DNA of 64,000 nucleotides from Acidobacteriota bacterium (GTDB lineage Bacteria > Acidobacteriota > Holophagae > Holophagales > Holophagaceae): the NCBI GenBank assembly GCA_021794095.1, contig JAJYRN010000005.1:124001-188000 (forward strand), written 5' to 3'. The notes beneath the pieces are model-generated. The model saw only the letters and a program-made list of their open reading frames with translations, had not been told where the DNA came from and ran no database searches. How positions within the stretch are numbered: the first letter of the stretch is position 1; every line of letters begins with the position of its first letter. This document shows, piece after piece, positions 1 through 64,000 of this stretch. Position numbers and translations under genes: made by a program.

Positions 1-1144
1 GGAGGATGTGGTCCACCCGCTCGGGGATGGCGTCGTAACCGTTGAGTTCCAGCCAATAGACCACGTTGCTGTGACCCGCCATGGGGCCGATCTCGATCTC
101 CTGACGGCGGCCGACCAGGGCGGCGGGGACGCCGGAATAGACCGCATCCGCCAGCTCGACATCCCCCCGGTGGAGGGCCTTGACGATGGCCGCGGCATGC
201 ACGCCGGTGCCCGTGCGGAAGGCATCCCGGCCGAGGACCGGATAGTTGGCGGGAATCTGGATGCCGCACAGCTCCCCCACCCGCTGGGTCAGGGCGGGCA
301 GGGAGGTCAAGTCGCCCTTTGGATGCCCCATCAGGTGGAGGTTCACCATGAGCTGGTCCAGGGCCACGTTGCCGCAGCGTTCACCGATCCCCAGCAGGGT
401 GCCGTGGAGGCGATCGGCTCCGGCCTCGAAGGCCGCAAGGGCGTTCGCCACGCCCAGGCCCCGGTCGTTGTGGCCATGCCAGTCCAGGCGCACGGGGCGG
501 TCCCGGATGACCTCCTCCCGGATGAAACGCACCAGGCGCCGCACCCCCTCCGGTGTGGCGTGGCCGCAGGTGTCCGACAGGCAGAGGGACTCGGCGCCTT
601 CATCAAGGGCCGCCTGGTAGATGGCCTTCAGCACCTCGGGCCGGGCTCGGGTGCTGTCCTCCGTCACCATCATGACGGGCACCTGGTGGCGGTGGCAGAA
701 GGCCACAGCACGACGGGCGGTGGTGACGAGGAAGGCCAGATCCCAGCCCTCCACGTCCATGCGGACCGGGCTGGAGCCGAGGAAGGCGCCGGCCTCCAGG
801 GGGAAGCCCACCCGCTGCTGGATCTCGGCCACCTGGGTCAGATCCGCCTCCAGGGTCCGGACGGCGGCATTGGGGGCCAGGGGCAGGCGGTGGTCCCGGA
901 TCTCGACCAGGAGGGCCTTCACTGCGGCCAGGGCCTTGGGGCCGGCGCCGGGCATGCCGAGTCCCACCGCATCCACGCCCAGGCGGGACAGACGGTGGAG
1001 GAGATCCCGTTTTGCAGGGATGTCGGGATCCCGCACAGAAGGGCTCTGGAGGCCATCCCGCAACGTCTCGTCATTGAGCTGGGGCATCCGCGAGCCGTCG
1101 GGTGCGGGGCCATTCCAGTCGTGGATCAGGTCTTCCAGGGTCAT
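1..1144 (-). CDS. LeuA-family (2-isopropylmalate/homocitrate synthase-like) protein, 3' end cut by window
   Basis: Start codon and about 381 codons are present; the C-terminus lies beyond the left edge. The reading begins MTLEDLIHDW. An N-terminal NDETLRDGLQSP matches the TLRDG motif of the HMG-CoA lyase/isopropylmalate synthase TIM barrel. Further on are DWHGHNDRGLGVANAL (the HxH metal-binding strand) and GIGERCGNVALDQL, the usual GIGERxGN signature. The family condenses an acyl-CoA with a 2-oxo acid or performs the reverse lyase reaction; the exact substrate cannot be read from the sequence. It starts 13 bp after the stop of the Ppx/GppA gene on the same strand, so the two are probably co-transcribed. 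A generic family call is safe; true LeuA, citramalate synthase or a lyase remain possible. Confidence 0.85.
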   Translation of the reverse strand, partial: MTLEDLIHDWNGPAPDGSRMPQLNDETLRDGLQSPSVRDPDIPAKRDLLHRLSRLGVDAVGLGMPGAGPKALAAVKALLVEIRDHRLPLAPNAAVRTLEADLTQVAEIQQRVGFPLEAGAFLGSSPVRMDVEGWDLAFLVTTARRAVAFCHRHQVPVMMVTEDSTRARPEVLKAIYQAALDEGAESLCLSDTCGHATPEGVRRLVRFIREEVIRDRPVRLDWHGHNDRGLGVANALAAFEAGADRLHGTLLGIGERCGNVALDQLMVNLHLMGHPKGDLTSLPALTQRVGELCGIQIPANYPVLGRDAFRTGTGVHAAAIVKALHRGDVELADAVYSGVPAALVGRRQEIEIGPMAGHSNVVYWLELNGYDAIPERVDHIL

Positions 1145-1157
1145 CGCAGGTCTCAGG

Positions 1158-2648
1158 CTAGGCGATCTCGATCCGTCGGTCCAGGAGGCTCCCCAGCAGC
1201 GCGGACCGCTCCCGGAAGGCCTCGATTTCGGGTTCCACGTCCCCAGAGTTCTCGAGCCTTATGGTCAGGCTTTCCTCGTCCAGTTCAACCGAAATGGAGT
1301 GGACAGCCTGGCGCCGCCGCCGATCAAGGGCATCCGCAGCCCGGAGGATGGCCGCCAGCTTCCGGACCCGCTCGCGGTGCCAGGGGGCGAGGGCACGGAA
1401 GGCTTCGTGCCGGGTGGGATCCGGTGCCTTGCCCCGGTGGTAGCGGACCACCTGGGCGAGCAGTTCCACTTCTTCGGGCCAGAAGCCGGGCAGGCTGGCA
1501 TTCCGGACCAGGTATTCACCGTGCTTGTGGTGGCCCCGCTCGGAGATGGAATGGCCGATGTCATGCAGGCGGGCCGCGAATTCCAGCCATTGGCGTTCGG
1601 TATCTCCCAGCTCGAAGGTGGGCTGGAGGGCCCGGAAGATCTGGTCGCTGAAGGCCATGACTTGGCGGCTGTGGCCCGGATCCGGGTCCAGCCGGTCGGC
1701 GAACTGGGCGATGGAGGCCCGCCGGCGATCCGCCAGGGGCGGGATGGCTGCGCCGCCATGCTTGAGGGCCTCCCAGACCATGCCTTCCCGCAGGCCCACG
1801 GGCAGATGTCGGAAGCGTGGCGCCTCCAGCCACTCGAGCAGGGAGAGGGCCCAGATGGCGCCCACATGCAGGGCTTCGGCCCGCCGGGGATCCACTCCCA
1901 GGCGCGCGACGCGGCCCTGGGCATCGGTCCGCCACAACTTCAAGGCGAAGGCGCGGAGCTGGGCCCGGTCGCAGGCAAAGGTGCCGCCGGAACCCCGGGC
2001 GAGGTCCTCAAGGGTGCCAGAGGTACCGAGCATCAGCGTGGATGCGGGAAGCTCCTTCGGCAGGTGCTTCCGGGTTTTTCTAAGGATCTTCCGGATGGTT
2101 TTCCGCAGACGATTGAGATCCTGGGCGGTGGGCGGATCGGCGGTGGCCACCACGTCCGCCAGGCGCTGAAGGCCCCAGGGGATGGAGACACTCGCCTCCA
2201 CTCGGCCGCTGTGGACCCAGGTCAGTTCGGTGCTGCCGCCACCGATGTCCACGAGAGTCACCGGTTCCTGGGGGAAGGGGATGGCATGGGAGACCGCCTG
2301 GTGGATGAGGCGGGCCTCCTCCTCCCCGGAGATCACCTGGATGGGGATTCCCAGATTTTCCGCTTCGAGGAGGAAAGCCTGGGCGTTCCGGGCATTGCGC
2401 AGGGCAGCGGTGCCGCAGGCCATGACCGTATCGCAGGCGAAGCCCCGGATGACTTTCGCCATCTGGGCCAGGGCGTCGAGGCCGGCCCGGAAGGCTTCGG
2501 GGCTGATCTCGCCGGATTTCGCTTCGCCGCGTGCCAGGCGGACCATGACCTTTTCCCGGGCCAGCACCCGCTGTCCACCCAGGGGGTCAGCCTCCACCAC
2601 CACCATGTGGATGGAATTGGAACCGACGTCCACCGCCGCGATGCGCAT
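1158..2648 (-). CDS. ppx: Ppx/GppA phosphatase with C-terminal HD domain
   Basis: About 496 aa. The N-terminus MRIAAVDVGSNSIHMVVVEA is the phosphate-1 loop of the sugar kinase/Hsp70-like Ppx/GppA fold, and VDIGGGSTELTW is the second nucleotide-binding loop. The C-terminal half holds an HD-type metal site (AARLHDIGHSIS followed by HHKHGEYLV). Family members hydrolyse inorganic polyphosphate and/or pppGpp in the cytoplasm, linking phosphate storage to the stringent response. The start at 2648 places the conserved AVDVGSNS at the very N-terminus; an in-frame ATG eight codons upstream (2672) is possible, and neither has a strong Shine-Dalgarno. The SCP2-like gene diverges upstream; the LeuA-family gene follows 13 bp downstream. 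Whether polyP or pppGpp is preferred cannot be decided from sequence. Confidence 0.9.
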   Translation of the reverse strand: MRIAAVDVGSNSIHMVVVEADPLGGQRVLAREKVMVRLARGEAKSGEISPEAFRAGLDALAQMAKVIRGFACDTVMACGTAALRNARNAQAFLLEAENLGIPIQVISGEEEARLIHQAVSHAIPFPQEPVTLVDIGGGSTELTWVHSGRVEASVSIPWGLQRLADVVATADPPTAQDLNRLRKTIRKILRKTRKHLPKELPASTLMLGTSGTLEDLARGSGGTFACDRAQLRAFALKLWRTDAQGRVARLGVDPRRAEALHVGAIWALSLLEWLEAPRFRHLPVGLREGMVWEALKHGGAAIPPLADRRRASIAQFADRLDPDPGHSRQVMAFSDQIFRALQPTFELGDTERQWLEFAARLHDIGHSISERGHHKHGEYLVRNASLPGFWPEEVELLAQVVRYHRGKAPDPTRHEAFRALAPWHRERVRKLAAILRAADALDRRRRQAVHSISVELDEESLTIRLENSGDVEPEIEAFRERSALLGSLLDRRIEIA

Positions 2649-2736
2649 AGGGGATTGTAGCCTCTGACTCATGGTAGCCGTTGCGCCCAGGCGGGAGCCC
2701 CGGCCATGCTCGTTTCCATCACTTCGAGGTGGATCC

Positions 2737-3948
2737 ATGGCCCTGACGGTAGACGGCATCTTTTCGAGCATGCCTGAGCTCTTTCTCCCGGAGAAAGCCC
2801 AGGGACTCACGGTCTCGGTGTACTACCAGGTCACGGGCGAGGGCGGTGGCGACTACACCTGCCTGATCGAGAAGGGCGCCTTTTCGCTGAAGCGTGAGCC
2901 CAAGGCGGACGCCACGTCCACGGTGGTGATCGCCGCCGAGGACTGGATCGCCCTCAACGAAGGCAAGCTCGATCCCATGCAGGCTTTCATGACCGGGAAG
3001 CTCAAGGGTGCGGGCGACCTCGGCCTGCTTCAGAAGTTCCCGAAGTTCTTCAAGAAGCCGCAGGTCCAGGCCGGCCCCCTGAAGCCGTTGAAGGATCTGG
3101 TGCCGGCGCGGCTCGCCTTGGCCGGCGGCGGAATCAAGGTGACGGTGGGCGCCGCCAGCTTCGGCGAGGGGGCTGAACTGGCCGGGGAAGAGGCCGCCGT
3201 CAGGGCCCTGGTCTGCGGCCTGTCCGATCCCGGGCCGGCCCTGCTGGGGGGGCAGGTTTCTTTTGCTGGGGACATGGCGGTGCTCCGGAAGGCCTGGAAG
3301 TCCTGGTCGGCGGAACCGGAAATCACCTTCCCGGATACCCCGGGCGGCAAGGCTCTGGCGACTCTGCGCAAGCGCTACACCGGTGGGGCGGCGGGCTCCA
3401 TGGTCCTGAAGGTGGATGGCATCGGCTACCGGCTGGATTTCAGTCCCGAAGGACTCGCCATTCGCCCTGGAGAAGCCGACGGCGATGCGCTGACCATCTC
3501 CGATGCCGATTTCGCGGCCCTCAACGCCGGCAAGCTCAACCTGGTGGCGGCGCTGCTGGGCGGCCAGATCTCCGTGAAGGGCGATGTGAGCCGCGTGGCG
3601 GCCTACAGCGCCTTCTTCCAGGCTGCGCTGAATCCAGCCCAGGCCCTGCTGGAATCCATGCCCGAGCGTTTCCTGCCCGAAAAGGCTGGCGACCTCGAAG
3701 CCGCTGTGGGCTACGACCTGGAGGATCTGGGCTATACGCTGCTGATCCGCAACGGCGCGTGCCTGGTCTTCCCCCGCCTGCTGAAGCCCTGCGACACCGT
3801 GCTGAAGGCGAAGCCCGAGGCCTTCGTGGCCATGAGTACCGGTAAACTGAATGCCCAGGAGGCCTTCATGTCCGGGCAGATCCAGATCGAGGGTGATCCC
3901 CTGCTCATGCAGAAGATCGCCAAGAGCTTCAGGCGCCCCGACGCCTGA
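2737..3948 (+). CDS. Protein of tandem SCP2 sterol-carrier-like units
   Basis: 403 aa starting MALTVDGIF, chosen because a GAGGTGG ribosome-binding site lies just before this ATG; a longer upstream reading is unlikely. It is a string of SCP2-like modules: unit 1 (about residues 8-105) has MPELFLPEKAQGL, ALNEGKLDPMQAFMTGKLK and a terminal KF; unit 3 (about 215-310) has ALNAGKLNLVAALLGGQI; unit 4 (about 310-403) has MPERFLPEKAGDL and AMSTGKLNAQEAFMSGQI. The stretch at about 115-205 keeps only the GGQVSFAGD end and looks like a decayed unit. SCP2 domains bind lipids or acyl-CoA in a hydrophobic cavity. There is no signal peptide or membrane segment, so it is probably cytoplasmic. Ligand unknown. 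Confidence 0.8.
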   Translation: MALTVDGIFSSMPELFLPEKAQGLTVSVYYQVTGEGGGDYTCLIEKGAFSLKREPKADATSTVVIAAEDWIALNEGKLDPMQAFMTGKLKGAGDLGLLQKFPKFFKKPQVQAGPLKPLKDLVPARLALAGGGIKVTVGAASFGEGAELAGEEAAVRALVCGLSDPGPALLGGQVSFAGDMAVLRKAWKSWSAEPEITFPDTPGGKALATLRKRYTGGAAGSMVLKVDGIGYRLDFSPEGLAIRPGEADGDALTISDADFAALNAGKLNLVAALLGGQISVKGDVSRVAAYSAFFQAALNPAQALLESMPERFLPEKAGDLEAAVGYDLEDLGYTLLIRNGACLVFPRLLKPCDTVLKAKPEAFVAMSTGKLNAQEAFMSGQIQIEGDPLLMQKIAKSFRRPDA

Positions 3949-4002
3949 TCCCCTGCATGGTCGCTGTCTGTGCCCAGCCCCGGCGAAAGGAGACATCGCC
4001 CT

Positions 4003-4040
4003 CGAAGGCTCCGGCCCGGGAAACCCGGCCGGAGCCTTCG
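4003..4040. terminator. Hairpin between convergent genes
   Basis: A 17-bp inverted repeat (CGAAGGCTCCGGCC...GGCCGGAGCCTTCG) closes on an AAA loop, with one bulged C in the left arm. It lies between the 3' ends of the convergent SCP2-like gene and the LytTR regulator. No T-run follows on either strand, so it may act as an mRNA 3'-end hairpin or Rho-assisted terminator. Confidence 0.55.
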
Positions 4041-4166
4041 ATAGCTGCGGAGCAGGCCTCTGCGGTTGGGTGCGCCAGGCCCGCCGCTCCGCGGGGTGTC
4101 CCAGGCTGCATCCACCGCTGTGGCCAATGCGAGGAACACCCCTGCCGGCTTACGGGCCAGGTCTGA

Positions 4167-4907
4167 TCACGCCTCTTCCCATAGCTCCCGCAGGCGCTGG
4201 TAGCCCGCGCGGCTGACGGGCAGGCGGGTGCCATCCCGCAGGATGGCTTCCCGGTGTTCCTTGCCGTCCTGTTCCACCTTGGCGAGGCGGTCCAGGTTCA
4301 GGATGAAGCTGCGGTGCACCCGGATGAACCGGGCCGGATCCAACTGGGCCTCCAGGCTGGCCAGGGTCTGCTGCTTGAGGAGGTTCTTGCCTTCGGTGCG
4401 CAGCAGCACATAGTCATCCTGGGCCTGCACCCAATCCAGCCGATCGAGGGGGACCACCGTGACCTTGGGCCCGTCCTTCACCACGATCCGTTCCAGGGGA
4501 CGCCCCTGGCGGTTCTCCGCCGCCAGCTGCGCGGCGGCTGGACGGCTTCCCCGCAGGGCGCGGGCTTTGGCCAGGGCTGCCTCGAAGCGCTCCTTCGAAA
4601 AGGGTTTCAGCAGGTAGTCCACGGCCTGGGCTTCGAAGGCGCGCAGGGCATGCTGGTCGTAGGCGGTGACGAAGACCACGGCGGGCCGCCGGCCATCGCT
4701 TTCCAGAAGCTCCAGCACCTCAAAGCCATCCAGTTTGGGCATCTGGATATCCAGGAACACCAGATCCGGCTGGTGCTGGGCGGCCGCTTTCACGGCCTCG
4801 AAGCCGTTGGCGCATTCCGCGATGATCTCGATGTCCGCGTGAACCGCCAGATGCTCGCGCACGATCGCACGGGCGAGATCCTCGTCATCCACGATGAGGG
4901 CTTTCAT
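4167..4907 (-). CDS. LytTR-family response regulator
   Basis: 246 aa. The start MKALIVDDEDLARAIV is chosen because its ATG overlaps the kinase stop as ATGA. The receiver domain occupies about residues 1-120 with the acidic pair VDDED, phospho-acceptor Asp in LVFLDIQMPKLDG, Thr in VFVTAYDQ and Lys in LLKPF. The C-terminal 100 residues form a LytTR DNA-binding domain (KVTVVPLDRLDWVQAQDDY, RTEGKNLLKQQTL, FIRVHRSFILNLDRL). Such regulators bind promoter direct repeats after phosphorylation by a LytS-type kinase, here the adjacent gene. It is the last gene of a five-gene overlapping cluster with LiaF/DUF5668 membrane proteins, which suggests a cell-envelope signal. Targets are not evident. Confidence 0.95.
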   Translation of the reverse strand: MKALIVDDEDLARAIVREHLAVHADIEIIAECANGFEAVKAAAQHQPDLVFLDIQMPKLDGFEVLELLESDGRRPAVVFVTAYDQHALRAFEAQAVDYLLKPFSKERFEAALAKARALRGSRPAAAQLAAENRQGRPLERIVVKDGPKVTVVPLDRLDWVQAQDDYVLLRTEGKNLLKQQTLASLEAQLDPARFIRVHRSFILNLDRLAKVEQDGKEHREAILRDGTRLPVSRAGYQRLRELWEEA

Positions 4908-5962
4908 GGGGTCTCCACAGGGAAACAAAGGTCCACGCGGTACAGGCCTTCGCGGATTCCGGCCTCGACCCAGGCCAGGGTTCCGAAGCGCCCTTGCAGC
5001 CGCTGCTTCACCTGGCGAAGGCCCATGCCCAGGCCCTGGGGTTCCGGGGCGTCGGGATCCACGGGGTTCTCCACCCGGAGCTCGACGCGCCCGGCGGTCA
5101 GGGCGGCCCGCAGGCGGATGGTGCCCCCTTCGGGAAGCTGAGCGATGCCGTGCTTGATGGCGTTTTCCACGAGGGGCTGAAGCAGCAGGGCCGGCACATC
5201 CGCCCGCTCGGCCTCAGGAGAGATCTCCCAATGGACCGACAGCCGGACGCCAAAACGGATCTGCTCAATGGCGAGGTAGTTCCGGAGCAGATCCAGTTCC
5301 TCGGCCAGCCGCACCGACGTGTGCTCTCCCAGTTTCAGGCTCTTGCGGAGGAAGTCGGAGAGGAGCACGCACATCTCGCGGGCTCGCGCGGGATCCTGAG
5401 TGGTGAGGGCGCTGATGGAATTGAGGCTGTTGAAGAGGAAATGGGGGTTCAGCTGGGCCCGAAGGGCCTTCAGTTCCGCATCTCGCGCCAGGACGCGGAG
5501 TTCCTGCTCCACCCGCTCCGCCTCGCGGGAACGCTCCATGGCCGCCAGCAGGTAGTGCAGGGTGAGCACCGCCAGGTAGAGCAGGATGCCCAGTCCAGCC
5601 AGAACCGGCATGGCCGGTGTGATCCGGACGGGGAGCTGGTGGAGCCCCGGCAGGCCCTGGAGTGTCCAGGCGAGGAGGCGGGCGAAGCCCGTCCAGAGGC
5701 CGCCCATGAGCACGGCCGCGATGATCCAGGCCGGGGCGTGGGCGCCCACGCCCCGCGAGGGATCCAGGGGCAGGGCGCGGCACAGGTACCAGGCCGTGGG
5801 AAACAGGAAGGCTCCGAACAGTCCCAGCCCCAGGGCCAACACCAGGGCTTCCGGCCAGGTCCAGCCCTGAAGGGTTCCCAGTGCCGCCAGCAACCCCACG
5901 ATCGGAGCCCACCCCAGCAGGTAGGCCCCCAGGCGGGCGCGGCTGGCGAAAAGGGGATGCAT
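4904..5962 (-). CDS. LytS/YpdA-type sensor histidine kinase
   Basis: 352 aa. Four to five hydrophobic segments fill the first 140 residues, followed by a short coiled coil (SREAERVEQELRVLARDAE). The His_kinase domain contains LNPHFLFNSLNSISAL with the phospho-accepting His, then an HATPase_c domain with LLQPLVENAIKHG (N box) and LGMGLRQVKQRL (G box). This architecture phosphorylates LytTR regulators. Its stop overlaps the regulator start by 4 bp and its ATG shares a base with the upstream stop (TGATG), so translation is coupled on both sides. No extracellular ligand-binding domain is visible, so the signal is probably sensed in the membrane or through the neighbouring membrane proteins. Confidence 0.93.
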   Translation of the reverse strand: MHPLFASRARLGAYLLGWAPIVGLLAALGTLQGWTWPEALVLALGLGLFGAFLFPTAWYLCRALPLDPSRGVGAHAPAWIIAAVLMGGLWTGFARLLAWTLQGLPGLHQLPVRITPAMPVLAGLGILLYLAVLTLHYLLAAMERSREAERVEQELRVLARDAELKALRAQLNPHFLFNSLNSISALTTQDPARAREMCVLLSDFLRKSLKLGEHTSVRLAEELDLLRNYLAIEQIRFGVRLSVHWEISPEAERADVPALLLQPLVENAIKHGIAQLPEGGTIRLRAALTAGRVELRVENPVDPDAPEPQGLGMGLRQVKQRLQGRFGTLAWVEAGIREGLYRVDLCFPVETP

Positions 5963-6669
5963 CAGGATTTGACCTCGACGCCACCGAAGAGGGTAAGGCC
6001 GGTGAGAACCAGGCGTGGACGGTCATTCTGGACAGCACCTCCGTGGTAGGTGCTGTCCCCCACGCCGCCCATGATGGAGGTCGCCCGATTGGCGATTTCC
6101 CACCCTTCGGGGACACGGATCTCGCCCCCTCCGAACAGCACGAAGACATCCACCCGGGCTTGGGGCTCGGCGAGAGCGGCATGACGGAGATCCACCTCGA
6201 ATCCTCCGAAGATGGCCGTGAGTTCGCCGCCCCGGAGGGCCTGGGTGAGTACCCGGCGCTTGAAACTGCCGAAGATGGCCGTGCCCTGAAGAAAATCATC
6301 GGACTTTTCCAGTTCGGGCGGCACGCCCCGCGACTGTTTCAGGGCCTTCACCACCAACAGGATGCCAAGGGCCACGATAAGCAGGGGCCCCACGGCATCG
6401 GTCAAATGGAGGTGGCTGAAGTTGGCCAGGAGGATGAAGGCGCCCACGAAGATGAGCACCCAGGCCCCGGTTCCGTCGGAAGCTTCCTGCCGGAGTTTGG
6501 CTACGCCCAGGGCGACCAGGATCAGGGGCCAGAGGCGGAAGATGACGTGGGCTTCCACCAAACCCAGGTTGTCCAGGGTCAGCACCAGGCCCATCACGAT
6601 GATGCCGACACCCAGGACCAGCTTGGGGCTGAAGGGACTGGGAGGTTTGGGATCAGGGTAGGGGGTCAT
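5962..6669 (-). CDS. LiaF-like membrane protein (DUF5668 TM region plus LiaF C-terminal domain)
   Basis: About 235 aa starting MTPYPDPKPPSPFSPK. Two pairs of membrane helices (KLVLGVGIIVMGLVLTLDNL, IFRLWPLILVALGVAKL, then WVLIFVGAFILLANF and VGPLLIVALGILLVVKAL) resemble the LiaI/LiaF-like TM region. The soluble C-terminal half, with GTAIFGSFKRRV, GGELTAIFGGFEVDLR and VFVLFGGGEIRVP, has the repeated beta-strand pattern of the LiaF/DUF2154 domain. In Firmicutes LiaF modulates the LiaRS envelope-stress system; the linked LytS-type kinase suggests an analogous role here (inference). The gene overlaps its upstream neighbour by 17 bp and shares one base with the kinase start. Confidence 0.85.
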   Translation of the reverse strand: MTPYPDPKPPSPFSPKLVLGVGIIVMGLVLTLDNLGLVEAHVIFRLWPLILVALGVAKLRQEASDGTGAWVLIFVGAFILLANFSHLHLTDAVGPLLIVALGILLVVKALKQSRGVPPELEKSDDFLQGTAIFGSFKRRVLTQALRGGELTAIFGGFEVDLRHAALAEPQARVDVFVLFGGGEIRVPEGWEIANRATSIMGGVGDSTYHGGAVQNDRPRLVLTGLTLFGGVEVKS

Positions 6670-7150
6670 GGCGATCTCGCGGCAGAGCGTTTCCAGGATC
6701 ACAGGAATCAGGCGTGTTGATCGAACTTGGCCTGATCACCCCATGGGAATCCTGAGGGGGAGGCAGAACGGCCTGAAGGTGCGGGCTGTCCCCATCGTTC
6801 GAGTCAAAGGGTTCCGGGGGAGCCGAGGAGACGGACCGCAAGGCGATGACGAGGCCGCACCAGACCAGGAACAGCGGCCACCAGCGGTCAAGCAGGTCCT
6901 CCCGGCCCAGTTGGGCGAGGGCGCCTGCGAGGGCCACACCCAGCCAGATGTGTCCCCCAAGGTGGGCCCAGCCGCGCTGGCGGAGTCGGGCCAAGCCGAA
7001 GGCGGCAGGGACCAGGGGCCAGAAGGAAAGCGCGCGCCAGGCGCCGGGCCAGCCCAACTGGTCCAGGGTGAGGAGGAGGCCCAGGCCGATGAGGGCCAGT
7101 CCGAGGACGAGCTTCGGCGTGAATCGGGGATCGCGCGGCTCTGCAATCAT
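6653..7150 (-). CDS. DUF5668-type small membrane protein
   Basis: 165 aa starting MIAEPRDPRFTPKLVLGLAL; the ATG overlaps the stop of the upstream 37-aa gene as ATGA. The opening (PRFTPKLVLGLALIGLGLLL, then TLDQLGW and WPLVPAAFGLARLR) closely parallels that of the next gene, so the two look like a duplication in which this copy lost the LiaF C-terminal domain and carries a polar tail rich in Ser, Pro and Asp. Four hydrophobic segments are visible. Its function is unknown; it probably acts with the adjoining LytS/LytTR pair. Confidence 0.75.
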   Translation of the reverse strand: MIAEPRDPRFTPKLVLGLALIGLGLLLTLDQLGWPGAWRALSFWPLVPAAFGLARLRQRGWAHLGGHIWLGVALAGALAQLGREDLLDRWWPLFLVWCGLVIALRSVSSAPPEPFDSNDGDSPHLQAVLPPPQDSHGVIRPSSINTPDSCDPGNALPRDRHDPLP

Positions 7151-7260
7151 GACTTGCCCTCCTTGGGACGGCCCCCCAGGGGGAGCATGAGTCCGAGGAA
7201 GGGAAACCCCAGCGCCACCCACAACCAGGGGTTTTCGAAGATCCAAGCTGCGCTTCCCAT
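7147..7260 (-). CDS. 37-aa single-span membrane peptide
   Basis: Reads MGSAAWIFENPWLWVALGF and on to a GGRPKEGKS tail, with one hydrophobic span in the middle. A GGAGGAGG ribosome-binding site sits 4-5 nt before the ATG, and the stop overlaps the next gene start by 4 bp (ATGA), both good evidence that it is a real gene despite its length. It is the first gene of the membrane-protein/LytS/LytTR cluster, so it may be a regulatory subunit of the sensing complex (inference). Confidence 0.7.
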   Translation of the reverse strand: MGSAAWIFENPWLWVALGFPFLGLMLPLGGRPKEGKS

Positions 7261-7273
7261 GGCCTCCTCCCGT

Positions 7274-7295
7274 CTGCACCAAGCTACGGGTGCAG
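7274..7295. repeat. Inverted repeat upstream of the membrane-protein/LytTR cluster
   Basis: CTGCACC and GGTGCAG form a perfect 7-bp dyad around an 8-nt spacer, in the 91-bp gap between the YigZ gene stop and the first gene of the cluster. It could be an operator for the cluster or a 3' hairpin of the YigZ transcript. The sequence alone does not decide. Confidence 0.35.
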
Positions 7296-7351
7296 TGGTG
7301 CGCGGGCGAGTGGGGATCGGCGAACGGCGGTGGCGGATCGGTGAGTGGACT

Positions 7352-7969
7352 TCAGGCTTCGGGTTCCCAGGCGATCCTGCCGCCCCGGCTGCGGTCCCGC
7401 CAGGCGGCATCCAAGGCCGGAACCAGGTCCGGAGGGCATTCGAACCGCAGGCTGGCCTCGCGCGCTTCGAACACCTGCTCCAGGATTCGGACCCCAGGGA
7501 AGGCGCCCAGGAGGGCAAACGGGAGGTGGGCCAGGGCCAGATCCACCCGGATGGTACCGAGGCGGACGATGCGGACCTCCTCCCATAGCCCCTGAGCCTG
7601 CGCGTCGGCAAGGGCTCCCTGGACGCCCTCGGTGTAGGCCCGCACCAAGCCGCCGGTGCCCAGTTTCGTGCCGCCGTACCAGCGGATGCAGACGGCCATG
7701 AGATCGGTGACTTCCGCGCCCTCCAGCACCGCGAGCATGGGGCGCCCCGCCGTCCCCGAAGGTTCGCCGTCATCATCGGATCCCGCCGAGGCCGCCGGAG
7801 CGCCCTCGCGCCAAGCGCTGCAGTGATGGGTGGCGTCGAACTCCCGCTTGCGCAGCGCCGACAACAGGGCAGCCCGGGCCTCCGCATCCGCAGCGGGATG
7901 CAGTTCCGTGAGGAAGACCGAAGCCTTCTCGCGGAACCGGTGGGTCGCGATGCCCGTCAAACGCCTCAT
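7352..7969 (-). CDS. YigZ/IMPACT-family protein
   Basis: About 205 aa from MRRLTGIATHRFREKASVFL, chosen because this aligns with the usual start of the UPF0029 N-terminal domain; an ATG at 8008 would add 13 residues. Family landmarks are ATHHCSAWR (AxHxxxA), DDDGEPSGTAGRPML (DDGEPxGTAG) and AVCIRWYGGTKLGTGGLVRAY (RYFGGxKLGxGGLxRAY), followed by a C-terminal DUF1949-like ferredoxin fold. The family is widely conserved and linked by homology to translation regulation, but its bacterial role is unsettled. It is transcribed away from the ClC gene, and its stop lies 91 bp before the next minus-strand cluster. Confidence 0.92.
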   Translation of the reverse strand: MRRLTGIATHRFREKASVFLTELHPAADAEARAALLSALRKREFDATHHCSAWREGAPAASAGSDDDGEPSGTAGRPMLAVLEGAEVTDLMAVCIRWYGGTKLGTGGLVRAYTEGVQGALADAQAQGLWEEVRIVRLGTIRVDLALAHLPFALLGAFPGVRILEQVFEAREASLRFECPPDLVPALDAAWRDRSRGGRIAWEPEA

Positions 7970-8055
7970 GGACCCAGCATGCAGGTCGGAGGGATTTCGA
8001 GCAATCATCCGAGCACCCGGGCACACACCCAACCTGAACCGGGTAACCTGATGGA

Positions 8056-9324
8056 ATGGATCAAGGCGTTTTCACTCAGACCCGGGCCATGCGCAGGAAC
8101 CTCCGGGTTCTGGCCCACGGCCGCCGCATCATCTTCCTTATGCTGCCGCTGGGCGCTTTCACGGGCTGGATGATGGGGTTGGCGGTCGCGGCGTACATCG
8201 CCCTCTTCGCTCGCTTCCAGGAGCACCTCACCTCCAACCATCTAATCGTGTTCCTGCCGCTGATTGGACTCCCCCTCGCCACCTCGATCCTCACCCTGGG
8301 GGGCGTCGGCGAAGTCTCCCTGGGGGAGGACATCGAGCTATCCCACAAGGATCCCTACAAAGCCTTCCCGTTTCTGAAATCCTGCGTCAAGGTGCTGGCC
8401 TGCTTTGCGACCATCTTCCTCGGCGGCAGCGCGGGGCTGGAGGGCCCGGGAAAATGGTTCGGGGCTGCGGTGGGCCTCCAGTGCCACCGCCTGGTACGGT
8501 ATCTCTCCCACCGCCTGAAGTTCTTCCGGCGCCTCTTGATGGATGCCCACACCATGGTGGCCTGTGGCGCAGCCGGAGCCCTGGCTTCCGTCTTCCGGGC
8601 CCCCCTCAGCGCGGCCCTCTTCGCGGCGGAACACGATGGCACACTGCGGACGCCCAACTTGATTCCGACCCTCGTGGCCTCCGCCTCCGGCTACCTGGTG
8701 TTCGCCGCCATGATGGGGCATGCGCCCCTGCTGGCCTTGACGCATCCCTACACCCTCAACTGGCACGAAATCTGGATGGCCTTGCCCCTGGGCCTGGCCT
8801 GTGGATTGGCTTCCAGTTTCTTCAGCGCCACCCAGGCCACCTTCCGCCGGCGCCTCGCACCGCTACCTTTGCCCCTCCGGGGGTTCGTCGGAGGCGCTGG
8901 GCTGGTGCTCCTCATGATCCCTGGCCACCTCCTGCTGCCGGAGGTGCCGGTGCTGCGGGGCGGGGGCGTGGAACTGGTGAACCACCTCCTGGCCGTGCCG
9001 CCCAGCCTCCGCATCGCCCTGATCTTCCTCGGTGTGAAGCTCATCGCCACTGCCCTGACGCTGGGATCAGGCGGCATCGGCGGCACCTGGCTGCCTGCGG
9101 TGGCCATGGGCGCGTGTCTCGGATCGGCCTTCGACGCCTATTTCCTGCCCAGCTATCCGGGCCTGCTCACCATGCTGGGCGCCACGGCTTTTGCGGGCGC
9201 CTTCAACGAAACCATGCTTGTCCCGGTGGTCTTCCTGGCGGAAACCACCGCCCAGGCAGCGCTGGTGGTCCCGGCGCTGGTGGCTACGACCGTGGCCTAC
9301 CTGGTGGCGCGGGAATGGGATTGA
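8056..9324 (+). CDS. ClC-family chloride/proton or anion channel protein
   Basis: 422 aa with about ten hydrophobic helices. The ClC signature GxEGP appears as GGSAGLEGPG (Glu129 corresponding to the external gating glutamate), and the late motif GSGGIGGTWLPAVAMGA matches the conserved GSGG(I/V)xxP helix. The first selectivity motif GSGIP is not recognisable; GGVGEVSLGED stands in that region, so the anion specificity may be unusual. The C-terminus ends directly after the membrane domain with no CBS domains. The gene diverges from the YigZ gene. The ATG at 8056 has little Shine-Dalgarno; an internal ATG at 8089 is an alternative. Confidence 0.9.
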   Translation: MDQGVFTQTRAMRRNLRVLAHGRRIIFLMLPLGAFTGWMMGLAVAAYIALFARFQEHLTSNHLIVFLPLIGLPLATSILTLGGVGEVSLGEDIELSHKDPYKAFPFLKSCVKVLACFATIFLGGSAGLEGPGKWFGAAVGLQCHRLVRYLSHRLKFFRRLLMDAHTMVACGAAGALASVFRAPLSAALFAAEHDGTLRTPNLIPTLVASASGYLVFAAMMGHAPLLALTHPYTLNWHEIWMALPLGLACGLASSFFSATQATFRRRLAPLPLPLRGFVGGAGLVLLMIPGHLLLPEVPVLRGGGVELVNHLLAVPPSLRIALIFLGVKLIATALTLGSGGIGGTWLPAVAMGACLGSAFDAYFLPSYPGLLTMLGATAFAGAFNETMLVPVVFLAETTAQAALVVPALVATTVAYLVAREWD

Positions 9325-9393
9325 AGTTGGGTGGGGCTTCCGGGAACCTTTCCTTCCCGGGCGAGATCAATCATGTGTGAAACGGGTTCTGTG

Positions 9394-12045
9394 ATGACCA
9401 TTGGCCGCTCCTTTCGGCGCGGGGTTCTCCGGGCGGCATGCCTGTGCCTTCTGGCTGGTGCCCCCCTTCTCTACGCCGATGACACCACCCCGCCACCCGC
9501 CAAGAAAGTGAACCTCGGAGATGCCTTCCAGAAGGGCCCCATCGGCCTGCATGCCGAGGTCATCCGTTTCGGCCCGAATCACAAACCAGAGCACCTGCCC
9601 CTCTTCCAGGTGCCCGTGCTCCGGTACGAGGATCAGCTCCAGATCAGCCTGTCCGGCGAGGCCTTCGATCCACGGGTGACCCAGGCGGACTGGACCCTGG
9701 TGGTGGTCTTCCTCCCCAGGACCGTGGCCCCGACGGAGCGCGGTGTGGTGGAACTCCGCCTCAAGCGGAAGGGAGACGCCATGGTGGCGGCGCCCTTCAA
9801 GGCTCCCTATGACGCCATCCCCATGTTCTTCCTGGTGCCGGACACCGGGGGGCGGCGCAAGATCCTTACGGACCTCTCGGCCCATCTGGATGCCTTCCGA
9901 TCCATCTGCCTCAAGCTCTCCGACCTCACCGAGCAGCGGGCCCACGCGGACCAGTTCCTCGCCGGGCTCAACACCATCCAGCAGAACCAATCCCCAGCCA
10001 CCTACGATTCAACCGTCTTCAATTTCCTCAAGGCCTATGGCGCACCGGTTTCCCAGGATTTCCAGGTGTTCCTGGCCCGCAATGACACCTCCAACCTGGC
10101 GAAATTCCAGTTCCTGACCCAGGAGTTCACCCGGACTAACCTCCTGTCCCCGGGGTCCGACAGCGGGGGGGATGGCAGCGTCAGCCTCCAGGACCAGTCC
10201 GTCTCCGGCCCCATGCGGCCTGCCTCGGCCTACGTCGCCATCGCTTTTGATCTGGTGCAGATCTTCCAGAACCTGTGGCCGGGCCACCAGTTCCAGTACG
10301 TTCCGGCCCTGGCCCGGGATTTCAAGGGCAGCCATGCGGAACTCTGGTACGGGGACTGGATCCACACCACCGGGGCCGTGCGCGGCGCCCTGGTCTTCAG
10401 CCCCTGCCGCTGGAAAGATGCCAAGCTTCCAGCCTTTACTTTCGACCTCCCCACCGATGGCAACCTGCTGCAGCCGTTCGGGAGGCTCCAGATCCACCCG
10501 AAGGCCAAGAGCAATCAGCCCTTCGCCCTCTATGGTCACGACTGGCGCCTGGTCCTCCAGGGGCCGAAGGGAGCGGCTGCTCTCGCCCCTCTGCCCCTAG
10601 CCCCTAGCCCCGATCGCCAATCCTTCATGATCCTGCCCGGTCCCGCCCAGGATGCCCTCCGGAAGGCGAACCTGCTCCAGGTACAGACCCACATCGAAGG
10701 CTCCTGGGGCTTCGAACCGGTCGCCTCGCCCGAGGTGACCCTCCCCGCTGGACTCGATCCCTCCTGGCGCCCCACGGGCGATGAGAAGGATCACTTCATG
10801 GAGGGCCAGACCTGCCATTTCCGGCTGCCGGGGCCCTGGGCCGCCTGTGTGGGGCGGGTCATCTTCCGCCCCGCACAGGGCGGTTCCTCCCTGGAAGCCA
10901 AGCTGGTGGCGCAGCCGGATGGTTCGCGCCTGGCGGCCTTCGCCACCCTGGCTGGACCTGCGGGGCCCGGCAAGCTGGAACTCCGCCTCAGCGGTTCGGA
11001 CCAGCCCAGCCTGTCGGTGCCGTTGCGCCTTCTCCCCCCCCTTCCGGTGGTGGACCAGGTGGAGGCCCACCAGGGTGAGAACAGCGTGCGGGTGGTCGGC
11101 AGCCACTTGAGCCAGGCCACCGCCTGCCGGTTCGGTGATTTCGTGCTGTTGCCGGGCCTGAAGACCCATGGGGGCTGGACCTTCATGGCCGCCAAAGGAA
11201 CCTTGCCCGGGGAGGCCGGCAGTCTGCTCCAGGGGACACTGCACCTCGGGGATGGGCGGGTGCTTCCCCTGAAGGATGTGCTGCTGCTGCCACCCCGTCC
11301 GCAGCTCGGGGTGATTCAGGTGATTCCCGAGCGGGCGCCTAAAGGGCTTCCGCTGACCGCAGACCACCCGCTGATCCCGCCGGATGAACCCGTGCTGATT
11401 TCCATTCTGTCCGGGCGCAAGGGCGCCTATCCCTTCGGCCACAAACCCCAGCTCCGGTTCCGCGCCACGGATGATCTGGAGACGATCCATCCACTTCCCC
11501 CGAAGCACCTCCGGATGGTGGGGCGCGGGGAGCGCCTGTTGGCCAGCCTCCGCATGTCGGACCTCATTGGCTCCTCCGGGGCCGGGCACCTGGAGGTGCA
11601 AGTGGCCGATGCCAAAGCCGGGGCCAGCGCATGGGTTCCCCTCCAGCCGCTGTTTCTGGAACTGCCGGTGGTGAAGTCTGTCCGGTTGGAGGGGACCGCC
11701 AGCCGTTTGACGGGCCCGTCGCTCGAGACGATCGAAGCGGTGGCCCCGGCGCCCACGGGGCCCTGGACGCCCTTCAGCTTCAGTTTCCAGGAGGCTGGCG
11801 AGGAGTCGGGCTCCGCACCCGCCGTGGCCCCCGATGGCAGTCTTTTCCTGAAACTTTATGGGTGGCCGAATCTGGCGGTGCGTCTCCAGGGGCCGGTACC
11901 TCCGAAGCCAGCCCCGGCGCCCGCTCCGGCGATTCCCGCGCCTTCGGTCCCTGCGCCGATCGCTCCGCTTCCACCCAAGCCGCCCGTGGTGACACCCCCT
12001 CAGGTGCCAGAGCCTCCCGCAGCAGGGAAGGGCGCCCGAGCCTGA
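9394..12045 (+). CDS. Large exported protein of unknown function with proline-rich tail
   Basis: About 883 aa. It starts with a Sec-type signal peptide (MTIGRSFRRGVLRAACLCLL, then AGAPLLYADD); an in-frame ATG seven codons upstream has a slightly better ribosome-binding site and is an alternative. The mature part shows alternating hydrophobic strands suggestive of repeated beta-sandwich domains (for example VVDQVEAHQGENSVRVVGS, which is IPT/TIG-like), with no catalytic motif I recognise. The last 50 residues are a Pro/Ala/Val-rich tail (KPAPAPAPAIPAPSVPAP) as seen in wall- or periplasm-spanning linkers. It is transcribed alone and ends at a strong hairpin terminator. A role cannot be assigned. 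Confidence 0.75.
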   Translation: MTIGRSFRRGVLRAACLCLLAGAPLLYADDTTPPPAKKVNLGDAFQKGPIGLHAEVIRFGPNHKPEHLPLFQVPVLRYEDQLQISLSGEAFDPRVTQADWTLVVVFLPRTVAPTERGVVELRLKRKGDAMVAAPFKAPYDAIPMFFLVPDTGGRRKILTDLSAHLDAFRSICLKLSDLTEQRAHADQFLAGLNTIQQNQSPATYDSTVFNFLKAYGAPVSQDFQVFLARNDTSNLAKFQFLTQEFTRTNLLSPGSDSGGDGSVSLQDQSVSGPMRPASAYVAIAFDLVQIFQNLWPGHQFQYVPALARDFKGSHAELWYGDWIHTTGAVRGALVFSPCRWKDAKLPAFTFDLPTDGNLLQPFGRLQIHPKAKSNQPFALYGHDWRLVLQGPKGAAALAPLPLAPSPDRQSFMILPGPAQDALRKANLLQVQTHIEGSWGFEPVASPEVTLPAGLDPSWRPTGDEKDHFMEGQTCHFRLPGPWAACVGRVIFRPAQGGSSLEAKLVAQPDGSRLAAFATLAGPAGPGKLELRLSGSDQPSLSVPLRLLPPLPVVDQVEAHQGENSVRVVGSHLSQATACRFGDFVLLPGLKTHGGWTFMAAKGTLPGEAGSLLQGTLHLGDGRVLPLKDVLLLPPRPQLGVIQVIPERAPKGLPLTADHPLIPPDEPVLISILSGRKGAYPFGHKPQLRFRATDDLETIHPLPPKHLRMVGRGERLLASLRMSDLIGSSGAGHLEVQVADAKAGASAWVPLQPLFLELPVVKSVRLEGTASRLTGPSLETIEAVAPAPTGPWTPFSFSFQEAGEESGSAPAVAPDGSLFLKLYGWPNLAVRLQGPVPPKPAPAPAPAIPAPSVPAPIAPLPPKPPVVTPPQVPEPPAAGKGARA

Positions 12046-12055
12046 CCCCCGTACG

Positions 12056-12096
12056 CACCGAGGGCCGGAAGGGAAATGCCCTTCCGGCCCTCGGTG
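12056..12096. terminator. Bidirectional hairpin terminator
   Basis: A perfect 18-bp inverted repeat (CACCGAGGGCCGGAAGGG and its complement) closes on a 5-nt AAATG loop. It lies between the convergent stops of the secreted-protein gene and icd, only 10 bp from each, so it probably ends both transcripts. No long T-run follows on either strand. Confidence 0.75.
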
Positions 12097-12106
12097 ATGT
12101 CGGGTG

Positions 12107-15366
<3,260 letters not shown>

Positions 15367-15376
15367 GCTCGGCTCC

Positions 15377-16174
15377 CTAGAGGCGCACTTTCTTCTCTCG
15401 AATGGCTTCCCGGATCTCCGGCGGCACCAGGTAGCGCCCAGGGGCGGGGGGCAGCAGTTCTTTGCCCGCTTTGGCCAGGGCCGCGCAGCGGTCGAGCAGG
15501 ACTTGGCGCAGGGTCAGTCCGGTGCGGACGAGGTTCCGGCCCTTCTTCAGGGTCGGGATGGAATCCCCGCCGGTATAGAGGTAATCGGTGGTGGCCACGC
15601 GCACCGTCGCCGCCGGATCAATGGGCTTCCCATCGGCCCAGGTGACGGTGAGGAGGGGCTTCTCCGCGGTGCCGGCAACCTTCACGAGGACGCCCGAGCA
15701 AGGCTCGCCGCCGCGATGGAGCAGGCCTTCCCGGATCACCTGGATGACTTCCGCGCCGGTGAGTTCGAGGATCACGACTTCGTTCTCGAAGGGCATCACC
15801 TCGTAGATGTCCTCCACCTTCAACTGGCCCCGGCGAAGGTTGGCTCGCAGGCCGCCGGAGTTGGTGAAGGCAAAGGCCACGGGCATCCCGATGGATTTCG
15901 CCGCTGCCGCGCGCATGGTGTCCGCCACCCAGTAGCCCAGCAGGTTCTCTTCTCCGGGGCGCCCCCGGAAGAGTCCCAGGGGCGCCTTGACCAGGGGCTG
16001 TCCGAAACTGGCCTTGATCTTCGCCGCGTAAGGCGCGAGGTAGGTGGCCATCGCTGGATCATCGGGGATGCTCCCGTTGACCGGGATGCTCTGGACCAGG
16101 CCCGCTTTCACCTTGGGCGGAGCCTGGGCCGCCAGCAACGTGGCGAGCAGAGGGACGATGAAAAGGCTACGCAT
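15377..16174 (-). CDS. 5'-nucleotidase C-terminal domain protein
   Basis: 265 aa starting MRSLFIVPLLATLLAAQAPP, a Sec-type signal peptide; this start overlaps the upstream gene by 8 bp. The mature part matches the 5_nucleotid_C domain: LLGYWVADTMRAA, AFTNSGGLRANLRRG (the NSGGIR substrate loop), EDIYEVMPFENEVVILELTG and DYLYTGGDSIPTL (GGDG-type loop). In UshA this domain supplies the nucleoside-binding aromatic residues and is fused C-terminal to the metallophosphatase; here it stands alone and is transcribed before the catalytic gene. The two proteins probably assemble in the periplasm (inference). Confidence 0.88.
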   Translation of the reverse strand: MRSLFIVPLLATLLAAQAPPKVKAGLVQSIPVNGSIPDDPAMATYLAPYAAKIKASFGQPLVKAPLGLFRGRPGEENLLGYWVADTMRAAAAKSIGMPVAFAFTNSGGLRANLRRGQLKVEDIYEVMPFENEVVILELTGAEVIQVIREGLLHRGGEPCSGVLVKVAGTAEKPLLTVTWADGKPIDPAATVRVATTDYLYTGGDSIPTLKKGRNLVRTGLTLRQVLLDRCAALAKAGKELLPPAPGRYLVPPEIREAIREKKVRL

Positions 16175-17132
16175 CCAAGGTCTTGGCCGCACGGCTGGAC
16201 TCCAGGAAATCGGCGCGGGCTTGCCGCACCTTGAGGTCATGCTGCCAGAAAAGGGCCGTGGTGCGCAGGAACCAGCCCAGCAGCCATGCGTTGAGCGCGG
16301 CTGCGCCCAGTTGGAGCAGGAAAAAGCCCCAGACGCGTCCGGAGGTGGCCCCTCCCAGACGCCACGCCAAAAACAGGATCAGAAACGACAGGAGGCCCCT
16401 CGCGGCGGTTCCGCCCACCACCAGCAGGGGCCATTGCACGGGGTGGTCCCAAAGCATCCGGGCATGCCAGCCCAGGTGGCGGCTGTAGGTCCCGTGCCGC
16501 GTGGCGCGTCCCATCCGGAGCAGCCACCATTGGAGGTTGAGGGCAGACACGGCGGCCATGACCACCAAGGGGTGGCCCACGAACGACACCCAGCCGAGGG
16601 CCTGTAGGCCTGAATGACCAATCCATCCGAGGAACGAGGACAGACACCAGGCCACAGCCAGGAGGGGGAGGAGCCCCACCAGCAGGGTATCCAGGGCGCC
16701 GAGCAGCCAGGGGCCCAGCTTGGCAGGCAGGGATGCCGTTTCCGCCTGCATGCGCCAGCCGCACCAGAGTACGATGACCAGGCCCAGGCCAAGGGTATGC
16801 ACCGTGGGCGAGTTCAGCGGGTGGTGCCGAAGGCCGCCATTCACCCAGAGTTCCCAGATATCCCGGGCGGTGATGCCCTCACCCCAGTGGCTAGGCAGGG
16901 CGCTCCAGCCCGCTGTCTTTTGGAGGAGCAGACTCCAGCTGAAGGCCGGCCCGGCCATGGCCAGGACCCAGCCGCCCAGCAGACCCCAACCCCAGGGTGT
17001 GAAGCCTCCAGGCAGGGCAGGGCGCAGGAATGTCCATGGCCCCCGGGGGGTCAGATCACTGGAAAGTTGGATGGTGGCAGGCGGGGCTTCAGGGTCCATG
17101 GGCATCCGTTTGAGCACTCCATGAAACCACAT
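16167..17132 (-). CDS. Multi-span membrane protein of unknown function
   Basis: 321 aa. The ATG at 17132 is chosen for its AGAAGGAG ribosome-binding site; internal ATGs at 17105 and 17099 are alternatives. About six hydrophobic segments are visible, for example WGLLGGWVLAMAGPAFSWSL, LGLGLVIVLWCGWRM, LLVGLLPLLAVAWCLSSFL and LLSFLILFLAWRLG, ending in a charged cytoplasmic tail (KVRQARADFLESSRAAKTL). I recognise no family motif. The 8-bp overlap with the 5'-nucleotidase C-domain gene puts it at the head of that operon, diverging from the trp leader. Confidence 0.7.
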   Translation of the reverse strand: MWFHGVLKRMPMDPEAPPATIQLSSDLTPRGPWTFLRPALPGGFTPWGWGLLGGWVLAMAGPAFSWSLLLQKTAGWSALPSHWGEGITARDIWELWVNGGLRHHPLNSPTVHTLGLGLVIVLWCGWRMQAETASLPAKLGPWLLGALDTLLVGLLPLLAVAWCLSSFLGWIGHSGLQALGWVSFVGHPLVVMAAVSALNLQWWLLRMGRATRHGTYSRHLGWHARMLWDHPVQWPLLVVGGTAARGLLSFLILFLAWRLGGATSGRVWGFFLLQLGAAALNAWLLGWFLRTTALFWQHDLKVRQARADFLESSRAAKTLDA

Positions 17133-17159
17133 CCCGCTCCTTCTGGCGCGACAGGCGGG

Positions 17160-17188
17160 TTGACAGAATGGGGTCCCCGCGGTTTCAT
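17160..17188 (+). promoter_or_regulatory. trp operon promoter
   Basis: A perfect -35 TTGACA (17160-17165), a 17-bp spacer and a -10 TTTCAT (17183-17188, 4 of 6 consensus bases). The expected transcription start falls at about 17195, next to the leader-peptide ATG at 17196, which would make the leader transcript leaderless. No operator-like palindrome overlaps it. Confidence 0.65.
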
Positions 17189-17195
17189 TCTGCCC

Positions 17196-17288
17196 ATGTC
17201 GCTGTCCTTCCCGCTCCCCCTCCGGGGCTTCCATTGCGAGGCCTGGTGGTGGTGTGGCGGCTCGGACGGCTCCCCTGGCGAGGCCTGA
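17196..17288 (+). CDS. trpL: trp leader peptide with three tandem Trp codons
   Basis: A 30-codon reading frame, MSLSFPLPLRGFHCEAWWWC and a short GGSDGSPGEA tail, ends at TGA 17286-17288. Codons 17-19 (17244-17252) are three consecutive TGG. Three adjacent Trp codons just upstream of an intrinsic terminator and trpE are the hallmark of transcription attenuation: a ribosome stalled on them when Trp-tRNA is scarce lets the antiterminator form. There is no clear Shine-Dalgarno, which fits initiation on a leaderless transcript from the promoter just upstream. Too short for ordinary gene callers. Confidence 0.85.
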   Translation: MSLSFPLPLRGFHCEAWWWCGGSDGSPGEA

Positions 17289-17339
17289 CGGCCCGCCCTT
17301 CCCGGACCCTCCGAGCCCGACCCCGTGGTCGGGCTTTTT
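17259..17339 (+). terminator. trp attenuator (antiterminator and intrinsic terminator)
   Basis: The terminator is a perfect 8-bp stem, GCCCGACC (17315-17322) with GGTCGGGC (17327-17334), a CCGT loop and five T's (17335-17339). An alternative 8-bp stem pairs GGCTCGGA (17259-17266) with TCCGAGCC (17310-17317), which takes three bases of the terminator left arm and would block it. A small GGCC/GGCC hairpin around the leader stop codon may add a pause signal. trpE begins 19 bp after the T-run. Confidence 0.8.
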
Positions 17340-17357
17340 CGTATATGGACAAACACC

Positions 17358-18743
17358 ATGTTCCTGCTTCGCCACCCCCTTGCGGCTGATCTCATCACGC
17401 CTTTGGCGGCCTATCTGGCCCTGCGGCCCCAGGGCGCAAGCCTCCTGCTGGAATCCAGCGACCAGGGCGAGCGGGTGGGACGCTACAGCTTCGTTCTGCT
17501 GGAGGAGGGCGAGGCCTTGACCCTGCCGCCCCCGGCGCAGGGCTGGGTCGAGGCCCTCCGCCGGTTCGCGGGCCCGGCTGCGGAGACCACCGCCTTCGAT
17601 CCCGACGCCGAACTGGAGCCCATCCGAGAGCCGTTGCCCCTCGGGGTAGGCTGCGCGGGCTACCTCGGCTTCGAAGCCCTGGGCGCCCAGGAGCCCTCCC
17701 TGCCGCAGCCCGCTGGGGACCGCCTCGGCCTTCCGGGCCTGTGGGTGCGCCGCTTTGATACGGCGCTCGTGTTCGACCACCTGCACCAGGTGGCGGAGCT
17801 TCAGACCCGGGATTTGGATCTGGAAGCCGGCTTCCAACGGCTTAGGGGCTTGCGAGAGTCCCTCCGCGCGGGCGTCCCTGCTCCCGAGACGGAGCGGGCC
17901 ATCCCCTCCATCCGCCCGCTGATTACCCGCGAAGCCTACGAAGGGATGGTCACCCAGGCGCAGGCGCGGATTCTCGATGGCGATGTCTACCAGCTGGTAC
18001 CCAGCCAGCGCTTCGAAGTGACGGATCCGCCGCCGCCCCTGGCCGCCTACCGCCGCCTGCGCCGCCTGAACCCGAGCCCCTACGCCTTCCTCCTGGAATG
18101 GGGCGGGTTCGCCCTGGTGGGCGCTTCGCCGGAGATGCTGGTGCGGGTGCAGAAGGGCGAGGCGGAAACCCTTCCCATCGCCGGGACCGTGCCCCGCGGG
18201 GCCACCGCCGAGGAGGACGCGGCGCGCTTCGAGGCGCTCAGGCGCAACCCCAAGGAGCTGGCGGAGCACCAGATGCTGGTGGATCTCGCCCGGAACGACC
18301 TGGGGCGGGTGGCCGTGCCCGGTGGCGTGCGGGTGGAGCGGCCCCTGTCCCTCCAGCGCACGAGCCACGTGCTGCACCTCACCACCACGGTGAAGGCGAC
18401 GCTGAAACCCGGTGTGGATGCCCTGGATGTGCTGGCCGCAGCCTTCCCCGCGGGCACGGTGAGCGGGGCGCCCAAACTGAGGGCCTGCCAGCGCATCGCG
18501 GAGATGGAGGGTGAGATCCGCGGGCCGTACGGCGGCGTATTGCTGCGCCTGGGGGATGACGGCGCCCTGGATACCGCCCTGATCCTGCGCACCGCAGTGT
18601 ATGCGAAGGGGAAGGCCTACCTCCAGGCCGGCGCGGGCGTGGTGCGGGCCTCGGATCCCGCTTCCGAGTACTTTGAAACCCTGCACAAACTCGGCGCCGT
18701 GGCCCAGGCCCTGGGTGTCCGGATCGAGGGGGGTGCCCAGTGA
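17358..18743 (+). CDS. trpE: Anthranilate synthase component I
   Basis: 461 aa from MFLLRHPLAADLITP; the ATG just follows the attenuator, and a GTG further upstream lies inside the terminator stem and is rejected. The ribosome-binding site is weak. The N-terminal part carries LLLESSDQG..VGRYSF, the LLES element that forms the tryptophan feedback site. The chorismate-binding domain follows with GDVYQLVPSQRF, LPIAGTVPRG, LVDLARNDLGRV and AFPAGTVSGAPKLRA. It makes anthranilate from chorismate with ammonia supplied by TrpG. First structural gene of trpEGDCFBA, so likely both attenuated and feedback-inhibited. Confidence 0.97.
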   Translation: MFLLRHPLAADLITPLAAYLALRPQGASLLLESSDQGERVGRYSFVLLEEGEALTLPPPAQGWVEALRRFAGPAAETTAFDPDAELEPIREPLPLGVGCAGYLGFEALGAQEPSLPQPAGDRLGLPGLWVRRFDTALVFDHLHQVAELQTRDLDLEAGFQRLRGLRESLRAGVPAPETERAIPSIRPLITREAYEGMVTQAQARILDGDVYQLVPSQRFEVTDPPPPLAAYRRLRRLNPSPYAFLLEWGGFALVGASPEMLVRVQKGEAETLPIAGTVPRGATAEEDAARFEALRRNPKELAEHQMLVDLARNDLGRVAVPGGVRVERPLSLQRTSHVLHLTTTVKATLKPGVDALDVLAAAFPAGTVSGAPKLRACQRIAEMEGEIRGPYGGVLLRLGDDGALDTALILRTAVYAKGKAYLQAGAGVVRASDPASEYFETLHKLGAVAQALGVRIEGGAQ

Positions 18744-19318
18744 TCCTGCTCGTGGACGCCCTGGATTCCTTCACCTACAACCTGGTCCAGGCTTTCGAGA
18801 CCCTGGGCGCCGAAGTCCGCGTTGTCCGCCATGACGCCCTCACCCTGGCTGCTGCCGAGGCCCTGCGGCCCAAGGCAGTGGTCCTCTCGCCGGGCCCGGG
18901 TCACCCCACGGAAAGCCCCGCCCACATGGCCCTCGCCGCCTCCAACTGGGCTGTGCCGATGCTGGGCGTCTGCCTCGGCCACCAGGCCCTCGCGGCGGCC
19001 AGCGGCGGCCGGGTGGTGCGGGCGCGGGAACCCCTGCATGGAGAGGCCACCCCGCTGGCGCACGATGGCACGGGGCTTTTCCTGGGGCTTCCCGAGGGCC
19101 TGCCCGTGGGCCGCTATCACAGCCTCATTGCCGATCCAGAAACCCTCCCCGTCTGCTGGCGGGTGACGGGCCGCAGCCCCGGCGGCGAAATCATGGCCAT
19201 GGCCCATCGGACGCTGCCCCGCTGGGGCGTGCAGTTCCATCCCGAAAGCATCCTCACGCCGGATGGCCCGGCCATGCTCGCCAACTTTCTGGAACTCGCG
19301 AAGGAATCCTCCCGATGA
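18740..19318 (+). CDS. trpG: Anthranilate synthase component II (glutamine amidotransferase)
   Basis: 192 aa. It starts at GTG 18740, overlapping the trpE stop as GTGA. Class-I glutamine amidotransferase motifs are DSFTYNLVQ, LSPGPGHPTE, LGVCLGHQA (nucleophilic Cys) and VQFHPESILTP (catalytic His and Glu). It releases ammonia from glutamine for TrpE. Some bacteria share this subunit with folate synthesis (PabA); placement inside the trp operon favours a Trp role here, but dual use cannot be excluded. Confidence 0.96.
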   Translation: MILLVDALDSFTYNLVQAFETLGAEVRVVRHDALTLAAAEALRPKAVVLSPGPGHPTESPAHMALAASNWAVPMLGVCLGHQALAAASGGRVVRAREPLHGEATPLAHDGTGLFLGLPEGLPVGRYHSLIADPETLPVCWRVTGRSPGGEIMAMAHRTLPRWGVQFHPESILTPDGPAMLANFLELAKESSR

Positions 19319-20352
19319 CGCTTCTGACGACCCACAACCCCATCCGCCCGCTGCCCGAAACCACTGCGGCCGAACTCATGCGCACCTTCATCAACCAGGA
19401 CACGGATGCCCTGCTGGTGGGCGCCTGCCTGGCCCTGCTGGCCCAGCGGGTGCCCGAGGCCCACGAACTGGCGGCCTTCGCCGCAGCCCTGGGCGAGGTG
19501 GCCGTGCCCTTTCCCGAGGTGCCCGAGGGGGCCATAGATGTGGTGGGCACGGGTGGCGATGGCGCCTCCACCGCCAACCTCAGCACCCTGACGGCCCTGC
19601 TGCTGCCCACCTTCGGCGTGCCCGTCGTGAAACACGGGAACCGGGCCGCCACAGGCGTCTGCGGCAGTGCGGACCTCCTGGAAGCCCTGGGCTACGATCT
19701 GGCCCGGGGCAGCGCCGAGCTGGCCGAAGATCTTCAGCGCCACCGCTTTGCCTTCCTCTTCGCGCCGGCCTACCATCCGCTCCTGGGCCGGCTGCGGGAA
19801 ATTCGCCGGCGGCTGGGCATCCCCACCATCTTCAACCTGCTGGGCCCCCTCCTGAACCCGGCGACACCGTCCTTCCAGATTCTGGGCGTGGCGCGGGAAG
19901 AGCTGGCCGCGCCCATGGCAGGGGCTCTGGCGCAGCGCGGATCCATGCACCGCGCCTTCGTGGTCCATGGCAAGGACGCAGAAGGGAAGGGATTGGACGA
20001 ACCGTCCATCGAAGGGCCCACCACGGTGCTGGAAATGCTGGACGGGCGCGTGTCCGCGCCGGCCGTGCTGGTGCCGCGGGATCTGGGCCTGCCCCAGCCG
20101 CCCCGCCATGCCCTGCGCATCAAGGATCGCGCCGAGGCTCTTACGGTGGCCCGGGGGCTCCACGGGGGCGCAGGCCATCCGGACTTCCGCCCGCCCGTGG
20201 CCGACGCGGTCGCCCTCCAGACGGGCCTCGGGCTCCTGCTGCACCGGCAGCAGGGACTGGCGGATCTGCCTGGTGCCTTCCGGGAGGCCCGTCGGGCTTT
20301 GGATTCCGGGTTCACCCTGCCGTTCCCTGCACCTGGGGAGGTGCGCCCATGA
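19315..20352 (+). CDS. trpD: Anthranilate phosphoribosyltransferase
   Basis: 345 aa, start overlapping trpG by 4 bp (ATGA). The glycine-rich PRPP site VVGTGGDGASTANLST, KHGNRAATGVCGSAD and FLFAPAYHPLLG are characteristic of TrpD. It transfers anthranilate to PRPP, giving phosphoribosylanthranilate, the second step of the pathway. Not fused to TrpG as it is in enterobacteria. Confidence 0.97.
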   Translation: MTLLTTHNPIRPLPETTAAELMRTFINQDTDALLVGACLALLAQRVPEAHELAAFAAALGEVAVPFPEVPEGAIDVVGTGGDGASTANLSTLTALLLPTFGVPVVKHGNRAATGVCGSADLLEALGYDLARGSAELAEDLQRHRFAFLFAPAYHPLLGRLREIRRRLGIPTIFNLLGPLLNPATPSFQILGVAREELAAPMAGALAQRGSMHRAFVVHGKDAEGKGLDEPSIEGPTTVLEMLDGRVSAPAVLVPRDLGLPQPPRHALRIKDRAEALTVARGLHGGAGHPDFRPPVADAVALQTGLGLLLHRQQGLADLPGAFREARRALDSGFTLPFPAPGEVRP

Positions 20353-21176
20353 CCCGCCTCCCGGATCCCGCCACCCTCGTCAAAGGCACCGGCCTGCCGT
20401 CCAGTGCGCCGCTACAGCGGGTGCTGGTGTCTGAACTAGAACGGATTCAGCAGCTCTGCGTAAATTCTCAAACGCCTGTCGTCACCACTGGAACGTTCGA
20501 AGCGGCGCTCCGTGAGTCGGTCCGGATCCGGGGCGGTGCGGTCATCGCCGAGTACAAACAGGCCTCGCCCACCCTCGGGCCCTTCGCCGCCGGGACGCCG
20601 CTGCTGCCTCAGCTCCAGGCCTACCGGGAGGGCGGTGCCGCGGCCTTTTCCATTCTGGCGGAACCCGCCTTCTTCTACGGCCACCCGGACCACCTGCGGC
20701 AGGCCGCAGCGTTCGGTGTGCCCCGCCTCTACAAAGGCTTCGTCCTGGCCGAGACCCAGCTGGATGAAGCCGCCGCCTGTGGGGCCCAGGCGGTGCTGCT
20801 CATCGCCCGGGTGCTGAAGGGCCACACCACCGCATTCGCAGAGGCAGCCCGAAGCCGCGGTTTGGAGCCCCTCGTGGAACTGCATGACCTCACCGAAGTC
20901 CCCTTCGCCCAGGCTGCCCAGAGTCGCCTGGTGGGCATCAACGCCCGTGACCTTTCCACCTTCACCCTCGGCGAGCCCTCCGCCGCGCCCCTGCGCCGGG
21001 CTTTCCCCGACGCCGTGCTGATCCGCGAATCGGGCCTGGCCACCCCGGGGGATGCCGTGGCCTCCCTGCAGGCGGGCTTCGACGCGGTACTCATGGGCGA
21101 AGCCCTGATGCGCAGCCCCGATCCCCGGGACTTCCTGGCCCGCGTGTTCTCCGGGCTGGCGCGGGAGGCCTCATGA
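20349..21176 (+). CDS. trpC: Indole-3-glycerol-phosphate synthase
   Basis: 275 aa, ATGA overlap with trpD. The (beta/alpha)8 enzyme shows IAEYKQASPTLGPF (catalytic Lys; family usually EVKRASPS), DEAAACGAQAVLLIARVL, VELHDLTE, LVGINARDLSTF and IRESGLATPGD. It closes the indole ring of carboxyphenylaminodeoxyribulose phosphate. Some motif positions differ from the textbook consensus (EYK for EVK, SPT for SPS), but the catalytic residues are in place. Confidence 0.93.
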   Translation: MTRLPDPATLVKGTGLPSSAPLQRVLVSELERIQQLCVNSQTPVVTTGTFEAALRESVRIRGGAVIAEYKQASPTLGPFAAGTPLLPQLQAYREGGAAAFSILAEPAFFYGHPDHLRQAAAFGVPRLYKGFVLAETQLDEAAACGAQAVLLIARVLKGHTTAFAEAARSRGLEPLVELHDLTEVPFAQAAQSRLVGINARDLSTFTLGEPSAAPLRRAFPDAVLIRESGLATPGDAVASLQAGFDAVLMGEALMRSPDPRDFLARVFSGLAREAS

Positions 21177-21793
21177 AGCTCCTCGCCAAGGTCTGCGGTC
21201 TCGCCCGCGCCGAAGATGCCGCCCAGGCCAACGAGGCAGGCGCGGATCTCCTGGGCTTCGTCTGCCATCCACCCAGCCCCAGGCATTGTCCCGACCTCGG
21301 CCTGGCCGCGCCCCGCCAGGACCGCGCCGTGCTCGTGATGGTGGCCGAATCGGCCGGGGCGATCCTTGCGACAGCCCGGGCCTTCGGCTTCCGCCGTGTC
21401 CAGCCCTATCTTCCGGTTGGGAGGCGGATTCGGGGCGCGGCCCTTCTCCGGGAAGCCGGTCTCTTCGTCCTCCTGCCCTGGCCTGACGAGCCGGACCAGC
21501 CCGACGTTCCGGCCGACCTCTACCTGTGGGAGGCCAGCCCGGATGCGACCGGCGTGGCCGGAGGGTCCGGGCAGGGCCATGCGATGGCCCACCCGCCTCC
21601 GGGCCCCTTCCTGCTGGCCGGAGGGCTCGACGGGGAGAACCTCGCCGGCCGCGCCTCCCGTCTGCCTGCAGCCGTCCGTGGCAACCTTCGCGGCTTCGAC
21701 GCCGCCAGCCGCCTAGAGGCCGCGCCGGGCCGAAAGGATTCCGCCAAGGTCGCCGCCTTCATCCATTCCGCCCACGCCCTGGAGCTGCCATGA
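21173..21793 (+). CDS. trpF: Phosphoribosylanthranilate isomerase
   Basis: 206 aa, ATGA overlap with trp[12 protein letters not shown] carries the catalytic Cys of the KxCG motif, and [15 protein letters not shown] near the C-terminus has the catalytic Asp and phosphate-binding loop. The QLHG strand found in most TrpF proteins is replaced by RVQPYLP, so this is a divergent member. It isomerises phosphoribosylanthranilate to the ribulose form. Position between trpC and trpB makes the call secure. Confidence 0.9.
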
Positions 21794-22974
21794 CCGATGC
21801 CTTCGCCCTGCCCACCCGCTTCGGCACCCAGGCCCTGGGTGGCTGCTACGCCCCGGAAACACTCATGCAGCCGCTCCTGGATCTGGAGGCCGCGTTCTGC
21901 GGGGCTCTGGCGGATCCAGCCTTCCAGACCGAGTTGAAGGCCGAGCTCCGGCATTTCGTGGGCCGGCCCACGCCACTGACACCTGCACCGCGGCTGGCTG
22001 CGAAGCTCGGGCTGAAGGCTCTGTTCCTCAAACGGGAGGATCTGGCCCACACCGGCGCCCACAAGATCAACAACGCCTTGGCCCAGGCGCTGCTCGCCCG
22101 GCGCATGGGCAAGACCGAGATCATCGCGGAGACGGGCGCTGGGCAGCACGGCGTGGCCACAGCCGCCGCCTGCGCCCGGCTCGGGCTCCGCTGCACGGTC
22201 TACATGGGCGTCACCGACATGGCCCGGCAGGCGCCGAACGTGGCGCGGATGCGGCTCTTCGGGGCCACGGTCGAGCCGGTGGCGGCGGGGCAGGGCACGC
22301 TCAAGGAGGCTGTGAATGAGGCGCTCCGAGCCTGGGCGGGCCGCTGCACCACGGCGCACTACATCCTGGGCTCGGCCCTGGGACCGCATCCGTTTCCCAC
22401 CCTCGTCCGCAGTTTCCAGACGGTCATCGGTGAGGAGGCCCGGGCGCAGGTGCTGGAGCAGGGCGGGGCGCTGCCTGACGCCGTGGTGGCCTGCGCCGGG
22501 GGCGGCAGCAATGGGCTGGGGCTGCTCGTGCCCTTCCTGGGCGACCGCCTGCGGCGCATGGCGGTCGAAGCGGGCGGCCATGGCCGGGCCCTGGGCGAGC
22601 ACGCCGCGCGGCTCGATGGCGGTCGGCTGGGGGTGCTGCACGGCTGCAAGACGCTGCTGCTCCAGGACGAACACGGCCACACGGCGGAAACGGCCAGTGT
22701 GAGTGCCGGCCTGGACTATCCGGCTCTGGGCCCCGAGTTGGCGGCCCTGGTCCTGGACGGGAAGGTGGATGTACGCCGGGCCTCCGATGACGAGGCCCTC
22801 GCGGCGGCCCGCCTCCTCTGCGAAACCGAAGGCATCCTGCCCGCGCTCGAGAGCAGCCACGCCCTGGCTCTGCTGCCGACTCTGGCTGCGGAGGGCGCGG
22901 CCACGGTCCTGCTGGGCCTCAGTGGCCGCGGCGACAAGGATCTCTCGACCTATCAGTCCCACCTGGAGTTCTGA
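21790..22974 (+). CDS. trpB: Tryptophan synthase beta subunit
   Basis: 394 aa, ATGA overlap with trp[18 protein letters not shown] contains the PLP-binding Lys, followed by [37 protein letters not shown] (phosphate-binding glycine loop) and LSGRGDKDL. This is the TrpB1 type that works with TrpA. It condenses indole with serine. Confidence 0.97.
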
Positions 22975-22975
22975 C

Positions 22976-23728
22976 ATGGCTCTGAATCCGCTGCTCCCCT
23001 TCATCATGGCCGGCGATCCGTCACTGGAGGCGCTGCCGGGCTACCTCTCCGAAGCCCGCGCCCTCGGCCTGGAGGCCCTGGAATTGGGCCTTCCGCACTC
23101 GGATCCCATCGCCGATGGTCCCGTGCTCCAGGCCGCCGCGCACCGCGCCATCGCCCGTGGCGCCACACCCCGGCGTGTGCTGGAGGCGCTGTCCGGCCTC
23201 ACCGACAGCCCGGACCTGATCCTGTTTACCTACCTGAACCCGCTGCTGCAGCTGGGGGTGGAGCCTCTGCTCCGCCTGCTGGAACCCACCCCCGTGAAGT
23301 CGCTGCTGGTGGTGGATCTGCCCTTCGGGGAAGAACCGGCATTCGAGGCCACTCTGCGCGGCGCGGGTTACCCCATGGTGCCGCTGCTGGCGCCCACCAC
23401 CCGCCTGGAACGCGCACAGGCGCTGCTGGGCACACGGCCGGATCCCGGTCCCGAGGCGCCCTTCGCGCAGCGTTTCGCCTATGTGGTGGCCCGGCTGGGC
23501 GTCACGGGCGCCGGCCAGGGCACAGATCTGGCGCCCGTGCTGAAGCGGCTGGATGCATTGAAGGCGATCTCGGATCGCCCCTTGGCCGTGGGGTTCGGGT
23601 TGTCGGACCCCGCGAGCCTGCGGGCGGTGCGGGCCCTGGGTGCCACACCGGTCATCGGGAGCGCCTTGGTGGCGGGCCTGACCTCAGGTAGCTCAATCAG
23701 GACGGCCCTCAGCAGGTGTTTTTGTTGA
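22976..23728 (+). CDS. trpA: Tryptophan synthase alpha subunit
   Basis: 250 aa, starting 1 nt after the trpB stop. FIMAGDP, ALELGLPHSDPIADGPVLQ (catalytic Glu and Asp) and GFGLSDPASLRAV are family signatures. It cleaves indole-3-glycerol phosphate and channels indole to TrpB. Last gene of the operon; no obvious intrinsic terminator follows in the 150 bp before the next gene. Confidence 0.96.
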   Translation: MALNPLLPFIMAGDPSLEALPGYLSEARALGLEALELGLPHSDPIADGPVLQAAAHRAIARGATPRRVLEALSGLTDSPDLILFTYLNPLLQLGVEPLLRLLEPTPVKSLLVVDLPFGEEPAFEATLRGAGYPMVPLLAPTTRLERAQALLGTRPDPGPEAPFAQRFAYVVARLGVTGAGQGTDLAPVLKRLDALKAISDRPLAVGFGLSDPASLRAVRALGATPVIGSALVAGLTSGSSIRTALSRCFC

Positions 23729-23778
23729 TGATGCTTGAATCATGAATGAATTCCGCCACCTGCCCTTTTTCAGGACGG

Positions 23779-23806
23779 TTGCAAGCCCCCCGCGATTTGG
23801 TATCGT
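23779..23806 (+). promoter_or_regulatory. Probable promoter of the FadL-family porin gene
   Basis: TTGCAA (23779-23784) and TATCGT (23801-23806) are separated by 16 bp, about 75 bp before the ATG. It lies in the 152-bp gap after trpA, so the porin gene need not depend on trp transcription. Confidence 0.45.
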
Positions 23807-23880
23807 GATCCATCCTTCACTTCGGAATTGGCTGGCAACAGCCCACAACCCCCGGAACACGGGACAGGAGCACTGCTCAC

Positions 23881-25263
23881 ATGACGAACCGCTCGCGCTT
23901 CACCCTCACCGCCTTGACGCTGGTGGCCGCCGGCGCCTTCGCCCCTGTGGCCCAGGCTTCCGGCTTCCAGCTGCGGGAACAGAGCCCCAGTTCGCAGGGG
24001 AATGCCTTTGCCGGGGTCACGGCTGGCGGCTTCGACATCAGCGCCCAGTTCTTCAATCCGGCTGTCCTGGCCCTCTACTCGGGCCAGCAGTTCGCATTTG
24101 GCGGCACCCTGATCGCCCCCAAGGCGGAGCTGAGCAACGCCTACGGAAGCCGGACTGCCGTGGTGGGCGCCTTCGGATATGACCCGACCATCAGCGGTCC
24201 CACCTCCCACAAGAACTCCGCGAAGAGCAAGGTGGCGCCTGAACTCTACGGAATGTGGAGTGTCACCGATGACCTGAAACTGGGCATCGGCATCAACGGC
24301 TCCTACGGCTTCGTCACGGAGTACGACAGCAACTTCGTGGGCCGGTACCACGCCCTGAAGACCGACCTGGCGGTGATGGACATCGCGCCCAGCCTGGCCT
24401 ATCGGATCAACAACCAGTGGTCCGTAGGCGTCGCGTTCGTGGCCCGCTACGCCGATGCCACCCTCACCAATGCCGTGGACTTCGGCCTGGCCGGCATGAC
24501 CATCGGCACGGTGCCCGGCACGCTGGATGGCACCTCCCAGCTGAAGGGGAATACCTGGGCCTACGGCTTCAAGGCTGGGCTCACCTATCAGCCCACGGAG
24601 GCCCTGCGCCTCGGTCTGGCCTATTCCGGCGCCATCAACATGAACCTGAAGGGCAACGTCTCCTTCACCTATCCCTCCAACATGACCGCCAGCCAGCTGG
24701 CCTACATGCAGAACACGCTGGGCCTCCGGAATCAGCCCGGCGAAGCGGAACTGAACCTGCCTGCCAACGCCTCCTTCGGTTTCAACTACAAGGTGAGCGA
24801 CATGTTCTCCTTCCAGGGAGAAGCGGCTTGGACCGGCTGGTCCAAGTTCAAGACCCTGGATGCCAAGTTCATGAGCAACGCGGCACCGCAGATCACCGAC
24901 TCCCTTACCGAGGAGCATTGGCGCGATACCTGGTTCTACTCCCTCGGGGGCAACTGGAAGCTGAACGATGCCTGGTCCGTGCGGACAGGTGTGGCCCATG
25001 ACCAGGGGGCCGTGACCGATCCCTACCGGACTCCCCGCATTCCTGATGCGGATCGCACTTGGGTTTCGCTGGGCGCCAGCTATGCCTTCTCCAAGTCCTT
25101 CGCTGTGGATGCTGGCTACTCCCATCTCTTCATCAAGGACTCCAGCGTGATGCTGACGACCACCACCTCCCAGTCAGATCCCAACTTCACCCGCGGGAAC
25201 CTCTACGGCGATTTCAAGATGGATATCAATATCTTCGCCGTCCAGGCGCGGTTCAGCTTCTGA
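23881..25263 (+). CDS. FadL/OmpP1/TodX-family outer-membrane transport protein
   Basis: 460 aa with a signal peptide ([18 protein letters not shown]). The mature N-terminus [19 protein letters not shown] is the FadL hatch motif, followed by ISAQFFNPA (NPA motif). The rest alternates amphipathic beta-strands ([29 protein letters not shown]) and ends in a strand with terminal Phe (VQARFSF), as expected for BamA recognition. The family imports long-chain fatty acids or aromatic hydrocarbons through a lateral gate. An AGGAG ribosome-binding site precedes the ATG. The substrate is unknown; the convergent thiolase gene is suggestive but not decisive. Confidence 0.92.
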
Positions 25264-25282
25264 CCGAAGCCGCTTCCGCAGA

Positions 25283-25307
25283 GAAGGGGGCCTTTCGGGC
25301 CCCCTTC
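25283..25307. terminator. Bidirectional hairpin terminator
   Basis: GAAGGGGGCC and GGCCCCCTTC form a perfect 10-bp stem with a 5-nt TTTCG loop, between the convergent porin and thiolase genes. A short TTC tail follows on the plus strand. Confidence 0.7.
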
Positions 25308-25330
25308 TTCATGTACGGAACAGTCCGTTT

Positions 25331-26503
25331 CTATACCCGTTCCACCGCCATGGCGATGGCATTGCCGCCGCCGAGACAGAGGGCCGCCACGCCGCGCTGT
25401 TTCCCCTGGCGTTCCAGGGCGTGGATGAGTGTCGCCATCACGCGGGCGCCACTGGCCCCGATGGGATGGCCCAGCGCCACCGCGCCACCGTGGACGTTCA
25501 CGCGCTCGGGTGAAAGCTTCAGCTCATGGAGCGTGGCCACGAGCTGAACGGCGAAGGCCTCGTTGATCTCCCAGAGCTCCACATCCCCGGAGGCCCACCC
25601 GACCTTGGCCAGGAGTTTCCGGATGGCTTCCACCGGCGCCATCAGCACCCACTCGGGATCCAGGCCGGCCGTGGCGGTACCGAGGATGCGGGCCTGAATC
25701 GGAAGCCCGTGGGCCCTGGCGTATTCCTCGGTGGTGACGAGGGCGGCCGCGGCGCCATCGTTCACACTCGGGGCATTGCCTGCCGTCACGGTGCCGTCCT
25801 TCTTGAAAGCAGGGCGGAGCTTGGAGAGGGATTCAAAGGTGGTGGCCGGGCGGGGGCTCTCGTCTTCAACAATCATCAGATCCCCCTTCCTGCCCGGCAC
25901 GGCGATGGGCACGATCTCAGCCTGGAAGGCGCCGGAACGCATGGCCTCCAGGGCCTTCCGGTGGCTCTCCACGGCCCAGGCATCCTGCTGGTCCCGGCCC
26001 ACGCCATATTTCTGGGCGACCAACTCCCCGGTGTGGCCCATGTGCTGATCGGTCATGGCGCACCAGAGGCCATCCAGGATCATGGCGTCCTTGGCTTCCG
26101 TATGCCCCATGCGGGCGCCCGCCCTCAGTTTGGGCATGAGGTAGGGCGCGTTGGACATGGATTCCATGCCCCCGGCGAGCACCACATCATGGTCTCCAAG
26201 GCGCACGGCGTTGGCAGCAAGCTGGATGGCCTTCAGGCCGCTGCCGCAGACCTTGTTGATCGTGAGTGCGGAGATGCTGGAAGGCAGACCACCGCGCAGG
26301 GCCGCCTGACGGGCCGGCGCCTGGCCCACCCCGGCGCTCACCACGTTGCCGAAGATGGCTTCCGTGGGCACGACGCCGGGGACTGCGGCCACCAAGGCTT
26401 TCACCACCTGGGCCGCCAGATCAGGAGCCGCCAGCGGAGCCAATCCACCCTGGAATTTCCCGATGGGACTGCGAAGAGACTTTAAGATGACGGCACGGGA
26501 CAT
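25331..26503 (-). CDS. Acetyl-CoA C-acetyltransferase (thiolase)
   Basis: 390 aa. Thiolase signatures: [16 protein letters not shown] with the acyl-accepting Cys, [27 protein letters not shown] with catalytic His, and the C-terminal [13 protein letters not shown] with the second Cys. The family condenses two acetyl-CoA or cleaves acetoacetyl-CoA. It is the third gene of a minus-strand run after yggT and divIVA, with 21-bp gaps. It could complete the acetoacetate route that ends with the CoA-transferase at 49.7-51.1 kb (inference). Confidence 0.94.
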
Positions 26504-26524
26504 GGAAACTCCGGAATGGGGCTG

Positions 26525-27088
26525 TCAGCCTTTGCCTGGCGGCGGATTCGAGGCCGCAGGGCGATAGGGCAGGGGATCGTCGTCGAGGGTGCTGAGATCC
26601 AGGTTTTCGAGGTTCAGGGTAGGGGAGGGCGGCAGGTAGAGCTCGGGGGCTTCCTCCTGGATGTGGCGCCGGGTGCGGTCCATCAGGGCTTCGACCTCGC
26701 GCAGGAAGCGGGTGCGTTCCATTTTCAGGTTGCGGAGCTGCACTTCCAGCGCCACCACCTGCTGTTGCGCCTCGCGCACGATTTCTTCGCCACGGAACTG
26801 GGCTTCGCGCAGAAGCAGTTCTTTCTCCCGGTTGGCGCCATCCAGGACATCCTCCCGGGTGCGCTGGGCCTGGAGCAGCGTCTCGCGGAAAATGCGATCC
26901 TGCTCCTGGTACTGCCGGAGGTGCTCCCGGAGGTTGAGGACTTCCTCCTTCAGCTTCTGGTTCTCCGTGAGGAGTTCCTCCCACTCGGCGGCGATCTCAT
27001 GGAGGAAGGTCCGCACCTCGGCCTCCTCTACACCACGGAAGGCCTTCTCGAACTCCCGGCGCTGGATGTCGAGGGGGGTGTACTTCAT
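26525..27088 (-). CDS. divIVA: DivIVA-domain coiled-coil protein
   Basis: 187 aa. The N-terminus MKYTPLDIQRREFEKAFRG followed by VEEAEVRTFLHEIA is the DivIVA/GpsB membrane-curvature-binding motif. Residues of about 35-140 form a continuous coiled coil rich in Glu, Gln and Leu (LLTENQKLKEEVLNLREHL). The tail is a Pro/Asp-rich linker. DivIVA proteins bind negatively curved membrane and recruit division or growth factors. The gene follows yggT by 21 bp, an arrangement common near division clusters. Confidence 0.9.
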   Translation of the reverse strand: MKYTPLDIQRREFEKAFRGVEEAEVRTFLHEIAAEWEELLTENQKLKEEVLNLREHLRQYQEQDRIFRETLLQAQRTREDVLDGANREKELLLREAQFRGEEIVREAQQQVVALEVQLRNLKMERTRFLREVEALMDRTRRHIQEEAPELYLPPSPTLNLENLDLSTLDDDPLPYRPAASNPPPGKG

Positions 27089-27109
27089 GGGAGGCCCTTT
27101 CCGGTTCGG

Positions 27110-27367
27110 CTAGCTGCCCAACGCGTGCGCAATGACGCCTCGAATCAGGTACAGGAGGAAGACGGCGATCATGATGTCGAAGCTGATGCCACCGATGGGG
27201 GGGATCAGCGTACGGATCGGGTGGAGGATCGGGTCTGTCACGGCATGCAGGCCCCGGACGAGCTTGTTCCGCGGGTCAATGGGGAACCAGGAGATCAGCG
27301 CCGCGGCGATGAGCAGGTAGATCAGCAGGCTCAGAAGGTAGTAGGCGAGCAGGAAGAGCAGGGACAT
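27110..27367 (-). CDS. yggT: YggT-family membrane protein
   Basis: 85 aa. Two hydrophobic segments flank SWFPIDPRNKLVRGLHAVTD and PILHPIRTLIPPIGG, the conserved YggT motif. Homologues lie beside division and SepF/DivIVA genes; a role in division, osmotic tolerance or membrane-protein assembly has been proposed. First gene of the yggT-divIVA-thiolase run, diverging from bshA. Confidence 0.92.
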   Translation of the reverse strand: MSLLFLLAYYLLSLLIYLLIAAALISWFPIDPRNKLVRGLHAVTDPILHPIRTLIPPIGGISFDIMIAVFLLYLIRGVIAHALGS

Positions 27368-27417
27368 GGGCAGGATCCGTTCGACTCGATCATGATAGCG
27401 GGGAGTGAGGTCTCTTC

Positions 27418-28530
27418 ATGCGCATCGGCATTTCCTGCTACAGCACCTTCGGCGGTTCGGGCGTGGTGGCCACCGAAGTCGGCAAGGCCCTGGCGGCCCG
27501 GGGCCACGAGGTGCACCTCCTGAGCCCCAGCGTGCCGCCCCGGCTGGTAGGGTTCGAGGACCGGATCACCTTCCATGAAGTGCGTGCCAGCCCCTACCCG
27601 CTCTTCGAGGATTCGCCCTATTCCATCGCGCTGGGCTCCAAGATGGCCGATGTGGCCGAGCACCACGGCCTGGAGATCCTCCACGCCCATTACGCCATTC
27701 CCCACGCCATGGCCGCCCTGCTGGCCCGGATGGCGCTTGGTGGCAAGCTGAAGGTGGTCACCACCCTCCACGGCACGGATATCACCGTAGTGGGCAGCGA
27801 TCCCAGCTACCTCCCCATGGTGAAGATGGCCATCCGGGAGAGCGATGCGGTCACAGCCGTCTCTGAGTTCCTGCGCCAGGAGACCTTGCGCACCTTCCAG
27901 GTGGACCGGCCCATCACGGTCATCGGGAACTTCGTGACGCCCCCGCAGAATGAACGGCCGGATTGCCGGGCCTGGTTGGCGCCGCGTTCCACCTCGGTGC
28001 TGACCCACATTTCCAACTTCCGGCCCGTGAAGCGGGTGATGGATGTGCTGAAGGTCTTCGAACGGGTCCGCACCGAAGTCCCGGCGCGTCTGGTGATGGT
28101 GGGAGATGGTCCCGACCGGTTGGAGGCCGAGGCCTATTGCCGCGATCACGGCTTTGCCCACGAAGTACGATTCACGGGCAAACAGTTGGATATCGGCACA
28201 GTGCTGGCCTGCTCGGACCTCTTCCTGCTTCCCAGCGCCACGGAAAGTTTTGGCCTGGCCGCACTGGAGGCCATGGGCCACCGGGTGCCTGTCATCGCCA
28301 GCCGGGTCGGGGGCCTGCCCGAAGTCGTACGTCATGGGCAGGATGGCTACTTGGAAACCGTGGGCGATGTGGAGGCCATGGCTGCGGATGCGCTGACCCT
28401 GCTGCGGGACGAGAACCTCCGCTTGGCCATGGGGCGTTCCGCACAGGAGCGGGCCCTGGGCACCTTCGCCGAAGGGCCCATCGTGGACCAGTACGAGGCC
28501 CTCTACCGGCAGGTGCTGGGGCACGCGTAA
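27418..28530 (+). CDS. bshA: N-acetyl-alpha-D-glucosaminyl L-malate synthase
   Basis: 370 aa GT4-type glycosyltransferase with a GTGAGG ribosome-binding site. The N-terminus [20 protein letters not shown] has the family-specific [10 protein letters not shown] loop, followed by [34 protein letters not shown] and [12 protein letters not shown] (EX7E motif). BshA makes GlcNAc-malate from UDP-GlcNAc and malate, the first step of bacillithiol synthesis. bshB and bshC are not in the window. A bacillithiol pool matters for interpreting the DinB-family protein at 49.2 kb. Confidence 0.9.
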
Positions 28531-29507
28531 TGCCGGGCGGGGCACCCAACCACGGCTGGACCCACCGGGAACAGATCAGTCTGGCCGACGCTGGGAGCCC
28601 CGTGCTGGCTCATCTCGCGATGCGTTACCCCCGGGCCGATGCCGCTGAATGGGGCCGGCGGATTGCAGCGGGGGAAGTCAGCCTGGACGGCCATCCTGTC
28701 GCTCCCGATACGCTCCTGGAGCCCGGCCAGTGCCTCAGCTGGGCGCGTCCCGCTTGGATCGAACCCGAAGTGCCCTTCTGTACGGCGGTGCTGTACGAGG
28801 ACGAGGATCTTTTGGCCGTGGCCAAGCCAGACGGCCTGCCGACCCTACCCGGGGGTGGTGAATTCCAGGAGCACACCCTGCTGGCCCTGGTGCGGGGGCG
28901 AGCACCAGATGCGAGCCCCATGCACCGCCTGGGACGCAGCACCTCGGGACTCGTGCTCTTCGCCCGGACACCCGAGGCCAAAGGCGCGATCCAGACCGCG
29001 TTCCGAAGCCACCGGCTGCGCAAAGTGTACCGGGCGCTCTGTGCGGGGCACCCGGCTCAGGCGAGTTTCGCCATCACCGCTCCCATCGGGGTGGTTCCCC
29101 ATCCCCTCTTGGGCACGATCCACGGAGCGAGCGCGGCCGGCCGCCCCTCTCTCAGCCATGTCAGGGTGCTCGAGCACCGAGAGGGGTGTGCGCTGGTCGA
29201 AGTCGAGATCGAAACGGGACGGCCGCACCAGATCCGGATCCACCTGGCTTTCGCGGGCCACCCCCTTGTGGGGGATCCTCTCTTCGGACCTGGAGGGCTG
29301 CCTGTCCCAGGATCCCAGGCTCTGCCGGGTGATCCGGGCTACCGCCTCCATGCCCAGGCGCTGGACCTGATCCACCCCCGCACGGGCCAGGCGCTTTCCC
29401 TGTACTGCGCCCCTCCGCCTGTGCTCCGGCCAGGCGCCATCAGCCAAGCCATTGATCAGAGGACTGCGTGGATCCAACCGCCTCCAAGCACCTCATCCCC
29501 GCGGTAG
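28530..29507 (+). CDS. RluA-family pseudouridine synthase, divergent active site
   Basis: 325 aa, its ATG sharing one base with the bshA stop (TAATG). An S4-like N-terminus (YPRADAAEWGRRIAAGEVSL) precedes the catalytic domain: LLAVAKPDGLPTLPGGG, MHRLGRSTSGLVLFAR, ETGRPHQIRIHLAFAGHPLV and GDPLF. The normally invariant catalytic Asp of HRLD is Gly135 (codon GGA). A similar HRLGRxTSG form occurs, as I recall, in some plant-type RluA homologues, so this may be a natural subfamily rather than a dead enzyme. The 3' end overlaps the convergent mnmA by 52 bp. The target RNA is unknown. Confidence 0.85.
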   Translation: MPGGAPNHGWTHREQISLADAGSPVLAHLAMRYPRADAAEWGRRIAAGEVSLDGHPVAPDTLLEPGQCLSWARPAWIEPEVPFCTAVLYEDEDLLAVAKPDGLPTLPGGGEFQEHTLLALVRGRAPDASPMHRLGRSTSGLVLFARTPEAKGAIQTAFRSHRLRKVYRALCAGHPAQASFAITAPIGVVPHPLLGTIHGASAAGRPSLSHVRVLEHREGCALVEVEIETGRPHQIRIHLAFAGHPLVGDPLFGPGGLPVPGSQALPGDPGYRLHAQALDLIHPRTGQALSLYCAPPPVLRPGAISQAIDQRTAWIQPPPSTSSPR

Positions 29508-30586
29508 AAGACCACGGCCTGACCGGGCGCGAGGGCGCGTTGGGGCTCCTCGAACACGACCTTCAGATGCCCGTCATCGAGGGGGATGAGCATGGCTTCC
29601 GCTTCCGGGCTGCGGCTCCGGACCTTGGCGGCGCAGATCAGGGGGCCGTTCGGGGCAGCCCCCACCCAGTTCACATCGCGGGCCACCAGGCCCGTCCTGG
29701 AGAGATCCGCCTCCCCACCAACCCAGACGGTATTTGAAGAAGGTTCGACCCGCACGACGTAGAGGGGCTCGCGGTAGGCCACGCCCAATCCACGTCGCTG
29801 GCCGACCGTGAAGCGCCAGAATCCATCGTGGCATCCAAGCCGCTGGCCGTTGAGATGGCGGATGTCTCCAGGCTGGGCCGGGGCTCGCCCCGACGCTTCC
29901 AGGAAGGCATCGTAGCGATCCTGGGTGACGAAACAGATTTCCTGGCTTTCGGCCTTGTCCACCAGGTGAAGGCCGAGTTCCCGCCCGAGGGCCCGCACTT
30001 CGGCTTTGTGCAGGTGGGCCAGGGGAAACAGGGTGCGGGCGAGCGTGGCCTGGGTGTGATGGAAGAGAAAGTAGCTCTGATCCTTGGCCGGGTCATCGGC
30101 CTTCCGGAGATGCCATCCGGAGGCATCCTGAGTAACGGAGGCGTAATGTCCTGTGGCGACGAACTTAGCCCCAAGGCATTCGGCCCGGTCCATGAGCGCA
30201 GAGAACTTGAGATACTGATTGCAACGAATGCAAGGACTAGGTGTTTCGCCGCGCAGGTAGCCCTGAATGAAATCCTCGATGACGGTCTGCTGGAACCGAT
30301 CTTCGAAGTCCATGACATAGTGCGTAAAGCCCCGATCGAAGGCTACTTTGCGCGCGTCCTGAAAGTCATCCAAAGTACAGCACTTACCATCCGATGTTCG
30401 ACCCGGAGCCTTATCAAATAGCTGCATGGAAAGGCCGATGACCTCATACCCCGCACGGTCGAGCAGCGCGGCCATCACCGAGCTGTCCACCCCTCCCGAC
30501 ATCGCGGCCACGACCCGGTCTCCGGGGCGTAGATCCGGATGCGCGAGCAGTGGTGCGAGGGCACGCTCAAACAGCGGAGAGTTCAC
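29456..30586 (-). CDS. mnmA: tRNA-specific 2-thiouridylase MnmA
   Basis: 376 aa. The PP-loop AAMSGGVDSSVMAALL binds ATP; GKCCTLDDFQDARKVA, TPSPCIRCNQYLKF (catalytic Cys), FVATGHYASV, KDQSYFLFH and ESQEICFV (second catalytic Cys) are MnmA hallmarks. It thiolates U34 of tRNA-Lys, tRNA-Glu and tRNA-Gln using sulfur relayed from a cysteine desulfurase. It lies 24 bp downstream of the LptFG gene on the same strand, so it is probably co-transcribed. Its 3' end overlaps the RluA-family gene on the opposite strand. Confidence 0.97.
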   Translation of the reverse strand: MNSPLFERALAPLLAHPDLRPGDRVVAAMSGGVDSSVMAALLDRAGYEVIGLSMQLFDKAPGRTSDGKCCTLDDFQDARKVAFDRGFTHYVMDFEDRFQQTVIEDFIQGYLRGETPSPCIRCNQYLKFSALMDRAECLGAKFVATGHYASVTQDASGWHLRKADDPAKDQSYFLFHHTQATLARTLFPLAHLHKAEVRALGRELGLHLVDKAESQEICFVTQDRYDAFLEASGRAPAQPGDIRHLNGQRLGCHDGFWRFTVGQRRGLGVAYREPLYVVRVEPSSNTVWVGGEADLSRTGLVARDVNWVGAAPNGPLICAAKVRSRSPEAEAMLIPLDDGHLKVVFEEPQRALAPGQAVVFYRGDEVLGGGWIHAVL

Positions 30587-30610
30587 GGGTTAGGACCTTG
30601 CCATGAAAGT

Positions 30611-32854
30611 TCAGGTCTTGAGGCGCCGCAGACGGAGCAGGGCGACCCCCAGCAGAAGCAATAGGGGGGCCAGCATACCCCAAGCCGCCGGAATCTCCGA
30701 AGCCCGAGCCGCCCCGCCAAAGAGGATCTGCAAACCCAGGAATAGAAGCCCGCCCACGAACCCCGCACCCAGTGCCTGCCCGCGGCCCTGACGGGGGCCG
30801 GGGAAAGCAAAGGAAAGCATGGCCAAGACGAGGCAGGGCCCCGACAACCAGCCCAGGAGGCGACTCCAGAGCATGTAGGCTCGTTCCGAATCCGGAGCCC
30901 AGCGTTGCCATCGTGCCAGTTCGAGGGTGCTCGCCTCTTCGGCGGAGGGGGCATCCCGCAGGGAACGATCGGGGAAAAGGCGATCAGCGGCGGGCCCTTG
31001 GGTGAAATTCATGCCGCCCCAGGCCAGGGCCTTCGTGTAGGCGTCACCCAGATGCCAAGCCAGCAGGATGGGGGCTTCTCCGGGTGGTTTCAGGGGAAAG
31101 CCCCAGCGTTGGTCGCCCTTGAGGTTCCAGAGAACTCCGGTGGATCCCAGGTAGAGCCAGGGGCGACTGGTGGAAGTCTCCGGGGGGCGGTGGAGAATCC
31201 GCTGGTAATAGGCGTTGGCTTGGCCCGCAGCGGGAGGCGCAATCCAGACCTGCAAAAGCAGGGTGAGCAGGGTGACGCCTCCCCAGGCGAAGCGGCTGCT
31301 CCAGAGCCAGCGGACCAGGCTGACGCCACCAGCCCGGAGCGCAAGCCATTCCCGGGTCATGGCCGCCTCGGAGAGGGCCAGCAGGGTGCCCAGGAGGAAG
31401 GCCACCGGCAGGGCGATGGTCAGGAACGGCGGGAGATTCCATAGCCAATATTCAATGAATACATAGAAATGGACGCCATTTTTAGACATATCGCCAGCCA
31501 GACTTGCGTAGTTGACCAAAAAGTCGAGAAGCAGCAACGTGCCGAGGGTTGCCATCCATTGCCGCCACCAGGCGAGGGTGGACCAGTGGCGCAGGATGCC
31601 ATGCCGGGTGCCCTTGCCATGAATCCAGCGCATCAGGCGCGACCTTGCCGCTTCAAGTCGGTGCCACAAAGGGGCGAGGTGGCCTTGGAACGGTGAGAAC
31701 AAAGGAGCCATTCGGCGCCCCATCTGGCTGGGATGATGAGGGCGAAGCCTGGATCGCAGGAGGAACCATCCCCACAGCAAGAAGGGGATAGGTACGAGGA
31801 GGAGTGGAACAGGCGATTTAAGTTTTTCGCTTATCCACATGTTTTCAAAGTACTTCATAATCACATAATAAAGAATGATGACCCCCATGCTGCGAAGCAT
31901 GGCGCCACCTTTATAGAAGCGCGGGTGGCCAAAGCCCAGGGCAATCCCGAGCAGCAGCAGGGCGGCCGAGGCGATGGGCAGGGTGAACCGCCTGCAGAGT
32001 TCCAGGGTGGATTGGTTTCGGACCGTCTTCCATTCCGAAGGCTTCAGGCCCGATAACTCGGGGTGCTTCATCAAACGCCAGAGGCGCGGCGTGGTTTCCT
32101 GTCGCAGTGGGGTTGGGGCCAGAAGACGGGCGGCAGAAGGTAGATCAAAGCGGAGCATCTGCTGCTCCTGATGAAGATGGATGACACTTCCAGGATTGCC
32201 CGGCTGGTAGAGCACGCCGTTCAGACCCCGCAGCCGAAGCTGGATCTCCGTGGCGCCATCGGCCTTGGTCACCAGGGTGTAACCCATGGACGCCGCAACC
32301 AGGTGCTGAATGCCTTGGGGGGTGGATTCAAGCATATGGATCTGCCCCTCATGGGAGATCCAGAACGCAGAATCGGGGGAACCCGGGGGATACCAGGGGG
32401 GGCCTCCGGGGTGCAGGAACCGTGCGCGCGCCTCTTCCGCCATGCGAACGCGGAAGCTTTGTTGGATGCGGCTGACCTCGGGCACCAGGAGATGGGCGTT
32501 CAAGGCCCCGAGAGCCACGAGGGTCAGGGCCAAGAGCGTCCAGGGGCGCACCCAGGTTTTTCTCCCGGCCCCCAGTCCCTGGGCCGCCACCAGTTCAGAG
32601 CCTTCCATCATCTGCTGGGTTCCCAGCAGGCCCCCGAGCACCGCGGCCATGGGGAGGACCATGCCGAGGATCTCCGGAAGCGAGGTCAACAGGAGGGGCA
32701 CGAGCCAGCGCAGGGCCGCCCCCTGGGTGAAGATGTCCTTCGAAATGGCCACGACCTCGTTCGCAAGCAGCAGGGCGCCATAGAAGAACAGCGCGCCAAA
32801 CAGGGGAATGGTCCACCGTCGGAGGATGTAGCGGGTCAGAACGGAGGGCTTCAG
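30611..32854 (-). CDS. Fused LptF-LptG lipopolysaccharide export permease
   Basis: About 747 aa, twice the normal 360-aa size of LptF or LptG: two YjgP/YjgQ units in one chain, the second beginning near GILRHWSTLAWWRQWMATLG. Each unit has paired N-terminal helices, a periplasmic beta-rich region and paired C-terminal helices. These permeases pull LPS from the inner membrane with LptB and pass it to LptC/A/D. The first helix (RYILRRWTIPLFGALFFYGA) is clearly LptF-like but is encoded upstream of the first standard start (GTG 32752). The only in-frame option above it is CTG at 32854, while an ATG at 32865 lies in a frame reached by one inserted base. See findings. KdsD upstream supports an LPS role. 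Confidence 0.85.
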   Translation of the reverse strand: MKPSVLTRYILRRWTIPLFGALFFYGALLLANEVVAISKDIFTQGAALRWLVPLLLTSLPEILGMVLPMAAVLGGLLGTQQMMEGSELVAAQGLGAGRKTWVRPWTLLALTLVALGALNAHLLVPEVSRIQQSFRVRMAEEARARFLHPGGPPWYPPGSPDSAFWISHEGQIHMLESTPQGIQHLVAASMGYTLVTKADGATEIQLRLRGLNGVLYQPGNPGSVIHLHQEQQMLRFDLPSAARLLAPTPLRQETTPRLWRLMKHPELSGLKPSEWKTVRNQSTLELCRRFTLPIASAALLLLGIALGFGHPRFYKGGAMLRSMGVIILYYVIMKYFENMWISEKLKSPVPLLLVPIPFLLWGWFLLRSRLRPHHPSQMGRRMAPLFSPFQGHLAPLWHRLEAARSRLMRWIHGKGTRHGILRHWSTLAWWRQWMATLGTLLLLDFLVNYASLAGDMSKNGVHFYVFIEYWLWNLPPFLTIALPVAFLLGTLLALSEAAMTREWLALRAGGVSLVRWLWSSRFAWGGVTLLTLLLQVWIAPPAAGQANAYYQRILHRPPETSTSRPWLYLGSTGVLWNLKGDQRWGFPLKPPGEAPILLAWHLGDAYTKALAWGGMNFTQGPAADRLFPDRSLRDAPSAEEASTLELARWQRWAPDSERAYMLWSRLLGWLSGPCLVLAMLSFAFPGPRQGRGQALGAGFVGGLLFLGLQILFGGAARASEIPAAWGMLAPLLLLLGVALLRLRRLKT

Positions 32855-32925
32855 AGGGGCACCATTAGCTTTCGATAATGTATATTATGTAACATCGAAT
32901 CAAACAGAGTCTTCACACGAACGAT

Positions 32926-33903
32926 CTACAAGACCTTGGCTTCCAGCAGTTGATGGATGTGCAGGAGCCCACAGGGGTGTCCCTGGCGCTCCACCAGCAG
33001 GAAGGTGATCTTCCGGGCTTCCATGCGACTCGCAGCTTCGACGGCCAAGGCGTCCTCCCCGATGGTCGCCGGATGGGGTGTCATGATCTGGCTGGCTGTC
33101 AGGGTCAATGGATTCAGTCCGTCCTGTTCACTGCGCTGGAAAGCCCGCCGCAGGTCGCCGTCGGTGATCACCCCCAGGAGGGATTCCCCGGCCATGACGC
33201 TGGTCATTCCAAGGTGTCCACCACTCATGCTGGCGAGCACAGCCATCAGTGGGGCCTCTGCGGCAACACGAGGCCACTCTTTGTGCATTAATGTCTTCAC
33301 TTTCATGAGCTTGGCGCCGAGACTTCCGGCGGGATGATTCAAGGCGAATTGATCCCGGGTGAAGCCCTGTCGGTCCATGAGGGTGGCCGCCAGAAGGTCT
33401 CCCCAGACCAACTGAAGGGTGGTGCTGGCCATGGGTGCCAAATCCAGGGGGCATCCTTCTCCCTTCGGCAGCCGGTAGATGAACCGCCACTGAGCAGCCT
33501 GGGCCAACGTGCCCTCAGGTTTACCGGTGATGGCGGCAAGCGGGATCCCCAACCGGATCAGGCTCGGTAGGAGGCGCACCACCTCCTCCGTTTCGCCACT
33601 GTTGGACAAGGCAAGGATGGAATCCGAATCCGTGACCATGCCCAGGTCGCCATGAAGCGCCTCAGCCGGGTGCATGAAGAGGCTGGGGCATCCTGTGGAG
33701 GCAAGGGTCGCGGCCACTTTCTGGGCGACGAGCCCGGACTTGCCCATACCCGTCAGTACCACCCGCCCACGCCGGGCCACCACCATCTCGCACCAGGCCT
33801 CCACCGGGGCCTGGTCCCAGCCGGCGGCAAGGTCATCCAGGGCACTGCGCGCAGCCACCAGCACAGCATGGGGGGCTCCAGAGGCCTGGTTCTCATCCTT
33901 CAC
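32926..33903 (-). CDS. kdsD: KpsF/GutQ-family arabinose-5-phosphate isomerase
   Basis: 325 aa, GTG start. SIS domain (TGMGKSGLVAQKVAATL, SNSGETEEVVRLLP) followed by two CBS domains (TLMHKEWPRVAAEAPLMAVL, VITDGDLRRAF, IMTPHPATIGEDALAVEA). FMHPAEALHGDLGMV and FALNHPAGSLGAKL are KdsD signatures. It converts ribulose-5-phosphate to arabinose-5-phosphate for KDO synthesis, matching the LPS permease downstream (71 bp). It diverges from the Lon-N gene across only 35 bp. Confidence 0.94.
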   Translation of the reverse strand: MKDENQASGAPHAVLVAARSALDDLAAGWDQAPVEAWCEMVVARRGRVVLTGMGKSGLVAQKVAATLASTGCPSLFMHPAEALHGDLGMVTDSDSILALSNSGETEEVVRLLPSLIRLGIPLAAITGKPEGTLAQAAQWRFIYRLPKGEGCPLDLAPMASTTLQLVWGDLLAATLMDRQGFTRDQFALNHPAGSLGAKLMKVKTLMHKEWPRVAAEAPLMAVLASMSGGHLGMTSVMAGESLLGVITDGDLRRAFQRSEQDGLNPLTLTASQIMTPHPATIGEDALAVEAASRMEARKITFLLVERQGHPCGLLHIHQLLEAKVL

Positions 33904-33938
33904 GGCATTGGCTCCGATGGGTTTGCAATCAGGGAACC

Positions 33939-34562
33939 ATGCTACCAGCCATCCTTCCGCTCTTCCCGCTGCCCCAGGTTGTGCTCTTTCCGCACACCTT
34001 CCTGCCGCTCCACATCTTCGAGCCCCGGTACCAGGACATGACGGTCCAGGTGCTGAACTCCCATCATCACTTGGTCATCGCCCTCATGCGGGAGGTTGAG
34101 GCCGCAGATCCCCTGGGTGAGCAGACCCCTGCCTTCGAGGTGGGCTGTCTTGCGGAGGTCGTGAGAGCCGAGCCCCTCACTGGAGGCCGCTGGAACCTGC
34201 TGGTCCAGGGCAAGGCGGCGGTTCAGATCCTGGAGGAGATCCCGGGGCAATCCTTCCGCCAAGCCCGCACCCAGGTTCTGCCCTTCGAGGACGCCCTGCT
34301 TTGGCCGGGACCCCAGCGCCGCCGCTTCATGGAGGCCCTCCACGTCTACGCGCGCTCGCAGGATCTGGATGATCAGCTGAAAGAGCTGCTCGATCTGCCC
34401 CTTGAGGACCAGGCCCGCCTCAACACCCTGGCCATGGCCCTTGATTTCGAACCCACCGAGCGCCAGTTCCTTCTGGAGGCGCGGGATCTGCCCACCCTCG
34501 CGGATCGCATGCTCCAACTCCTGGAGTTCGCCTCCGGCGGGCGCGCCCTTCCCGGCCTTTGA
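33939..34562 (+). CDS. LON peptidase N-terminal (substrate-binding) domain protein
   Basis: 207 aa. LPLFPLPQVVLFPHTFLPLH and IFEPRYQDMT match the Lon N-terminal PUA-like domain; no ATPase or protease domain follows. ALMREVEAADP and GRWNLLVQGKAAVQIL continue the fold, and the C-terminal half is helical. Stand-alone Lon-N proteins are widespread with unproven roles, perhaps substrate recognition. It ends 24 bp before the tRNA gene. Confidence 0.88.
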   Translation: MLPAILPLFPLPQVVLFPHTFLPLHIFEPRYQDMTVQVLNSHHHLVIALMREVEAADPLGEQTPAFEVGCLAEVVRAEPLTGGRWNLLVQGKAAVQILEEIPGQSFRQARTQVLPFEDALLWPGPQRRRFMEALHVYARSQDLDDQLKELLDLPLEDQARLNTLAMALDFEPTERQFLLEARDLPTLADRMLQLLEFASGGRALPGL

Positions 34563-34586
34563 ACCAGCTTTTGTTACACTGCCCCT

Positions 34587-34662
34587 GGCCCTGTAGCTCA
34601 GCGGTCAGAGCTGGCGGCTCATAACCGCTTGGTCGTGGGTTCGAACCCCACCGGGGCCACCA
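34587..34662 (+). tRNA. ileX: tRNA-Ile2 (CAU anticodon, lysidine type)
   Basis: 76 nt including an encoded CCA. Acceptor stem GGCCCTG/CGGGGCC, anticodon stem-loop GGCGG-CTCATAA-CCGCT and T arm TGGGTTCGAACCCCA. A CAU anticodon can mean Met or, after lysidine modification by TilS, Ile reading AUA. The G1-C72 pair rules out an initiator. The acceptor and the GGCGxCTCATAAxCGCTTGGTCG run closely resemble E. coli tRNA-Ile2 rather than the elongator Met tRNA, and a separate elongator-type CAU tRNA exists at 44175. A TACACT -10 box lies 7 bp before the 5' end. Confidence 0.8.
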
Positions 34663-34915
34663 TTCGCCAGGATTGGCGAATAGGACGGAATCGCCAAAGG
34701 CGATGGCCGCCCGCAGGGCGCCAGCACAGGACGTGCTGGCGTCACCATTCGCCAGGATTGGCGAATAGGACGGAATCGCCAAAGGCGATGGCCGCCCGCA
34801 GGGCGCCAGCACAGGACGTGCTGGCGTCACCATTCGCCAGGATTGGCGAATAGGACGGAATCGCCGCAGGCGATGGCCGTCTATATGGCAAGGGCACAGG
34901 GGGTGCTGGTGTCCT
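34661..34915 (+). repeat. Three 85-bp tandem repeats of four hairpins each, abutting the tRNA
   Basis: Units at 34661-34745, 34746-34830 and 34831-34915, period exactly 85 bp. The first two are identical; the third is diverged in its second half. Each full unit contains four dyads in a row: ATTCGCCA-GGAT-TGGCGAAT, ATCGCC-AAA-GGCGAT, CGCCC-GCA-GGGCG and GCCAGCAC-AGGAC-GTGCTGGC. Each unit is preceded by CACC, copying the tRNA CCA end, so the array looks like duplication from the tRNA 3' end. It spans the gap up to the acyltransferase gene; the frames crossing it are not credible genes. Confidence 0.9.
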
Positions 34916-34967
34916 GATGTGGAAGCCCCCGGACTTTTCGTGTCAGCCTGAGTGCGGAGTCCCGCCC

Positions 34968-35714
34968 ATGCTGCTTTGGATTGCCCGTACCGTCCGCCTG
35001 ATCGTGGGTTGGGTGGATCTCGCCCTTTTTACACTGTTGTTGCTGGGGCTGGCCCTGCTCCCGGAGTTCCTGACCCGCCGATCGTTCCCTCGTCTTTTCC
35101 ACGCCTGGTGCCGGACCTTCGTTCGAGCCTTGCGGGTGGAACTGCGCCTGTTCCAGCAGCACGAGCGGCCCCTGCCCCGCCAGTACATCCTGGTGTCCAA
35201 CCACCCATCGGCCTTCGAAGACATCGGCATCCCCGCCCTCTTCCCGGTGCGGTCCCTGGCGAAGGAGGAGGTTCGCGACTGGTGGTTCGTCGGTCGCATC
35301 GCCCAGGCCGCTGGCACCCTGTTCGTGAAGCGGGAGTCCCCCGATTCCCGCCAGGCCGCCCAGCAGGCGCTGATTGAGGCCGTCAAGGCAGGCGCCTGCA
35401 TCGCCCTCTACCCCGAAGGGGGCTGCAAGGGCCGGCGAATCGCGCCCCACTTCTTCGGAGGGGCCTTTGTGACCTCCAAGGCCACGGGTGTGCCTCTGCT
35501 TCCCGTCTTCCTGCACTACGAGGCCCAGGAGGCCTTCGAGTGGGCGGATCAGCACCTGCTGGTGAAACTGTGGCAGATCATGACGGCCCCCAATCCTCGG
35601 GCCAACTGCTACGTCTTCGATCCCATTGACCCCGGCCGTTTCGACAGCGCGGACAGCATGAGGGCTTACGTCCACGATCTGTACCTCGACTACCAGAAGC
35701 GGTTCCTTGAATAG
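34968..35714 (+). CDS. PlsC-type 1-acylglycerol-3-phosphate acyltransferase
   Basis: About 248 aa from MLLWIARTVRLIVG, preceded by a GGAG site; an ATG at 34917 immediately after the repeat array would add 17 residues. One N-terminal membrane anchor, then the acyltransferase motifs SNHPSAFEDIGIPAL (NHxxxxD with the catalytic His-Asp pair), GTLFVKRES, ALYPEGGCKGRRI (PEG motif) and VPLLPVFLHY. It transfers an acyl chain to lysophosphatidic acid or a related lysolipid. The last codons and TAG stop lie in a partial copy of the repeat found upstream, so the gene is bracketed by the repeat family. Confidence 0.88.
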   Translation: MLLWIARTVRLIVGWVDLALFTLLLLGLALLPEFLTRRSFPRLFHAWCRTFVRALRVELRLFQQHERPLPRQYILVSNHPSAFEDIGIPALFPVRSLAKEEVRDWWFVGRIAQAAGTLFVKRESPDSRQAAQQALIEAVKAGACIALYPEGGCKGRRIAPHFFGGAFVTSKATGVPLLPVFLHYEAQEAFEWADQHLLVKLWQIMTAPNPRANCYVFDPIDPGRFDSADSMRAYVHDLYLDYQKRFLE

Positions 35715-35742
35715 GAGGGAATCGCCGCAGGCAATGGGCGTC
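35709..35742 (+). repeat. Partial copy of the 85-bp repeat at the acyltransferase 3' end
   Basis: GAATAGGAGGGAATCGCCGC and the following 14 bases match bases of unit 3 (34851-34884) with three mismatches in 34. It shares the GCCGCAGGC variant found only in unit 3. It supplies the stop codon of the acyltransferase gene. Confidence 0.75.
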
Positions 35743-35750
35743 CCGCCCCG

Positions 35751-36476
35751 CTACACGATCCACTTCCGCAATTGGGCCTCGGCGAAAACCAAGTGGGCAT
35801 GCATGGCCTTTGAGGCGGTCTCAGCTGACCGGGCGCGGATCGCATCCAGAATCTCGGTGTGCTGATCAATGATCTTCTGGGCGTTCTCCGCGCCGGTCTG
35901 GTAGAGCTGGCGCCGGGCCACGGAGTTGGCTTTGGCGAACTCCTCCGAGACGGTCTTGAAGAGCTTGGTGAGCAGGCTGTTGTGGGTGGCCTCGGCCACG
36001 GCGTAGTGGAAGGCGGCGTCGAACTCCTCCCCCTTGGCCGGATCCTGCACGTTGAGCCGATCGCGCATGTTCTCCAGCATGGCCTCGATCTGGTCGAGTT
36101 CCTCCTGGGTGGCGCGCTGGGCTGCCAGACCCGCGGTGGCGGTCTCGAAGATCCGCCGCATCTCGAACATATCCAGGAGCGAGCTACGCTCCACCGCCAG
36201 GAACATGGCGAGGGGGCGGATGATGTTGTCGGTCTCGGTATCCCGGATGAAGGTGCCCTCACCCGGGCGGATGTCAATGATGCCCAGCATCTCCAGCGTC
36301 CGGATCGCTTCGCGGACGGAAGCACGGCTGACCTGGAACTGCTCTGCCATCTCCCGTTCGGCGAGGAGTTTGTCGCCCGGTTTCAGCTTCCCATCGCTGA
36401 GAAGCTGCTTGATCTGCTCCACGATCTCCTCATAGAGCCGCCGGGTCTTGATGGGCGTAAATTCCATGGAGTCCAT
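35751..36476 (-). CDS. lldR: FadR/LldR-type GntR-family transcriptional regulator
   Basis: 241 aa. N-terminal winged helix (KLKPGDKLLAEREMAEQF, VSRASVREAIRTLEMLGI, IDIRPGEGTFI) and C-terminal FCD helical effector domain with metal-binding His residues (FDAAFHYAVAEATHN, IDQHTEILDAI, AMHAHLVFAEAQL). The gene diverges from the lactate permease, and a GGTGGTC-A-GACCACC palindrome in between fits the TNGTNNNACNA operator of the PdhR/LldR/FadR group. It probably represses the lactate operon until lactate binds (inference by family and position). The symbol follows LldR by function. Confidence 0.88.
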   Translation of the reverse strand: MDSMEFTPIKTRRLYEEIVEQIKQLLSDGKLKPGDKLLAEREMAEQFQVSRASVREAIRTLEMLGIIDIRPGEGTFIRDTETDNIIRPLAMFLAVERSSLLDMFEMRRIFETATAGLAAQRATQEELDQIEAMLENMRDRLNVQDPAKGEEFDAAFHYAVAEATHNSLLTKLFKTVSEEFAKANSVARRQLYQTGAENAQKIIDQHTEILDAIRARSAETASKAMHAHLVFAEAQLRKWIV

Positions 36477-36530
36477 TCTAAGTGATGGAAAAAAAGGCCA
36501 TGAAAAGTTGTGATCAAAAACCGATGACGG

Positions 36531-36559
36531 TTGGGTGGTCAGACCACCAGGCCTATTGT
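36531..36559 (+). promoter_or_regulatory. Lactate operon promoter with LldR-type operator
   Basis: TTGGGT (36531-36536), 17-bp spacer, TATTGT (36554-36559). A perfect 15-bp palindrome GGTGGTCAGACCACC (36534-36548) covers the -35 end and most of the spacer and contains TGGTCAGACCA, which fits TNGTNNNACNA. Repressor binding here would occlude RNA polymerase. A second dyad TTGTGATCAAAA (around 36508-36519) sits just upstream and may be another site. Confidence 0.7.
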
Positions 36560-36626
36560 AAGCTCCCTCCCAAGATCTTTCCTAAAAACCCATCCACCCC
36601 GTCACCCAACCTCATCCGGAGGCTTC

Positions 36627-38276
36627 ATGACGCCCTCGCTCCCTCTGCCTACGGGCATCCATTTCACGCAACCGCTCACCCCCGTGGCCGGTTCACTCCT
36701 GCCTTCCTTTTTGGTGGCTGCCCTCCCCATCGTGGTAGCCCTGGTGATGCTGGGCGTGCTGCGCCGACCTGCCTGGCTGGCCTCCCTGGTCGGCCTGCTG
36801 ATCGGCCTCGTCATCGCCGTGGCGGTCTGGGGCATGCCGCTGGGCCTCGCCTTCAATTCGGTGGCTGCGGGCATGGCGCTGGCGCTGGTGCCGGTGATGT
36901 GGATCGTATTCAGCGCCCTGCTGCTCTACAACATTGCCGTTACCTCCGGTCGTTTCGAACTGTTCCGGCAGTGGATGCTGGACCATCTGCCCGACGATCG
37001 GCGCCTGGTGCTGCTGGTGGTGGCCTTCTCCTTCGGCTGCCTGCTGGAAGGCATCGCCGGCTTCGGCACCCCGGTGGCCATCTCCAGTGCCCTGCTCATC
37101 GGCCTGGGGTTCCCGGTGCTGGACGCCCTGACCTATACCCTCATCTTCAACACGGCCCCCGTGGCCTTCGGGGCCCTGGGCGTGCCGATCACCGTGCTCG
37201 GAGCGGTAACCGGCATGCATCCCGAAACCCTCGGGGCCATGGTCGGACGGCAGCTGCCCTTCTTCGCCTTCCTGATGCCCTTCTACGTGGTGGGCATGTA
37301 CGGCGGCCTGAAGTCCATCGCCAAGCTCTGGCCCGCCCTGCTGGTCTCCGGCGGCAGCTTCGCCGCGACCCAGTTCGTCACGTCCAACTACATCAGTTAC
37401 CAGCTCACCGATGTGCTGGCTTCGCTGGTGTCGTTGATCGTCACCGTGGCCTTCCTCAAGGCCTGGAAGCCCGAGCCTGACCCGGCCTTCGCGGTGGTGC
37501 GCACCGAGCCCACCGAGCCCCGCACCGGCCACGTGGGCTATGGGGGCTGGATGCCGTGGATCGTGGTATCGGTGGTGGTGATCGTCTGGATCAACCTCAA
37601 GCTCTTCCTGATCGGCGAGACCAAGGTGCTCTGGCCGGGCCTGGACAACGCCGTGTTCATCAGCCTCTACCACAAGCCCTATGCGGCCATTTGGGACTTC
37701 CAGCCCATGGGCACGGGGACGGCCATCCTGCTTGCGGCCGTGCTGACCAGCCTCTGGACGAAGGTGGGCCTCCACGGATTCCTGGCTTCCGTGCGGCAGA
37801 CCTGGGTGCAGACCCGCATCGCCATCGCCACGGTGATGATGATCGTGGGCCTGGCCTACCTGCTCAACTACTCGGGCATGAGCTACACCCTGGGCCTGGG
37901 CGTGGCGTCCACGGGCGCGATGTTCCCGCTGCTGTCGGCCTTCCTGGGCTGGATCGCCGTCTTCCTCTCCGGCAGCGACACCTCGGGCAACGCCCTCTTC
38001 GGCAACCTGCAGGTGGTGGCCTCCCACCAGCTGAACCTGAACCCGGTGCTGATGGCCGCCACCAACTCCTCGGGCGGCGTGATGGGCAAGATGATCTCGC
38101 CCCAGAACATCGCCACCGGCGTCTCCACCACCTCACTCAAGGGGCAGGAGGGCGTGGTGTTCGCTCGGACCTTCTGGCACAGCATCCTCCTCACCGTGCT
38201 GCTGGGCATCCTCGTCCTGCTGCAGCAGCATGTGCTGAGCTGGATGATTCCCGTGCTGAAGGCCGTTCATCCCTGA
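36627..38276 (+). CDS. lldP: L-lactate permease (LctP family)
   Basis: 549 aa; the ATG follows GGAGG and lies 67 bp after the -10. Twelve or more hydrophobic segments. Family landmarks are CLLEGIAGFGTPVAIS, IFNTAPVAFGALGVPI, SYTLGLGVASTGAMFPLLS, FLSGSDTSGNALFGNLQVV and NSSGGVMGKMISPQNIATG. It imports lactate (and possibly glycolate) with protons. First gene of lldP-dld-lutABC, the same content as the Shewanella lactate cluster with Dld-II and LldEFG. Confidence 0.96.
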   Translation: MTPSLPLPTGIHFTQPLTPVAGSLLPSFLVAALPIVVALVMLGVLRRPAWLASLVGLLIGLVIAVAVWGMPLGLAFNSVAAGMALALVPVMWIVFSALLLYNIAVTSGRFELFRQWMLDHLPDDRRLVLLVVAFSFGCLLEGIAGFGTPVAISSALLIGLGFPVLDALTYTLIFNTAPVAFGALGVPITVLGAVTGMHPETLGAMVGRQLPFFAFLMPFYVVGMYGGLKSIAKLWPALLVSGGSFAATQFVTSNYISYQLTDVLASLVSLIVTVAFLKAWKPEPDPAFAVVRTEPTEPRTGHVGYGGWMPWIVVSVVVIVWINLKLFLIGETKVLWPGLDNAVFISLYHKPYAAIWDFQPMGTGTAILLAAVLTSLWTKVGLHGFLASVRQTWVQTRIAIATVMMIVGLAYLLNYSGMSYTLGLGVASTGAMFPLLSAFLGWIAVFLSGSDTSGNALFGNLQVVASHQLNLNPVLMAATNSSGGVMGKMISPQNIATGVSTTSLKGQEGVVFARTFWHSILLTVLLGILVLLQQHVLSWMIPVLKAVHP

Positions 38277-38284
38277 CCCTGGAG

Positions 38285-38318
38285 GGGTCCCGCCGGCGGC
38301 CCCTCGCCGGCGGGACCC
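38285..38318 (+). terminator. Strong hairpin between permease and dehydrogenase genes
   Basis: GGGTCCCGCCGGCG and its complement form a perfect 14-bp stem with a 6-nt loop, 9 bp after the lldP stop and 33 bp before the dld start. No real T-run follows (TTCCCG). It may partially terminate or protect the permease mRNA 3' end, setting different levels of transporter and enzymes. Confidence 0.5.
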
Positions 38319-38350
38319 TTCCCGCCCCCGTCGCCTCTAGGAAGCCTTTC

Positions 38351-41206
38351 ATGAACACCGCTCCAGCCCCCGTCCTCCGGGAAGCCCTCGCGGCCATCGT
38401 CGGCCCGGATCGCGTCCTGGACCGTCCAGTGGACCGGATCGCCTTCGCCTCGGACGCGAGCTTCTACCGCCTCATCCCCAAGGCTGTCGTCCTCGCGGGG
38501 AGCGTGGACGAGGTCCGCGCCCTTTTCGCCCTGAGCCGGGAACGGCGGATCCCCATGACCTTCCGCGCGGCCGGCACCAGCCTGTCGGGCCAGGCGGTCA
38601 CGGACGGTCTCCTGGTGGAGGTGGCCCGCCATTGGCGGGGCATCCAGGTCCTCGATCGGGGCGCCCGGGTGAGGGTCCAGCCCGGCGTCATCGGCGCCCA
38701 CGTGAACCACGCCCTGCGGCTCTTCCGGGCGAAGATGGGCCCCGACCCGGCGTCCATCGCCACCTGCACCGTGGGCGGCATTCTCTCCAACAACTCCAGC
38801 GGCATGTGCTGCGGCGTGGTTCAGAACGCCTACCACACGCTGGAATCGCTGACCTTCGTGCTGCCCTCCGGCACCGTGATCGACACGGCCGCACCCGAGG
38901 CGGATGAGGCCTTCCTCCAGGCGGAACCGGCCCTGGCCGAGGGCCTGCTGAAGCTCAAGGCCGAGATCGAAGCCGACCGCCCGCTGGCCGAGCGCATCCG
39001 GGCCAAGTACCAGATGAAGAACACCACGGGCTATTCCCTCAACGCCTTCATTGACTTTGACCGCCCCGTGGACATCTTCCGGCACCTGCTCGTGGGCTCC
39101 GAGGGCACCCTGGCCTTCATCGCGGAGGCCGTGCTGAAGTCCGTGCCGGATCTGCCGGTGAAGGTGACGGGCTTCCTGATCTTTCCGGATCTCCACGCCG
39201 CCTGCGCGGCCATCGTGCCCCTGCGAGATGCGGGCGCCGCGGCCCTGGAGCTGCTGGACCGGGCCTCGCTGCGCTCCGTGGAGACCCAGGAGGGCGTCCC
39301 GGCCGGCATCAAGGCCCTGCCCGAGGGTGCCGCCGCCCTCCTGGTGGAATTCCAGGGCGCCGATGAGGGGACCCGGGCCGATCTGGAACGGGCCGCCCTC
39401 GCCGCGGCCGCGGACCTGAAGCTCCTGGAGCCCGCCCGCTTCACCCACGATCCTGGCGAGCAGGCCCTGATGTGGAAGCTCCGCTCGGGCACCTTCCCCT
39501 CCGTGGGGGCGGTTCGGAAGCGGGGCACCACCGTGCTCATCGAGGACGTGGCCTTCCCCGTCGAGCGCCTGGCCGACGCCGCCGTGGACCTCACGCGGCT
39601 CTTCGCCAAGCACAGGTACGATGAGGCCATCCTCTTCGGCCACGCCAAGGACGGCAACCTGCACTTCGTCATCACCCAATCCTTCAACGATCCGAAGGAG
39701 GTGGCGCGCTACGCCGCCCTCATTGACGACGTGGTGGAGCTGGTGGTGAAGAAGTACGACGGGGCCCTCAAGGCGGAGCACGGCACGGGCCGCAACATGG
39801 CGCCCTTCGTGGAGGCCGAGTGGGGCCCCGAGGCCAAGGCCGTCATGGAGCGCCTCAAGGCCCTGGTGGACCCGGATCATCTGCTGAACCCCGGCGTCAT
39901 CCTCAACGCCGATCCCCACTGCCACCTGTCCGACCTGAAGCCCATGCCCGGCGTGGAGGAGGAGGTGGATAAGTGCATCGAGTGCGGGTACTGCGAACCC
40001 AAGTGCCCCAGCCGCGAGCTCACCCTCACGCCCCGGCAGCGCATCGTGGTGCGCCGGGAGATGGCGCGGCTCGAAACCAGCCGCGAGCACCCCGCCCTGC
40101 TGGCCTCCCTGCGGGGGGCCTTCCCCTACATGGGCGTGGAGACCTGCGCCGTGGACGGCCTCTGCGCCACGGCCTGCCCTGTGGGCATTGACACGGGCCA
40201 GCTCACCAAGCGGTTCCGCCGGGCCAGCCACAGCCGCCGTGCCCAGAGGATCGCCCTCGCCGTGGCCCGGCACTTCGCCACCGTGGAACCGGCCCTGCGC
40301 TTGGCCCTTCGCACGGGCCACGCCGTCCAGGGCCTCTTCGGGCCCCGGGCCATGCCCTTCATCACCCGCGTGATGAAGGCCTTCGGCGCCTCTCACCAGT
40401 GGAGCCCGGAGATGCCGAAACCCGCCAAGGCTCCCCTGCCCCGCACCTCCCCGGAAGGGGCCCAGGCCATCTACTTCCCGGCCTGCATCTCCCGGATGAT
40501 GGGGCACCTGCCCGGTGAGCCCGATGACCTGAGCCTCGTGGAGGCCCTGGTGCGGGTGGCCGAGCGGGCCGGCGTGCCGGTCCACATTCCCCCGGACGTC
40601 GAAGGCACCTGCTGCGGCGTGCCCTTCAGCTCCAAGGGCTACGACGAGGCCCACCGCTACTCGGTGAACCGGGCCATCGAGCAGTTCTGGGCCTGGAGCC
40701 GGGAGGGCGCCCTGCCCGTCGTCATGGACACCAGCCCCTGCACCCACGGCATGCTCACCAGCCGCGCCTATCTCACGCTTGAGAACCAGGCGAAGTTCGA
40801 CCAGCTGCGAATCCTGGACAGCACCGCCTTCGCCCACGACCTGCTGCTGCCCCGCCTCCAGGTCACGCGGAAACTGGGATCGGTGGTCCTCCACCCCGTC
40901 TGCTCCGTCACCAAGATGAACCTCCTGCCCAAGCTGGGGGGCGTGGCCCGGGCCTGTGCCGACCAGGTGACCGTGCCCCGGGATGCCGGCTGCTGCGGCT
41001 TCGCGGGCGACCGGGGCTTCACCCACCCCGAGCTGACGGCCTCCGCCACGAAACACGAGGCCCGGGAGGTGAAGGCCGGGCACTTCGACGGCGCCTTCGC
41101 CAGCAGCCGCACCTGCGAGGTGGGCCTGGCCCGTTCCACGGGGGAAACCTACCGCAGCTTTCTATACTTGCTGGAATCCGCCACCCGACCGGAGGCCGCC
41201 CAGTGA
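38351..41206 (+). CDS. FAD/Fe-S D-lactate dehydrogenase (Dld-II/GlcD-GlcF fusion type)
   Basis: 951 aa. N-terminal FAD_binding_4 domain with FRAAGTSLSGQAVTDGLLV, CTVGGILSNNSSGMCCG and VGSEGTLAFIAEAVL; FAD-oxidase C domain with ILFGHAKDGNLHFVIT and EHGTGRNMAPFV. Then ferredoxin clusters (CIECGYCEPKCPSRE; CAVDGLCATACPVGID) and two CCG domains (EGTCCGVPFSSKG; DAGCCGFAGDRG). This architecture matches the quinone-linked Dld-II of Shewanella, encoded beside LldEFG. It oxidises D-lactate (or glycolate-like 2-hydroxyacids) at the inner membrane. It ends by overlapping lutA (GTGA). Confidence 0.9.
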   Translation: MNTAPAPVLREALAAIVGPDRVLDRPVDRIAFASDASFYRLIPKAVVLAGSVDEVRALFALSRERRIPMTFRAAGTSLSGQAVTDGLLVEVARHWRGIQVLDRGARVRVQPGVIGAHVNHALRLFRAKMGPDPASIATCTVGGILSNNSSGMCCGVVQNAYHTLESLTFVLPSGTVIDTAAPEADEAFLQAEPALAEGLLKLKAEIEADRPLAERIRAKYQMKNTTGYSLNAFIDFDRPVDIFRHLLVGSEGTLAFIAEAVLKSVPDLPVKVTGFLIFPDLHAACAAIVPLRDAGAAALELLDRASLRSVETQEGVPAGIKALPEGAAALLVEFQGADEGTRADLERAALAAAADLKLLEPARFTHDPGEQALMWKLRSGTFPSVGAVRKRGTTVLIEDVAFPVERLADAAVDLTRLFAKHRYDEAILFGHAKDGNLHFVITQSFNDPKEVARYAALIDDVVELVVKKYDGALKAEHGTGRNMAPFVEAEWGPEAKAVMERLKALVDPDHLLNPGVILNADPHCHLSDLKPMPGVEEEVDKCIECGYCEPKCPSRELTLTPRQRIVVRREMARLETSREHPALLASLRGAFPYMGVETCAVDGLCATACPVGIDTGQLTKRFRRASHSRRAQRIALAVARHFATVEPALRLALRTGHAVQGLFGPRAMPFITRVMKAFGASHQWSPEMPKPAKAPLPRTSPEGAQAIYFPACISRMMGHLPGEPDDLSLVEALVRVAERAGVPVHIPPDVEGTCCGVPFSSKGYDEAHRYSVNRAIEQFWAWSREGALPVVMDTSPCTHGMLTSRAYLTLENQAKFDQLRILDSTAFAHDLLLPRLQVTRKLGSVVLHPVCSVTKMNLLPKLGGVARACADQVTVPRDAGCCGFAGDRGFTHPELTASATKHEAREVKAGHFDGAFASSRTCEVGLARSTGETYRSFLYLLESATRPEAAQ

Positions 41207-41949
41207 ACGCCGCCACGCCCACGAAGGCCTATTTCTACGGCACCTGCCTGGTGGACCTCTTCTTCCCGGACGCCGGGATGGCCGGCATCCAGCTGCTCCA
41301 GCGGGCCGGCGTGGAGGTGGTCTTCCCCGAGGGCCAGACCTGCTGCGGCCAGCCCGCCTACAACTGCGGCTTCTTCGAGGAGGCCCGGGCCGTGGCCCGC
41401 ACCCAAGTGGCCCTCTTCCCCCAGGATCTGCCGGTCATCCTGCCCTCCGGCAGCTGCGCCGGGATGATGAAGCACCACTACCCCGACCTCTTCCGGGGCC
41501 AGCCGGAGGAGGCGGCCGTGCGGGCCTTCAGCGCCCGGGTGTACGAGCTCACCCAGTTCCTGGTGGACGTGCTGGATGTGAAGCTGGAGGATCTGGGCCA
41601 GCCCGTGAAGGTCACCTGGCACAGTTCCTGTCACGCCCTGCGGGACCTGGGCCTGAAGGGACAGCCCCAGGCGCTCATTGGCCAACTGGCCCACGTGGAG
41701 CTGGCGCCCCTGGCCCGGGAGCGGGAGTGCTGCGGCTTCGGCGGCACCTTCTCCGTGCGCCATCCCGAGATTTCCGGTGCCATGGCCTGCGACAAGGCCG
41801 AGGATGCCCTGGCCACGGGCGCCTCGGTGGTGCTCTCCACGGACGGCGGCTGCCTCCTCAACGTGAAGGGCGTACTGGAGGCCCAGGCGGCGCCCCTGCG
41901 CGTCCAGCACATCGCCGAGTTCCTGTGGGAGCGCACCCATGCACGGTGA
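41203..41949 (+). CDS. lutA: L-lactate utilization protein LutA (LldE)
   Basis: 248 aa, GTG start overlapping the dld stop. Two CCG domains: FYGTCLVDLFFPDAG with GQTCCGQPAYNCG, and WHSSCHALRDLGLKG with ERECCGFGGTFSVRHPEIS. These Cys-rich units bind Fe-S clusters or heterodisulfide-type centres. LutABC together oxidise L-lactate to pyruvate. Confidence 0.95.
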   Translation: MNAATPTKAYFYGTCLVDLFFPDAGMAGIQLLQRAGVEVVFPEGQTCCGQPAYNCGFFEEARAVARTQVALFPQDLPVILPSGSCAGMMKHHYPDLFRGQPEEAAVRAFSARVYELTQFLVDVLDVKLEDLGQPVKVTWHSSCHALRDLGLKGQPQALIGQLAHVELAPLARERECCGFGGTFSVRHPEISGAMACDKAEDALATGASVVLSTDGGCLLNVKGVLEAQAAPLRVQHIAEFLWERTHAR

Positions 41950-43471
41950 GACCGACATGAACGAGGGGGGACCGTCCGGCCGCTTCGCGCCCTCTGCGTC
42001 CCCCCTCGTGCACCCCCACGGGGTGACCGAGCGAAGCCCGGCCACCCCGTCTGATCCGAGCTTCCGCGCCTCCGCCACCCGGGCCCTGGGTGACGCCCAG
42101 CTCCGGGCCAACTTCCGCCGGGCCATGGACGGGCTCATGGCCAAGCGGGCCGCCCAGTTCCCGGATCCCGGGGATCTCCAGGCGCTGCGCGACCTGGGCA
42201 CCGCCGTCCGCGCCCGCAGCCTCCTGCGCCTGCCCGAGCTGCTGGAGCAGCTGGAGGCCAGCTGCGCCCGCAACGGCATCCGGGTCCACTGGGCGGAGAC
42301 CTGCGACCAGGCCAACGCCATCGTTCTCGGCCTCCTGAAGGCCAAGGGCGCCACCCGGGTGGTGAAGGGCAAGAGCATGGTCTCCGAGGAGATGCACCTC
42401 AACGCCTTCCTGGAGGCCCACGGCATCGAGTCCCTGGAATCGGACCTGGGCGAGTACATCATCCAGCTCGACCACGAGACGCCCAGCCACATCATCATGC
42501 CGGCCATCCACAAGAACAAAGGCCAGATCGCCCGGCAGTTCAGCCAGAAGATCAAGGACGCGACGTACACAGAGGACGTGGACGAGCTCACGGCCCTGGC
42601 CCGCAAGGTGCTGCGCCAGAAGTTCCTGGAGGCGGACGCCGGGCTCTCCGGGGTCAACTTCGCCGTGGCCGAGACTGGGACCCTCTGTCTGGTGGAGAAC
42701 GAGGGCAACGGTCGCATGAGCACCCACGTGCCGCCCCTGCACATCGCCGTGATGGGCCTGGAGAAGGTGGTGGCGCGACTGGAGGACGTGGCGCCCCTCT
42801 ACGCCCTGCTCACCCGCTCGGCCACGGGCCAGCCCGCGACCACCTATCTCAACCTGATCAGCGGCCCCCGAGCGAAGGATGAGATGGACGGTCCCCGGGA
42901 GGTCCACCTGGTCATCCTGGACAACGGCCGGTCGCGGATCTACGGCGATCCCCAGCTCCAGGCCACGCTCCGCTGCATCCGCTGCGGGGCCTGCATGAAC
43001 CACTGCCCGGTCTACACCCGCGTGGGCGGCCATGCCTACGAGGCCGTCTATCCGGGCCCCATCGGCACGATCCTCACGCCGCAGATGGAGGGCGTGGGCC
43101 GGCGCCACGACCTCATCCACGGCTCCAGCCTCTGCGGCGCCTGCAGCGAGGTCTGCCCCGTGGAGATCCCCATCCCCGACATCCTCGTGCGCCTGCGCCG
43201 GGAGGCCACCCATGCCGACGCCGGCTCGAAAGTGGCCGGCAAGGGGACCGGCCAAACGATGACGGAAGACTTGGCCTGGCGGGCCTGGGCGGCTGTCCTG
43301 AAACGGCCGCGCCTCTACCGCCTCTCCGCCTGGTTCGCCACCCGTTTCCGAGGCCTCATCCCAGGTGGCATGCCCCTGCTCAAGGCCTGGACGATGTCCC
43401 GGACCACGCCCCTGCCCGCCCCGCGCTCCCTGCAGGAACGGATCCGGAAGGGGGGACTGCCCCATGTCTGA
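41939..43471 (+). CDS. lutB: L-lactate utilization iron-sulfur protein LutB (LldF)
   Basis: 510 aa; the start at 41939 overlaps lutA by 11 bp, with an ATG at 41957 as alternative. LUD domain (VKGKSMVSEEMHLNAFLEAH; AVAETGTLCLVENEGNGRMS) followed by two 4Fe-4S motifs (CIRCGACMNHCPVY; CGACSEVCPVEIPIPDIL) and a C-terminal DUF3390 helix. The low-complexity first 40 residues are not typical of the family. Subunit of the LutABC complex. Confidence 0.95.
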   Translation: MHGETDMNEGGPSGRFAPSASPLVHPHGVTERSPATPSDPSFRASATRALGDAQLRANFRRAMDGLMAKRAAQFPDPGDLQALRDLGTAVRARSLLRLPELLEQLEASCARNGIRVHWAETCDQANAIVLGLLKAKGATRVVKGKSMVSEEMHLNAFLEAHGIESLESDLGEYIIQLDHETPSHIIMPAIHKNKGQIARQFSQKIKDATYTEDVDELTALARKVLRQKFLEADAGLSGVNFAVAETGTLCLVENEGNGRMSTHVPPLHIAVMGLEKVVARLEDVAPLYALLTRSATGQPATTYLNLISGPRAKDEMDGPREVHLVILDNGRSRIYGDPQLQATLRCIRCGACMNHCPVYTRVGGHAYEAVYPGPIGTILTPQMEGVGRRHDLIHGSSLCGACSEVCPVEIPIPDILVRLRREATHADAGSKVAGKGTGQTMTEDLAWRAWAAVLKRPRLYRLSAWFATRFRGLIPGGMPLLKAWTMSRTTPLPAPRSLQERIRKGGLPHV

Positions 43472-44138
43472 CGCCCGTGCCGCCATCCTGGCTCGCCTGC
43501 GGTCCTCCGGCTCCGGCGGCCCCCTTCCGGACCTCGACACCGCCGTGCTCGAGCGCCGGCACTGGTCGGCCGCCGAGCGGGTGCAGCGCCTGCGCCAGGG
43601 CATGGCGTCCGTCCACACCGAGTTCCTGGAGGCCCGGCCGGAGGATTGGCCCGCCGTCCTCCGCGCCTTCTGCGAGCGGGAGGGCCTCCGGACCCTCCTC
43701 TTCGGGCCCGCCACAGAGGCCGGACACCGGCTGGTGGAAGCCATGGCCGGTTCCCCCACCGCCCTGCGTCCCTACGACGCCCCGGTGGAGACCTTCAAGA
43801 CCGAGCTGTTCCAGTCGGTGGATGCGGGCTTCACCACCACCGTGGGCGGCGTGGCCGAAACCGGCGGCCTCCTGCTGGAACCCGGCCCCCGGGAGCCGCG
43901 CCTCCTCTCCCTGGTGCCGCCCCTGCACCTCGCCCTGCTGCCCACCTCGACCCTCCACGACACCCTCTGGTCCGCCATCCGGGCCCTGGGCTGGGGCCAG
44001 GCCCCGCCCCCCAACGCCCTCATGATCTCCGGTCCCAGCAAGACCGCCGACATCGAGCAGACCCTGGCCTACGGCGTCCATGGCCCCAAGCGCCTCGTCG
44101 TGATCCTCGTCCACGATCTCCCCGGAACTCCCGCATAG
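43464..44138 (+). CDS. lutC: L-lactate utilization protein LutC (LldG)
   Basis: 224 aa, ATG overlapping the lutB 3' end by 8 bp. LUD (DUF162) domain with GFTTTVGGVAETGGLLLEPG, RLLSLVPPLHLALL and MISGPSKTADIEQTLAYGVH. Third subunit of the lactate-oxidising complex. Ends 36 bp before the tRNA-Met gene. Confidence 0.95.
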   Translation: MSDARAAILARLRSSGSGGPLPDLDTAVLERRHWSAAERVQRLRQGMASVHTEFLEARPEDWPAVLRAFCEREGLRTLLFGPATEAGHRLVEAMAGSPTALRPYDAPVETFKTELFQSVDAGFTTTVGGVAETGGLLLEPGPREPRLLSLVPPLHLALLPTSTLHDTLWSAIRALGWGQAPPPNALMISGPSKTADIEQTLAYGVHGPKRLVVILVHDLPGTPA

Positions 44139-44164
44139 ACGAAGACCCGCGCCCCCGCTACACT
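44136..44164 (+). promoter_or_regulatory. tRNA-Met promoter
   Basis: TAGACG (44136-44141), 17-bp spacer, TACACT (44159-44164), placing the start about 11 bp before the mature tRNA. The same TACACT box precedes the tRNA-Ile2 gene. Confidence 0.5.
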
Positions 44165-44174
44165 GTTCCTCCGC

Positions 44175-44251
44175 GGCTGGGTAGCTCAGGTGGTTAGAGC
44201 GAGGGTCTCATAATCCCTAGGTCGGCAGTTCGAGTCTGCCTCCAGCCACCA
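44175..44251 (+). tRNA. tRNA-Met (CAU, elongator)
   Basis: 77 nt including an encoded CCA. Acceptor GGCTGGG/TCCAGCC, D arm TAGCTCAGGTGGTTAGAGC, anticodon loop CTCATAA, T arm GGCAGTTCGAGTCTGCC. The G1-C72 pair excludes an initiator, and the body resembles an elongator Met tRNA rather than Ile2. The last anticodon-stem position is a T-T mismatch. Confidence 0.88.
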
Positions 44252-44261
44252 CCACAAGGAA

Positions 44262-44294
44262 AGCCCCGTCACCACTCGGTTTCGGGGTTCTTTT
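44262..44294 (+). terminator. Intrinsic terminator after tRNA-Met
   Basis: AGCCCCG (44262-44268) pairs with CGGGGTT (44283-44289, one G-T), followed by CTTTT (44290-44294). It lies 11 nt after the tRNA. Confidence 0.7.
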
Positions 44295-44704
44295 CTGAAA
44301 TGATGCGTTCAACACTTGGAAGCATGCATCCAGGGCCGGAACCGCCAAGCGCAGGGGCTAAGCGTAGGGTTTTTCTGGGAGCGGCTTTCAAAGCCACTCC
44401 AAGCATCGGGCCGTGACGATCGACCACGGGGTACCCTAGCGGCGCTTATTCGTATTGCTACCGATTTGCTGCGGCCTGGGCCCGCGTTCTGGAGCACCAG
44501 ATGCGGCTCGCCGTGGCGCGGAGGCTCGCCCGGTACGCCTTCAAACCAGAGGCATTTACAGAGGGGGCGGCTATGTCATGGCCTGCAGCAGCAGGCCGAA
44601 TCGCCCTGTGCGGTGGTTCGGGTCGGGCGCCCCGGTGAGCGGCCGAAGGCCCGGAATCCTCTGGGCGGCCAGGGTATGAGGATACGGGTTCGATCCATTG
44701 ATGC
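44295..44704. other. Gene-poor intergenic region of about 400 bp
   Basis: No reading frame with a recognisable domain, no tRNA-like fold and no clear repeat. Short open frames run through 44455-44679, but their translations look random and lack ribosome-binding sites. It may hold a decayed gene or a long leader for the aromatic amino acid operon. Confidence 0.5.
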
Positions 44705-44710
44705 TAAAAT
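44705..44710 (+). promoter_or_regulatory. Possible -10 box of the phhA operon
   Basis: TAAAAT, 50 bp before the phhA start and the most AT-rich hexamer in the region. No convincing -35 is seen at 16-18 bp, so activation by a regulator would be needed if this is the promoter. Confidence 0.35.
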
Positions 44711-44759
44711 AGAGTCTTATGGGTCGCGGCACCCTGGATCCGCGCCCTCCGGAGGCAGC

Positions 44760-46334
44760 TTGACCCCGACCCAGCGCGCCATCCAGCGGCTTCCGGCCCA
44801 TCTCCGACGCTACGTGGTGGACCAGGATCCCGGCGCGTATACCCCCAGGGATCAGGCTGTGTGGCGGCACATCCTTCACAAACTCGCCGCCCACCTCGGC
44901 GAGCGGGCCCACGAAAGCTACCGGGCTGGACTCACGGCCACGGGCATCGGCCTGGACCGCATCCCCAGCCTGAATGAGATGAACCTGAAGCTGGAACAGC
45001 TGGGCTGGTCTGCGGTGGCCGTGCGGGGCTTCATTCCTCCGGCGGTGTTCACCGAGTTGCAGTCTCTGGGCGTGCTGGCGATCGCCGCAGACATCCGCAG
45101 CCCCGAGCACATCGAGTACACGCCGGCCCCGGACATCGTGCATGAAAGCGCGGGCCATGCGCCCATCCTCGCGGACCGCCGCTACGCCGAGTACCTGAAG
45201 CGCTGCGGGGAGGCCGGATTCCGCGCCATCGCCAGCGTGGAGGACCAGGCGGTGTACGAAGCGATCCGGAACCTCAGCGTGGTGAAGGAGGATCCCAGCG
45301 CCACGCCCGGAGAGACCTGGCTGGCCGAGGAGCGGCTGCGCGCGGCCTCCGCCAGTCGCCGCTACGTGAGCGAGAGCACCCGGGCCAGCCGCCTCTACTG
45401 GTGGACGGCGGAATACGGCCTGGTGGGCAGCCTTGACGCCCCCCGCATCTACGGCGCGGGCCTGCTCAGCAGCCTGGGCGAGTCCGCCCACTGCCTGACC
45501 CCCGCCGTGCGCAAGCTCCCCCTGGACCTCACCTGCGCCGACACCGAGTACGACATCACGCGGATGCAGCCTCAGCTCTTCGTGGCCCGGGACTTCGACC
45601 AGCTCTTCGTGGTGCTGGAAGCCTTCGAGGCCACGCTGGCGTGGAAGCGCGGTGGGGACTTCGGCCTGGAGGAGGCCCTCCGGGCCCGCACCGTGAACCA
45701 CCTCGCCTTGGACGACGGCTTGGAGCTCACGGCCCGTGTGGTGGAGCGCGTGCAGGCCACCCGGCCCCTCTCGCCCGATCTCGCAACCTCTCTGGTGCGC
45801 CTGGAGGGCCCCGTTCTGCTTTCCCGCTTGGGACAGTCCGTGGGACGCCCCTGGCCCGGCCAAGCCCTGGTGGCCTTCGGCACGGGCATCCTGCCCGAGC
45901 ACGGGGCCTTCAGCCTCGAGCTGTCCACCGGCCTCTCCCTCACCGGCTTCCGCATCGGTGAGCACGAAGTGATCAACCTGCGGGCCCACCAGGGCAGCCG
46001 CCCACTGGACATTCCGAGCTGGGCCCTCCTCATCCTCAGCGCCAGCCTGCCCTCCGTCGCCGGAGGCCCCGCCGATCCGGGCGCATGGGACCGCTGGTTC
46101 GGCGCGCAGAATGCCTTCGCCGAAGGCAACGCTGAGGCCGAAGCCCGGGCCCGTAAAGCTGAGGCCCTGCCTGCGGATGTGGCGGCGCTCTATGACGAGG
46201 TGCGGCGGACCCGGGAGGCCGGAACCCCCGATGCCGGGATCCTCGCCACCCTTGAAGCCCGCGCCGCAGCCCATCCTGGCGAGTGGCTCCTGAAGGCGGA
46301 ACTCACCGAACTTCAACTGGAGGTAGCACGATGA
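44760..46334 (+). CDS. phhA: Phenylalanine 4-hydroxylase (aromatic amino acid hydroxylase) with long C-terminal extension
   Basis: 524 aa from a TTG start with GGAGG 6 nt upstream; upstream ATGs lack a ribosome-binding site. Residues 1-290 form the aromatic amino acid hydroxylase domain: YTPAPDIVHESAGHAPILAD supplies iron ligands His128 and His133, and WWTAEYGLVG supplies Glu218. The remaining 230 residues are a beta-rich then helical region with no motif I recognise; a classic bacterial PhhA stops near 290. It hydroxylates Phe to Tyr with tetrahydropterin. The pterin dehydratase gene overlaps it by 4 bp, and homogentisate genes follow. Confidence 0.92.
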   Translation: MTPTQRAIQRLPAHLRRYVVDQDPGAYTPRDQAVWRHILHKLAAHLGERAHESYRAGLTATGIGLDRIPSLNEMNLKLEQLGWSAVAVRGFIPPAVFTELQSLGVLAIAADIRSPEHIEYTPAPDIVHESAGHAPILADRRYAEYLKRCGEAGFRAIASVEDQAVYEAIRNLSVVKEDPSATPGETWLAEERLRAASASRRYVSESTRASRLYWWTAEYGLVGSLDAPRIYGAGLLSSLGESAHCLTPAVRKLPLDLTCADTEYDITRMQPQLFVARDFDQLFVVLEAFEATLAWKRGGDFGLEEALRARTVNHLALDDGLELTARVVERVQATRPLSPDLATSLVRLEGPVLLSRLGQSVGRPWPGQALVAFGTGILPEHGAFSLELSTGLSLTGFRIGEHEVINLRAHQGSRPLDIPSWALLILSASLPSVAGGPADPGAWDRWFGAQNAFAEGNAEAEARARKAEALPADVAALYDEVRRTREAGTPDAGILATLEARAAAHPGEWLLKAELTELQLEVAR

Positions 46335-46573
46335 CCTGGATTGAACGCGACGGGGCCCTGCACCGCGAGATCCGCACCCCCGACTTCATCACTGCCTTCC
46401 GGCTCGTGGAGACCCTCGTGCCGCTCGCCGAGGCCGCGAACCACCACCCGGATGTGGCTTTCGGCTGGGGCTACCTCCGCATCACCCTCACCACCCACGA
46501 CGCCGGCGGCGTCACCGACGCGGACCGGCGCATGGCCGAGCGCCTGGACGCCGCGCTTACATCCCACCCATGA
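46331..46573 (+). CDS. phhB: Pterin-4a-carbinolamine dehydratase
   Basis: 80 aa, ATGA overlap with phh[20 protein letters not shown] and [17 protein letters not shown] are the family core (HHP catalytic pair, THxxGGxTxxD). It regenerates the pterin cofactor after PhhA turnover. Short for the family because the N-terminal helix is trimmed, but complete in its active site. Confidence 0.94.
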
Positions 46574-46586
46574 GGGGTCTGCTTCC

Positions 46587-47897
46587 ATGTTGAACGGCGT
46601 GTGCTACAACTCGGGATTCGGAAACAGTTTTGAGACGGAGGCCCTACCAGGCGCGCTCCCGGTAGGCCGCAACTCGCCCCAACGCTGCGCCTACGGGCTG
46701 TACGCAGAGCAGATTTCCGGCTCTGCATTCACTGCGCCTCGCGCGGTCAACGCACGCAGCTGGCTCTATCGCATCCGCCCCACGCTGCAGCACTGGGGAC
46801 GCATGGAGACGTGTGACAGCGGCGACTGGCGGACAGCACCGTGTGTCGAAGTCGAACTCCCGCCCGCGCCCATGCGCTGGAGTCCCATCGTTTCGGACGG
46901 GAAGCCCGCCTCCTTCATCGAAGGCATTCACACCATCACGACCGCGGGCGATGCCGGCGCAATTACCGGGATGGCCGCCCACATCTACAGCGCCACCCGC
47001 TCGATGCAGGACGAGTTCTTCTACGATGCAGACGGTGAACTGCTCATCGTGCCGCAGCAGGGCCGGATCCGCCTGCACACCGAGTTCGGCATCCTGGACC
47101 TCGAACCTGCGGAGATCGCGGTGATCCCGCGCGGCGTCAAATTCTCGGTGGGCCTGCCCGAGGGATCCGCCAGCGGGTACATCTGCGAGAACTACGGCGG
47201 CAGGTTCACGCTGCCGGAGCGCGGTCCCATCGGCGCGAACGGCCTCGCGAACCCGCGGGACTTCCTGACGCCTGTCGCCGCCTACGAAGACGCGGAAGCT
47301 CCCTGCCAGCTGTTCGTGAAGTGGGGTGGCTCGCTCTGGAAGACGGCTCTTGACCACTCGCCGCTCGATGTCGTCGCGTGGCACGGGAACTACGCGCCGT
47401 ACAAGTACGATCTGCGCAGGTTTTCCCCGGTGGGTCCGCTGCTCTTCGACCATGCCGATCCCAGTATCTTCACCGTGCTCACCGCACCGTCGGAGACACC
47501 CGGCACGGCGAATATGGACTTCGTATGTTTTCCAGACCGGTGGCTTGTCGCAGAGAACACGTTCCGGCCGCCCTGGTACCACATGAATGTCATGAGCGAG
47601 TTCATGGGGCTCATCTACGGCAAGTACGACGCCAAGCCTCAAGGCTTCGAGCCCGGTGGCTTTTCGCTCCACAACATGATGGTGCCGCACGGCCCGGACA
47701 TGGACGCCTTCGAGACCGCAAGCCAGATGGAACTCGAGCCGCAAAAGCTCGTGGATACGATGGCCTTCATGTTCGAGACCCGACTGCTCCAGCGCGTGAC
47801 GCGCTACGCGGCACAGTCGCCCGCCCTCCAGCGGGACTACGCAGACTACGGGCAGAAGTTGCAGAAACGATTCACGCCACCCGCGGGGCACGCGTGA
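46587..47897 (+). CDS. hmgA: Homogentisate 1,2-dioxygenase
   Basis: 436 aa. [20 protein letters not shown] at the N-terminus, [24 protein letters not shown]-type iron site ([14 protein letters not shown]) and [13 protein letters not shown] carry the His and Glu ligands. It opens the homogentisate ring to maleylacetoacetate. It follows phhB by 13 bp. Confidence 0.97.
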
Positions 47898-49240
47898 TGC
47901 CCCCCTATTTTAATGACGCCTGCGATGGGACCCATGATCCGCAGCTGCGGTCCTGGGTTGGCGACGCCAGTGGCCACGCCGACTTTCCCATCCAGAATCT
48001 TCCGCTCGGCGTCTTCCGCCCGCGAGGTGCGGAGCCGCAGGCCGGGATTGCCATCGGGGATCATATCCTCTCCATCCCTGCGCTCCTGGACGCCGGACTG
48101 CTCGAAGGCGACGCCCTCACCGCAGGTCGCGCGGCTGCGCAAGGCCCCACACTCAATCCACTGCTCGAACTCGGCGCCCCCTGCCGGCAAGCCCTGCGTG
48201 CGGCGGTATCAAGGCTCCTTGCCGAAGGCTCACCGCAGCGACCCAACCTGCTCCATCTGGCGGCTGACTGCGAGTTGCTGCTGCCCGCGCACGTCGGCGA
48301 CTACACCGACTTCTACGCCGGCATCCACCACGCCTTGAATGTCGGCAGGCTCTTTCGCCCGGACAATCCGCTGCTGCCGAACTACAAGTGGGTGCCCATC
48401 GGTTATCACGGCCGGAGCTCGTCCCTGCGTCCGTCGGGCGCGCCGGTGCGTCGTCCGCACGGGCAACGCAAGCTGCCAGACGAGCCAGTACCCACGTTCG
48501 GCCCCGCCCGTCATCTCGACTTCGAGCTGGAGCTCGGAGTGTGGATTGGCCCCGGCAACCGCCTCGGCGAACCCATCGCCATTGACGCCGCTGAGGGCAG
48601 CATCGCCGGCTACGGCCTCCTCAACGATTGGTCAGCCCGCGACCTCCAGTCCTGGGAGTACCAACCGCTAGGCCCCTTCCTTGCCAAGAGCTTTCAAACC
48701 ACGGTCTCGCCTTGGATCATCACGCCCGAGGCCCTGGCACCCTTCCGCCAGCCCCAGCTGCCACGCAGCACGGAGGATCCCCAGCCACTGCCGTACCTGC
48801 TCTCGGACTCCGATCAGCGAAGCGGTGCGCTCAACGTTGCGCTCGAGGTATTCCTGCTCACCGACGCCATGCGCCAGGCCGGCCTGGCGCCGCAACGCAT
48901 CACCGCCAGCCATGCGGAGAGCCTCTACTGGACCCCCGCCCAGCTTGTCACGCACCACGCCTCGAATGGCTGCAACCTCTGTGCCGGGGATCTGCTCGGG
49001 ACGGGAACGATTTCATCCGCCGATCCGACCGGCTACGGGTCGCTGCTGGAGATCACCCGTTCTGGACGTCAGCCGCTGAGGCTCGCCTCCGGCGAGGAGC
49101 GCCGCTTCCTGGAGGACGGTGACGAGGTCATTCTGCGCGCGCGTGCAAGCCGCGTGGGATTCGTCTCCATCGGCTTCGGCGCCTGTCGCGCCGTCGTCAC
49201 ACCTGCGTACAACGAAGGGGGGAACGCATGTCACGCCTAG
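47897..49240 (+). CDS. fahA: Fumarylacetoacetase
   Basis: 447 aa, ATG sharing one base with the hmgA stop (TGATG). Motifs: DYTDFYAGIHHALNVGRLFR, YKWVPIGYHGRSSSLRPSG, LDFELELGVWIG (metal-binding acidic residues), LLNDWSARDLQSWEYQPLGP and ASNGCNLCAGDLLGTGTIS. It cleaves fumarylacetoacetate to fumarate and acetoacetate, the last step of tyrosine degradation. Its 3' end overlaps the DinB-family gene by 13 bp. Confidence 0.97.
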   Translation: MPPYFNDACDGTHDPQLRSWVGDASGHADFPIQNLPLGVFRPRGAEPQAGIAIGDHILSIPALLDAGLLEGDALTAGRAAAQGPTLNPLLELGAPCRQALRAAVSRLLAEGSPQRPNLLHLAADCELLLPAHVGDYTDFYAGIHHALNVGRLFRPDNPLLPNYKWVPIGYHGRSSSLRPSGAPVRRPHGQRKLPDEPVPTFGPARHLDFELELGVWIGPGNRLGEPIAIDAAEGSIAGYGLLNDWSARDLQSWEYQPLGPFLAKSFQTTVSPWIITPEALAPFRQPQLPRSTEDPQPLPYLLSDSDQRSGALNVALEVFLLTDAMRQAGLAPQRITASHAESLYWTPAQLVTHHASNGCNLCAGDLLGTGTISSADPTGYGSLLEITRSGRQPLRLASGEERRFLEDGDEVILRARASRVGFVSIGFGACRAVVTPAYNEGGNACHA

Positions 49241-49734
49241 CCGCAGCCGCCACCGCCATCAAGGCAACCGCGCAGCAGATCAACGACATCACCCGTCCGC
49301 TGCCCCGCGCGGTTCTCGTCTGGCGGCCGTCCCCCGAGGTGTGGTCCATCCTGGACAATCTTGCGCACATCGAAGAGTTCATTCCGTTCTGGGTGGGCGA
49401 GATCCACGCGATGCTCGCCCAGCCGCCGCAGCCCTGGGGCCGGGATCAGCGCCACGCGGGTCGTCTCGCAGCCGTGCGCGACACCTCGGAACGCGACCTC
49501 GCGGAGCTGCTGGCCCACATCCAGGCCGCCTCCGCGGAGGCCTCCAGGTTCCTGCGCTCGCTCGACGAGACCCAGCTCGATATCGAGGCCCCCAGCCGCA
49601 ATCCGCGGTGGGCCATCAAGCCCGTGAGCTTCGTCGTGGAGACCCTGCTCGTCAAGCATCTCAGCGACCATCGCGAGCAGATCCAACGCAACCTTCGACA
49701 GCATCGTGAAGCGACCATCGGCACCCAGGGGTGA
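49228..49734 (+). CDS. DinB-fold protein, candidate thiol-dependent maleylacetoacetate isomerase
   Basis: 168 aa four-helix DinB/YfiT-type protein. The putative metal triad is His47 (DNLAHIEEF) and the HxxxH pair His144/His148 ([11 protein letters not shown]), the arrangement of DinB-family metalloproteins. The superfamily includes bacillithiol S-transferases and the mycothiol-dependent maleylpyruvate isomerase. It overlaps fahA and the CoA-transferase gene, inside a homogentisate operon that has no glutathione-type maleylacetoacetate isomerase. That role is inference from context; a general DinB thiol transferase unrelated to the pathway is the alternative. Confidence 0.75.
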
Positions 49735-50444
49735 GCATGTCTGCAAGTCGTCCAATACCAGGCATCGAGATCACGCCTGAGGCCAAGCGCAGGCGCATCG
49801 CCAGGCGAGCTGCGCTGGAACTGCGCGACGGCGACTACGTCAATCTCGGCATCGGCTTGCCCACGCTGATTGCGAATCATCTCCCGCCCGGCCTCGAGAT
49901 CACGCTGCAGTCCGAAAATGGCATGCTCGGACTGGGCCCCTACCCCTTCGATGACGAGGTGGATCCCGACCTCATCAACGCCGGCAAGGAGACCGTGACG
50001 GCGCTCCCCTCGACCGCCTTCTTCTCGTCGGCCGACGCCTTTGCCATGATCCGCGGCGGCCACATGGACGTCACCATCCTCGGCGCGATGGAGGTTGATC
50101 AGTACGGCAGTCTCGCCAACTGGACCATCCCCGGAAAGATGGTGAAGGGCATGGGTGGCGCGATGGACCTCGTCGCCGGGACCCGGCGCGTCATCGTGGC
50201 CATGGAGCACACCACCAAGGACGGCGCGCCACGGATCGTGCGCCGTTGCACGTTGCCGCTCACGGGCGTTGGCGTCGTGCAGACCATCATCACCGAGCTG
50301 GCTGTCATCCGCATGCGCGACCAGCGCCTATGCCTCGATGAGCTGATGCCGGGTTGCACGGTGGAGCAGGTGATCGCGAACACGGACGCCGAGCTGCATG
50401 TGTCCGAATCCCTTGTGATACGCAACGAAACGGACCTGGCATGA
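49731..50444 (+). CDS. scoB: 3-oxoacid (acetoacetate) CoA-transferase subunit B
   Basis: 237 aa; GTG start overlapping the upstream stop (GTGA), with ATG 49737 as alternative. [31 protein letters not shown] (SENG with the catalytic Glu) and [14 protein letters not shown] are subunit-B motifs. With subunit A it activates acetoacetate using succinyl-CoA (or acetyl-CoA). Confidence 0.94.
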
Positions 50445-51139
50445 ACAAAGTCTTCCCCTCGTCCGACGCGGCCATCCACGACATCCCCGATGGCGCCACG
50501 CTGATGCTCGGCGGATTCGGTCTGTGCGGGATCCCGGAAAACCTCATCGCAGCGCTCGTCCGCTCTGGCCGTCGCGGCCTGCGAACCATCTCCAACAATA
50601 TGGGTGTGGACGACTTTGGCATGGGACGCCTGCTCGCGGCCGGCCAGATTGATTCGCACATCGGCAGCTACGTCGGCGAAAACAAGCTGCTCGAGTCCCT
50701 CGTCATCGCCGGCACCCTGGATGTCACGTTGGTTCCGCAGGGGACGCTTGCCGAGCGCATCCGCGCAGCCGGTGCGGGTATCCCCGCCTTCTACACGGCC
50801 ACCGGTGTAGGTACGGTTGTTGCGGAGGGCAAAGAGACCCGGGTCTTCGCTGGTCGAACCTACCTGCTGGAGGAGGCGCTCTACGCCGACTTCGCACTCA
50901 TCAAGGCATGGAAGGGAGACCGCAGCGGCAACCTCATCTATCGCAAGACGGCGCGCAACTTCAATCCCATGATGGCGACTGCGGCCCGCGTCACCATCGC
51001 CGAGGTGGAAGAGCTCGTCGAACCGGGCGAACTCGATCCCGATGCCATTGTGACGCCGGGTGTCTACGTGGATCGCATCATCCAAGGCGGGCGCTACGAG
51101 AAACGCATCGAGCGAAGGGTCGCCCGTCCGCGAACGTGA
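50441..51139 (+). CDS. scoA: 3-oxoacid (acetoacetate) CoA-transferase subunit A
   Basis: 232 aa, ATGA overlap with subunit [43 protein letters not shown] and [12 protein letters not shown] define the alpha subunit. The order B then A is reversed from E. coli atoDA. It takes acetoacetate from fumarylacetoacetase into acetoacetyl-CoA for thiolysis. Last gene of the operon. Confidence 0.94.
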
Positions 51140-51201
51140 GCCGTTGCGCCCGGCGCCGACCTGCGCGCTATCCGCGATTTCGATCCCGACCGGCACGAGA
51201 A

Positions 51202-51219
51202 AGCCCCCTTTCGGGGGCT
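51202..51219 (-). terminator. Terminator of the tRNA-Gly/tRNA-Cys transcript
   Basis: On the minus strand AGCCCCC-GAAA-GGGGGCT is followed by TTCTC, 3 nt after the tRNA-Cys CCA. It may also close the CoA-transferase transcript from the other side. Confidence 0.7.
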
Positions 51220-51222
51220 GAC

Positions 51223-51297
51223 TGGAGGCGCCGATCGGAATCGAACCGATGAATGGCAGATTTGCAGTCTGCAGCCTTACCACTTGGCTACGGCGCC
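51223..51297 (-). tRNA. tRNA-Cys (GCA)
   Basis: 75 nt with encoded CCA. Acceptor GGCGCCG/CGGCGCC with T discriminator, anticodon stem-loop GCAGA-CTGCAAA-TCTGC giving GCA, T arm TCGGTTCGATTCCGA. Second of two tRNAs transcribed together. Confidence 0.95.
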
Positions 51298-51320
51298 TGG
51301 GATCCTGTGGTCTGAAACAG

Positions 51321-51343
51321 CCCGGGCCGCGAGGCGGCCCGGG
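51321..51343 (-). other. Perfect hairpin between the two tRNAs
   Basis: CCCGGGCCGC and GCGGCCCGGG form a 10-bp stem with a 3-nt loop in the 49-bp spacer. Without a T-run it is more likely a processing or folding insulator than a terminator. Confidence 0.55.
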
Positions 51344-51346
51344 TGG

Positions 51347-51421
<75 letters not shown>

Positions 51422-51432
51422 ATCAGACCTAG

Positions 51433-51461
51433 ATCCTAGCAATGGGCGCCGTGGGGGTCAA
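51433..51461 (-). promoter_or_regulatory. tRNA-Gly/Cys promoter
   Basis: On the minus strand TTGACC, exactly 17 bp, then TAGGAT, with transcription expected to begin just before the tRNA-Gly 5' end. The -35 overlaps the last codon of fur. Confidence 0.7.
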
Positions 51462-51892
51462 CGGTCTTTTTCGGAGCGGCAGGCGGGGCAAAGGCCAAAG
51501 AGGAGGAGTTGGTGGCGGGTGATCCGGAAGCCGGACCGGCGTTCCATCTCGGCAAACGAGGACTCTATCCCGCAGGCCTCCACCTCTGTGGTCCGGCCGC
51601 AGTGCTCGCATTGCAGATGATGGTGATGGTGCCGGGATTCACAGCGCACGAAGCGCATGACCTGGTCGCCGCCTTGGATGCTCTCTGCCCACCCCTCCTG
51701 GACGAAGCGTTCGAGGTTCCTGTAAATGGTAGGCAGGCCTGAACGACGCTCGGGCATGCGCTCCCAGATCTCTTCGACCGACAGGGGCCGGTCCGAATCA
51801 CCCAGTACGCGGAGAATGCCTTGGCGCTGGGGCGTCTGCCGCATGCCAGCGGCCCGCAGGGAAGGTGATGGAGAGGGCCCCGGGGAACTCAT
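51458..51892 (-). CDS. Fur-family metalloregulator
   Basis: 144 aa; the start at 51892 has a CTGGAG ribosome-binding site, and an internal Met at residue 17 is the alternative. Winged helix MRQTPQRQGILRVL, SVEEIWERM, GLPTIYRNLERFVQEGW; then ESRHHHHHLQCEHCGRTTEV with the His-rich regulatory site and first CxxC, and LCPAC near the end with the second CxxC structural zinc. It could be Fur, Zur or PerR; no operator can be assigned. It diverges from a histidine kinase gene. Confidence 0.93.
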   Translation of the reverse strand: MSSPGPSPSPSLRAAGMRQTPQRQGILRVLGDSDRPLSVEEIWERMPERRSGLPTIYRNLERFVQEGWAESIQGGDQVMRFVRCESRHHHHHLQCEHCGRTTEVEACGIESSFAEMERRSGFRITRHQLLLFGLCPACRSEKDR

Positions 51893-51929
51893 GACTCCAG
51901 AATGACAGATTCGGGCATGCTTACGGCAT

Positions 51930-53609
51930 ATGCTCCCCCTCCCTCAAGGGCATCCCGAGGCTCCGGAGAATGCCCCGCCTTTCCTGCCCCTCAGCTTCAG
52001 GTTCTTCGCGACCCTTGGTCTGCTCGTGCTTCATCTGGCTCTCCCTGCGGAGGTTCGAGCTGGAGGCCCTGGGGAATGGCTGTATCTATCGGCGTTGTGT
52101 GCTCTGCTCCTCGAATCCATCTGGGAAGCAGGCAGGGGGACACGAAGCCAGGGGCGCCTGTTCCCGACGCCCTCCCTGCCCTGGATCCGCTGGAATCTCG
52201 CACTGGACCTGGGGCTCGTCACCCTGGTCATCGCCTACCAGGGGGTTGCCCAGGAACGCTTCTCGACCCTCTACATCTTCCCGGTGCTGGCATCGGCCTT
52301 CTACCTCGGCACCGTGGAGATCGTCTGGATTGGCGTTCTGTCGGCCTTTACCCATATCGCCTTGGTGGGGGGCTTTGTCACGGGGATCCTCCCGGCCTTC
52401 GGGGAATCCACCGCTGCCCGCCACCTCGAATCGAGCCAGATGGCCTTCATCCTCGGGTTGGCGTCCCTGCAGATTTTCGCCGCAACCCTTGTGGTGGTGC
52501 TCATCCGCAGGAACATCGAGCGTCTCAAGACGGATCTCAGCGCCACGGAGGCCGCGGTGGACGAACTGTCCGCGCTGCACCGGCGGGTGGTGGAATCCAT
52601 GACCTCGGGGCTCATCACCCTGGATCTCCAGGATCGGATCACTTCCGCCAACCCCGCCGCTGAAGCCATCCTGGCGGTTCCGGTCCCGCCGGGGCGGTTG
52701 ATCCAGGAACTCCTCCCCCTGGACCAACCCCTGGGCCAGTTGCAGCCGGGCCGTGAACACCGGTTCGAATTCACCCTGCGCACAGAGAATCAGGGCACCC
52801 GCGTCCTCGGCGGGCATCTGGCCTCCCTCCGGACTTCGGATGGCAAAACCACGGGTCGCCTCCTGCTGTTTCAGGATTTGACGGAACTCAAGGCCCTGGC
52901 CGAGCGCACCCGCATCAGCGAGCGGCTTGCCACGGTGGGCCAACTGGCTGCGGGTCTGGCCCATGAATTGAGGAATCCGCTCGCGTCCATCAGTGGGTGC
53001 GTTCAGTTGCTCCAGAAACCGGTACCAGGGGAGGACATCCAGGGGCGGGTTCTGGGCATCCTCGAACGAGAGGCCCAGCGCGTGAACGCCATCGTGACGG
53101 ATTTCCTGGACTTCGCACGTCCAGGCCCCGGCGAACGCCAGCGGATCGCCCTTCCTCCAACGATGGAGGATGCGCGGGCCAGCTGGGAGATGGATCCACG
53201 AACGGCGGGCCTCTTCCTGGCCATGGAACCGGTACCGGAGGTGGCCTTCGAGGGGGATCCTCACGCCATCCACCGGGTGCTCATGAACCTCCTCAGCAAC
53301 GCCCGGAAGGCGCTCGCAGGGCACCCTGCGCCCCAGGTCCAGATCCGGTTCCAGCGCCGGGATGACGAGGTCGAGTTGGTGGTGGCCGATAACGGCTGTG
53401 GGATGAGCCAGGATCAGCTCGATCGGCTCTTCGTTCCCTTCGCCGGTGGTTTCGAGGAAGGATCCGGACTCGGGATGAGCCTGGTCTTCAAACTCACCCA
53501 GGAGATGGGTTGGCATCTGGACGTCCAGAGCTGGCCCGGGACCGGCACGGAAGTCCATTTGACCATGCCGATTTTTCCTCTCTCACGAACCGTGGCAGAG
53601 TCTGCTTGA
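51930..53609 (+). CDS. PAS-domain sensor histidine kinase (NtrB/PilS-like)
   Basis: 559 aa. Six or so hydrophobic helices in the first 200 residues, a coiled coil (NIERLKTDLSATEAAVDELS), a PAS domain (VVESMTSGLITLDLQDRITS), HisKA with GLAHELRNPLASISG, and HATPase_c with LMNLLSNARKAL (N box), VADNGCGMS (G1) and GSGLGMSLV (G2). The membrane-PAS-HisKA order resembles PilS. No response-regulator gene lies beside it, so the partner is elsewhere. The divergent Fur gene shares the short upstream region. Confidence 0.93.
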   Translation: MLPLPQGHPEAPENAPPFLPLSFRFFATLGLLVLHLALPAEVRAGGPGEWLYLSALCALLLESIWEAGRGTRSQGRLFPTPSLPWIRWNLALDLGLVTLVIAYQGVAQERFSTLYIFPVLASAFYLGTVEIVWIGVLSAFTHIALVGGFVTGILPAFGESTAARHLESSQMAFILGLASLQIFAATLVVVLIRRNIERLKTDLSATEAAVDELSALHRRVVESMTSGLITLDLQDRITSANPAAEAILAVPVPPGRLIQELLPLDQPLGQLQPGREHRFEFTLRTENQGTRVLGGHLASLRTSDGKTTGRLLLFQDLTELKALAERTRISERLATVGQLAAGLAHELRNPLASISGCVQLLQKPVPGEDIQGRVLGILEREAQRVNAIVTDFLDFARPGPGERQRIALPPTMEDARASWEMDPRTAGLFLAMEPVPEVAFEGDPHAIHRVLMNLLSNARKALAGHPAPQVQIRFQRRDDEVELVVADNGCGMSQDQLDRLFVPFAGGFEEGSGLGMSLVFKLTQEMGWHLDVQSWPGTGTEVHLTMPIFPLSRTVAESA

Positions 53610-53818
53610 TTGCTCTAAACTTCCACCAGCATTCAAGCATCCAACCTGTATGCAATCTCCCTTGCGGGGTTCCTGCGGCTCCTGCCAAAGTGGCCTCATC
53701 TCCTTTGCTTTCCGTGCAGTCATCGGCCCTGGTGCGCGACCTGTCCAGAGTGGCAAGGAGGCCCCGCAGGGCAGACCCTTGACAGGTTTTCGTTGTTATC
53801 TCGTCGCCAGGATTCCCC

Positions 53819-54301
53819 ATGAACCGCAAGCTCATCCGTCCGAACCTCGCCGAGCTCAAGGACAAATTGGGCATCCCCGCCCGGATGTCAGGCGGGGAAG
53901 GCATCACACCGACACCCTCTCCCATTGCGCCGGGTGGAGAGCCGAATCCAGCCACCAACCCTGCGGCCGCCACGGCGCCCCAGGGGTTGGGAAGTCCCCG
54001 GCGACGGATCGCCCCCCCGGAGCAGACCAACGCCGAGAGTTTCTACTACTTGAAGCAGATGCAGTCGAAGACCCCCATGGTCGTCGTGCTTCAGGACGAC
54101 GAGAAGATCCGGGGGGTCATCGAGTGGTATGACAAGCATTGTCTCAAGATCAACCGGATCAAGGAACCCAACGTGCTCGTCCCCAAACACAACATCAAGT
54201 ACATTTACAAGCAGGAAGAAGAACCGCGGATCCGTCGAGCCCGTGCCCCGAAAAAGGAAGAAGTTCCGGCCCAGGAGCTGGAGATTCCGGTGTTCGACTG
54301 A
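53819..54301 (+). CDS. hfq: Hfq-like RNA chaperone with N-terminal extension
   Basis: 160 aa. Residues 69-132 align with Hfq: EQTNAESFYYLKQMQSKTP corresponds to the QDPFLNxLRxxxxP helix, VVVLQDDEKIRGVIEWYDK to Sm1, and LVPKHNIKYIY to Sm2 with Lys123-His124 matching the YKHA contact. A 68-residue Pro/Ala-rich N-terminal extension and a basic-then-acidic tail (RRARAPKKEE) are unusual; E. coli Hfq is 102 aa with the Sm core at residue 7. It would pair sRNAs with mRNAs. It precedes pdxA by 36 bp. Confidence 0.82.
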   Translation: MNRKLIRPNLAELKDKLGIPARMSGGEGITPTPSPIAPGGEPNPATNPAAATAPQGLGSPRRRIAPPEQTNAESFYYLKQMQSKTPMVVVLQDDEKIRGVIEWYDKHCLKINRIKEPNVLVPKHNIKYIYKQEEEPRIRRARAPKKEEVPAQELEIPVFD

Positions 54302-54337
54302 ACCTGGACCTGCTGTGATCCGCACCCTGGAGCCTGC

Positions 54338-55414
54338 ATGAGCCTGCGGCCGCGATTGGCCATCACCCTGGGTGATCCCTGCGGCGTGGGGCCGGAGATC
54401 CTGCTGCGCGCCCTGGGCCGGATCCTTCCCTGGGCGGATCCGCTGATCGTGGGCAGCCGGGCCGGCCTCGACCTGCTGGCTTCCACGCAAGACCTCCTGG
54501 TGGATTGGGATTGGAAGCCCGCGACCTTCGCCCCTCCGGCAGGCTTTGCGGGGGAAGCGGCTGAATTGGAGGTCCGCCCCCGCCCTGGCGCCACGGGCAT
54601 CCTCCCTGCGGCAGCCGTCCCCTGGCTGGATCCCACGCCAGACATCCGGCCAGAGGCCCTGGTGCTGGGGCAGGGCTCCGCGGCTTCGGGCGAAGCGACG
54701 GTCCGCGCCATCAGGTGCGGTGCACAGGCAGTCCTGGACGGATGGGCCGATGCCCTCGTCACCCTGCCGATGGCCAAAGCGGCGGCTCATCTGGCGGGAT
54801 ATGACCTGCCGGGCCACACCGAATTCCTCCGCGATCTGGCTGGAGCCACGCGCACCCAGATGGCCTTCCTCAGCCCCCGGCTGTCCGTGGTGCTGCATAC
54901 CGTTCACCAGAGCCTCCGCTCCGTGGTCGAAACCCTGAACGCCGAAGCCGTCGCGGAGACCCTGGTGTTCTCGGCGGAGCACTTCTCACGGCTGACGGGG
55001 CTGAAGGCCCCCCGGGTGGCACTGTGCGCGCTCAATCCCCATGCCGGCGAGAACGGCGCCTTTGGCCATGAAGAGGCCTGCCTTGTGGCCGCGCTCGACC
55101 TGGCCCGGGCGGCCGCACGATCGGTCATCTTCTCGGGTCCACACCCCTCCGATAGCCTCTTCCACCGGGCCGCAAGCGGGGAATTCGATCTGGTGGTGGC
55201 CCTCTACCATGACCAGGGCCTCATCCCTGTGAAGCTGCTGGAGCCTGACCGGGCCGTGAATGTCACCCTCGGACTACCTTTCATTCGTACGAGCCCGGAC
55301 CACGGGACGGCCTTCGACAAGGCGGGGCGCTGGGTGGCCCGGCCTGACAATTTCCTCGAAGCGGCGGCCATGGCGGCCCGTCTCGTCCAGGCTGGCACCG
55401 GGGAACGACCGTGA
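54338..55414 (+). CDS. pdxA: 4-hydroxythreonine-4-phosphate dehydrogenase
   Basis: 358 aa. ITLGDPCGVGPEILLRAL at the N-terminus; metal-binding His residues in LPGHTEFLRDL, NPHAGENGAFG and YHDQGLIPVKLL; RTSPDHGTAFDKAG near the end. It oxidises 4-phosphohydroxy-L-threonine in DXP-dependent pyridoxal phosphate synthesis. It overlaps the downstream kinase-like gene by 4 bp (GTGA). Confidence 0.95.
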   Translation: MSLRPRLAITLGDPCGVGPEILLRALGRILPWADPLIVGSRAGLDLLASTQDLLVDWDWKPATFAPPAGFAGEAAELEVRPRPGATGILPAAAVPWLDPTPDIRPEALVLGQGSAASGEATVRAIRCGAQAVLDGWADALVTLPMAKAAAHLAGYDLPGHTEFLRDLAGATRTQMAFLSPRLSVVLHTVHQSLRSVVETLNAEAVAETLVFSAEHFSRLTGLKAPRVALCALNPHAGENGAFGHEEACLVAALDLARAAARSVIFSGPHPSDSLFHRAASGEFDLVVALYHDQGLIPVKLLEPDRAVNVTLGLPFIRTSPDHGTAFDKAGRWVARPDNFLEAAAMAARLVQAGTGERP

Positions 55415-57408
55415 CCCTCGCGGACCTGACGGCGGCCCTGCTCCTGCCCCTCCCGCCTTGGCTGGGCTTCTGGATCTTCCGCCGGAAGGGGCGCGTCGGA
55501 CTGAGCTACGGCTATTTCCTGGGCGGCATCCTCGCCATCCTGGCGCTGCCCTGGCCACGCCTCACCGGGCACCAAGTCCCCACGGCTCTGCTGGGCTCCG
55601 CACTCTTCGGCTTCACGCTGTTCCTGCAAGCCCAGCGGGAGGGCACGCAGGGCCTGCGCCGTCTCGGAGTGGGCGTGGGTGGCGCCAGCCTTTTCGCCAT
55701 TCTCCTCCTGGCCCAGCAGGACCTTCCCTGGCGCACCATCCCACGATTCTGGGCAGGTGCAATCCTCGAAGGTCTCCTCTGGCTGCTGCTGGCCGACCTC
55801 GCCCACCGGCTGACACGGGGGCGCTTCCTGGAACTTCGGATGCCGCTGGTGGGCGCGGGCGCGATGGGTCTGGGGGCCCTGGGCCAGATGATGCTGCCCC
55901 CGGAGGTTCCCCGCCTGTCCTGGGCCGCCGCGCTGCTCAGCGGCCTCCTCCTTGGCCTCGTGGCCCTGGAACAACTCCGGTGGCTGCGGGCTCAGGGGAC
56001 CTGGATTGAAGGCCGTGCACAAGGTCTTCGGATGGCCCTGGGCCTCCTCGACCAAGCCCTGACACCCGAAGCCCCAGGGCTCGCCTTTGGGCTGGATCCT
56101 CGCCAGGCCCAATGGCTGGTGGATGAGAAGGGGCGTGTTCTCGAATCCAACGGTCCCTTCAGCCGGCTGGTAGGCCTTCCCCGCCACCGGCTCAGGGGCT
56201 ATGCCATGGATGCGCTCTTCCAGGGAGGCGAGAAGCCGGTCTGGGCCTCTCTGCATGAGCCCCTTCTGCGCCAAGGCGCAGCCAGCGCCCAGGCCACGCA
56301 GGTGAGCGAAGATGGCGCCTTCCGCGAGGTGCGCCTGGAATCGGTCGCCTTCGATCGTGGCATGGCCCTGGTCTGGATTTCCGACCCAGTCGAAGGAAGC
56401 CTCACCCTCCGTGCGAACGGGCATGGCTTCCTGGACGGTAGCCATGGCGTGAACCCCCTGGCGCGTCTCAACGCCCTCTCGACCCTGGCCCTGTCCGCGG
56501 AACAATCCGTGGACCTCGCGCCGACAGGCCCAGCCCGGGAAACCGCGATGCGCATTCTGGCCGCTGCCCATCGCCTCGGACCGGACTTCGACATGGCAGC
56601 CGGACCGTCCCCCGCCGCTCCCTTCGATTCGGCGGCCCTCGTGGCGCACCTTGAACGCCTGCTCCCCAGCCAGGCACGACTGGAACCCGCCCTGTGCCCC
56701 GTGCCGCTCCAAGCCAGCAGAGATCTCCTCACGCGGATGGCAGCCCTTCTGCTGCTCCATGCCGCAGAGGGAGGCTCGGGCACCATTCGCCTCCAGCTCG
56801 ATCCCGTGGATCTGGGAGGGCGGACCTGGGGACGGCTCCAGGCGAGCTTGCAGAACCCGCCGGCCCCGCTGCCCTCCCACATGACCGGCCTGGGTTGGCT
56901 GCATGCCGCCGTCCTGGAAGCCCGGGGCATGCTGGAACTCGACCAGAGCACCGAAGGAGGCCTGAGCCCGCGCATCTACCTCCCGGCCGCGCCGGGCGAG
57001 CCCCTGCCGCCGCGGCCCCTGGCAGGCCGGCGGATCTGGGTCGTAGAACAGGATCTCCTCCTGCGCGACACCCTGGTGGCCCGCATGCGCCAATGGGCTG
57101 GCGACGTCGAAGGCTACGAAGATCTGGCGGCCCTGCTCCGGGGCAGCCGCGGCAGCCAGGCCCCCGATGCGCTGGTCCTGGAGCGGACCCCTCAGCTGGA
57201 CCGCTTCCAGAAGGCCCTCCGCGCCTTCCAGCGCGAGCCCATTCCCACCCTGGTGATGGGTTCGGGACACACCCTGCCCGTCAATCCCTTTCAGCTCGGG
57301 TTGAGGCGTTTGGGCTTCATCGAAAAGCCCTTCCCTGGCCCTGAATTCGCCCAGGCGCTGCTCGCGCTGCTTCAGCCGTCGGAGGCCGGGTCACAGGCTG
57401 TGTTGTAG
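55411..57408 (+). CDS. Degenerate hybrid histidine kinase-like membrane protein
   Basis: 665 aa, GTG start overlapping the pdxA stop. About seven hydrophobic segments (residues 1-190), a PAS-like region (QWLVDEKGRVLESNGPFSRL), an H-box remnant SHGVNPLARLNALS with His345 where HELRNPL is expected, and a degenerate ATPase ending TGLGWLHAAVLEARGML. The C-terminal receiver (about 538-655) has Glu591 (DALVLERTP) in place of the phospho-accepting Asp, but keeps acidic residues after RIWVVEQD and Lys639 in FIEKPF. It may be a pseudokinase or scaffold locked in an active-like state; a functional divergent kinase is not excluded. Confidence 0.75.
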   Translation: MTLADLTAALLLPLPPWLGFWIFRRKGRVGLSYGYFLGGILAILALPWPRLTGHQVPTALLGSALFGFTLFLQAQREGTQGLRRLGVGVGGASLFAILLLAQQDLPWRTIPRFWAGAILEGLLWLLLADLAHRLTRGRFLELRMPLVGAGAMGLGALGQMMLPPEVPRLSWAAALLSGLLLGLVALEQLRWLRAQGTWIEGRAQGLRMALGLLDQALTPEAPGLAFGLDPRQAQWLVDEKGRVLESNGPFSRLVGLPRHRLRGYAMDALFQGGEKPVWASLHEPLLRQGAASAQATQVSEDGAFREVRLESVAFDRGMALVWISDPVEGSLTLRANGHGFLDGSHGVNPLARLNALSTLALSAEQSVDLAPTGPARETAMRILAAAHRLGPDFDMAAGPSPAAPFDSAALVAHLERLLPSQARLEPALCPVPLQASRDLLTRMAALLLLHAAEGGSGTIRLQLDPVDLGGRTWGRLQASLQNPPAPLPSHMTGLGWLHAAVLEARGMLELDQSTEGGLSPRIYLPAAPGEPLPPRPLAGRRIWVVEQDLLLRDTLVARMRQWAGDVEGYEDLAALLRGSRGSQAPDALVLERTPQLDRFQKALRAFQREPIPTLVMGSGHTLPVNPFQLGLRRLGFIEKPFPGPEFAQALLALLQPSEAGSQAVL

Positions 57409-57427
57409 GCTGGAAACCGGAGGCGTC

Positions 57428-58825
57428 ATGGCGACAACGGCGGTGATTCTGGCGGCGGGACTTGGAACCCGCATGAAATCGCGGCTGCCCAAAGTGCTGC
57501 ATCCCATCCTGGGCGATCCCTCGCTCCTCTGGGTTCTGCGGACCCTGCCCCGGGATCTGAAAACGGCTGTCGTCGTGGTCCACCATGGCCGGGAGCAGGT
57601 ACTCGCGGCGCTGGAATCCTGGCAGGCCCAGGGCCTTCTGCCCTGCCCTGTCACCACCGTGGACCAAGGTGAGCCCCTGGGCACCGGCCATGCGCTGCAA
57701 ACCTGCATCCCCGAACTCGATCGCCTGGACGCCACGCGGGTGGTCATCCTCTGCGGCGACGTTCCGCTCACCACGCCCGCCACCGTGGCCCGCCTGTGCG
57801 CTTCCGAAGCCCTTCTGCTCGCCATGGACCTGGAGGATCCGGGCGCCTACGGACGGGTGCTCCAGCATCCCGATGGACGGCTGGCTGGGCTGGTCGAGGC
57901 CAAGGATGCCACCGCAGAACAGCGCGCAATCCGCCGGGTCAACGGCGGCGCCTACGCCCTGCCCTGGCCCGCGCTCCGCACGGCTCTCCAGCACCTCCGT
58001 AACGACAACGCCCAGCGGGAGTACTACCTCACCGATGCGGTGGCCGCAGTGGCCCGCGAGCAGAGCGTGGCCGTGGAAGTCTGTGCGCCGGAGGAACTCG
58101 CCGGGATGAACTCCCGCATGGATCAGGCCGCGCTCCAGGCCGCCGCCCAGCGGCGGATCAATGCCCATTGGATGGCCGAGGGTGTGACCTTCCTCCAGTC
58201 CGAGAGCACCCTGGTGGGCCCACGGGTGGCACTGGCCCGGGATCTGGTGATCGAACCCTGCGTCCGCCTGGAGGGTTCCTGCTCCTTCGCGGAAGGCTGT
58301 CGCATCGGCCAGGGCACCGTGGTCGCGGATTCGGATGTTGCCGAAGCGGTGGAGATCCGTCCCTATTGCGTCGTGGAGCGCGCCCAGGTGGGCGCCGGCG
58401 CCAAGATCGGTCCCTTTGCGCGCCTGCGGGAAGGGACGCTGCTGGGGCCCGGTGTGCATGTGGGCAATTTTGTGGAGACCAAGAAGGCCCACCTGCACCG
58501 GGGCGCCAAAGCCAACCATCTGGCCTACCTCGGGGACGTGGAGATCGGCGAGGGCACCAACGTGGGCGCCGGCGTGATCACCTGCAACTACGATGGTGTG
58601 AACAAGCACCGCACCCTGATCGGGCGGAACGTGTTCATCGGATCTGACACCCAACTGGTCGCTCCGGTGGAGATCGGAGACGGGGCCCTCATCGGCGCCG
58701 GCAGCACCATCACCAAGGATGTCCCGCCGGATGCCCTGGCCCTGAGCCGGGTACCGCAGACCTCCCGGGAGGGTGGCGCCGCGGCGATCCGCGCCCGGCA
58801 GAAGCAGCCAACTCGGGTAAGCTAG
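57428..58825 (+). CDS. glmU: Bifunctional GlmU (UDP-GlcNAc pyrophosphorylase/GlcN-1-P acetyltransferase)
   Basis: 465 aa with a GGAGG site. N-terminal uridyltransferase (AVILAAGLGTRMKSRLPKVL, QGEPLGTGHALQT, CGDVPLTTPATV) and C-terminal left-handed beta-helix (VHVGNFVETKKAHLHRGAKA, NHLAYLGDVEIGEGTNVGAG, TCNYDGVNKHRT). It makes UDP-GlcNAc for peptidoglycan, LPS and also bacillithiol (the BshA substrate). Confidence 0.97.
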   Translation: MATTAVILAAGLGTRMKSRLPKVLHPILGDPSLLWVLRTLPRDLKTAVVVVHHGREQVLAALESWQAQGLLPCPVTTVDQGEPLGTGHALQTCIPELDRLDATRVVILCGDVPLTTPATVARLCASEALLLAMDLEDPGAYGRVLQHPDGRLAGLVEAKDATAEQRAIRRVNGGAYALPWPALRTALQHLRNDNAQREYYLTDAVAAVAREQSVAVEVCAPEELAGMNSRMDQAALQAAAQRRINAHWMAEGVTFLQSESTLVGPRVALARDLVIEPCVRLEGSCSFAEGCRIGQGTVVADSDVAEAVEIRPYCVVERAQVGAGAKIGPFARLREGTLLGPGVHVGNFVETKKAHLHRGAKANHLAYLGDVEIGEGTNVGAGVITCNYDGVNKHRTLIGRNVFIGSDTQLVAPVEIGDGALIGAGSTITKDVPPDALALSRVPQTSREGGAAAIRARQKQPTRVS

Positions 58826-58847
58826 CGTTTTGGAAGCCCGGAGCCCC

Positions 58848-59624
58848 ATGCTTCTCACCTTCTTCGACAAGCTCGGCAGCGGCCTCCTTGAAGCCCTGGA
58901 CACGGCCGGGGATTTCGCCGTGCTCTCGGGAAGGACGTTCGCCGCCATCTTCAAGCGCCCGTTCGATGGGGCGAATCTCCTGCGCCAGTTCCAGTCCGTG
59001 GGCGTGAATTCCATCCCTGTCGTGGTGCTCACCAGCCTCGCCGTGAGCATGGTGTTCGCCGTGCAGCTGGCCTTCGGTTTCCGGCAATTCCAGGCCGAGG
59101 GCCTGGCCTCCCAGGTGGAGGGCCTGGCAATCGTCCGGGAACTGGCGCCGGTCATCACGGGCCTGATGCTCTCAGGCCGCATCGGCAGCGCCATGGCCGC
59201 GGAACTGGGCACCATGCAGGTCACCGAGCAGATTGATGCCCTGGAGTGCCTGGCCACGGACCCGATCCATTACCTCTTTGTGCCCCGTCTCCTGGCCTCG
59301 GTCGTCATGGTCCCCCTCCTCACGGCCTTCTCCATCTACGTGGGCTTCTGGGGCGGCTACCTGATCCTGGTGGGTGTGGAAGGCCAGAGCGCCTTCGTCT
59401 ACGCCGGCGAGTTCTACAAGCTGCTGGCGTTCCGGGATGTGCAGATCGCCCTGACCAAGGCCTTCGTGTTCGGGATGATCATCGCCCTGGTCGGCTGCTG
59501 GCGAGGCTACCGGACCCGGGGCGGCGCGGAGGGCGTGGGCAACGCCCCCACCAGCAGCGTGGTGACCAGCAGCCTCTGGATCCTCATCGCCGACTTCTTC
59601 CTCACCAAGCTCCTGCTCGTCTGA
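58848..59624 (+). CDS. mlaE: MlaE-family ABC permease
   Basis: About 258 aa from MLLTFFDKLGSGL, chosen for GGAG just before the ATG; a TTG at 58830 is less likely. Five hydrophobic segments; family motifs VVLTSLAVSMVFAVQLAFGF, RELAPVITGLMLSGRIGSAM (AxRxGxA-like), AAELGTMQVTEQIDALE and GYRTRGGAEGVG. Permease of a phospholipid transporter between inner and outer membrane. Confidence 0.95.
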   Translation: MLLTFFDKLGSGLLEALDTAGDFAVLSGRTFAAIFKRPFDGANLLRQFQSVGVNSIPVVVLTSLAVSMVFAVQLAFGFRQFQAEGLASQVEGLAIVRELAPVITGLMLSGRIGSAMAAELGTMQVTEQIDALECLATDPIHYLFVPRLLASVVMVPLLTAFSIYVGFWGGYLILVGVEGQSAFVYAGEFYKLLAFRDVQIALTKAFVFGMIIALVGCWRGYRTRGGAEGVGNAPTSSVVTSSLWILIADFFLTKLLLV

Positions 59625-59631
59625 GTGCACC

Positions 59632-60423
59632 GTGGCCCTGATTGATGTCGTCAACCTCTCCAAGGCCTTCGGGCCCAAGGTCGTCCTGTCCAACGTGAAC
59701 CTCCAGGTCGAGGAGGGGGAAAGCCTGGTGGTGCTCGGGGGTTCCGGCACAGGTAAAACCGTCCTCCTGCGCAACATCATGGGCCTGCTCACCCCGGACT
59801 CGGGCCACGTGGCGGTGGAAGGCAAGATCATCGCCCAGCTCAGCCGGGATGAGCTTTTCAAGGTCCGCCAGAGCATCGGCATGTGTTTCCAGATGGCGGC
59901 GCTTTTCGATTCCATGACGGTCTTCGAGAATGTGGCCTTCGGCCTCCGCCGCCACCACCAGCTCTCGGAAGACGCGATCCGGGACCGGGTGGAGGAATGC
60001 CTTTCGCTGGTGGGCATGCGCGGCACCGAACAGCTCAAGCCCGCCGAACTCTCCGGCGGAATGAAACGGCGTGTGGGTTTCGCCCGGGCCATCGCCCTGA
60101 AGCCCAAAATCCTCCTCTTCGACGAACCCACCACGGGCCTGGATCCGGTGATGACCGATGTGATCGGCCGCGTCATCCTGGACCTCAAACACGAGCTGGG
60201 GGTCACCACCATCACCATCACTCACGACCTGAAGTCGGCTTTCGAGATTGCCGACCGCATTGCGCTTCTCTTTCGGGGCGAGTGCATCGCCTGCCAGATC
60301 CCGGCGGAGTTCAAGGTCAATCCTGACCCTGTCGTCCAGCAGTTTCTCCGGGGCGATGCCGACGGTCCCTTCCTGCAGGATCCGCCGCCGCCCAAGCGCA
60401 AGCCCAAGGAGGCTCACGCATGA
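59632..60423 (+). CDS. mlaF: MlaF-family ABC ATPase
   Basis: 263 aa, GTG start 7 bp after mlaE. Walker A GGSGTGKTVLLRNI, Q-loop FQMAALFDS, signature AELSGGMKRRVGFARAIAL, Walker B KILLFDEPTTGLDP and H-loop TITHDL. SGGMKRR is typical of Mla ATPases. Pro/Lys-rich C-terminal tail. Energises MlaE. Confidence 0.96.
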   Translation: MALIDVVNLSKAFGPKVVLSNVNLQVEEGESLVVLGGSGTGKTVLLRNIMGLLTPDSGHVAVEGKIIAQLSRDELFKVRQSIGMCFQMAALFDSMTVFENVAFGLRRHHQLSEDAIRDRVEECLSLVGMRGTEQLKPAELSGGMKRRVGFARAIALKPKILLFDEPTTGLDPVMTDVIGRVILDLKHELGVTTITITHDLKSAFEIADRIALLFRGECIACQIPAEFKVNPDPVVQQFLRGDADGPFLQDPPPPKRKPKEAHA

Positions 60424-61886
60424 AACTCGAAACCCGGATCGGAATCTTCTTTACGGCCGCCGTCGCGGTGATCGCCCTTCTCATCTTCAGGACCGAGAAG
60501 CTGGATCTGGGCGGCAAGAAGGACAGCGTGACGCGGATTACCTTCTTCGACCAGGTGGCGGGCCTCAATCCCCAGAGCAAGATCCGGGTCGCCGGTGTGC
60601 CCGTGGGCGAAGTCGAAAAGATCACCCTGGCGGGAGGCCGCGCCAAGGTCACCCTGTCCCTTTCCAAGGACGTGGCGCTCTACGGGGATGCCAACGTCTC
60701 CCTGGGATCCATCGGCATCCTGGGCGACAAATTCATTGACCTGAACCCCGGGAACCCCCAGAAGGGGCCCCTCCCCCAGGACCAGCCGATCCCCAGCAAG
60801 GTCGGCGTCAGCCTCGACAACCTGATGGAGACCCTGGCCGACATCGGCAAGAACGTGAAGGGTGTCACCCAGGCACTGAACGAATCCATCGGCGGCGAAC
60901 AGGGTCGGCAGAAGCTCGACGAAATCGTGGACAACATCCGCGTGCTGACCGCTGAATTCCGTTCCATGGCCGAGGAGAACCACAGCGCCATCAACAACAC
61001 CATGGCCAATGTCCAGGCCATCACCGCGGATCTGCGCGACAAATTGCCCAAGCTGGCGGATCAGTTCGACACCGTGGGCAAGAATCTCAACGCCATCCTT
61101 GAGGAGAACCGTCCGGAGCTGAAGGGCGCAGTGACCGACGTGCGTAAGCTGGCCGAGAGCTTCCAGGGCACCGCCGACAACCTGAAGGTGCTCACGGATC
61201 GCATCAACAGGGGGGAAGGCACCGTCGGCAAGCTGCTGAACGATGACACCACCATCAAGAAGATCAACGAGGCCGTGGACAACGTGAACAACCTGCTGGG
61301 CGGAATGAACAAGATGGACTTCCGTCTCGATATGAACGCCGCCCAGTGGACCAAGCGCGGCGACAGTCGCGTGGGCCTGGGCATGGAGATCGCCCCCCGG
61401 CCCGACTACTGGTATGCCTTGGGCTTTGCTTCCACCCCGGATGGCAAGATCAGCGACAGCACCCGGATGGTCACCGCCATTGATCCCGTCACGGGCCTGC
61501 CCACGACCGTGCTGCAGAACGACCGCATCGTCACCACGGACCAGACGTTCACGGTATCCGCGCAGTTCGCCAAGCGCCTGGGACCGGCTGTCTTTTCCGC
61601 AGGCATCGTGGAGGGCAAAGGCGGCGGCGGGATCGAATTCCGTACCTTGGATCACGACCGCCTGCGTTTCGGCCTGCTCGGGTACGACTTCACCAAGCGC
61701 GCGGACAAGCCGAACCCGCGCTACCGGTTCACCGCCAGCTACCAGTTCTGGAAGGGCGCCTACATCCAGACCGGGGTCCAGGACATCGCCAACAAGGATC
61801 TGCGCACGTTCTTCATCGGTGCCGGCCTCCGTTGGCGCGATGAGGATCTGAAAAAGATCATCGGTCTGGCGAGCAGTGCCAAATGA
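60420..61886 (+). CDS. mlaD: MlaD/MCE-domain protein with beta-rich C-terminal domain
   Basis: 488 aa, ATGA overlap with mlaF. One N-terminal membrane anchor (IGIFFTAAVAVIALLIF), an MCE domain (about 36-115: ITFFDQVAGLNPQSKIRVAG, VSLGSIGILGDKFIDL), then a long helical region (about 120-290) with a TINRGEGTVGKLL-like motif (RINRGEGTVGKLLNDDT). The last 190 residues alternate amphipathic strands (RVGLGMEIAPRPDYWYALGF, FTVSAQFAKRLGPAVFSAGI, YRFTASYQFW) and resemble an outer-membrane beta-barrel or barrel-like domain. E. coli MlaD is only 183 aa. It could tether the transporter across the periplasm (inference). Confidence 0.9.
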   Translation: MKLETRIGIFFTAAVAVIALLIFRTEKLDLGGKKDSVTRITFFDQVAGLNPQSKIRVAGVPVGEVEKITLAGGRAKVTLSLSKDVALYGDANVSLGSIGILGDKFIDLNPGNPQKGPLPQDQPIPSKVGVSLDNLMETLADIGKNVKGVTQALNESIGGEQGRQKLDEIVDNIRVLTAEFRSMAEENHSAINNTMANVQAITADLRDKLPKLADQFDTVGKNLNAILEENRPELKGAVTDVRKLAESFQGTADNLKVLTDRINRGEGTVGKLLNDDTTIKKINEAVDNVNNLLGGMNKMDFRLDMNAAQWTKRGDSRVGLGMEIAPRPDYWYALGFASTPDGKISDSTRMVTAIDPVTGLPTTVLQNDRIVTTDQTFTVSAQFAKRLGPAVFSAGIVEGKGGGGIEFRTLDHDRLRFGLLGYDFTKRADKPNPRYRFTASYQFWKGAYIQTGVQDIANKDLRTFFIGAGLRWRDEDLKKIIGLASSAK

Positions 61887-61899
61887 GCCCGGATACCCC

Positions 61900-62685
61900 G
61901 TGACCACGGCGCCGCGCACCCTCCCCGATCCGGGTGCCCTGCCCCTGGAACGCTACGGCGCGTTCCTGACTGTCCGCCGGGGAGTTCCTTTGCTTCTGAC
62001 CGCCAGCGCCTTTCTGGCGGCGCTCATCCACGCCGCGGGGCGGGGCTGGTGGATGCTGGGCCTGGTCGCGGGGGTGGCTTCAGCCTGGCCGACCTTCCTC
62101 CGGGGCCCCGCCTACCTGCGGAACCGGACTTCCATCATGCGCTGGGATGGACTGTGGGCCCGGGGTCTGCGTCCCCTGGCCCGCCGCCTCGGCCGGGAGG
62201 ACGCCTGGATCCTCTCCTTCTGTGCCTGGCACAACCATCGGGTGCGGGAGGCCTTCCAGCACCGAAAGGCGCGGCGGGCCCTGGTGCTCCTTCCGCACTG
62301 CATCCAGTGGGCCCCGTGCAAGGCTGGCATCCTGGATGACCTCCAGGCCTGCTATGACTGCGGCAAATGCGCGGTGGGAGACTACATGCAGGCTGCCCTC
62401 GCGGGCCGCTGGGAAGGCCGCATCACCAACCGCAGTCACAAGGCCTACCGGGAGGCGCGGGCCTACCGGCCGGATCTCATCGTGGCCGTGAGTTGCACGG
62501 ATCGTCTCCTGAAGGGGCTCGTCAAGCTGCCGGAGACCCCCACCTACGTCATCCCCCTGGCGCTGCCCCATGGGATGTGCGTGGACACGGATTTCAATGT
62601 GGCCCACCTGAGGGCCGCCATGGATGCGCTGGTGCAGCCAGCCACGCCGCCCGCCAAGGTGCTGCCCCTGATACGCGAGGCCTGA
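61900..62685 (+). CDS. DUF116 family protein
   Basis: About 261 aa from GTG 61900 (GGAT a few nt upstream); a GTG at 61876 overlapping mlaD is the alternative. Two N-terminal hydrophobic segments, then the DUF116 core LLPHCIQWAPCKAGILDDLQ, ACYDCGKCAVGDY (Cys cluster likely binding a metal or Fe-S) and VAVSCTDRLLKGLVKLPETP with a late LPHGMCVDTDFN. The biochemical role of DUF116 is unknown. Between the Mla genes and a UbiA homologue, perhaps in lipid metabolism. Confidence 0.85.
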   Translation: MTTAPRTLPDPGALPLERYGAFLTVRRGVPLLLTASAFLAALIHAAGRGWWMLGLVAGVASAWPTFLRGPAYLRNRTSIMRWDGLWARGLRPLARRLGREDAWILSFCAWHNHRVREAFQHRKARRALVLLPHCIQWAPCKAGILDDLQACYDCGKCAVGDYMQAALAGRWEGRITNRSHKAYREARAYRPDLIVAVSCTDRLLKGLVKLPETPTYVIPLALPHGMCVDTDFNVAHLRAAMDALVQPATPPAKVLPLIREA

Positions 62686-62687
62686 GG

Positions 62688-63584
62688 ATGGATGTCGCCC
62701 GCTTCCGGATCCGGCGCGGATTTGAACGGATCGCCGGTCCGCGCCTCATGCCTTACCTGCTGCACCTTCGGCCCCTGGAATGGCCCATCATGACCGCCCA
62801 TTTCCTGTTGGGGGCCCTGCTGGCTGCGGGCTGGCATCTGCCCCTCCGGGCGAGTCTCCTGGGGTGGCTGGTGTTCGTGATTCTCACGAACGGGGGCACT
62901 TTGGCCATCAACAGCGCCTTCGACCAGGATGAGGGGGATATCGGCTACCTGAAGGCCCCGCCGAAGCCACCGGACCACCTGTTGGCCTTTTCCATCGTCC
63001 TTCTGGCGGCCTCGGCCGCCCTGGGATGGCTGCTTCCCCGCCCCTTTTTCTGGATCAACCTGGGCTGCATTGCCATGAGCATCCTCTACTCGGTGCCTCC
63101 GGTCCGCCTCAAGGCCAGAGCCGGCTGGGATCTCCTGATCAACTGCGTCGGCTTCGGGATGTTCACCCCGCTGGCGGGATGGGCCCTGTCGGGACGTCCC
63201 TTCACAGCGGGCATGCTCGCGGTATCACTGGCCTTCGCCTGCCTCTTCGCCACCCTGTACCCCATGACCCAGATCTATCAGGTGGATGAGGACCGTCAAC
63301 GGGGCGACCGCACCCTCGTCATCCGTATGGGCATAGGTTCCAGCCTCGGTCTGGCCACCGGAAGCATGCTCCTGGCCCATCTGGGGTTCGTCTGGGGGGC
63401 CCTGCTGCTCCGCCGCACGCCCTGGCCGATGCTGGTTTCCCTGGGCGCCTGGCTGGCCGTCCTGATCCCCTGGATGGCTCGCTGGCGCCGCTGGGGCCGG
63501 GACCAGCATGAAGCCGGCATGTACCGCGGCCTGGTTGCCTGGGCCGTCACGGATCTCAGCCTTCTCCTGCTTCTGTGGCCATGA
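62688..63584 (+). CDS. UbiA-family prenyltransferase
   Basis: 298 aa, starting 2 nt after the DUF116 stop. Eight or nine hydrophobic helices. The first Asp-rich motif is NSAFDQDEGD and the second YQVDEDRQRGDRTL, both needed for Mg-diphosphate binding. It attaches a prenyl chain to an aromatic or chlorin-type acceptor; which (quinone, heme or other) cannot be told. No other quinone-biosynthesis gene is beside it. Confidence 0.88.
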   Translation: MDVARFRIRRGFERIAGPRLMPYLLHLRPLEWPIMTAHFLLGALLAAGWHLPLRASLLGWLVFVILTNGGTLAINSAFDQDEGDIGYLKAPPKPPDHLLAFSIVLLAASAALGWLLPRPFFWINLGCIAMSILYSVPPVRLKARAGWDLLINCVGFGMFTPLAGWALSGRPFTAGMLAVSLAFACLFATLYPMTQIYQVDEDRQRGDRTLVIRMGIGSSLGLATGSMLLAHLGFVWGALLLRRTPWPMLVSLGAWLAVLIPWMARWRRWGRDQHEAGMYRGLVAWAVTDLSLLLLLWP

Positions 63585-63652
63585 GATCAACAAGATCCCG
63601 GCCGCGTCCGATAGAGTGGAAAGGTAGGGGCCCTTCCGGCCCAGGAGCAGGC

Positions 63653-64000
63653 ATGACTTCAGTTCGAACTCTGGCGACCTCCGGACTCCTCTTCATCCTG
63701 GCCTGTCTGTCCCTCCAGGGCGCGTCGCCGCGCCCCCCCGCCCGCCTGATGCTGAAATCCGCCGCCGCAGTCGTGCTGGATCAGGAAACCGGGCAGGCCC
63801 TGGTGGAGAAGCAGGCGGAGGCCGTGAGGCCCATCGCCTCGATCACCAAGCTGATGACCGCCATGGTTGTGCTTGACGCGAAGCTGAATCTCCAGGCCCC
63901 CCTGATCATCGAGGCTCAGGACAAGGACATGATCCGCCACAGCCGTTCCCGGCTGCCCGTGGGGACACACCTGACCCGGACCCAGGCCCTGGGTCTGGCC
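63653..64000 (+). CDS. dacA: D-alanyl-D-alanine carboxypeptidase, 3' end cut by window
   Basis: 116 codons visible, with an AGGAG site before the ATG. Signal peptide (LATSGLLFILACLSLQGAS), then SAAAVVLDQETGQALVEKQA and PIASITKLMTAMVVLDA, the SxxK motif of class-A low-molecular-weight PBPs (peptidase S11). It trims the terminal D-Ala of peptidoglycan stem peptides in the periplasm. The SxN and KTG motifs lie beyond the edge, so PbpG-like or PBP5-like identity is open. Confidence 0.9.
   Translation, partial: MTSVRTLATSGLLFILACLSLQGASPRPPARLMLKSAAAVVLDQETGQALVEKQAEAVRPIASITKLMTAMVVLDAKLNLQAPLIIEAQDKDMIRHSRSRLPVGTHLTRTQALGLA

Follow-up and report, generated by a model that had tools for sequence, protein, structure and literature searches.

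A short reading frame with tandem Trp codons precedes the trp operon in a Holophagaceae genome whose species-named close relatives are Geothrix. The locus raises two questions: whether its transcript begins on the leader ATG itself, and how a trp attenuator might switch when the stop codon of the leader peptide lies beyond the antiterminator arm. The features are collected in Table 1, and the window is the whole stretch of DNA analysed, 64,000 nucleotides in length. A previous sequence-only reading had described TTGACA-17-TTTCAT, a leader ATG, three Trp codons and a terminator, and direct reading confirmed all of them. NCBIfam profile matches support trpE, trpG, trpD, trpF and trpA of the operon, and trpC and trpB were named from their translations without a profile search. 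The trpF gene (21173-21793) shows weak family matches, the best with 67 bits against a cut-off of 215, and TrpE of the window's clade (17358-18743) scores 397 bits against the TIGR00564 cut-off of 518. Compared with TrpE from three genera of the family (g3, g7 and g9), the window TrpE shows only about 40-44% identity, which suggests two TrpE lineages within Holophagaceae.

Table 1. Coordinates of the putative trp attenuator and trpE in the window. Genus leaders are the 45 distinct leaders of the window's genus.
Feature	Position	Strand	Basis
trpE, 461 aa, first gene of trpE-G-D-C-F-B-A	17358-18743	+	ORF list and NCBIfam match
-35 element TTGACA	17160-17165	+	Read directly; 36-37 nt from the start codon in 45/45 genus leaders
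-10 element TTTCAT, spacer 17 nt	17183-17188	+	TTTCAT or other TNNNAT ending 6-7 nt 5' of ATG in 45/45
Predicted transcription start (+1), at or adjoining the A of the leader ATG	17196	+	Estimated from -35/-10 spacing
Leader ORF, 30 aa, MSLSFPLPLRGFHCEAWWWCGGSDGSPGEA; ATG 17196-17198, stop TGA 17286-17288	17196-17288	+	Read directly; 30 codons in 44/45 genus leaders
Arm 1, GCTGTCC, nt +6 to +12; partner 17264-17270	17201-17207	+	Covariation, RNAalifold
Three tandem Trp codons TGG TGG TGG, within the loop of 1:2	17244-17252	+	Read directly; third TGG in 45/45
Arm 2, coding (GGCTCGGACGGC); 17259-17269 with arm 3 (one mismatch), 17264-17270 with arm 1	17259-17270	+	Alignment pairing
Small hairpin GGCC-TGAC-GGCC, stop codon in loop	17282-17293	+	Nearly invariant in 45 leaders
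Arm 3 (CCCTCCGAGCC), antiterminator partner of arm 2	17307-17317	+	98.4% of cells paired, compensatory changes
Intrinsic terminator 3:4, 17314-17322 with 17327-17335, then T-run	17314-17339	+	100% of cells paired

Conservation of the leader

Upstream regions were taken from TrpE searches of 77 Holophagaceae genomes together with named genome contigs. Leaders with identical upstream ends (the last 150 nt) were collapsed, and eight loci (L069-L076) outside the family or without a trpE start were dropped. Sixty leaders were retained, and 45 distinct leaders among them represent the window's genus. The leader frame is open in all 45 genus leaders, with 30 codons in 44 and 31 in one, and the other two frames hold stops in 16 and 9 of the 45, respectively. 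The third TGG is present in 45/45, the second in 37/45 and the first in 32/45, and the count of Trp codons upstream of trpE is two or three in every case. In codons 5-16 of the genus leaders, the third codon positions are no more variable than the others, and selection on the peptide at the protein level is not visible.

The terminator stem was called at 17313-17336 by a single-sequence scan, about 20 nt 5' of trpE. Terminator-like sites arise by chance at a mean of 0.5 in shuffled sequences, and thus one site in the leader stretch is unremarkable alone. The terminator pairing is complete in all 45 genus leaders. Between the terminator and trpE of six relatives (L007, L009, L013, L017, L058 and L093), a similar GC-rich insert of about 65-110 nt (GGTGGTTCCGCGCTTCGCG...) was seen by eye, and the insert is possibly a dispersed repeat.

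A covariance model was built on 29 leaders, 22 of the window's genus and seven of sister genera, and these match by construction. Matches adjoining trpE were obtained in 46 of the 47 genomes of the genus (the missing genome is 58% complete), and in 1/1, 2/2 and 5/5 genomes of three sister genera (8/8 in all); weak matches occur elsewhere too. In a phylum sample of 247 genomes, matches outside the family were found in only three, the best at 4.2e-7.

Near 17160-17340, the Rfam comparison gave nothing at the gathering score, T-box included, and only weak unrelated matches at E values up to 10. The E. coli-type model (Trp_leader, RF00513) has no match in 17100-17400, and it was rejected for the family, as it reached the cut-off in 0/77 genomes with weak matches in five. 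One weak match (G064), just 5' of a TrpE piece, corresponds to a Shine-Dalgarno (SD)-led WWW leader. Among 14 control genomes, RF00513 gave matches in three, E. coli among them, and one match was over the cut-off. The trpE of a Sphingomonas plasmid, one of the 535 plasmid records that matched, was also rejected as a comparison, since it overlaps the preceding gene and leaves no room for a leader.

Promoter spacing and the start of the leader transcript

The start modes were compared using 63 leaders, that is, the 60 leaders plus L149, L153 and L159, which form two spacing groups. The short-spacing group (n = 53) consists of the window's genus and the sister genera g4, g5 and g6; the distance between TTGACA and the start codon is 35-39 nt throughout the group and 36-37 nt in 50 of its leaders. 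Within the genus, the distance is 36 nt in the window and five other leaders and 37 nt in 39, and a TNNNAT hexamer ends 6-7 nt 5' of the ATG in all 45 leaders; the gap between the TTTCAT of the window and its leader ATG is 7 nt. The other group (n = 10) consists of genera g3, g7, g8 and g9 and one genome of another acidobacterial family, and TTGACA was found in four of the ten, at 47-51 nt. A strict SD 4-mer is present in all ten of these leaders, in contrast to 2/53 in the short-spacing group. With a looser SD set the latter count becomes 5/53; the five matches belong to one clade and are located between the -10 element and the ATG, i.e. 5' of the predicted +1. The window's own leader has no SD sequence, and on this point the earlier reading holds. 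The extra 10-15 nt of the other group is about the room needed by an SD leader. Duplex energies computed with the 16S tail gave no separation between the 53 short-spacing leaders and the other ten.

The position of +1 relative to the -35 and -10 elements follows the usual promoter spacing. Because this spacing is fixed at 36-37 nt, +1 of the short-spacing group should be at or adjoining the A of the AUG. The start within about one base of the leader ATG, which had been proposed from the window alone, agrees with the 36-37 nt found in 50/53 leaders, as far as spacing can place a start. A leaderless transcript is the best reading of the window's leader, with its start predicted from the promoter spacing. 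A very short 5' leader of 1-5 nt, instead of a strictly leaderless transcript, is unlikely. The start is placed only within a base or two, and in two g5 leaders (L078 and L081) the TTGACA lies 38 and 39 nt from the ATG, which would suit such a leader, but the distance in 50 of the 53 short-spacing leaders sets +1 on or adjoining the A.

The single-sequence promoter scan found no consensus promoter at the leader, because the second base of TTTCAT is not A. By consensus standards this -10 element is poor, yet it is kept across the genus. The perfect pattern TTGACA-N16-18-TTTSAT occurs only once in the 3-Mb genome, at the trp leader, and perfect TTGACA-N16-18-TANNNT occurs ten times, against four for a control pattern. 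The non-consensus -10 element and the result of the scan might be taken to mean that the true promoter is located further upstream, and that ribosomes bind a non-SD site in a normal 5' untranslated region; additional upstream TTGAC sites occur in at least one relative (L092). We consider this highly improbable, as TTGACA and TNNNAT are found at a fixed distance in 45/45 genus leaders and the genome holds no second perfect TTGACA-N16-18-TTTSAT.

In many relatives, CATNAAACCACA (17120-17132 in the window) is present 5' of the trp promoter, as seen by eye and uncounted. It is kept even where its distance to the -35 element varies, and its opposite strand reads GGTTTSAT, like the trp -10 element. 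CATNAAACCACA may be the -10 element of a divergent gene.

In 321 kb of the same genome, with 222 ORF-like genes, TANNNT ends 6 nt (five cases) or 7 nt (three cases) 5' of the first, second or third ATG. At 29 other distances the count averages 1.2 and never exceeds 3, and the excess at 6-7 nt is a weak signal. Before the same 222 ORF-like genes, GGAG shows a clear peak at 5-8 nt. Seen beside the GGAG peak, the weak TANNNT excess agrees with a minority of genes having leaderless starts. The eight ORF-like genes concerned, each with TANNNT ending 6-7 nt 5' of an early ATG, lie in L135-L147 and the window and look leaderless, for example that at 36467 of the window on the minus strand; the underlying gene calls are rough. 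Leaderless genes are predicted at 9.7-19.4% in three Acidobacteria genomes (PMC3160421).

On an RpoB tree with 19 rows, two changes between the leaderless and SD types are required, and one change suffices in 12% of the bootstrap trees; the resolution of the tree is poor. The two types track two TrpE groups, with at least 69% and about 40-44% identity to the window TrpE, respectively. Since the start types follow the TrpE groups, leader and trpE gene may have changed jointly.

Pairing arms and the position of the stop codon

Pairing was examined in the alignment of the 45 genus leaders, with 500 shuffles as the control. In the antiterminator 2:3 (17259-17269 with 17307-17317), 98.4% of the cells are paired. 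The 17263:17313 pair is changed from CG to UA in 6/45 leaders and to UG in another 6/45, and C is never found with A. On the TrpE tree, which covers 42 of the 45 leaders, the UA state requires five changes, at least four of which are forced by well supported branches. The cell count and the covariation score of 2:3 are above those of all 500 shuffles. Double changes are found at one pair of 2:3, a number also reached in 450 of the 500 shuffles.

The 1:2 helix (nt +6 to +12 with 17264-17270) was predicted unprompted by RNAalifold. In this helix 98.1% of the cells are paired, and double changes are found at two pairs, corresponding to two events: GC was replaced by UA in L017, and UA by AU in the clade of L050 and L056. 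On each of the five measures, 1:2 exceeds all 500 shuffles. One of six slid controls of 1:2 equals the two double-change pairs, but only 28% of its cells are paired. Among 8385 alignment windows of 7 bp, 15 are at least 95% paired, and among these 15 double changes occur only in 1:2 and in registers of 2:3. The terminator 3:4 is silent on covariation because it is almost invariant. In the GGCC hairpin at the stop codon, three of the four pairs are kept in 45/45 leaders and the fourth in 43/45, a near-invariance that gives no covariation; an outer extension of this hairpin is unsupported beyond the four inner pairs in the 45 leaders. A mutually exclusive terminator and antiterminator are thus predicted, as pairing potential with conservation and covariation. 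The comparison among relatives proposed by the sequence-only reading, of the leader frame, the TGG runs and the pairing arms, bears out its attenuator: the frame and the third TGG are kept in all 45 leaders, and both pairings show compensated changes.

The arms give a nested layout. The codons of the 5' end form arm 1, and the loop that 1:2 closes contains the Trp codons; arm 2 is also part of the leader reading frame, and the loop closed by 2:3 contains the stop codon. Two distances given before need a small revision. Arm 2 does follow closely behind the Trp codons, but the distance from the last TGG to 17259 is 6 nt, not 7; the stop codon is indeed 3' of arm 2, but 19 nt after 17266, not 20. 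The geometry was compared in 24 sequences, consisting of 22 Holophagaceae leaders (five from the window's genus), L153 and E. coli. No terminator was callable by the script in L079, L082 and L159, and 19 Holophagaceae leaders remained. In all 19, SD-led or leaderless, the stop codon falls between the two antiterminator arms, 6-21 nt beyond arm 2 and 10-27 nt ahead of arm 3. For the E. coli control, the same approach recovered the known layout, with the stop codon 2 nt 5' of arm 2. The suspicion that the switching geometry differs from E. coli is therefore borne out by 19/19 callable Holophagaceae leaders. In the leader of another family (L153), the arms came out mixed. L153 itself (G094, reverse complement 370-477) has an SD-led leader peptide ending AWWWCICTSGGHGNAA and a terminator, and the ORF 3' of it is presumably trpB2, judging from its N-terminus.

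In E. coli trpL, the Trp codons are part of arm 1, and a 5' untranslated region precedes the leader ORF. The leader studied here resembles E. coli trpL (RF00513) in its leader ORF with tandem Trp codons, in the alternatives 1:2, 2:3 and 3:4, and in the intrinsic terminator before trpE. The stop codon of E. coli is 2 nt 5' of arm 2, whereas that of the window is in the 2:3 loop and arm 2 is coding; moreover, arm 1 is here the 5' end and no SD sequence is seen. The nested layout is different from that of E. coli. As the overall logic of 1:2, 2:3 and 3:4 is identical, the classic geometry, in which the Trp codons are inside arm 1 and the ribosome at the stop codon covers arm 2, was also considered. 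It has very little probability, because arm 1 is located at +6 to +12 and carries double changes, the stop codon is 3' of arm 2, and none of the 77 family genomes reached the RF00513 cut-off.

Proposed switching and comparison with known leaders

The folding of the 45 genus leaders was modeled with only the RNA 3' of the ribosome being folded. With no ribosome, the model gives 1:2 and 3:4 in 36/45 leaders and 2:3 in four; nine of the 45 lack the 1:2 and 3:4 fold in this state. When the RNA is exposed from 10 nt past the first Trp codon and arm 4 is unmade, a 2:3 helix of at least 8 bp is formed in 45/45, and with the ribosome at the last Trp codon in 37/45. With the ribosome at the stop codon, arm 2 is outside the folded part, and the absence of 2:3 is true by construction. 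When the ribosome is at the first Trp codon and arm 4 is made, the median difference between 2:3 and 3:4 is +0.3 kcal/mol, with a range of -6.6 to 4.3. The decision of the switch must be kinetic, because in this state the computed energies of 2:3 and 3:4 are almost the same.

The leader is probably a ribosome-mediated trp attenuator, whose transcript begins at the leader AUG and which is translated from this 5'-terminal AUG; we place the start site from the promoter spacing and derive the dynamics from the arms. Without timely initiation by a ribosome, arm 1, made of the 5'-terminal codons, would bind arm 2, and the terminator 3:4 would be formed. When Trp is short, a ribosome would wait on the Trp codons in the 1:2 loop and remove the inner 1:2 helices, and the freed arm 2 would pair with arm 3, so that trp is transcribed. 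When Trp is plentiful, the ribosome would cross arm 2 and move on to the stop codon; from there, within the 2:3 loop, it would hinder 2:3 in favour of the terminator. The size of the ribosome footprint and the steric argument are general knowledge. A ribosome at the stop codon would fill most of the 37 loop nucleotides of 2:3, and little RNA would be left for closure. The ribosome would act mainly by occupying loops, unlike that of E. coli, which covers arm 1 and then arm 2.

We tentatively propose that the fold is decided by a ribosome positioned in the 1:2 loop (at the Trp codons) or in the 2:3 loop (at the stop codon), and that arm 1, at +6 to +12 of a leaderless mRNA, also senses initiation on the 5'-terminal AUG before the polymerase completes arm 2, the family having leaderless and SD-led versions. 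A close rival, which we regard as rather unlikely, is that ribosomes elongating over arm 2 decide while the polymerase makes arms 3 and 4, and that it does not matter whether the 2:3 loop contains the stop codon. Arm 2 is coding and directly follows the Trp codons, and every elongating ribosome covers it, as masking in transit would have it. A stop codon of no importance might drift more, but it lies between arm 2 and arm 3 in 19/19 callable family leaders, SD-led or not. Loop occupancy and masking of arm 2 in transit may also act jointly.

Leaderless trp leaders are already known. In Sinorhizobium meliloti, the transcript of trpL (rnTrpL) starts with the trpL ATG, and trpE(G) is under attenuation (PMC7298713). 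The Geothrix-type leader is similar in its leaderless start, whereas the S. meliloti peptide has 14 aa and belongs to another phylum. TrpL1 of Streptomyces lividans is leaderless and has three Trp codons, seven codons from the last of these to the stop, and a putative terminator before trpE (PMC8079986). It resembles the window leader, but is from Actinobacteria, where classical trp attenuators have been described (PMC1262725). Leaderless attenuation in itself is thus not new. In the ilvB-II motif of Corynebacterium, the uORF extends over most of hairpin P1, whose loop contributes a part to the antiterminator (PMC10272879). This motif is like the window leader in that the ORF overlaps the switching parts, and unlike it in that branched-chain amino acids are concerned; the paper nowhere uses the word leaderless. 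No report of an attenuator in Geothrix was found in the open-licence literature. The nested layout was not recognised in the open-licence literature, figures aside, and may be in print, for example for Actinobacteria.

The unusual points are the nested geometry and the pair of SD-led and leaderless versions of one switch. The textbook principle of attenuation stands, and is overturned by neither point. If the proposed switching is true, attenuation can work by occupied loops, without the arm-covering layout of E. coli, and the nested layout is maintained across a bacterial family. Holophagaceae would then have leaderless and SD-led versions of one switch, in which the effect of the start mode on the timing between ribosome and polymerase can be compared.

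Follow-up and report, generated by a model that had tools for sequence, protein, structure and literature searches.

A genus-wide tRNA-linked repeat with constant AGGA loops in Holophagaceae, a putative CsrA decoy

The repeat array behind a CAT-anticodon tRNA

The window, a 64,000-nucleotide stretch from the Holophagaceae genome G000, contains a tRNA gene with a CAT anticodon and an encoded CCA end at 34587-34662 on the plus strand (ARAGORN; Rfam RF00005, 68.1 bits), whose isotype is given as Met by ARAGORN. The array is composed of three 85-bp units at 34658-34912, which start at the CCA end of this tRNA with no gap, and the tRNA is the presumed source of its transcript. The earlier note had described three exact 85-bp units abutting the tRNA, and this description is confirmed by sequence identity, by TRF (34658-34879, period 85, 98% matches) and by covariance model scores. 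In the register that includes the tRNA end, copies 2 and 3 are 98% and 82% identical to the reference copy. The covariance model R1, built from the array unit and the units of relatives, gives 103.1 bits for each of the full and mutually identical units 1 (34662-34744) and 2 (34747-34829), and 70.3 bits for unit 3 (34832-34914), all on the plus strand. Unit 3 is decayed in dyads 3 and 4; its third dyad is broken and its last loop reads AGGGG, so that the GGA is gone from this loop.

The full unit consists of stem-loop 1, an AGGA linker, stem-loop 2, dyad 3 and stem-loop 4. In unit 1, hairpin 1 (34662-34681) presents the loop AGGATT at 34669-34674, with an invariant or nearly invariant AGGA on a covarying stem. 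It is followed by the linker AGGACGGA (34682-34689), which harbors the second AGGA site and contributes a CGG/CCG pairing that covaries in four sequences, and by hairpin 2 (34690-34704), the loop of which is variable in the alignment of units. Dyad 3 (34708-34720) shows no covariation and is likely shared with the extended stems 2 and 4 in the fold. Hairpin 4 (34720-34740), GCCAGCAC-AGGAC-GTGCTGGC, carries the third AGGA site at 34728.

No second locus with the unit was found elsewhere in G000 at E<0.01. Just 3' of the stop codon of the acyltransferase gene that comes next in the window, at 35702-35743, lies a possible degenerate remnant of a fourth unit (GAATAGGAGGGAATCGCCGCAGGCAATGGGCGTCC; 11.7 bits, not significant), and arrival of the acyltransferase gene may have separated it from unit 3.

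Apart from the tRNA, the array has no Rfam match at gathering threshold and no credible one at E<=10, and the covariance models of the Csr/Rsm families likewise give no match to it at E<=10. The terminator also proposed in the earlier note lacks support, as the array is not followed by a U-tract; the search for an intrinsic terminator, a stem followed by a U-tract, found none in the array, and the sole site recovered, at 35011, is located inside a gene.

Fold, covariation and loop conservation

The predicted fold of the 253-nt array RNA is far more stable than those of shuffled sequences (z -8.8), as is that of a single-unit RNA (z -5.6). Folds predicted for single units contain stems from dyads 1, 2 and 4, with dyad 3 split between the extended stems 2 and 4, and pairing between units appears in the predicted fold of all three. 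Four dyads per full unit, as counted in the earlier note, are thus present in the DNA, whereas the predicted RNA fold has three stems. The chain of 12 hairpins proposed there is an overcount, because full units are limited to 1 and 2 and a stem of unit 3 is broken.

Covariation was assessed in 32 distinct units. In this set 94% of the stem cells are paired, 76 changes on both sides of a pair occur at 10 pairs, and the covariation score is 0.250, compared with 0.081 for shuffled and at most 0.052 for slid alignments. The earlier note had allowed that the stems might lack compensatory changes; such changes are found in stems 1, 2 and 4. For dyad 3, compensatory changes were looked for in the same 32 units and none was found, and an alternative three-stem structure covaries as well as the four-dyad one. 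The covariation support is for three stems, not four. The stem pairs are dominated by Watson-Crick pairs and G-U pairs are rare, and therefore a constraint on the DNA palindrome would fit the covariation too.

While the stems covary, AGGA stays constant in loop 1, in the linker and mostly in the last loop, which reads ACGA in some units. Because the extraction pattern demanded a linker with GGA and restricted loop 4, the conservation of these two elements is partly built in, whereas loop 1 was left free. The AGGA of loop 1 has an entropy of 0.15 bits, compared with 0.87 bits for its own stem and 0.95 bits for the other bases of loop 1; loop 2 reaches 1.27 bits. Moreover, the 253-nt array RNA holds eight AGGA motifs where 1.2 are expected, a count reached in none of 2000 shuffles, and the 32 units together have 52 predicted hairpin loops with GGA (shuffles: mean 10.6, maximum 18).

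Distribution and edges of the repeat in Holophagaceae

The earlier note had considered that the unit might occur only in the window; it is genus-wide, being present in most of the 47 genomes of the genus. Model matches reach seven further genera of Holophagaceae, and exact matches to the unit core are found in public contigs labelled Holophagaceae or Acidobacteria. Directly 3' of the CAT-anticodon tRNA, the unit mostly faces a gene for a GntR/FCD-type regulator. It also follows tRNA-Leu(tag), upstream of a gene with a trigger factor-like start (a candidate assigned by eye), and tRNA-Leu(cag) at L135. In G030, an AGGA unit is located 3' of tRNA-Ile(gat) in both 16S-23S spacers (L145 and L146, after position 1498); this genome is a single contig, and the spacer units would be very abundant if transcribed. 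In G045 there are two tRNA-Leu(tag) genes at contig ends (C14:91205-91289 and C30:157233-157317), with a unit behind one only, and this pair may reflect contamination.

Copies also occur at a distance from tRNAs, where the palindromic repeat is dispersed over many intergenic places, and some lie on the opposite strand, 53-73 nt and more from tRNA or tmRNA 3' ends. One such AGGA unit is found in G027 (L143, about 1501-1578, minus strand), 53 nt from the 3' end of the tmRNA, and similar opposite-strand placements are seen at tRNA-Gln, Ala, Thr, Ser and Leu genes. The copies fall into two classes, the AGGA class and a plain class with the first hairpin ATCCGACCG..GGAGGAT or ATTCGCCAAAGGCGAAT. In the set of copies compared, all seven sense copies abutting a tRNA are of the AGGA class, while the remaining copies of the set comprise 18 AGGA and 33 plain ones. 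In several species, a plain copy embedded in longer palindromic sequence is located 140-600 nt from a tRNA-Asp/tRNA-Val pair, on the opposite strand (L153-L157, L168, L169).

The repeat has recurrent edges, ACC before it and GTCA at its end, which are retained away from tRNAs. Among the 51 copies without an adjoining tRNA, the preceding letters are CACC in 20 and GACC in 18. The CACC noted earlier before each unit is present, yet it is weak as a copy of the tRNA 3' end, with 5 nt in common, and it is not by itself proof of such copying because it also precedes copies elsewhere; this origin was set aside. In G041 (L234), the unit separates the CCA from an older hairpin, which in G039 adjoins the CCA directly, and therefore units were gained at the CCA point. 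A plasmid or phage origin was rejected, as no similar DNA was present in the plasmid or phage collection. A RAYT-driven REP was likewise rejected, because no Y1 transposase (PF01797) was found in G000; only five of the 47 genomes have one.

Relation to CsrA and competing explanations

G000 has a csrA gene, and fliW lies immediately upstream of it (L209). The CsrA site selected by SELEX is RUACARGGAUGU, with its GGA in a loop, and this loop-presented form is preferred by CsrA (PMC4347634). Hairpin 4 (CACAGGANGUG) resembles this site, and constant AGGA loops on covarying stems suggest the signature of CsrA/RsmA sites. Of the roles proposed in the earlier note, binding of a protein is the one we favor, with the loop conservation pointing to CsrA. 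Judged from sequence, we tentatively regard the array as a repeat-derived, putative CsrA decoy carried on a tRNA transcript, and put this interpretation slightly below an even chance. RNA polymerase would read through the tRNA into the repeats, and tRNA 3' processing would release an RNA of ~250 nt with as many as eight AGGA sites, of which five lie in hairpin loops. By binding there, CsrA dimers would be kept away from their mRNA targets, and increased tRNA transcription would lower CsrA activity.

CsrA is present in 33 of the 47 genomes of the genus. On a two-gene tree a whole clade of eight genomes lacks it, as do G022, G007, G019 and G044; in the CsrA-less genomes G001, G005, G009 and G044, the fliW-csrA pair is gone from between its usual neighbors. 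Complete AGGA units behind the two tRNAs read are absent from the CsrA-less clade, G022 and G007, and somewhat degraded units are retained in the CsrA-less G019 and G044. Six CsrA-bearing genomes (G014, G015, G026, G037, G038 and G043) have no unit behind the tRNAs read. When the comparison is confined to genomes of 80% completeness or more, an AGGA hairpin 1 that pairs occurs in 21 of the 30 with CsrA and in 2 of the 11 without it. A test of dependent evolution between unit and CsrA gives a likelihood ratio of 11.8 (p about 0.003), reached in 0 of 60 simulations; with the CsrA-less clade treated as one tip, 8 of 60 simulations reach it, which is not significant. Most of the association signal comes from one clade, and the loss of significance lowered our confidence in the CsrA interpretation. 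G007 and G022 are 64% and 87% complete, so that their lack of csrA could reflect incompleteness; with csrA set to unknown in both, the test gives p 0.004. The link between the AGGA unit and CsrA is suggestive, not proven. The units retained in G019 and G044 and the six CsrA-bearing genomes with none speak against the decoy, as do the ACGA last loops of some units and the pairing between units in the three-unit fold. In G022, a Cas12b-like gene (L292, 3-1475, minus strand; Pfam C2c1 helical domain, PADLOC Cas12b) occupies the place where a sister genome has fliW-csrA beside uvrA.

The main rival explanation, possible though on balance doubtful, is a mobile or amplified palindromic element of the REP/BIME kind that settles near tRNA 3' ends, its stems and loops serving its own spread through DNA hairpins and recombination between copies and not an RNA function of the host. 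The dispersed intergenic copies, the conserved edges, the insertion visible in G041, the opposite-strand copies near tRNA and tmRNA 3' ends and the preference for Watson-Crick over G-U pairs all fit such an element, and the plain dispersed copies without AGGA count against a CsrA decoy. Against such an element stand a loop 1 AGGA far more constant than its own stem, and an AGGA class that accounts for every sense copy abutting a tRNA in the set compared while other copies are mixed. The scarcity of Y1/RAYT-type transposases and the CsrA association, weak after correction, also argue against it.

AGGA is the core of the Shine-Dalgarno sequence. The loops might bind a partner other than CsrA, such as the 16S rRNA 3' end or another RNA-binding protein, and the persistence of units in two CsrA-less genomes would agree with this; we nevertheless consider it very improbable, given that complete units are absent from the CsrA-less clade, G022 and G007 and that the GGA is presented in the form preferred by CsrA (PMC4347634). 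Constant AGGA loops would be superfluous in a plain hairpin, and it is unlikely that the hairpins at the CCA end are a structural trailer, guiding tRNA 3' processing, protecting upstream RNA or slowing read-through, with no protein partner and AGGA incidental. Stem 1 does start at the CCA, and in relatives that lack the unit the CCA of tRNA-Leu(tag) is often followed at once by a different hairpin, but G001, G004, G010 and G046 have little or no hairpin there, and the U-tract is missing.

The putative CsrA decoy can be compared with known systems. The E. coli tRNA-linked repeats (TLRs) include those behind tyrT and the RrA, RrB and RrF repeats of rRNA operons, which originate in rRNA transcripts and whose loops carry the GGAs that CsrA binds (PMC8144298). 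The likeness to the tyrT repeats drawn in the earlier note, with different sequence and architecture, is apt as an analogy, since one E. coli TLR subfamily binds CsrA (PMC8144298). Both kinds of repeat stand directly behind tRNA or rRNA genes, with one to several units per locus, and RrB is made from a stable-RNA transcript and binds CsrA through GGA in its loops, as is proposed for the Holophagaceae unit. In contrast, the last 18-19 bp of an E. coli TLR exactly repeat the 3' terminus of the RNA upstream of it, whereas the Holophagaceae unit shares CACCA only; no such copy is found at its 3' end (GGCGTCACCA in the unit, GGGGCCACCA in the tRNA). The two also differ in sequence, architecture and phylum, and FliW is present here. 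The Holophagaceae unit is at most analogous to, and not homologous with, the E. coli repeats. A literature search on Geothrix repeats and rtT gave nothing direct, and for tRNA-linked repeats it led to PMC8144298 only.

Like CsrB/CsrC and RsmX/Y/Z, the array carries repeated A(N)GGA motifs, several of which lie in predicted hairpin loops, and its genome has CsrA. Those RNAs are free-standing genes under BarA-UvrY/GacSA control, whereas the unit is appended to tRNAs and is a predicted binder. REP/BIME elements are likewise short dispersed intergenic palindromes in clusters, but the unit differs from them in the absence of a RAYT in G000, in a loop 1 more conserved than its stem and in often standing at the 3' end of a tRNA. 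E. coli 3'ETS-leuZ resembles the proposed decoy in being a regulatory RNA excised from the precursor of a tRNA, but it pairs with other small RNAs, and no repeat or CsrA-type loops are described for it (PMC8144298).

A wider proposal, to which we would give only a modest chance, is that two checks act on CsrA of Holophagaceae, FliW and a decoy RNA released from tRNA transcripts, in one species also from rRNA-operon transcripts, so that CsrA would read how fast stable RNA is made; a dispersed palindromic repeat would have given rise to the decoy, in an origin independent of that of the CsrA-binding repeats of E. coli. Joint action of FliW and small RNAs in any bacterium has been described as undetermined (PMC7652899). 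Should the decoy be real, it would place an RNA of this kind outside Gammaproteobacteria, in a bacterium where FliW is present too, and tRNA-linked repeats would have come to act on CsrA in two independent cases. The coupling of CsrA to stable-RNA transcription would become testable, as would the way in which a dispersed palindromic repeat turns into a regulatory RNA. Should the mechanism prove wrong, the element would still merit description, as its stems covary, it spans the genus, it sits on tRNA 3' ends and it is absent from Rfam.
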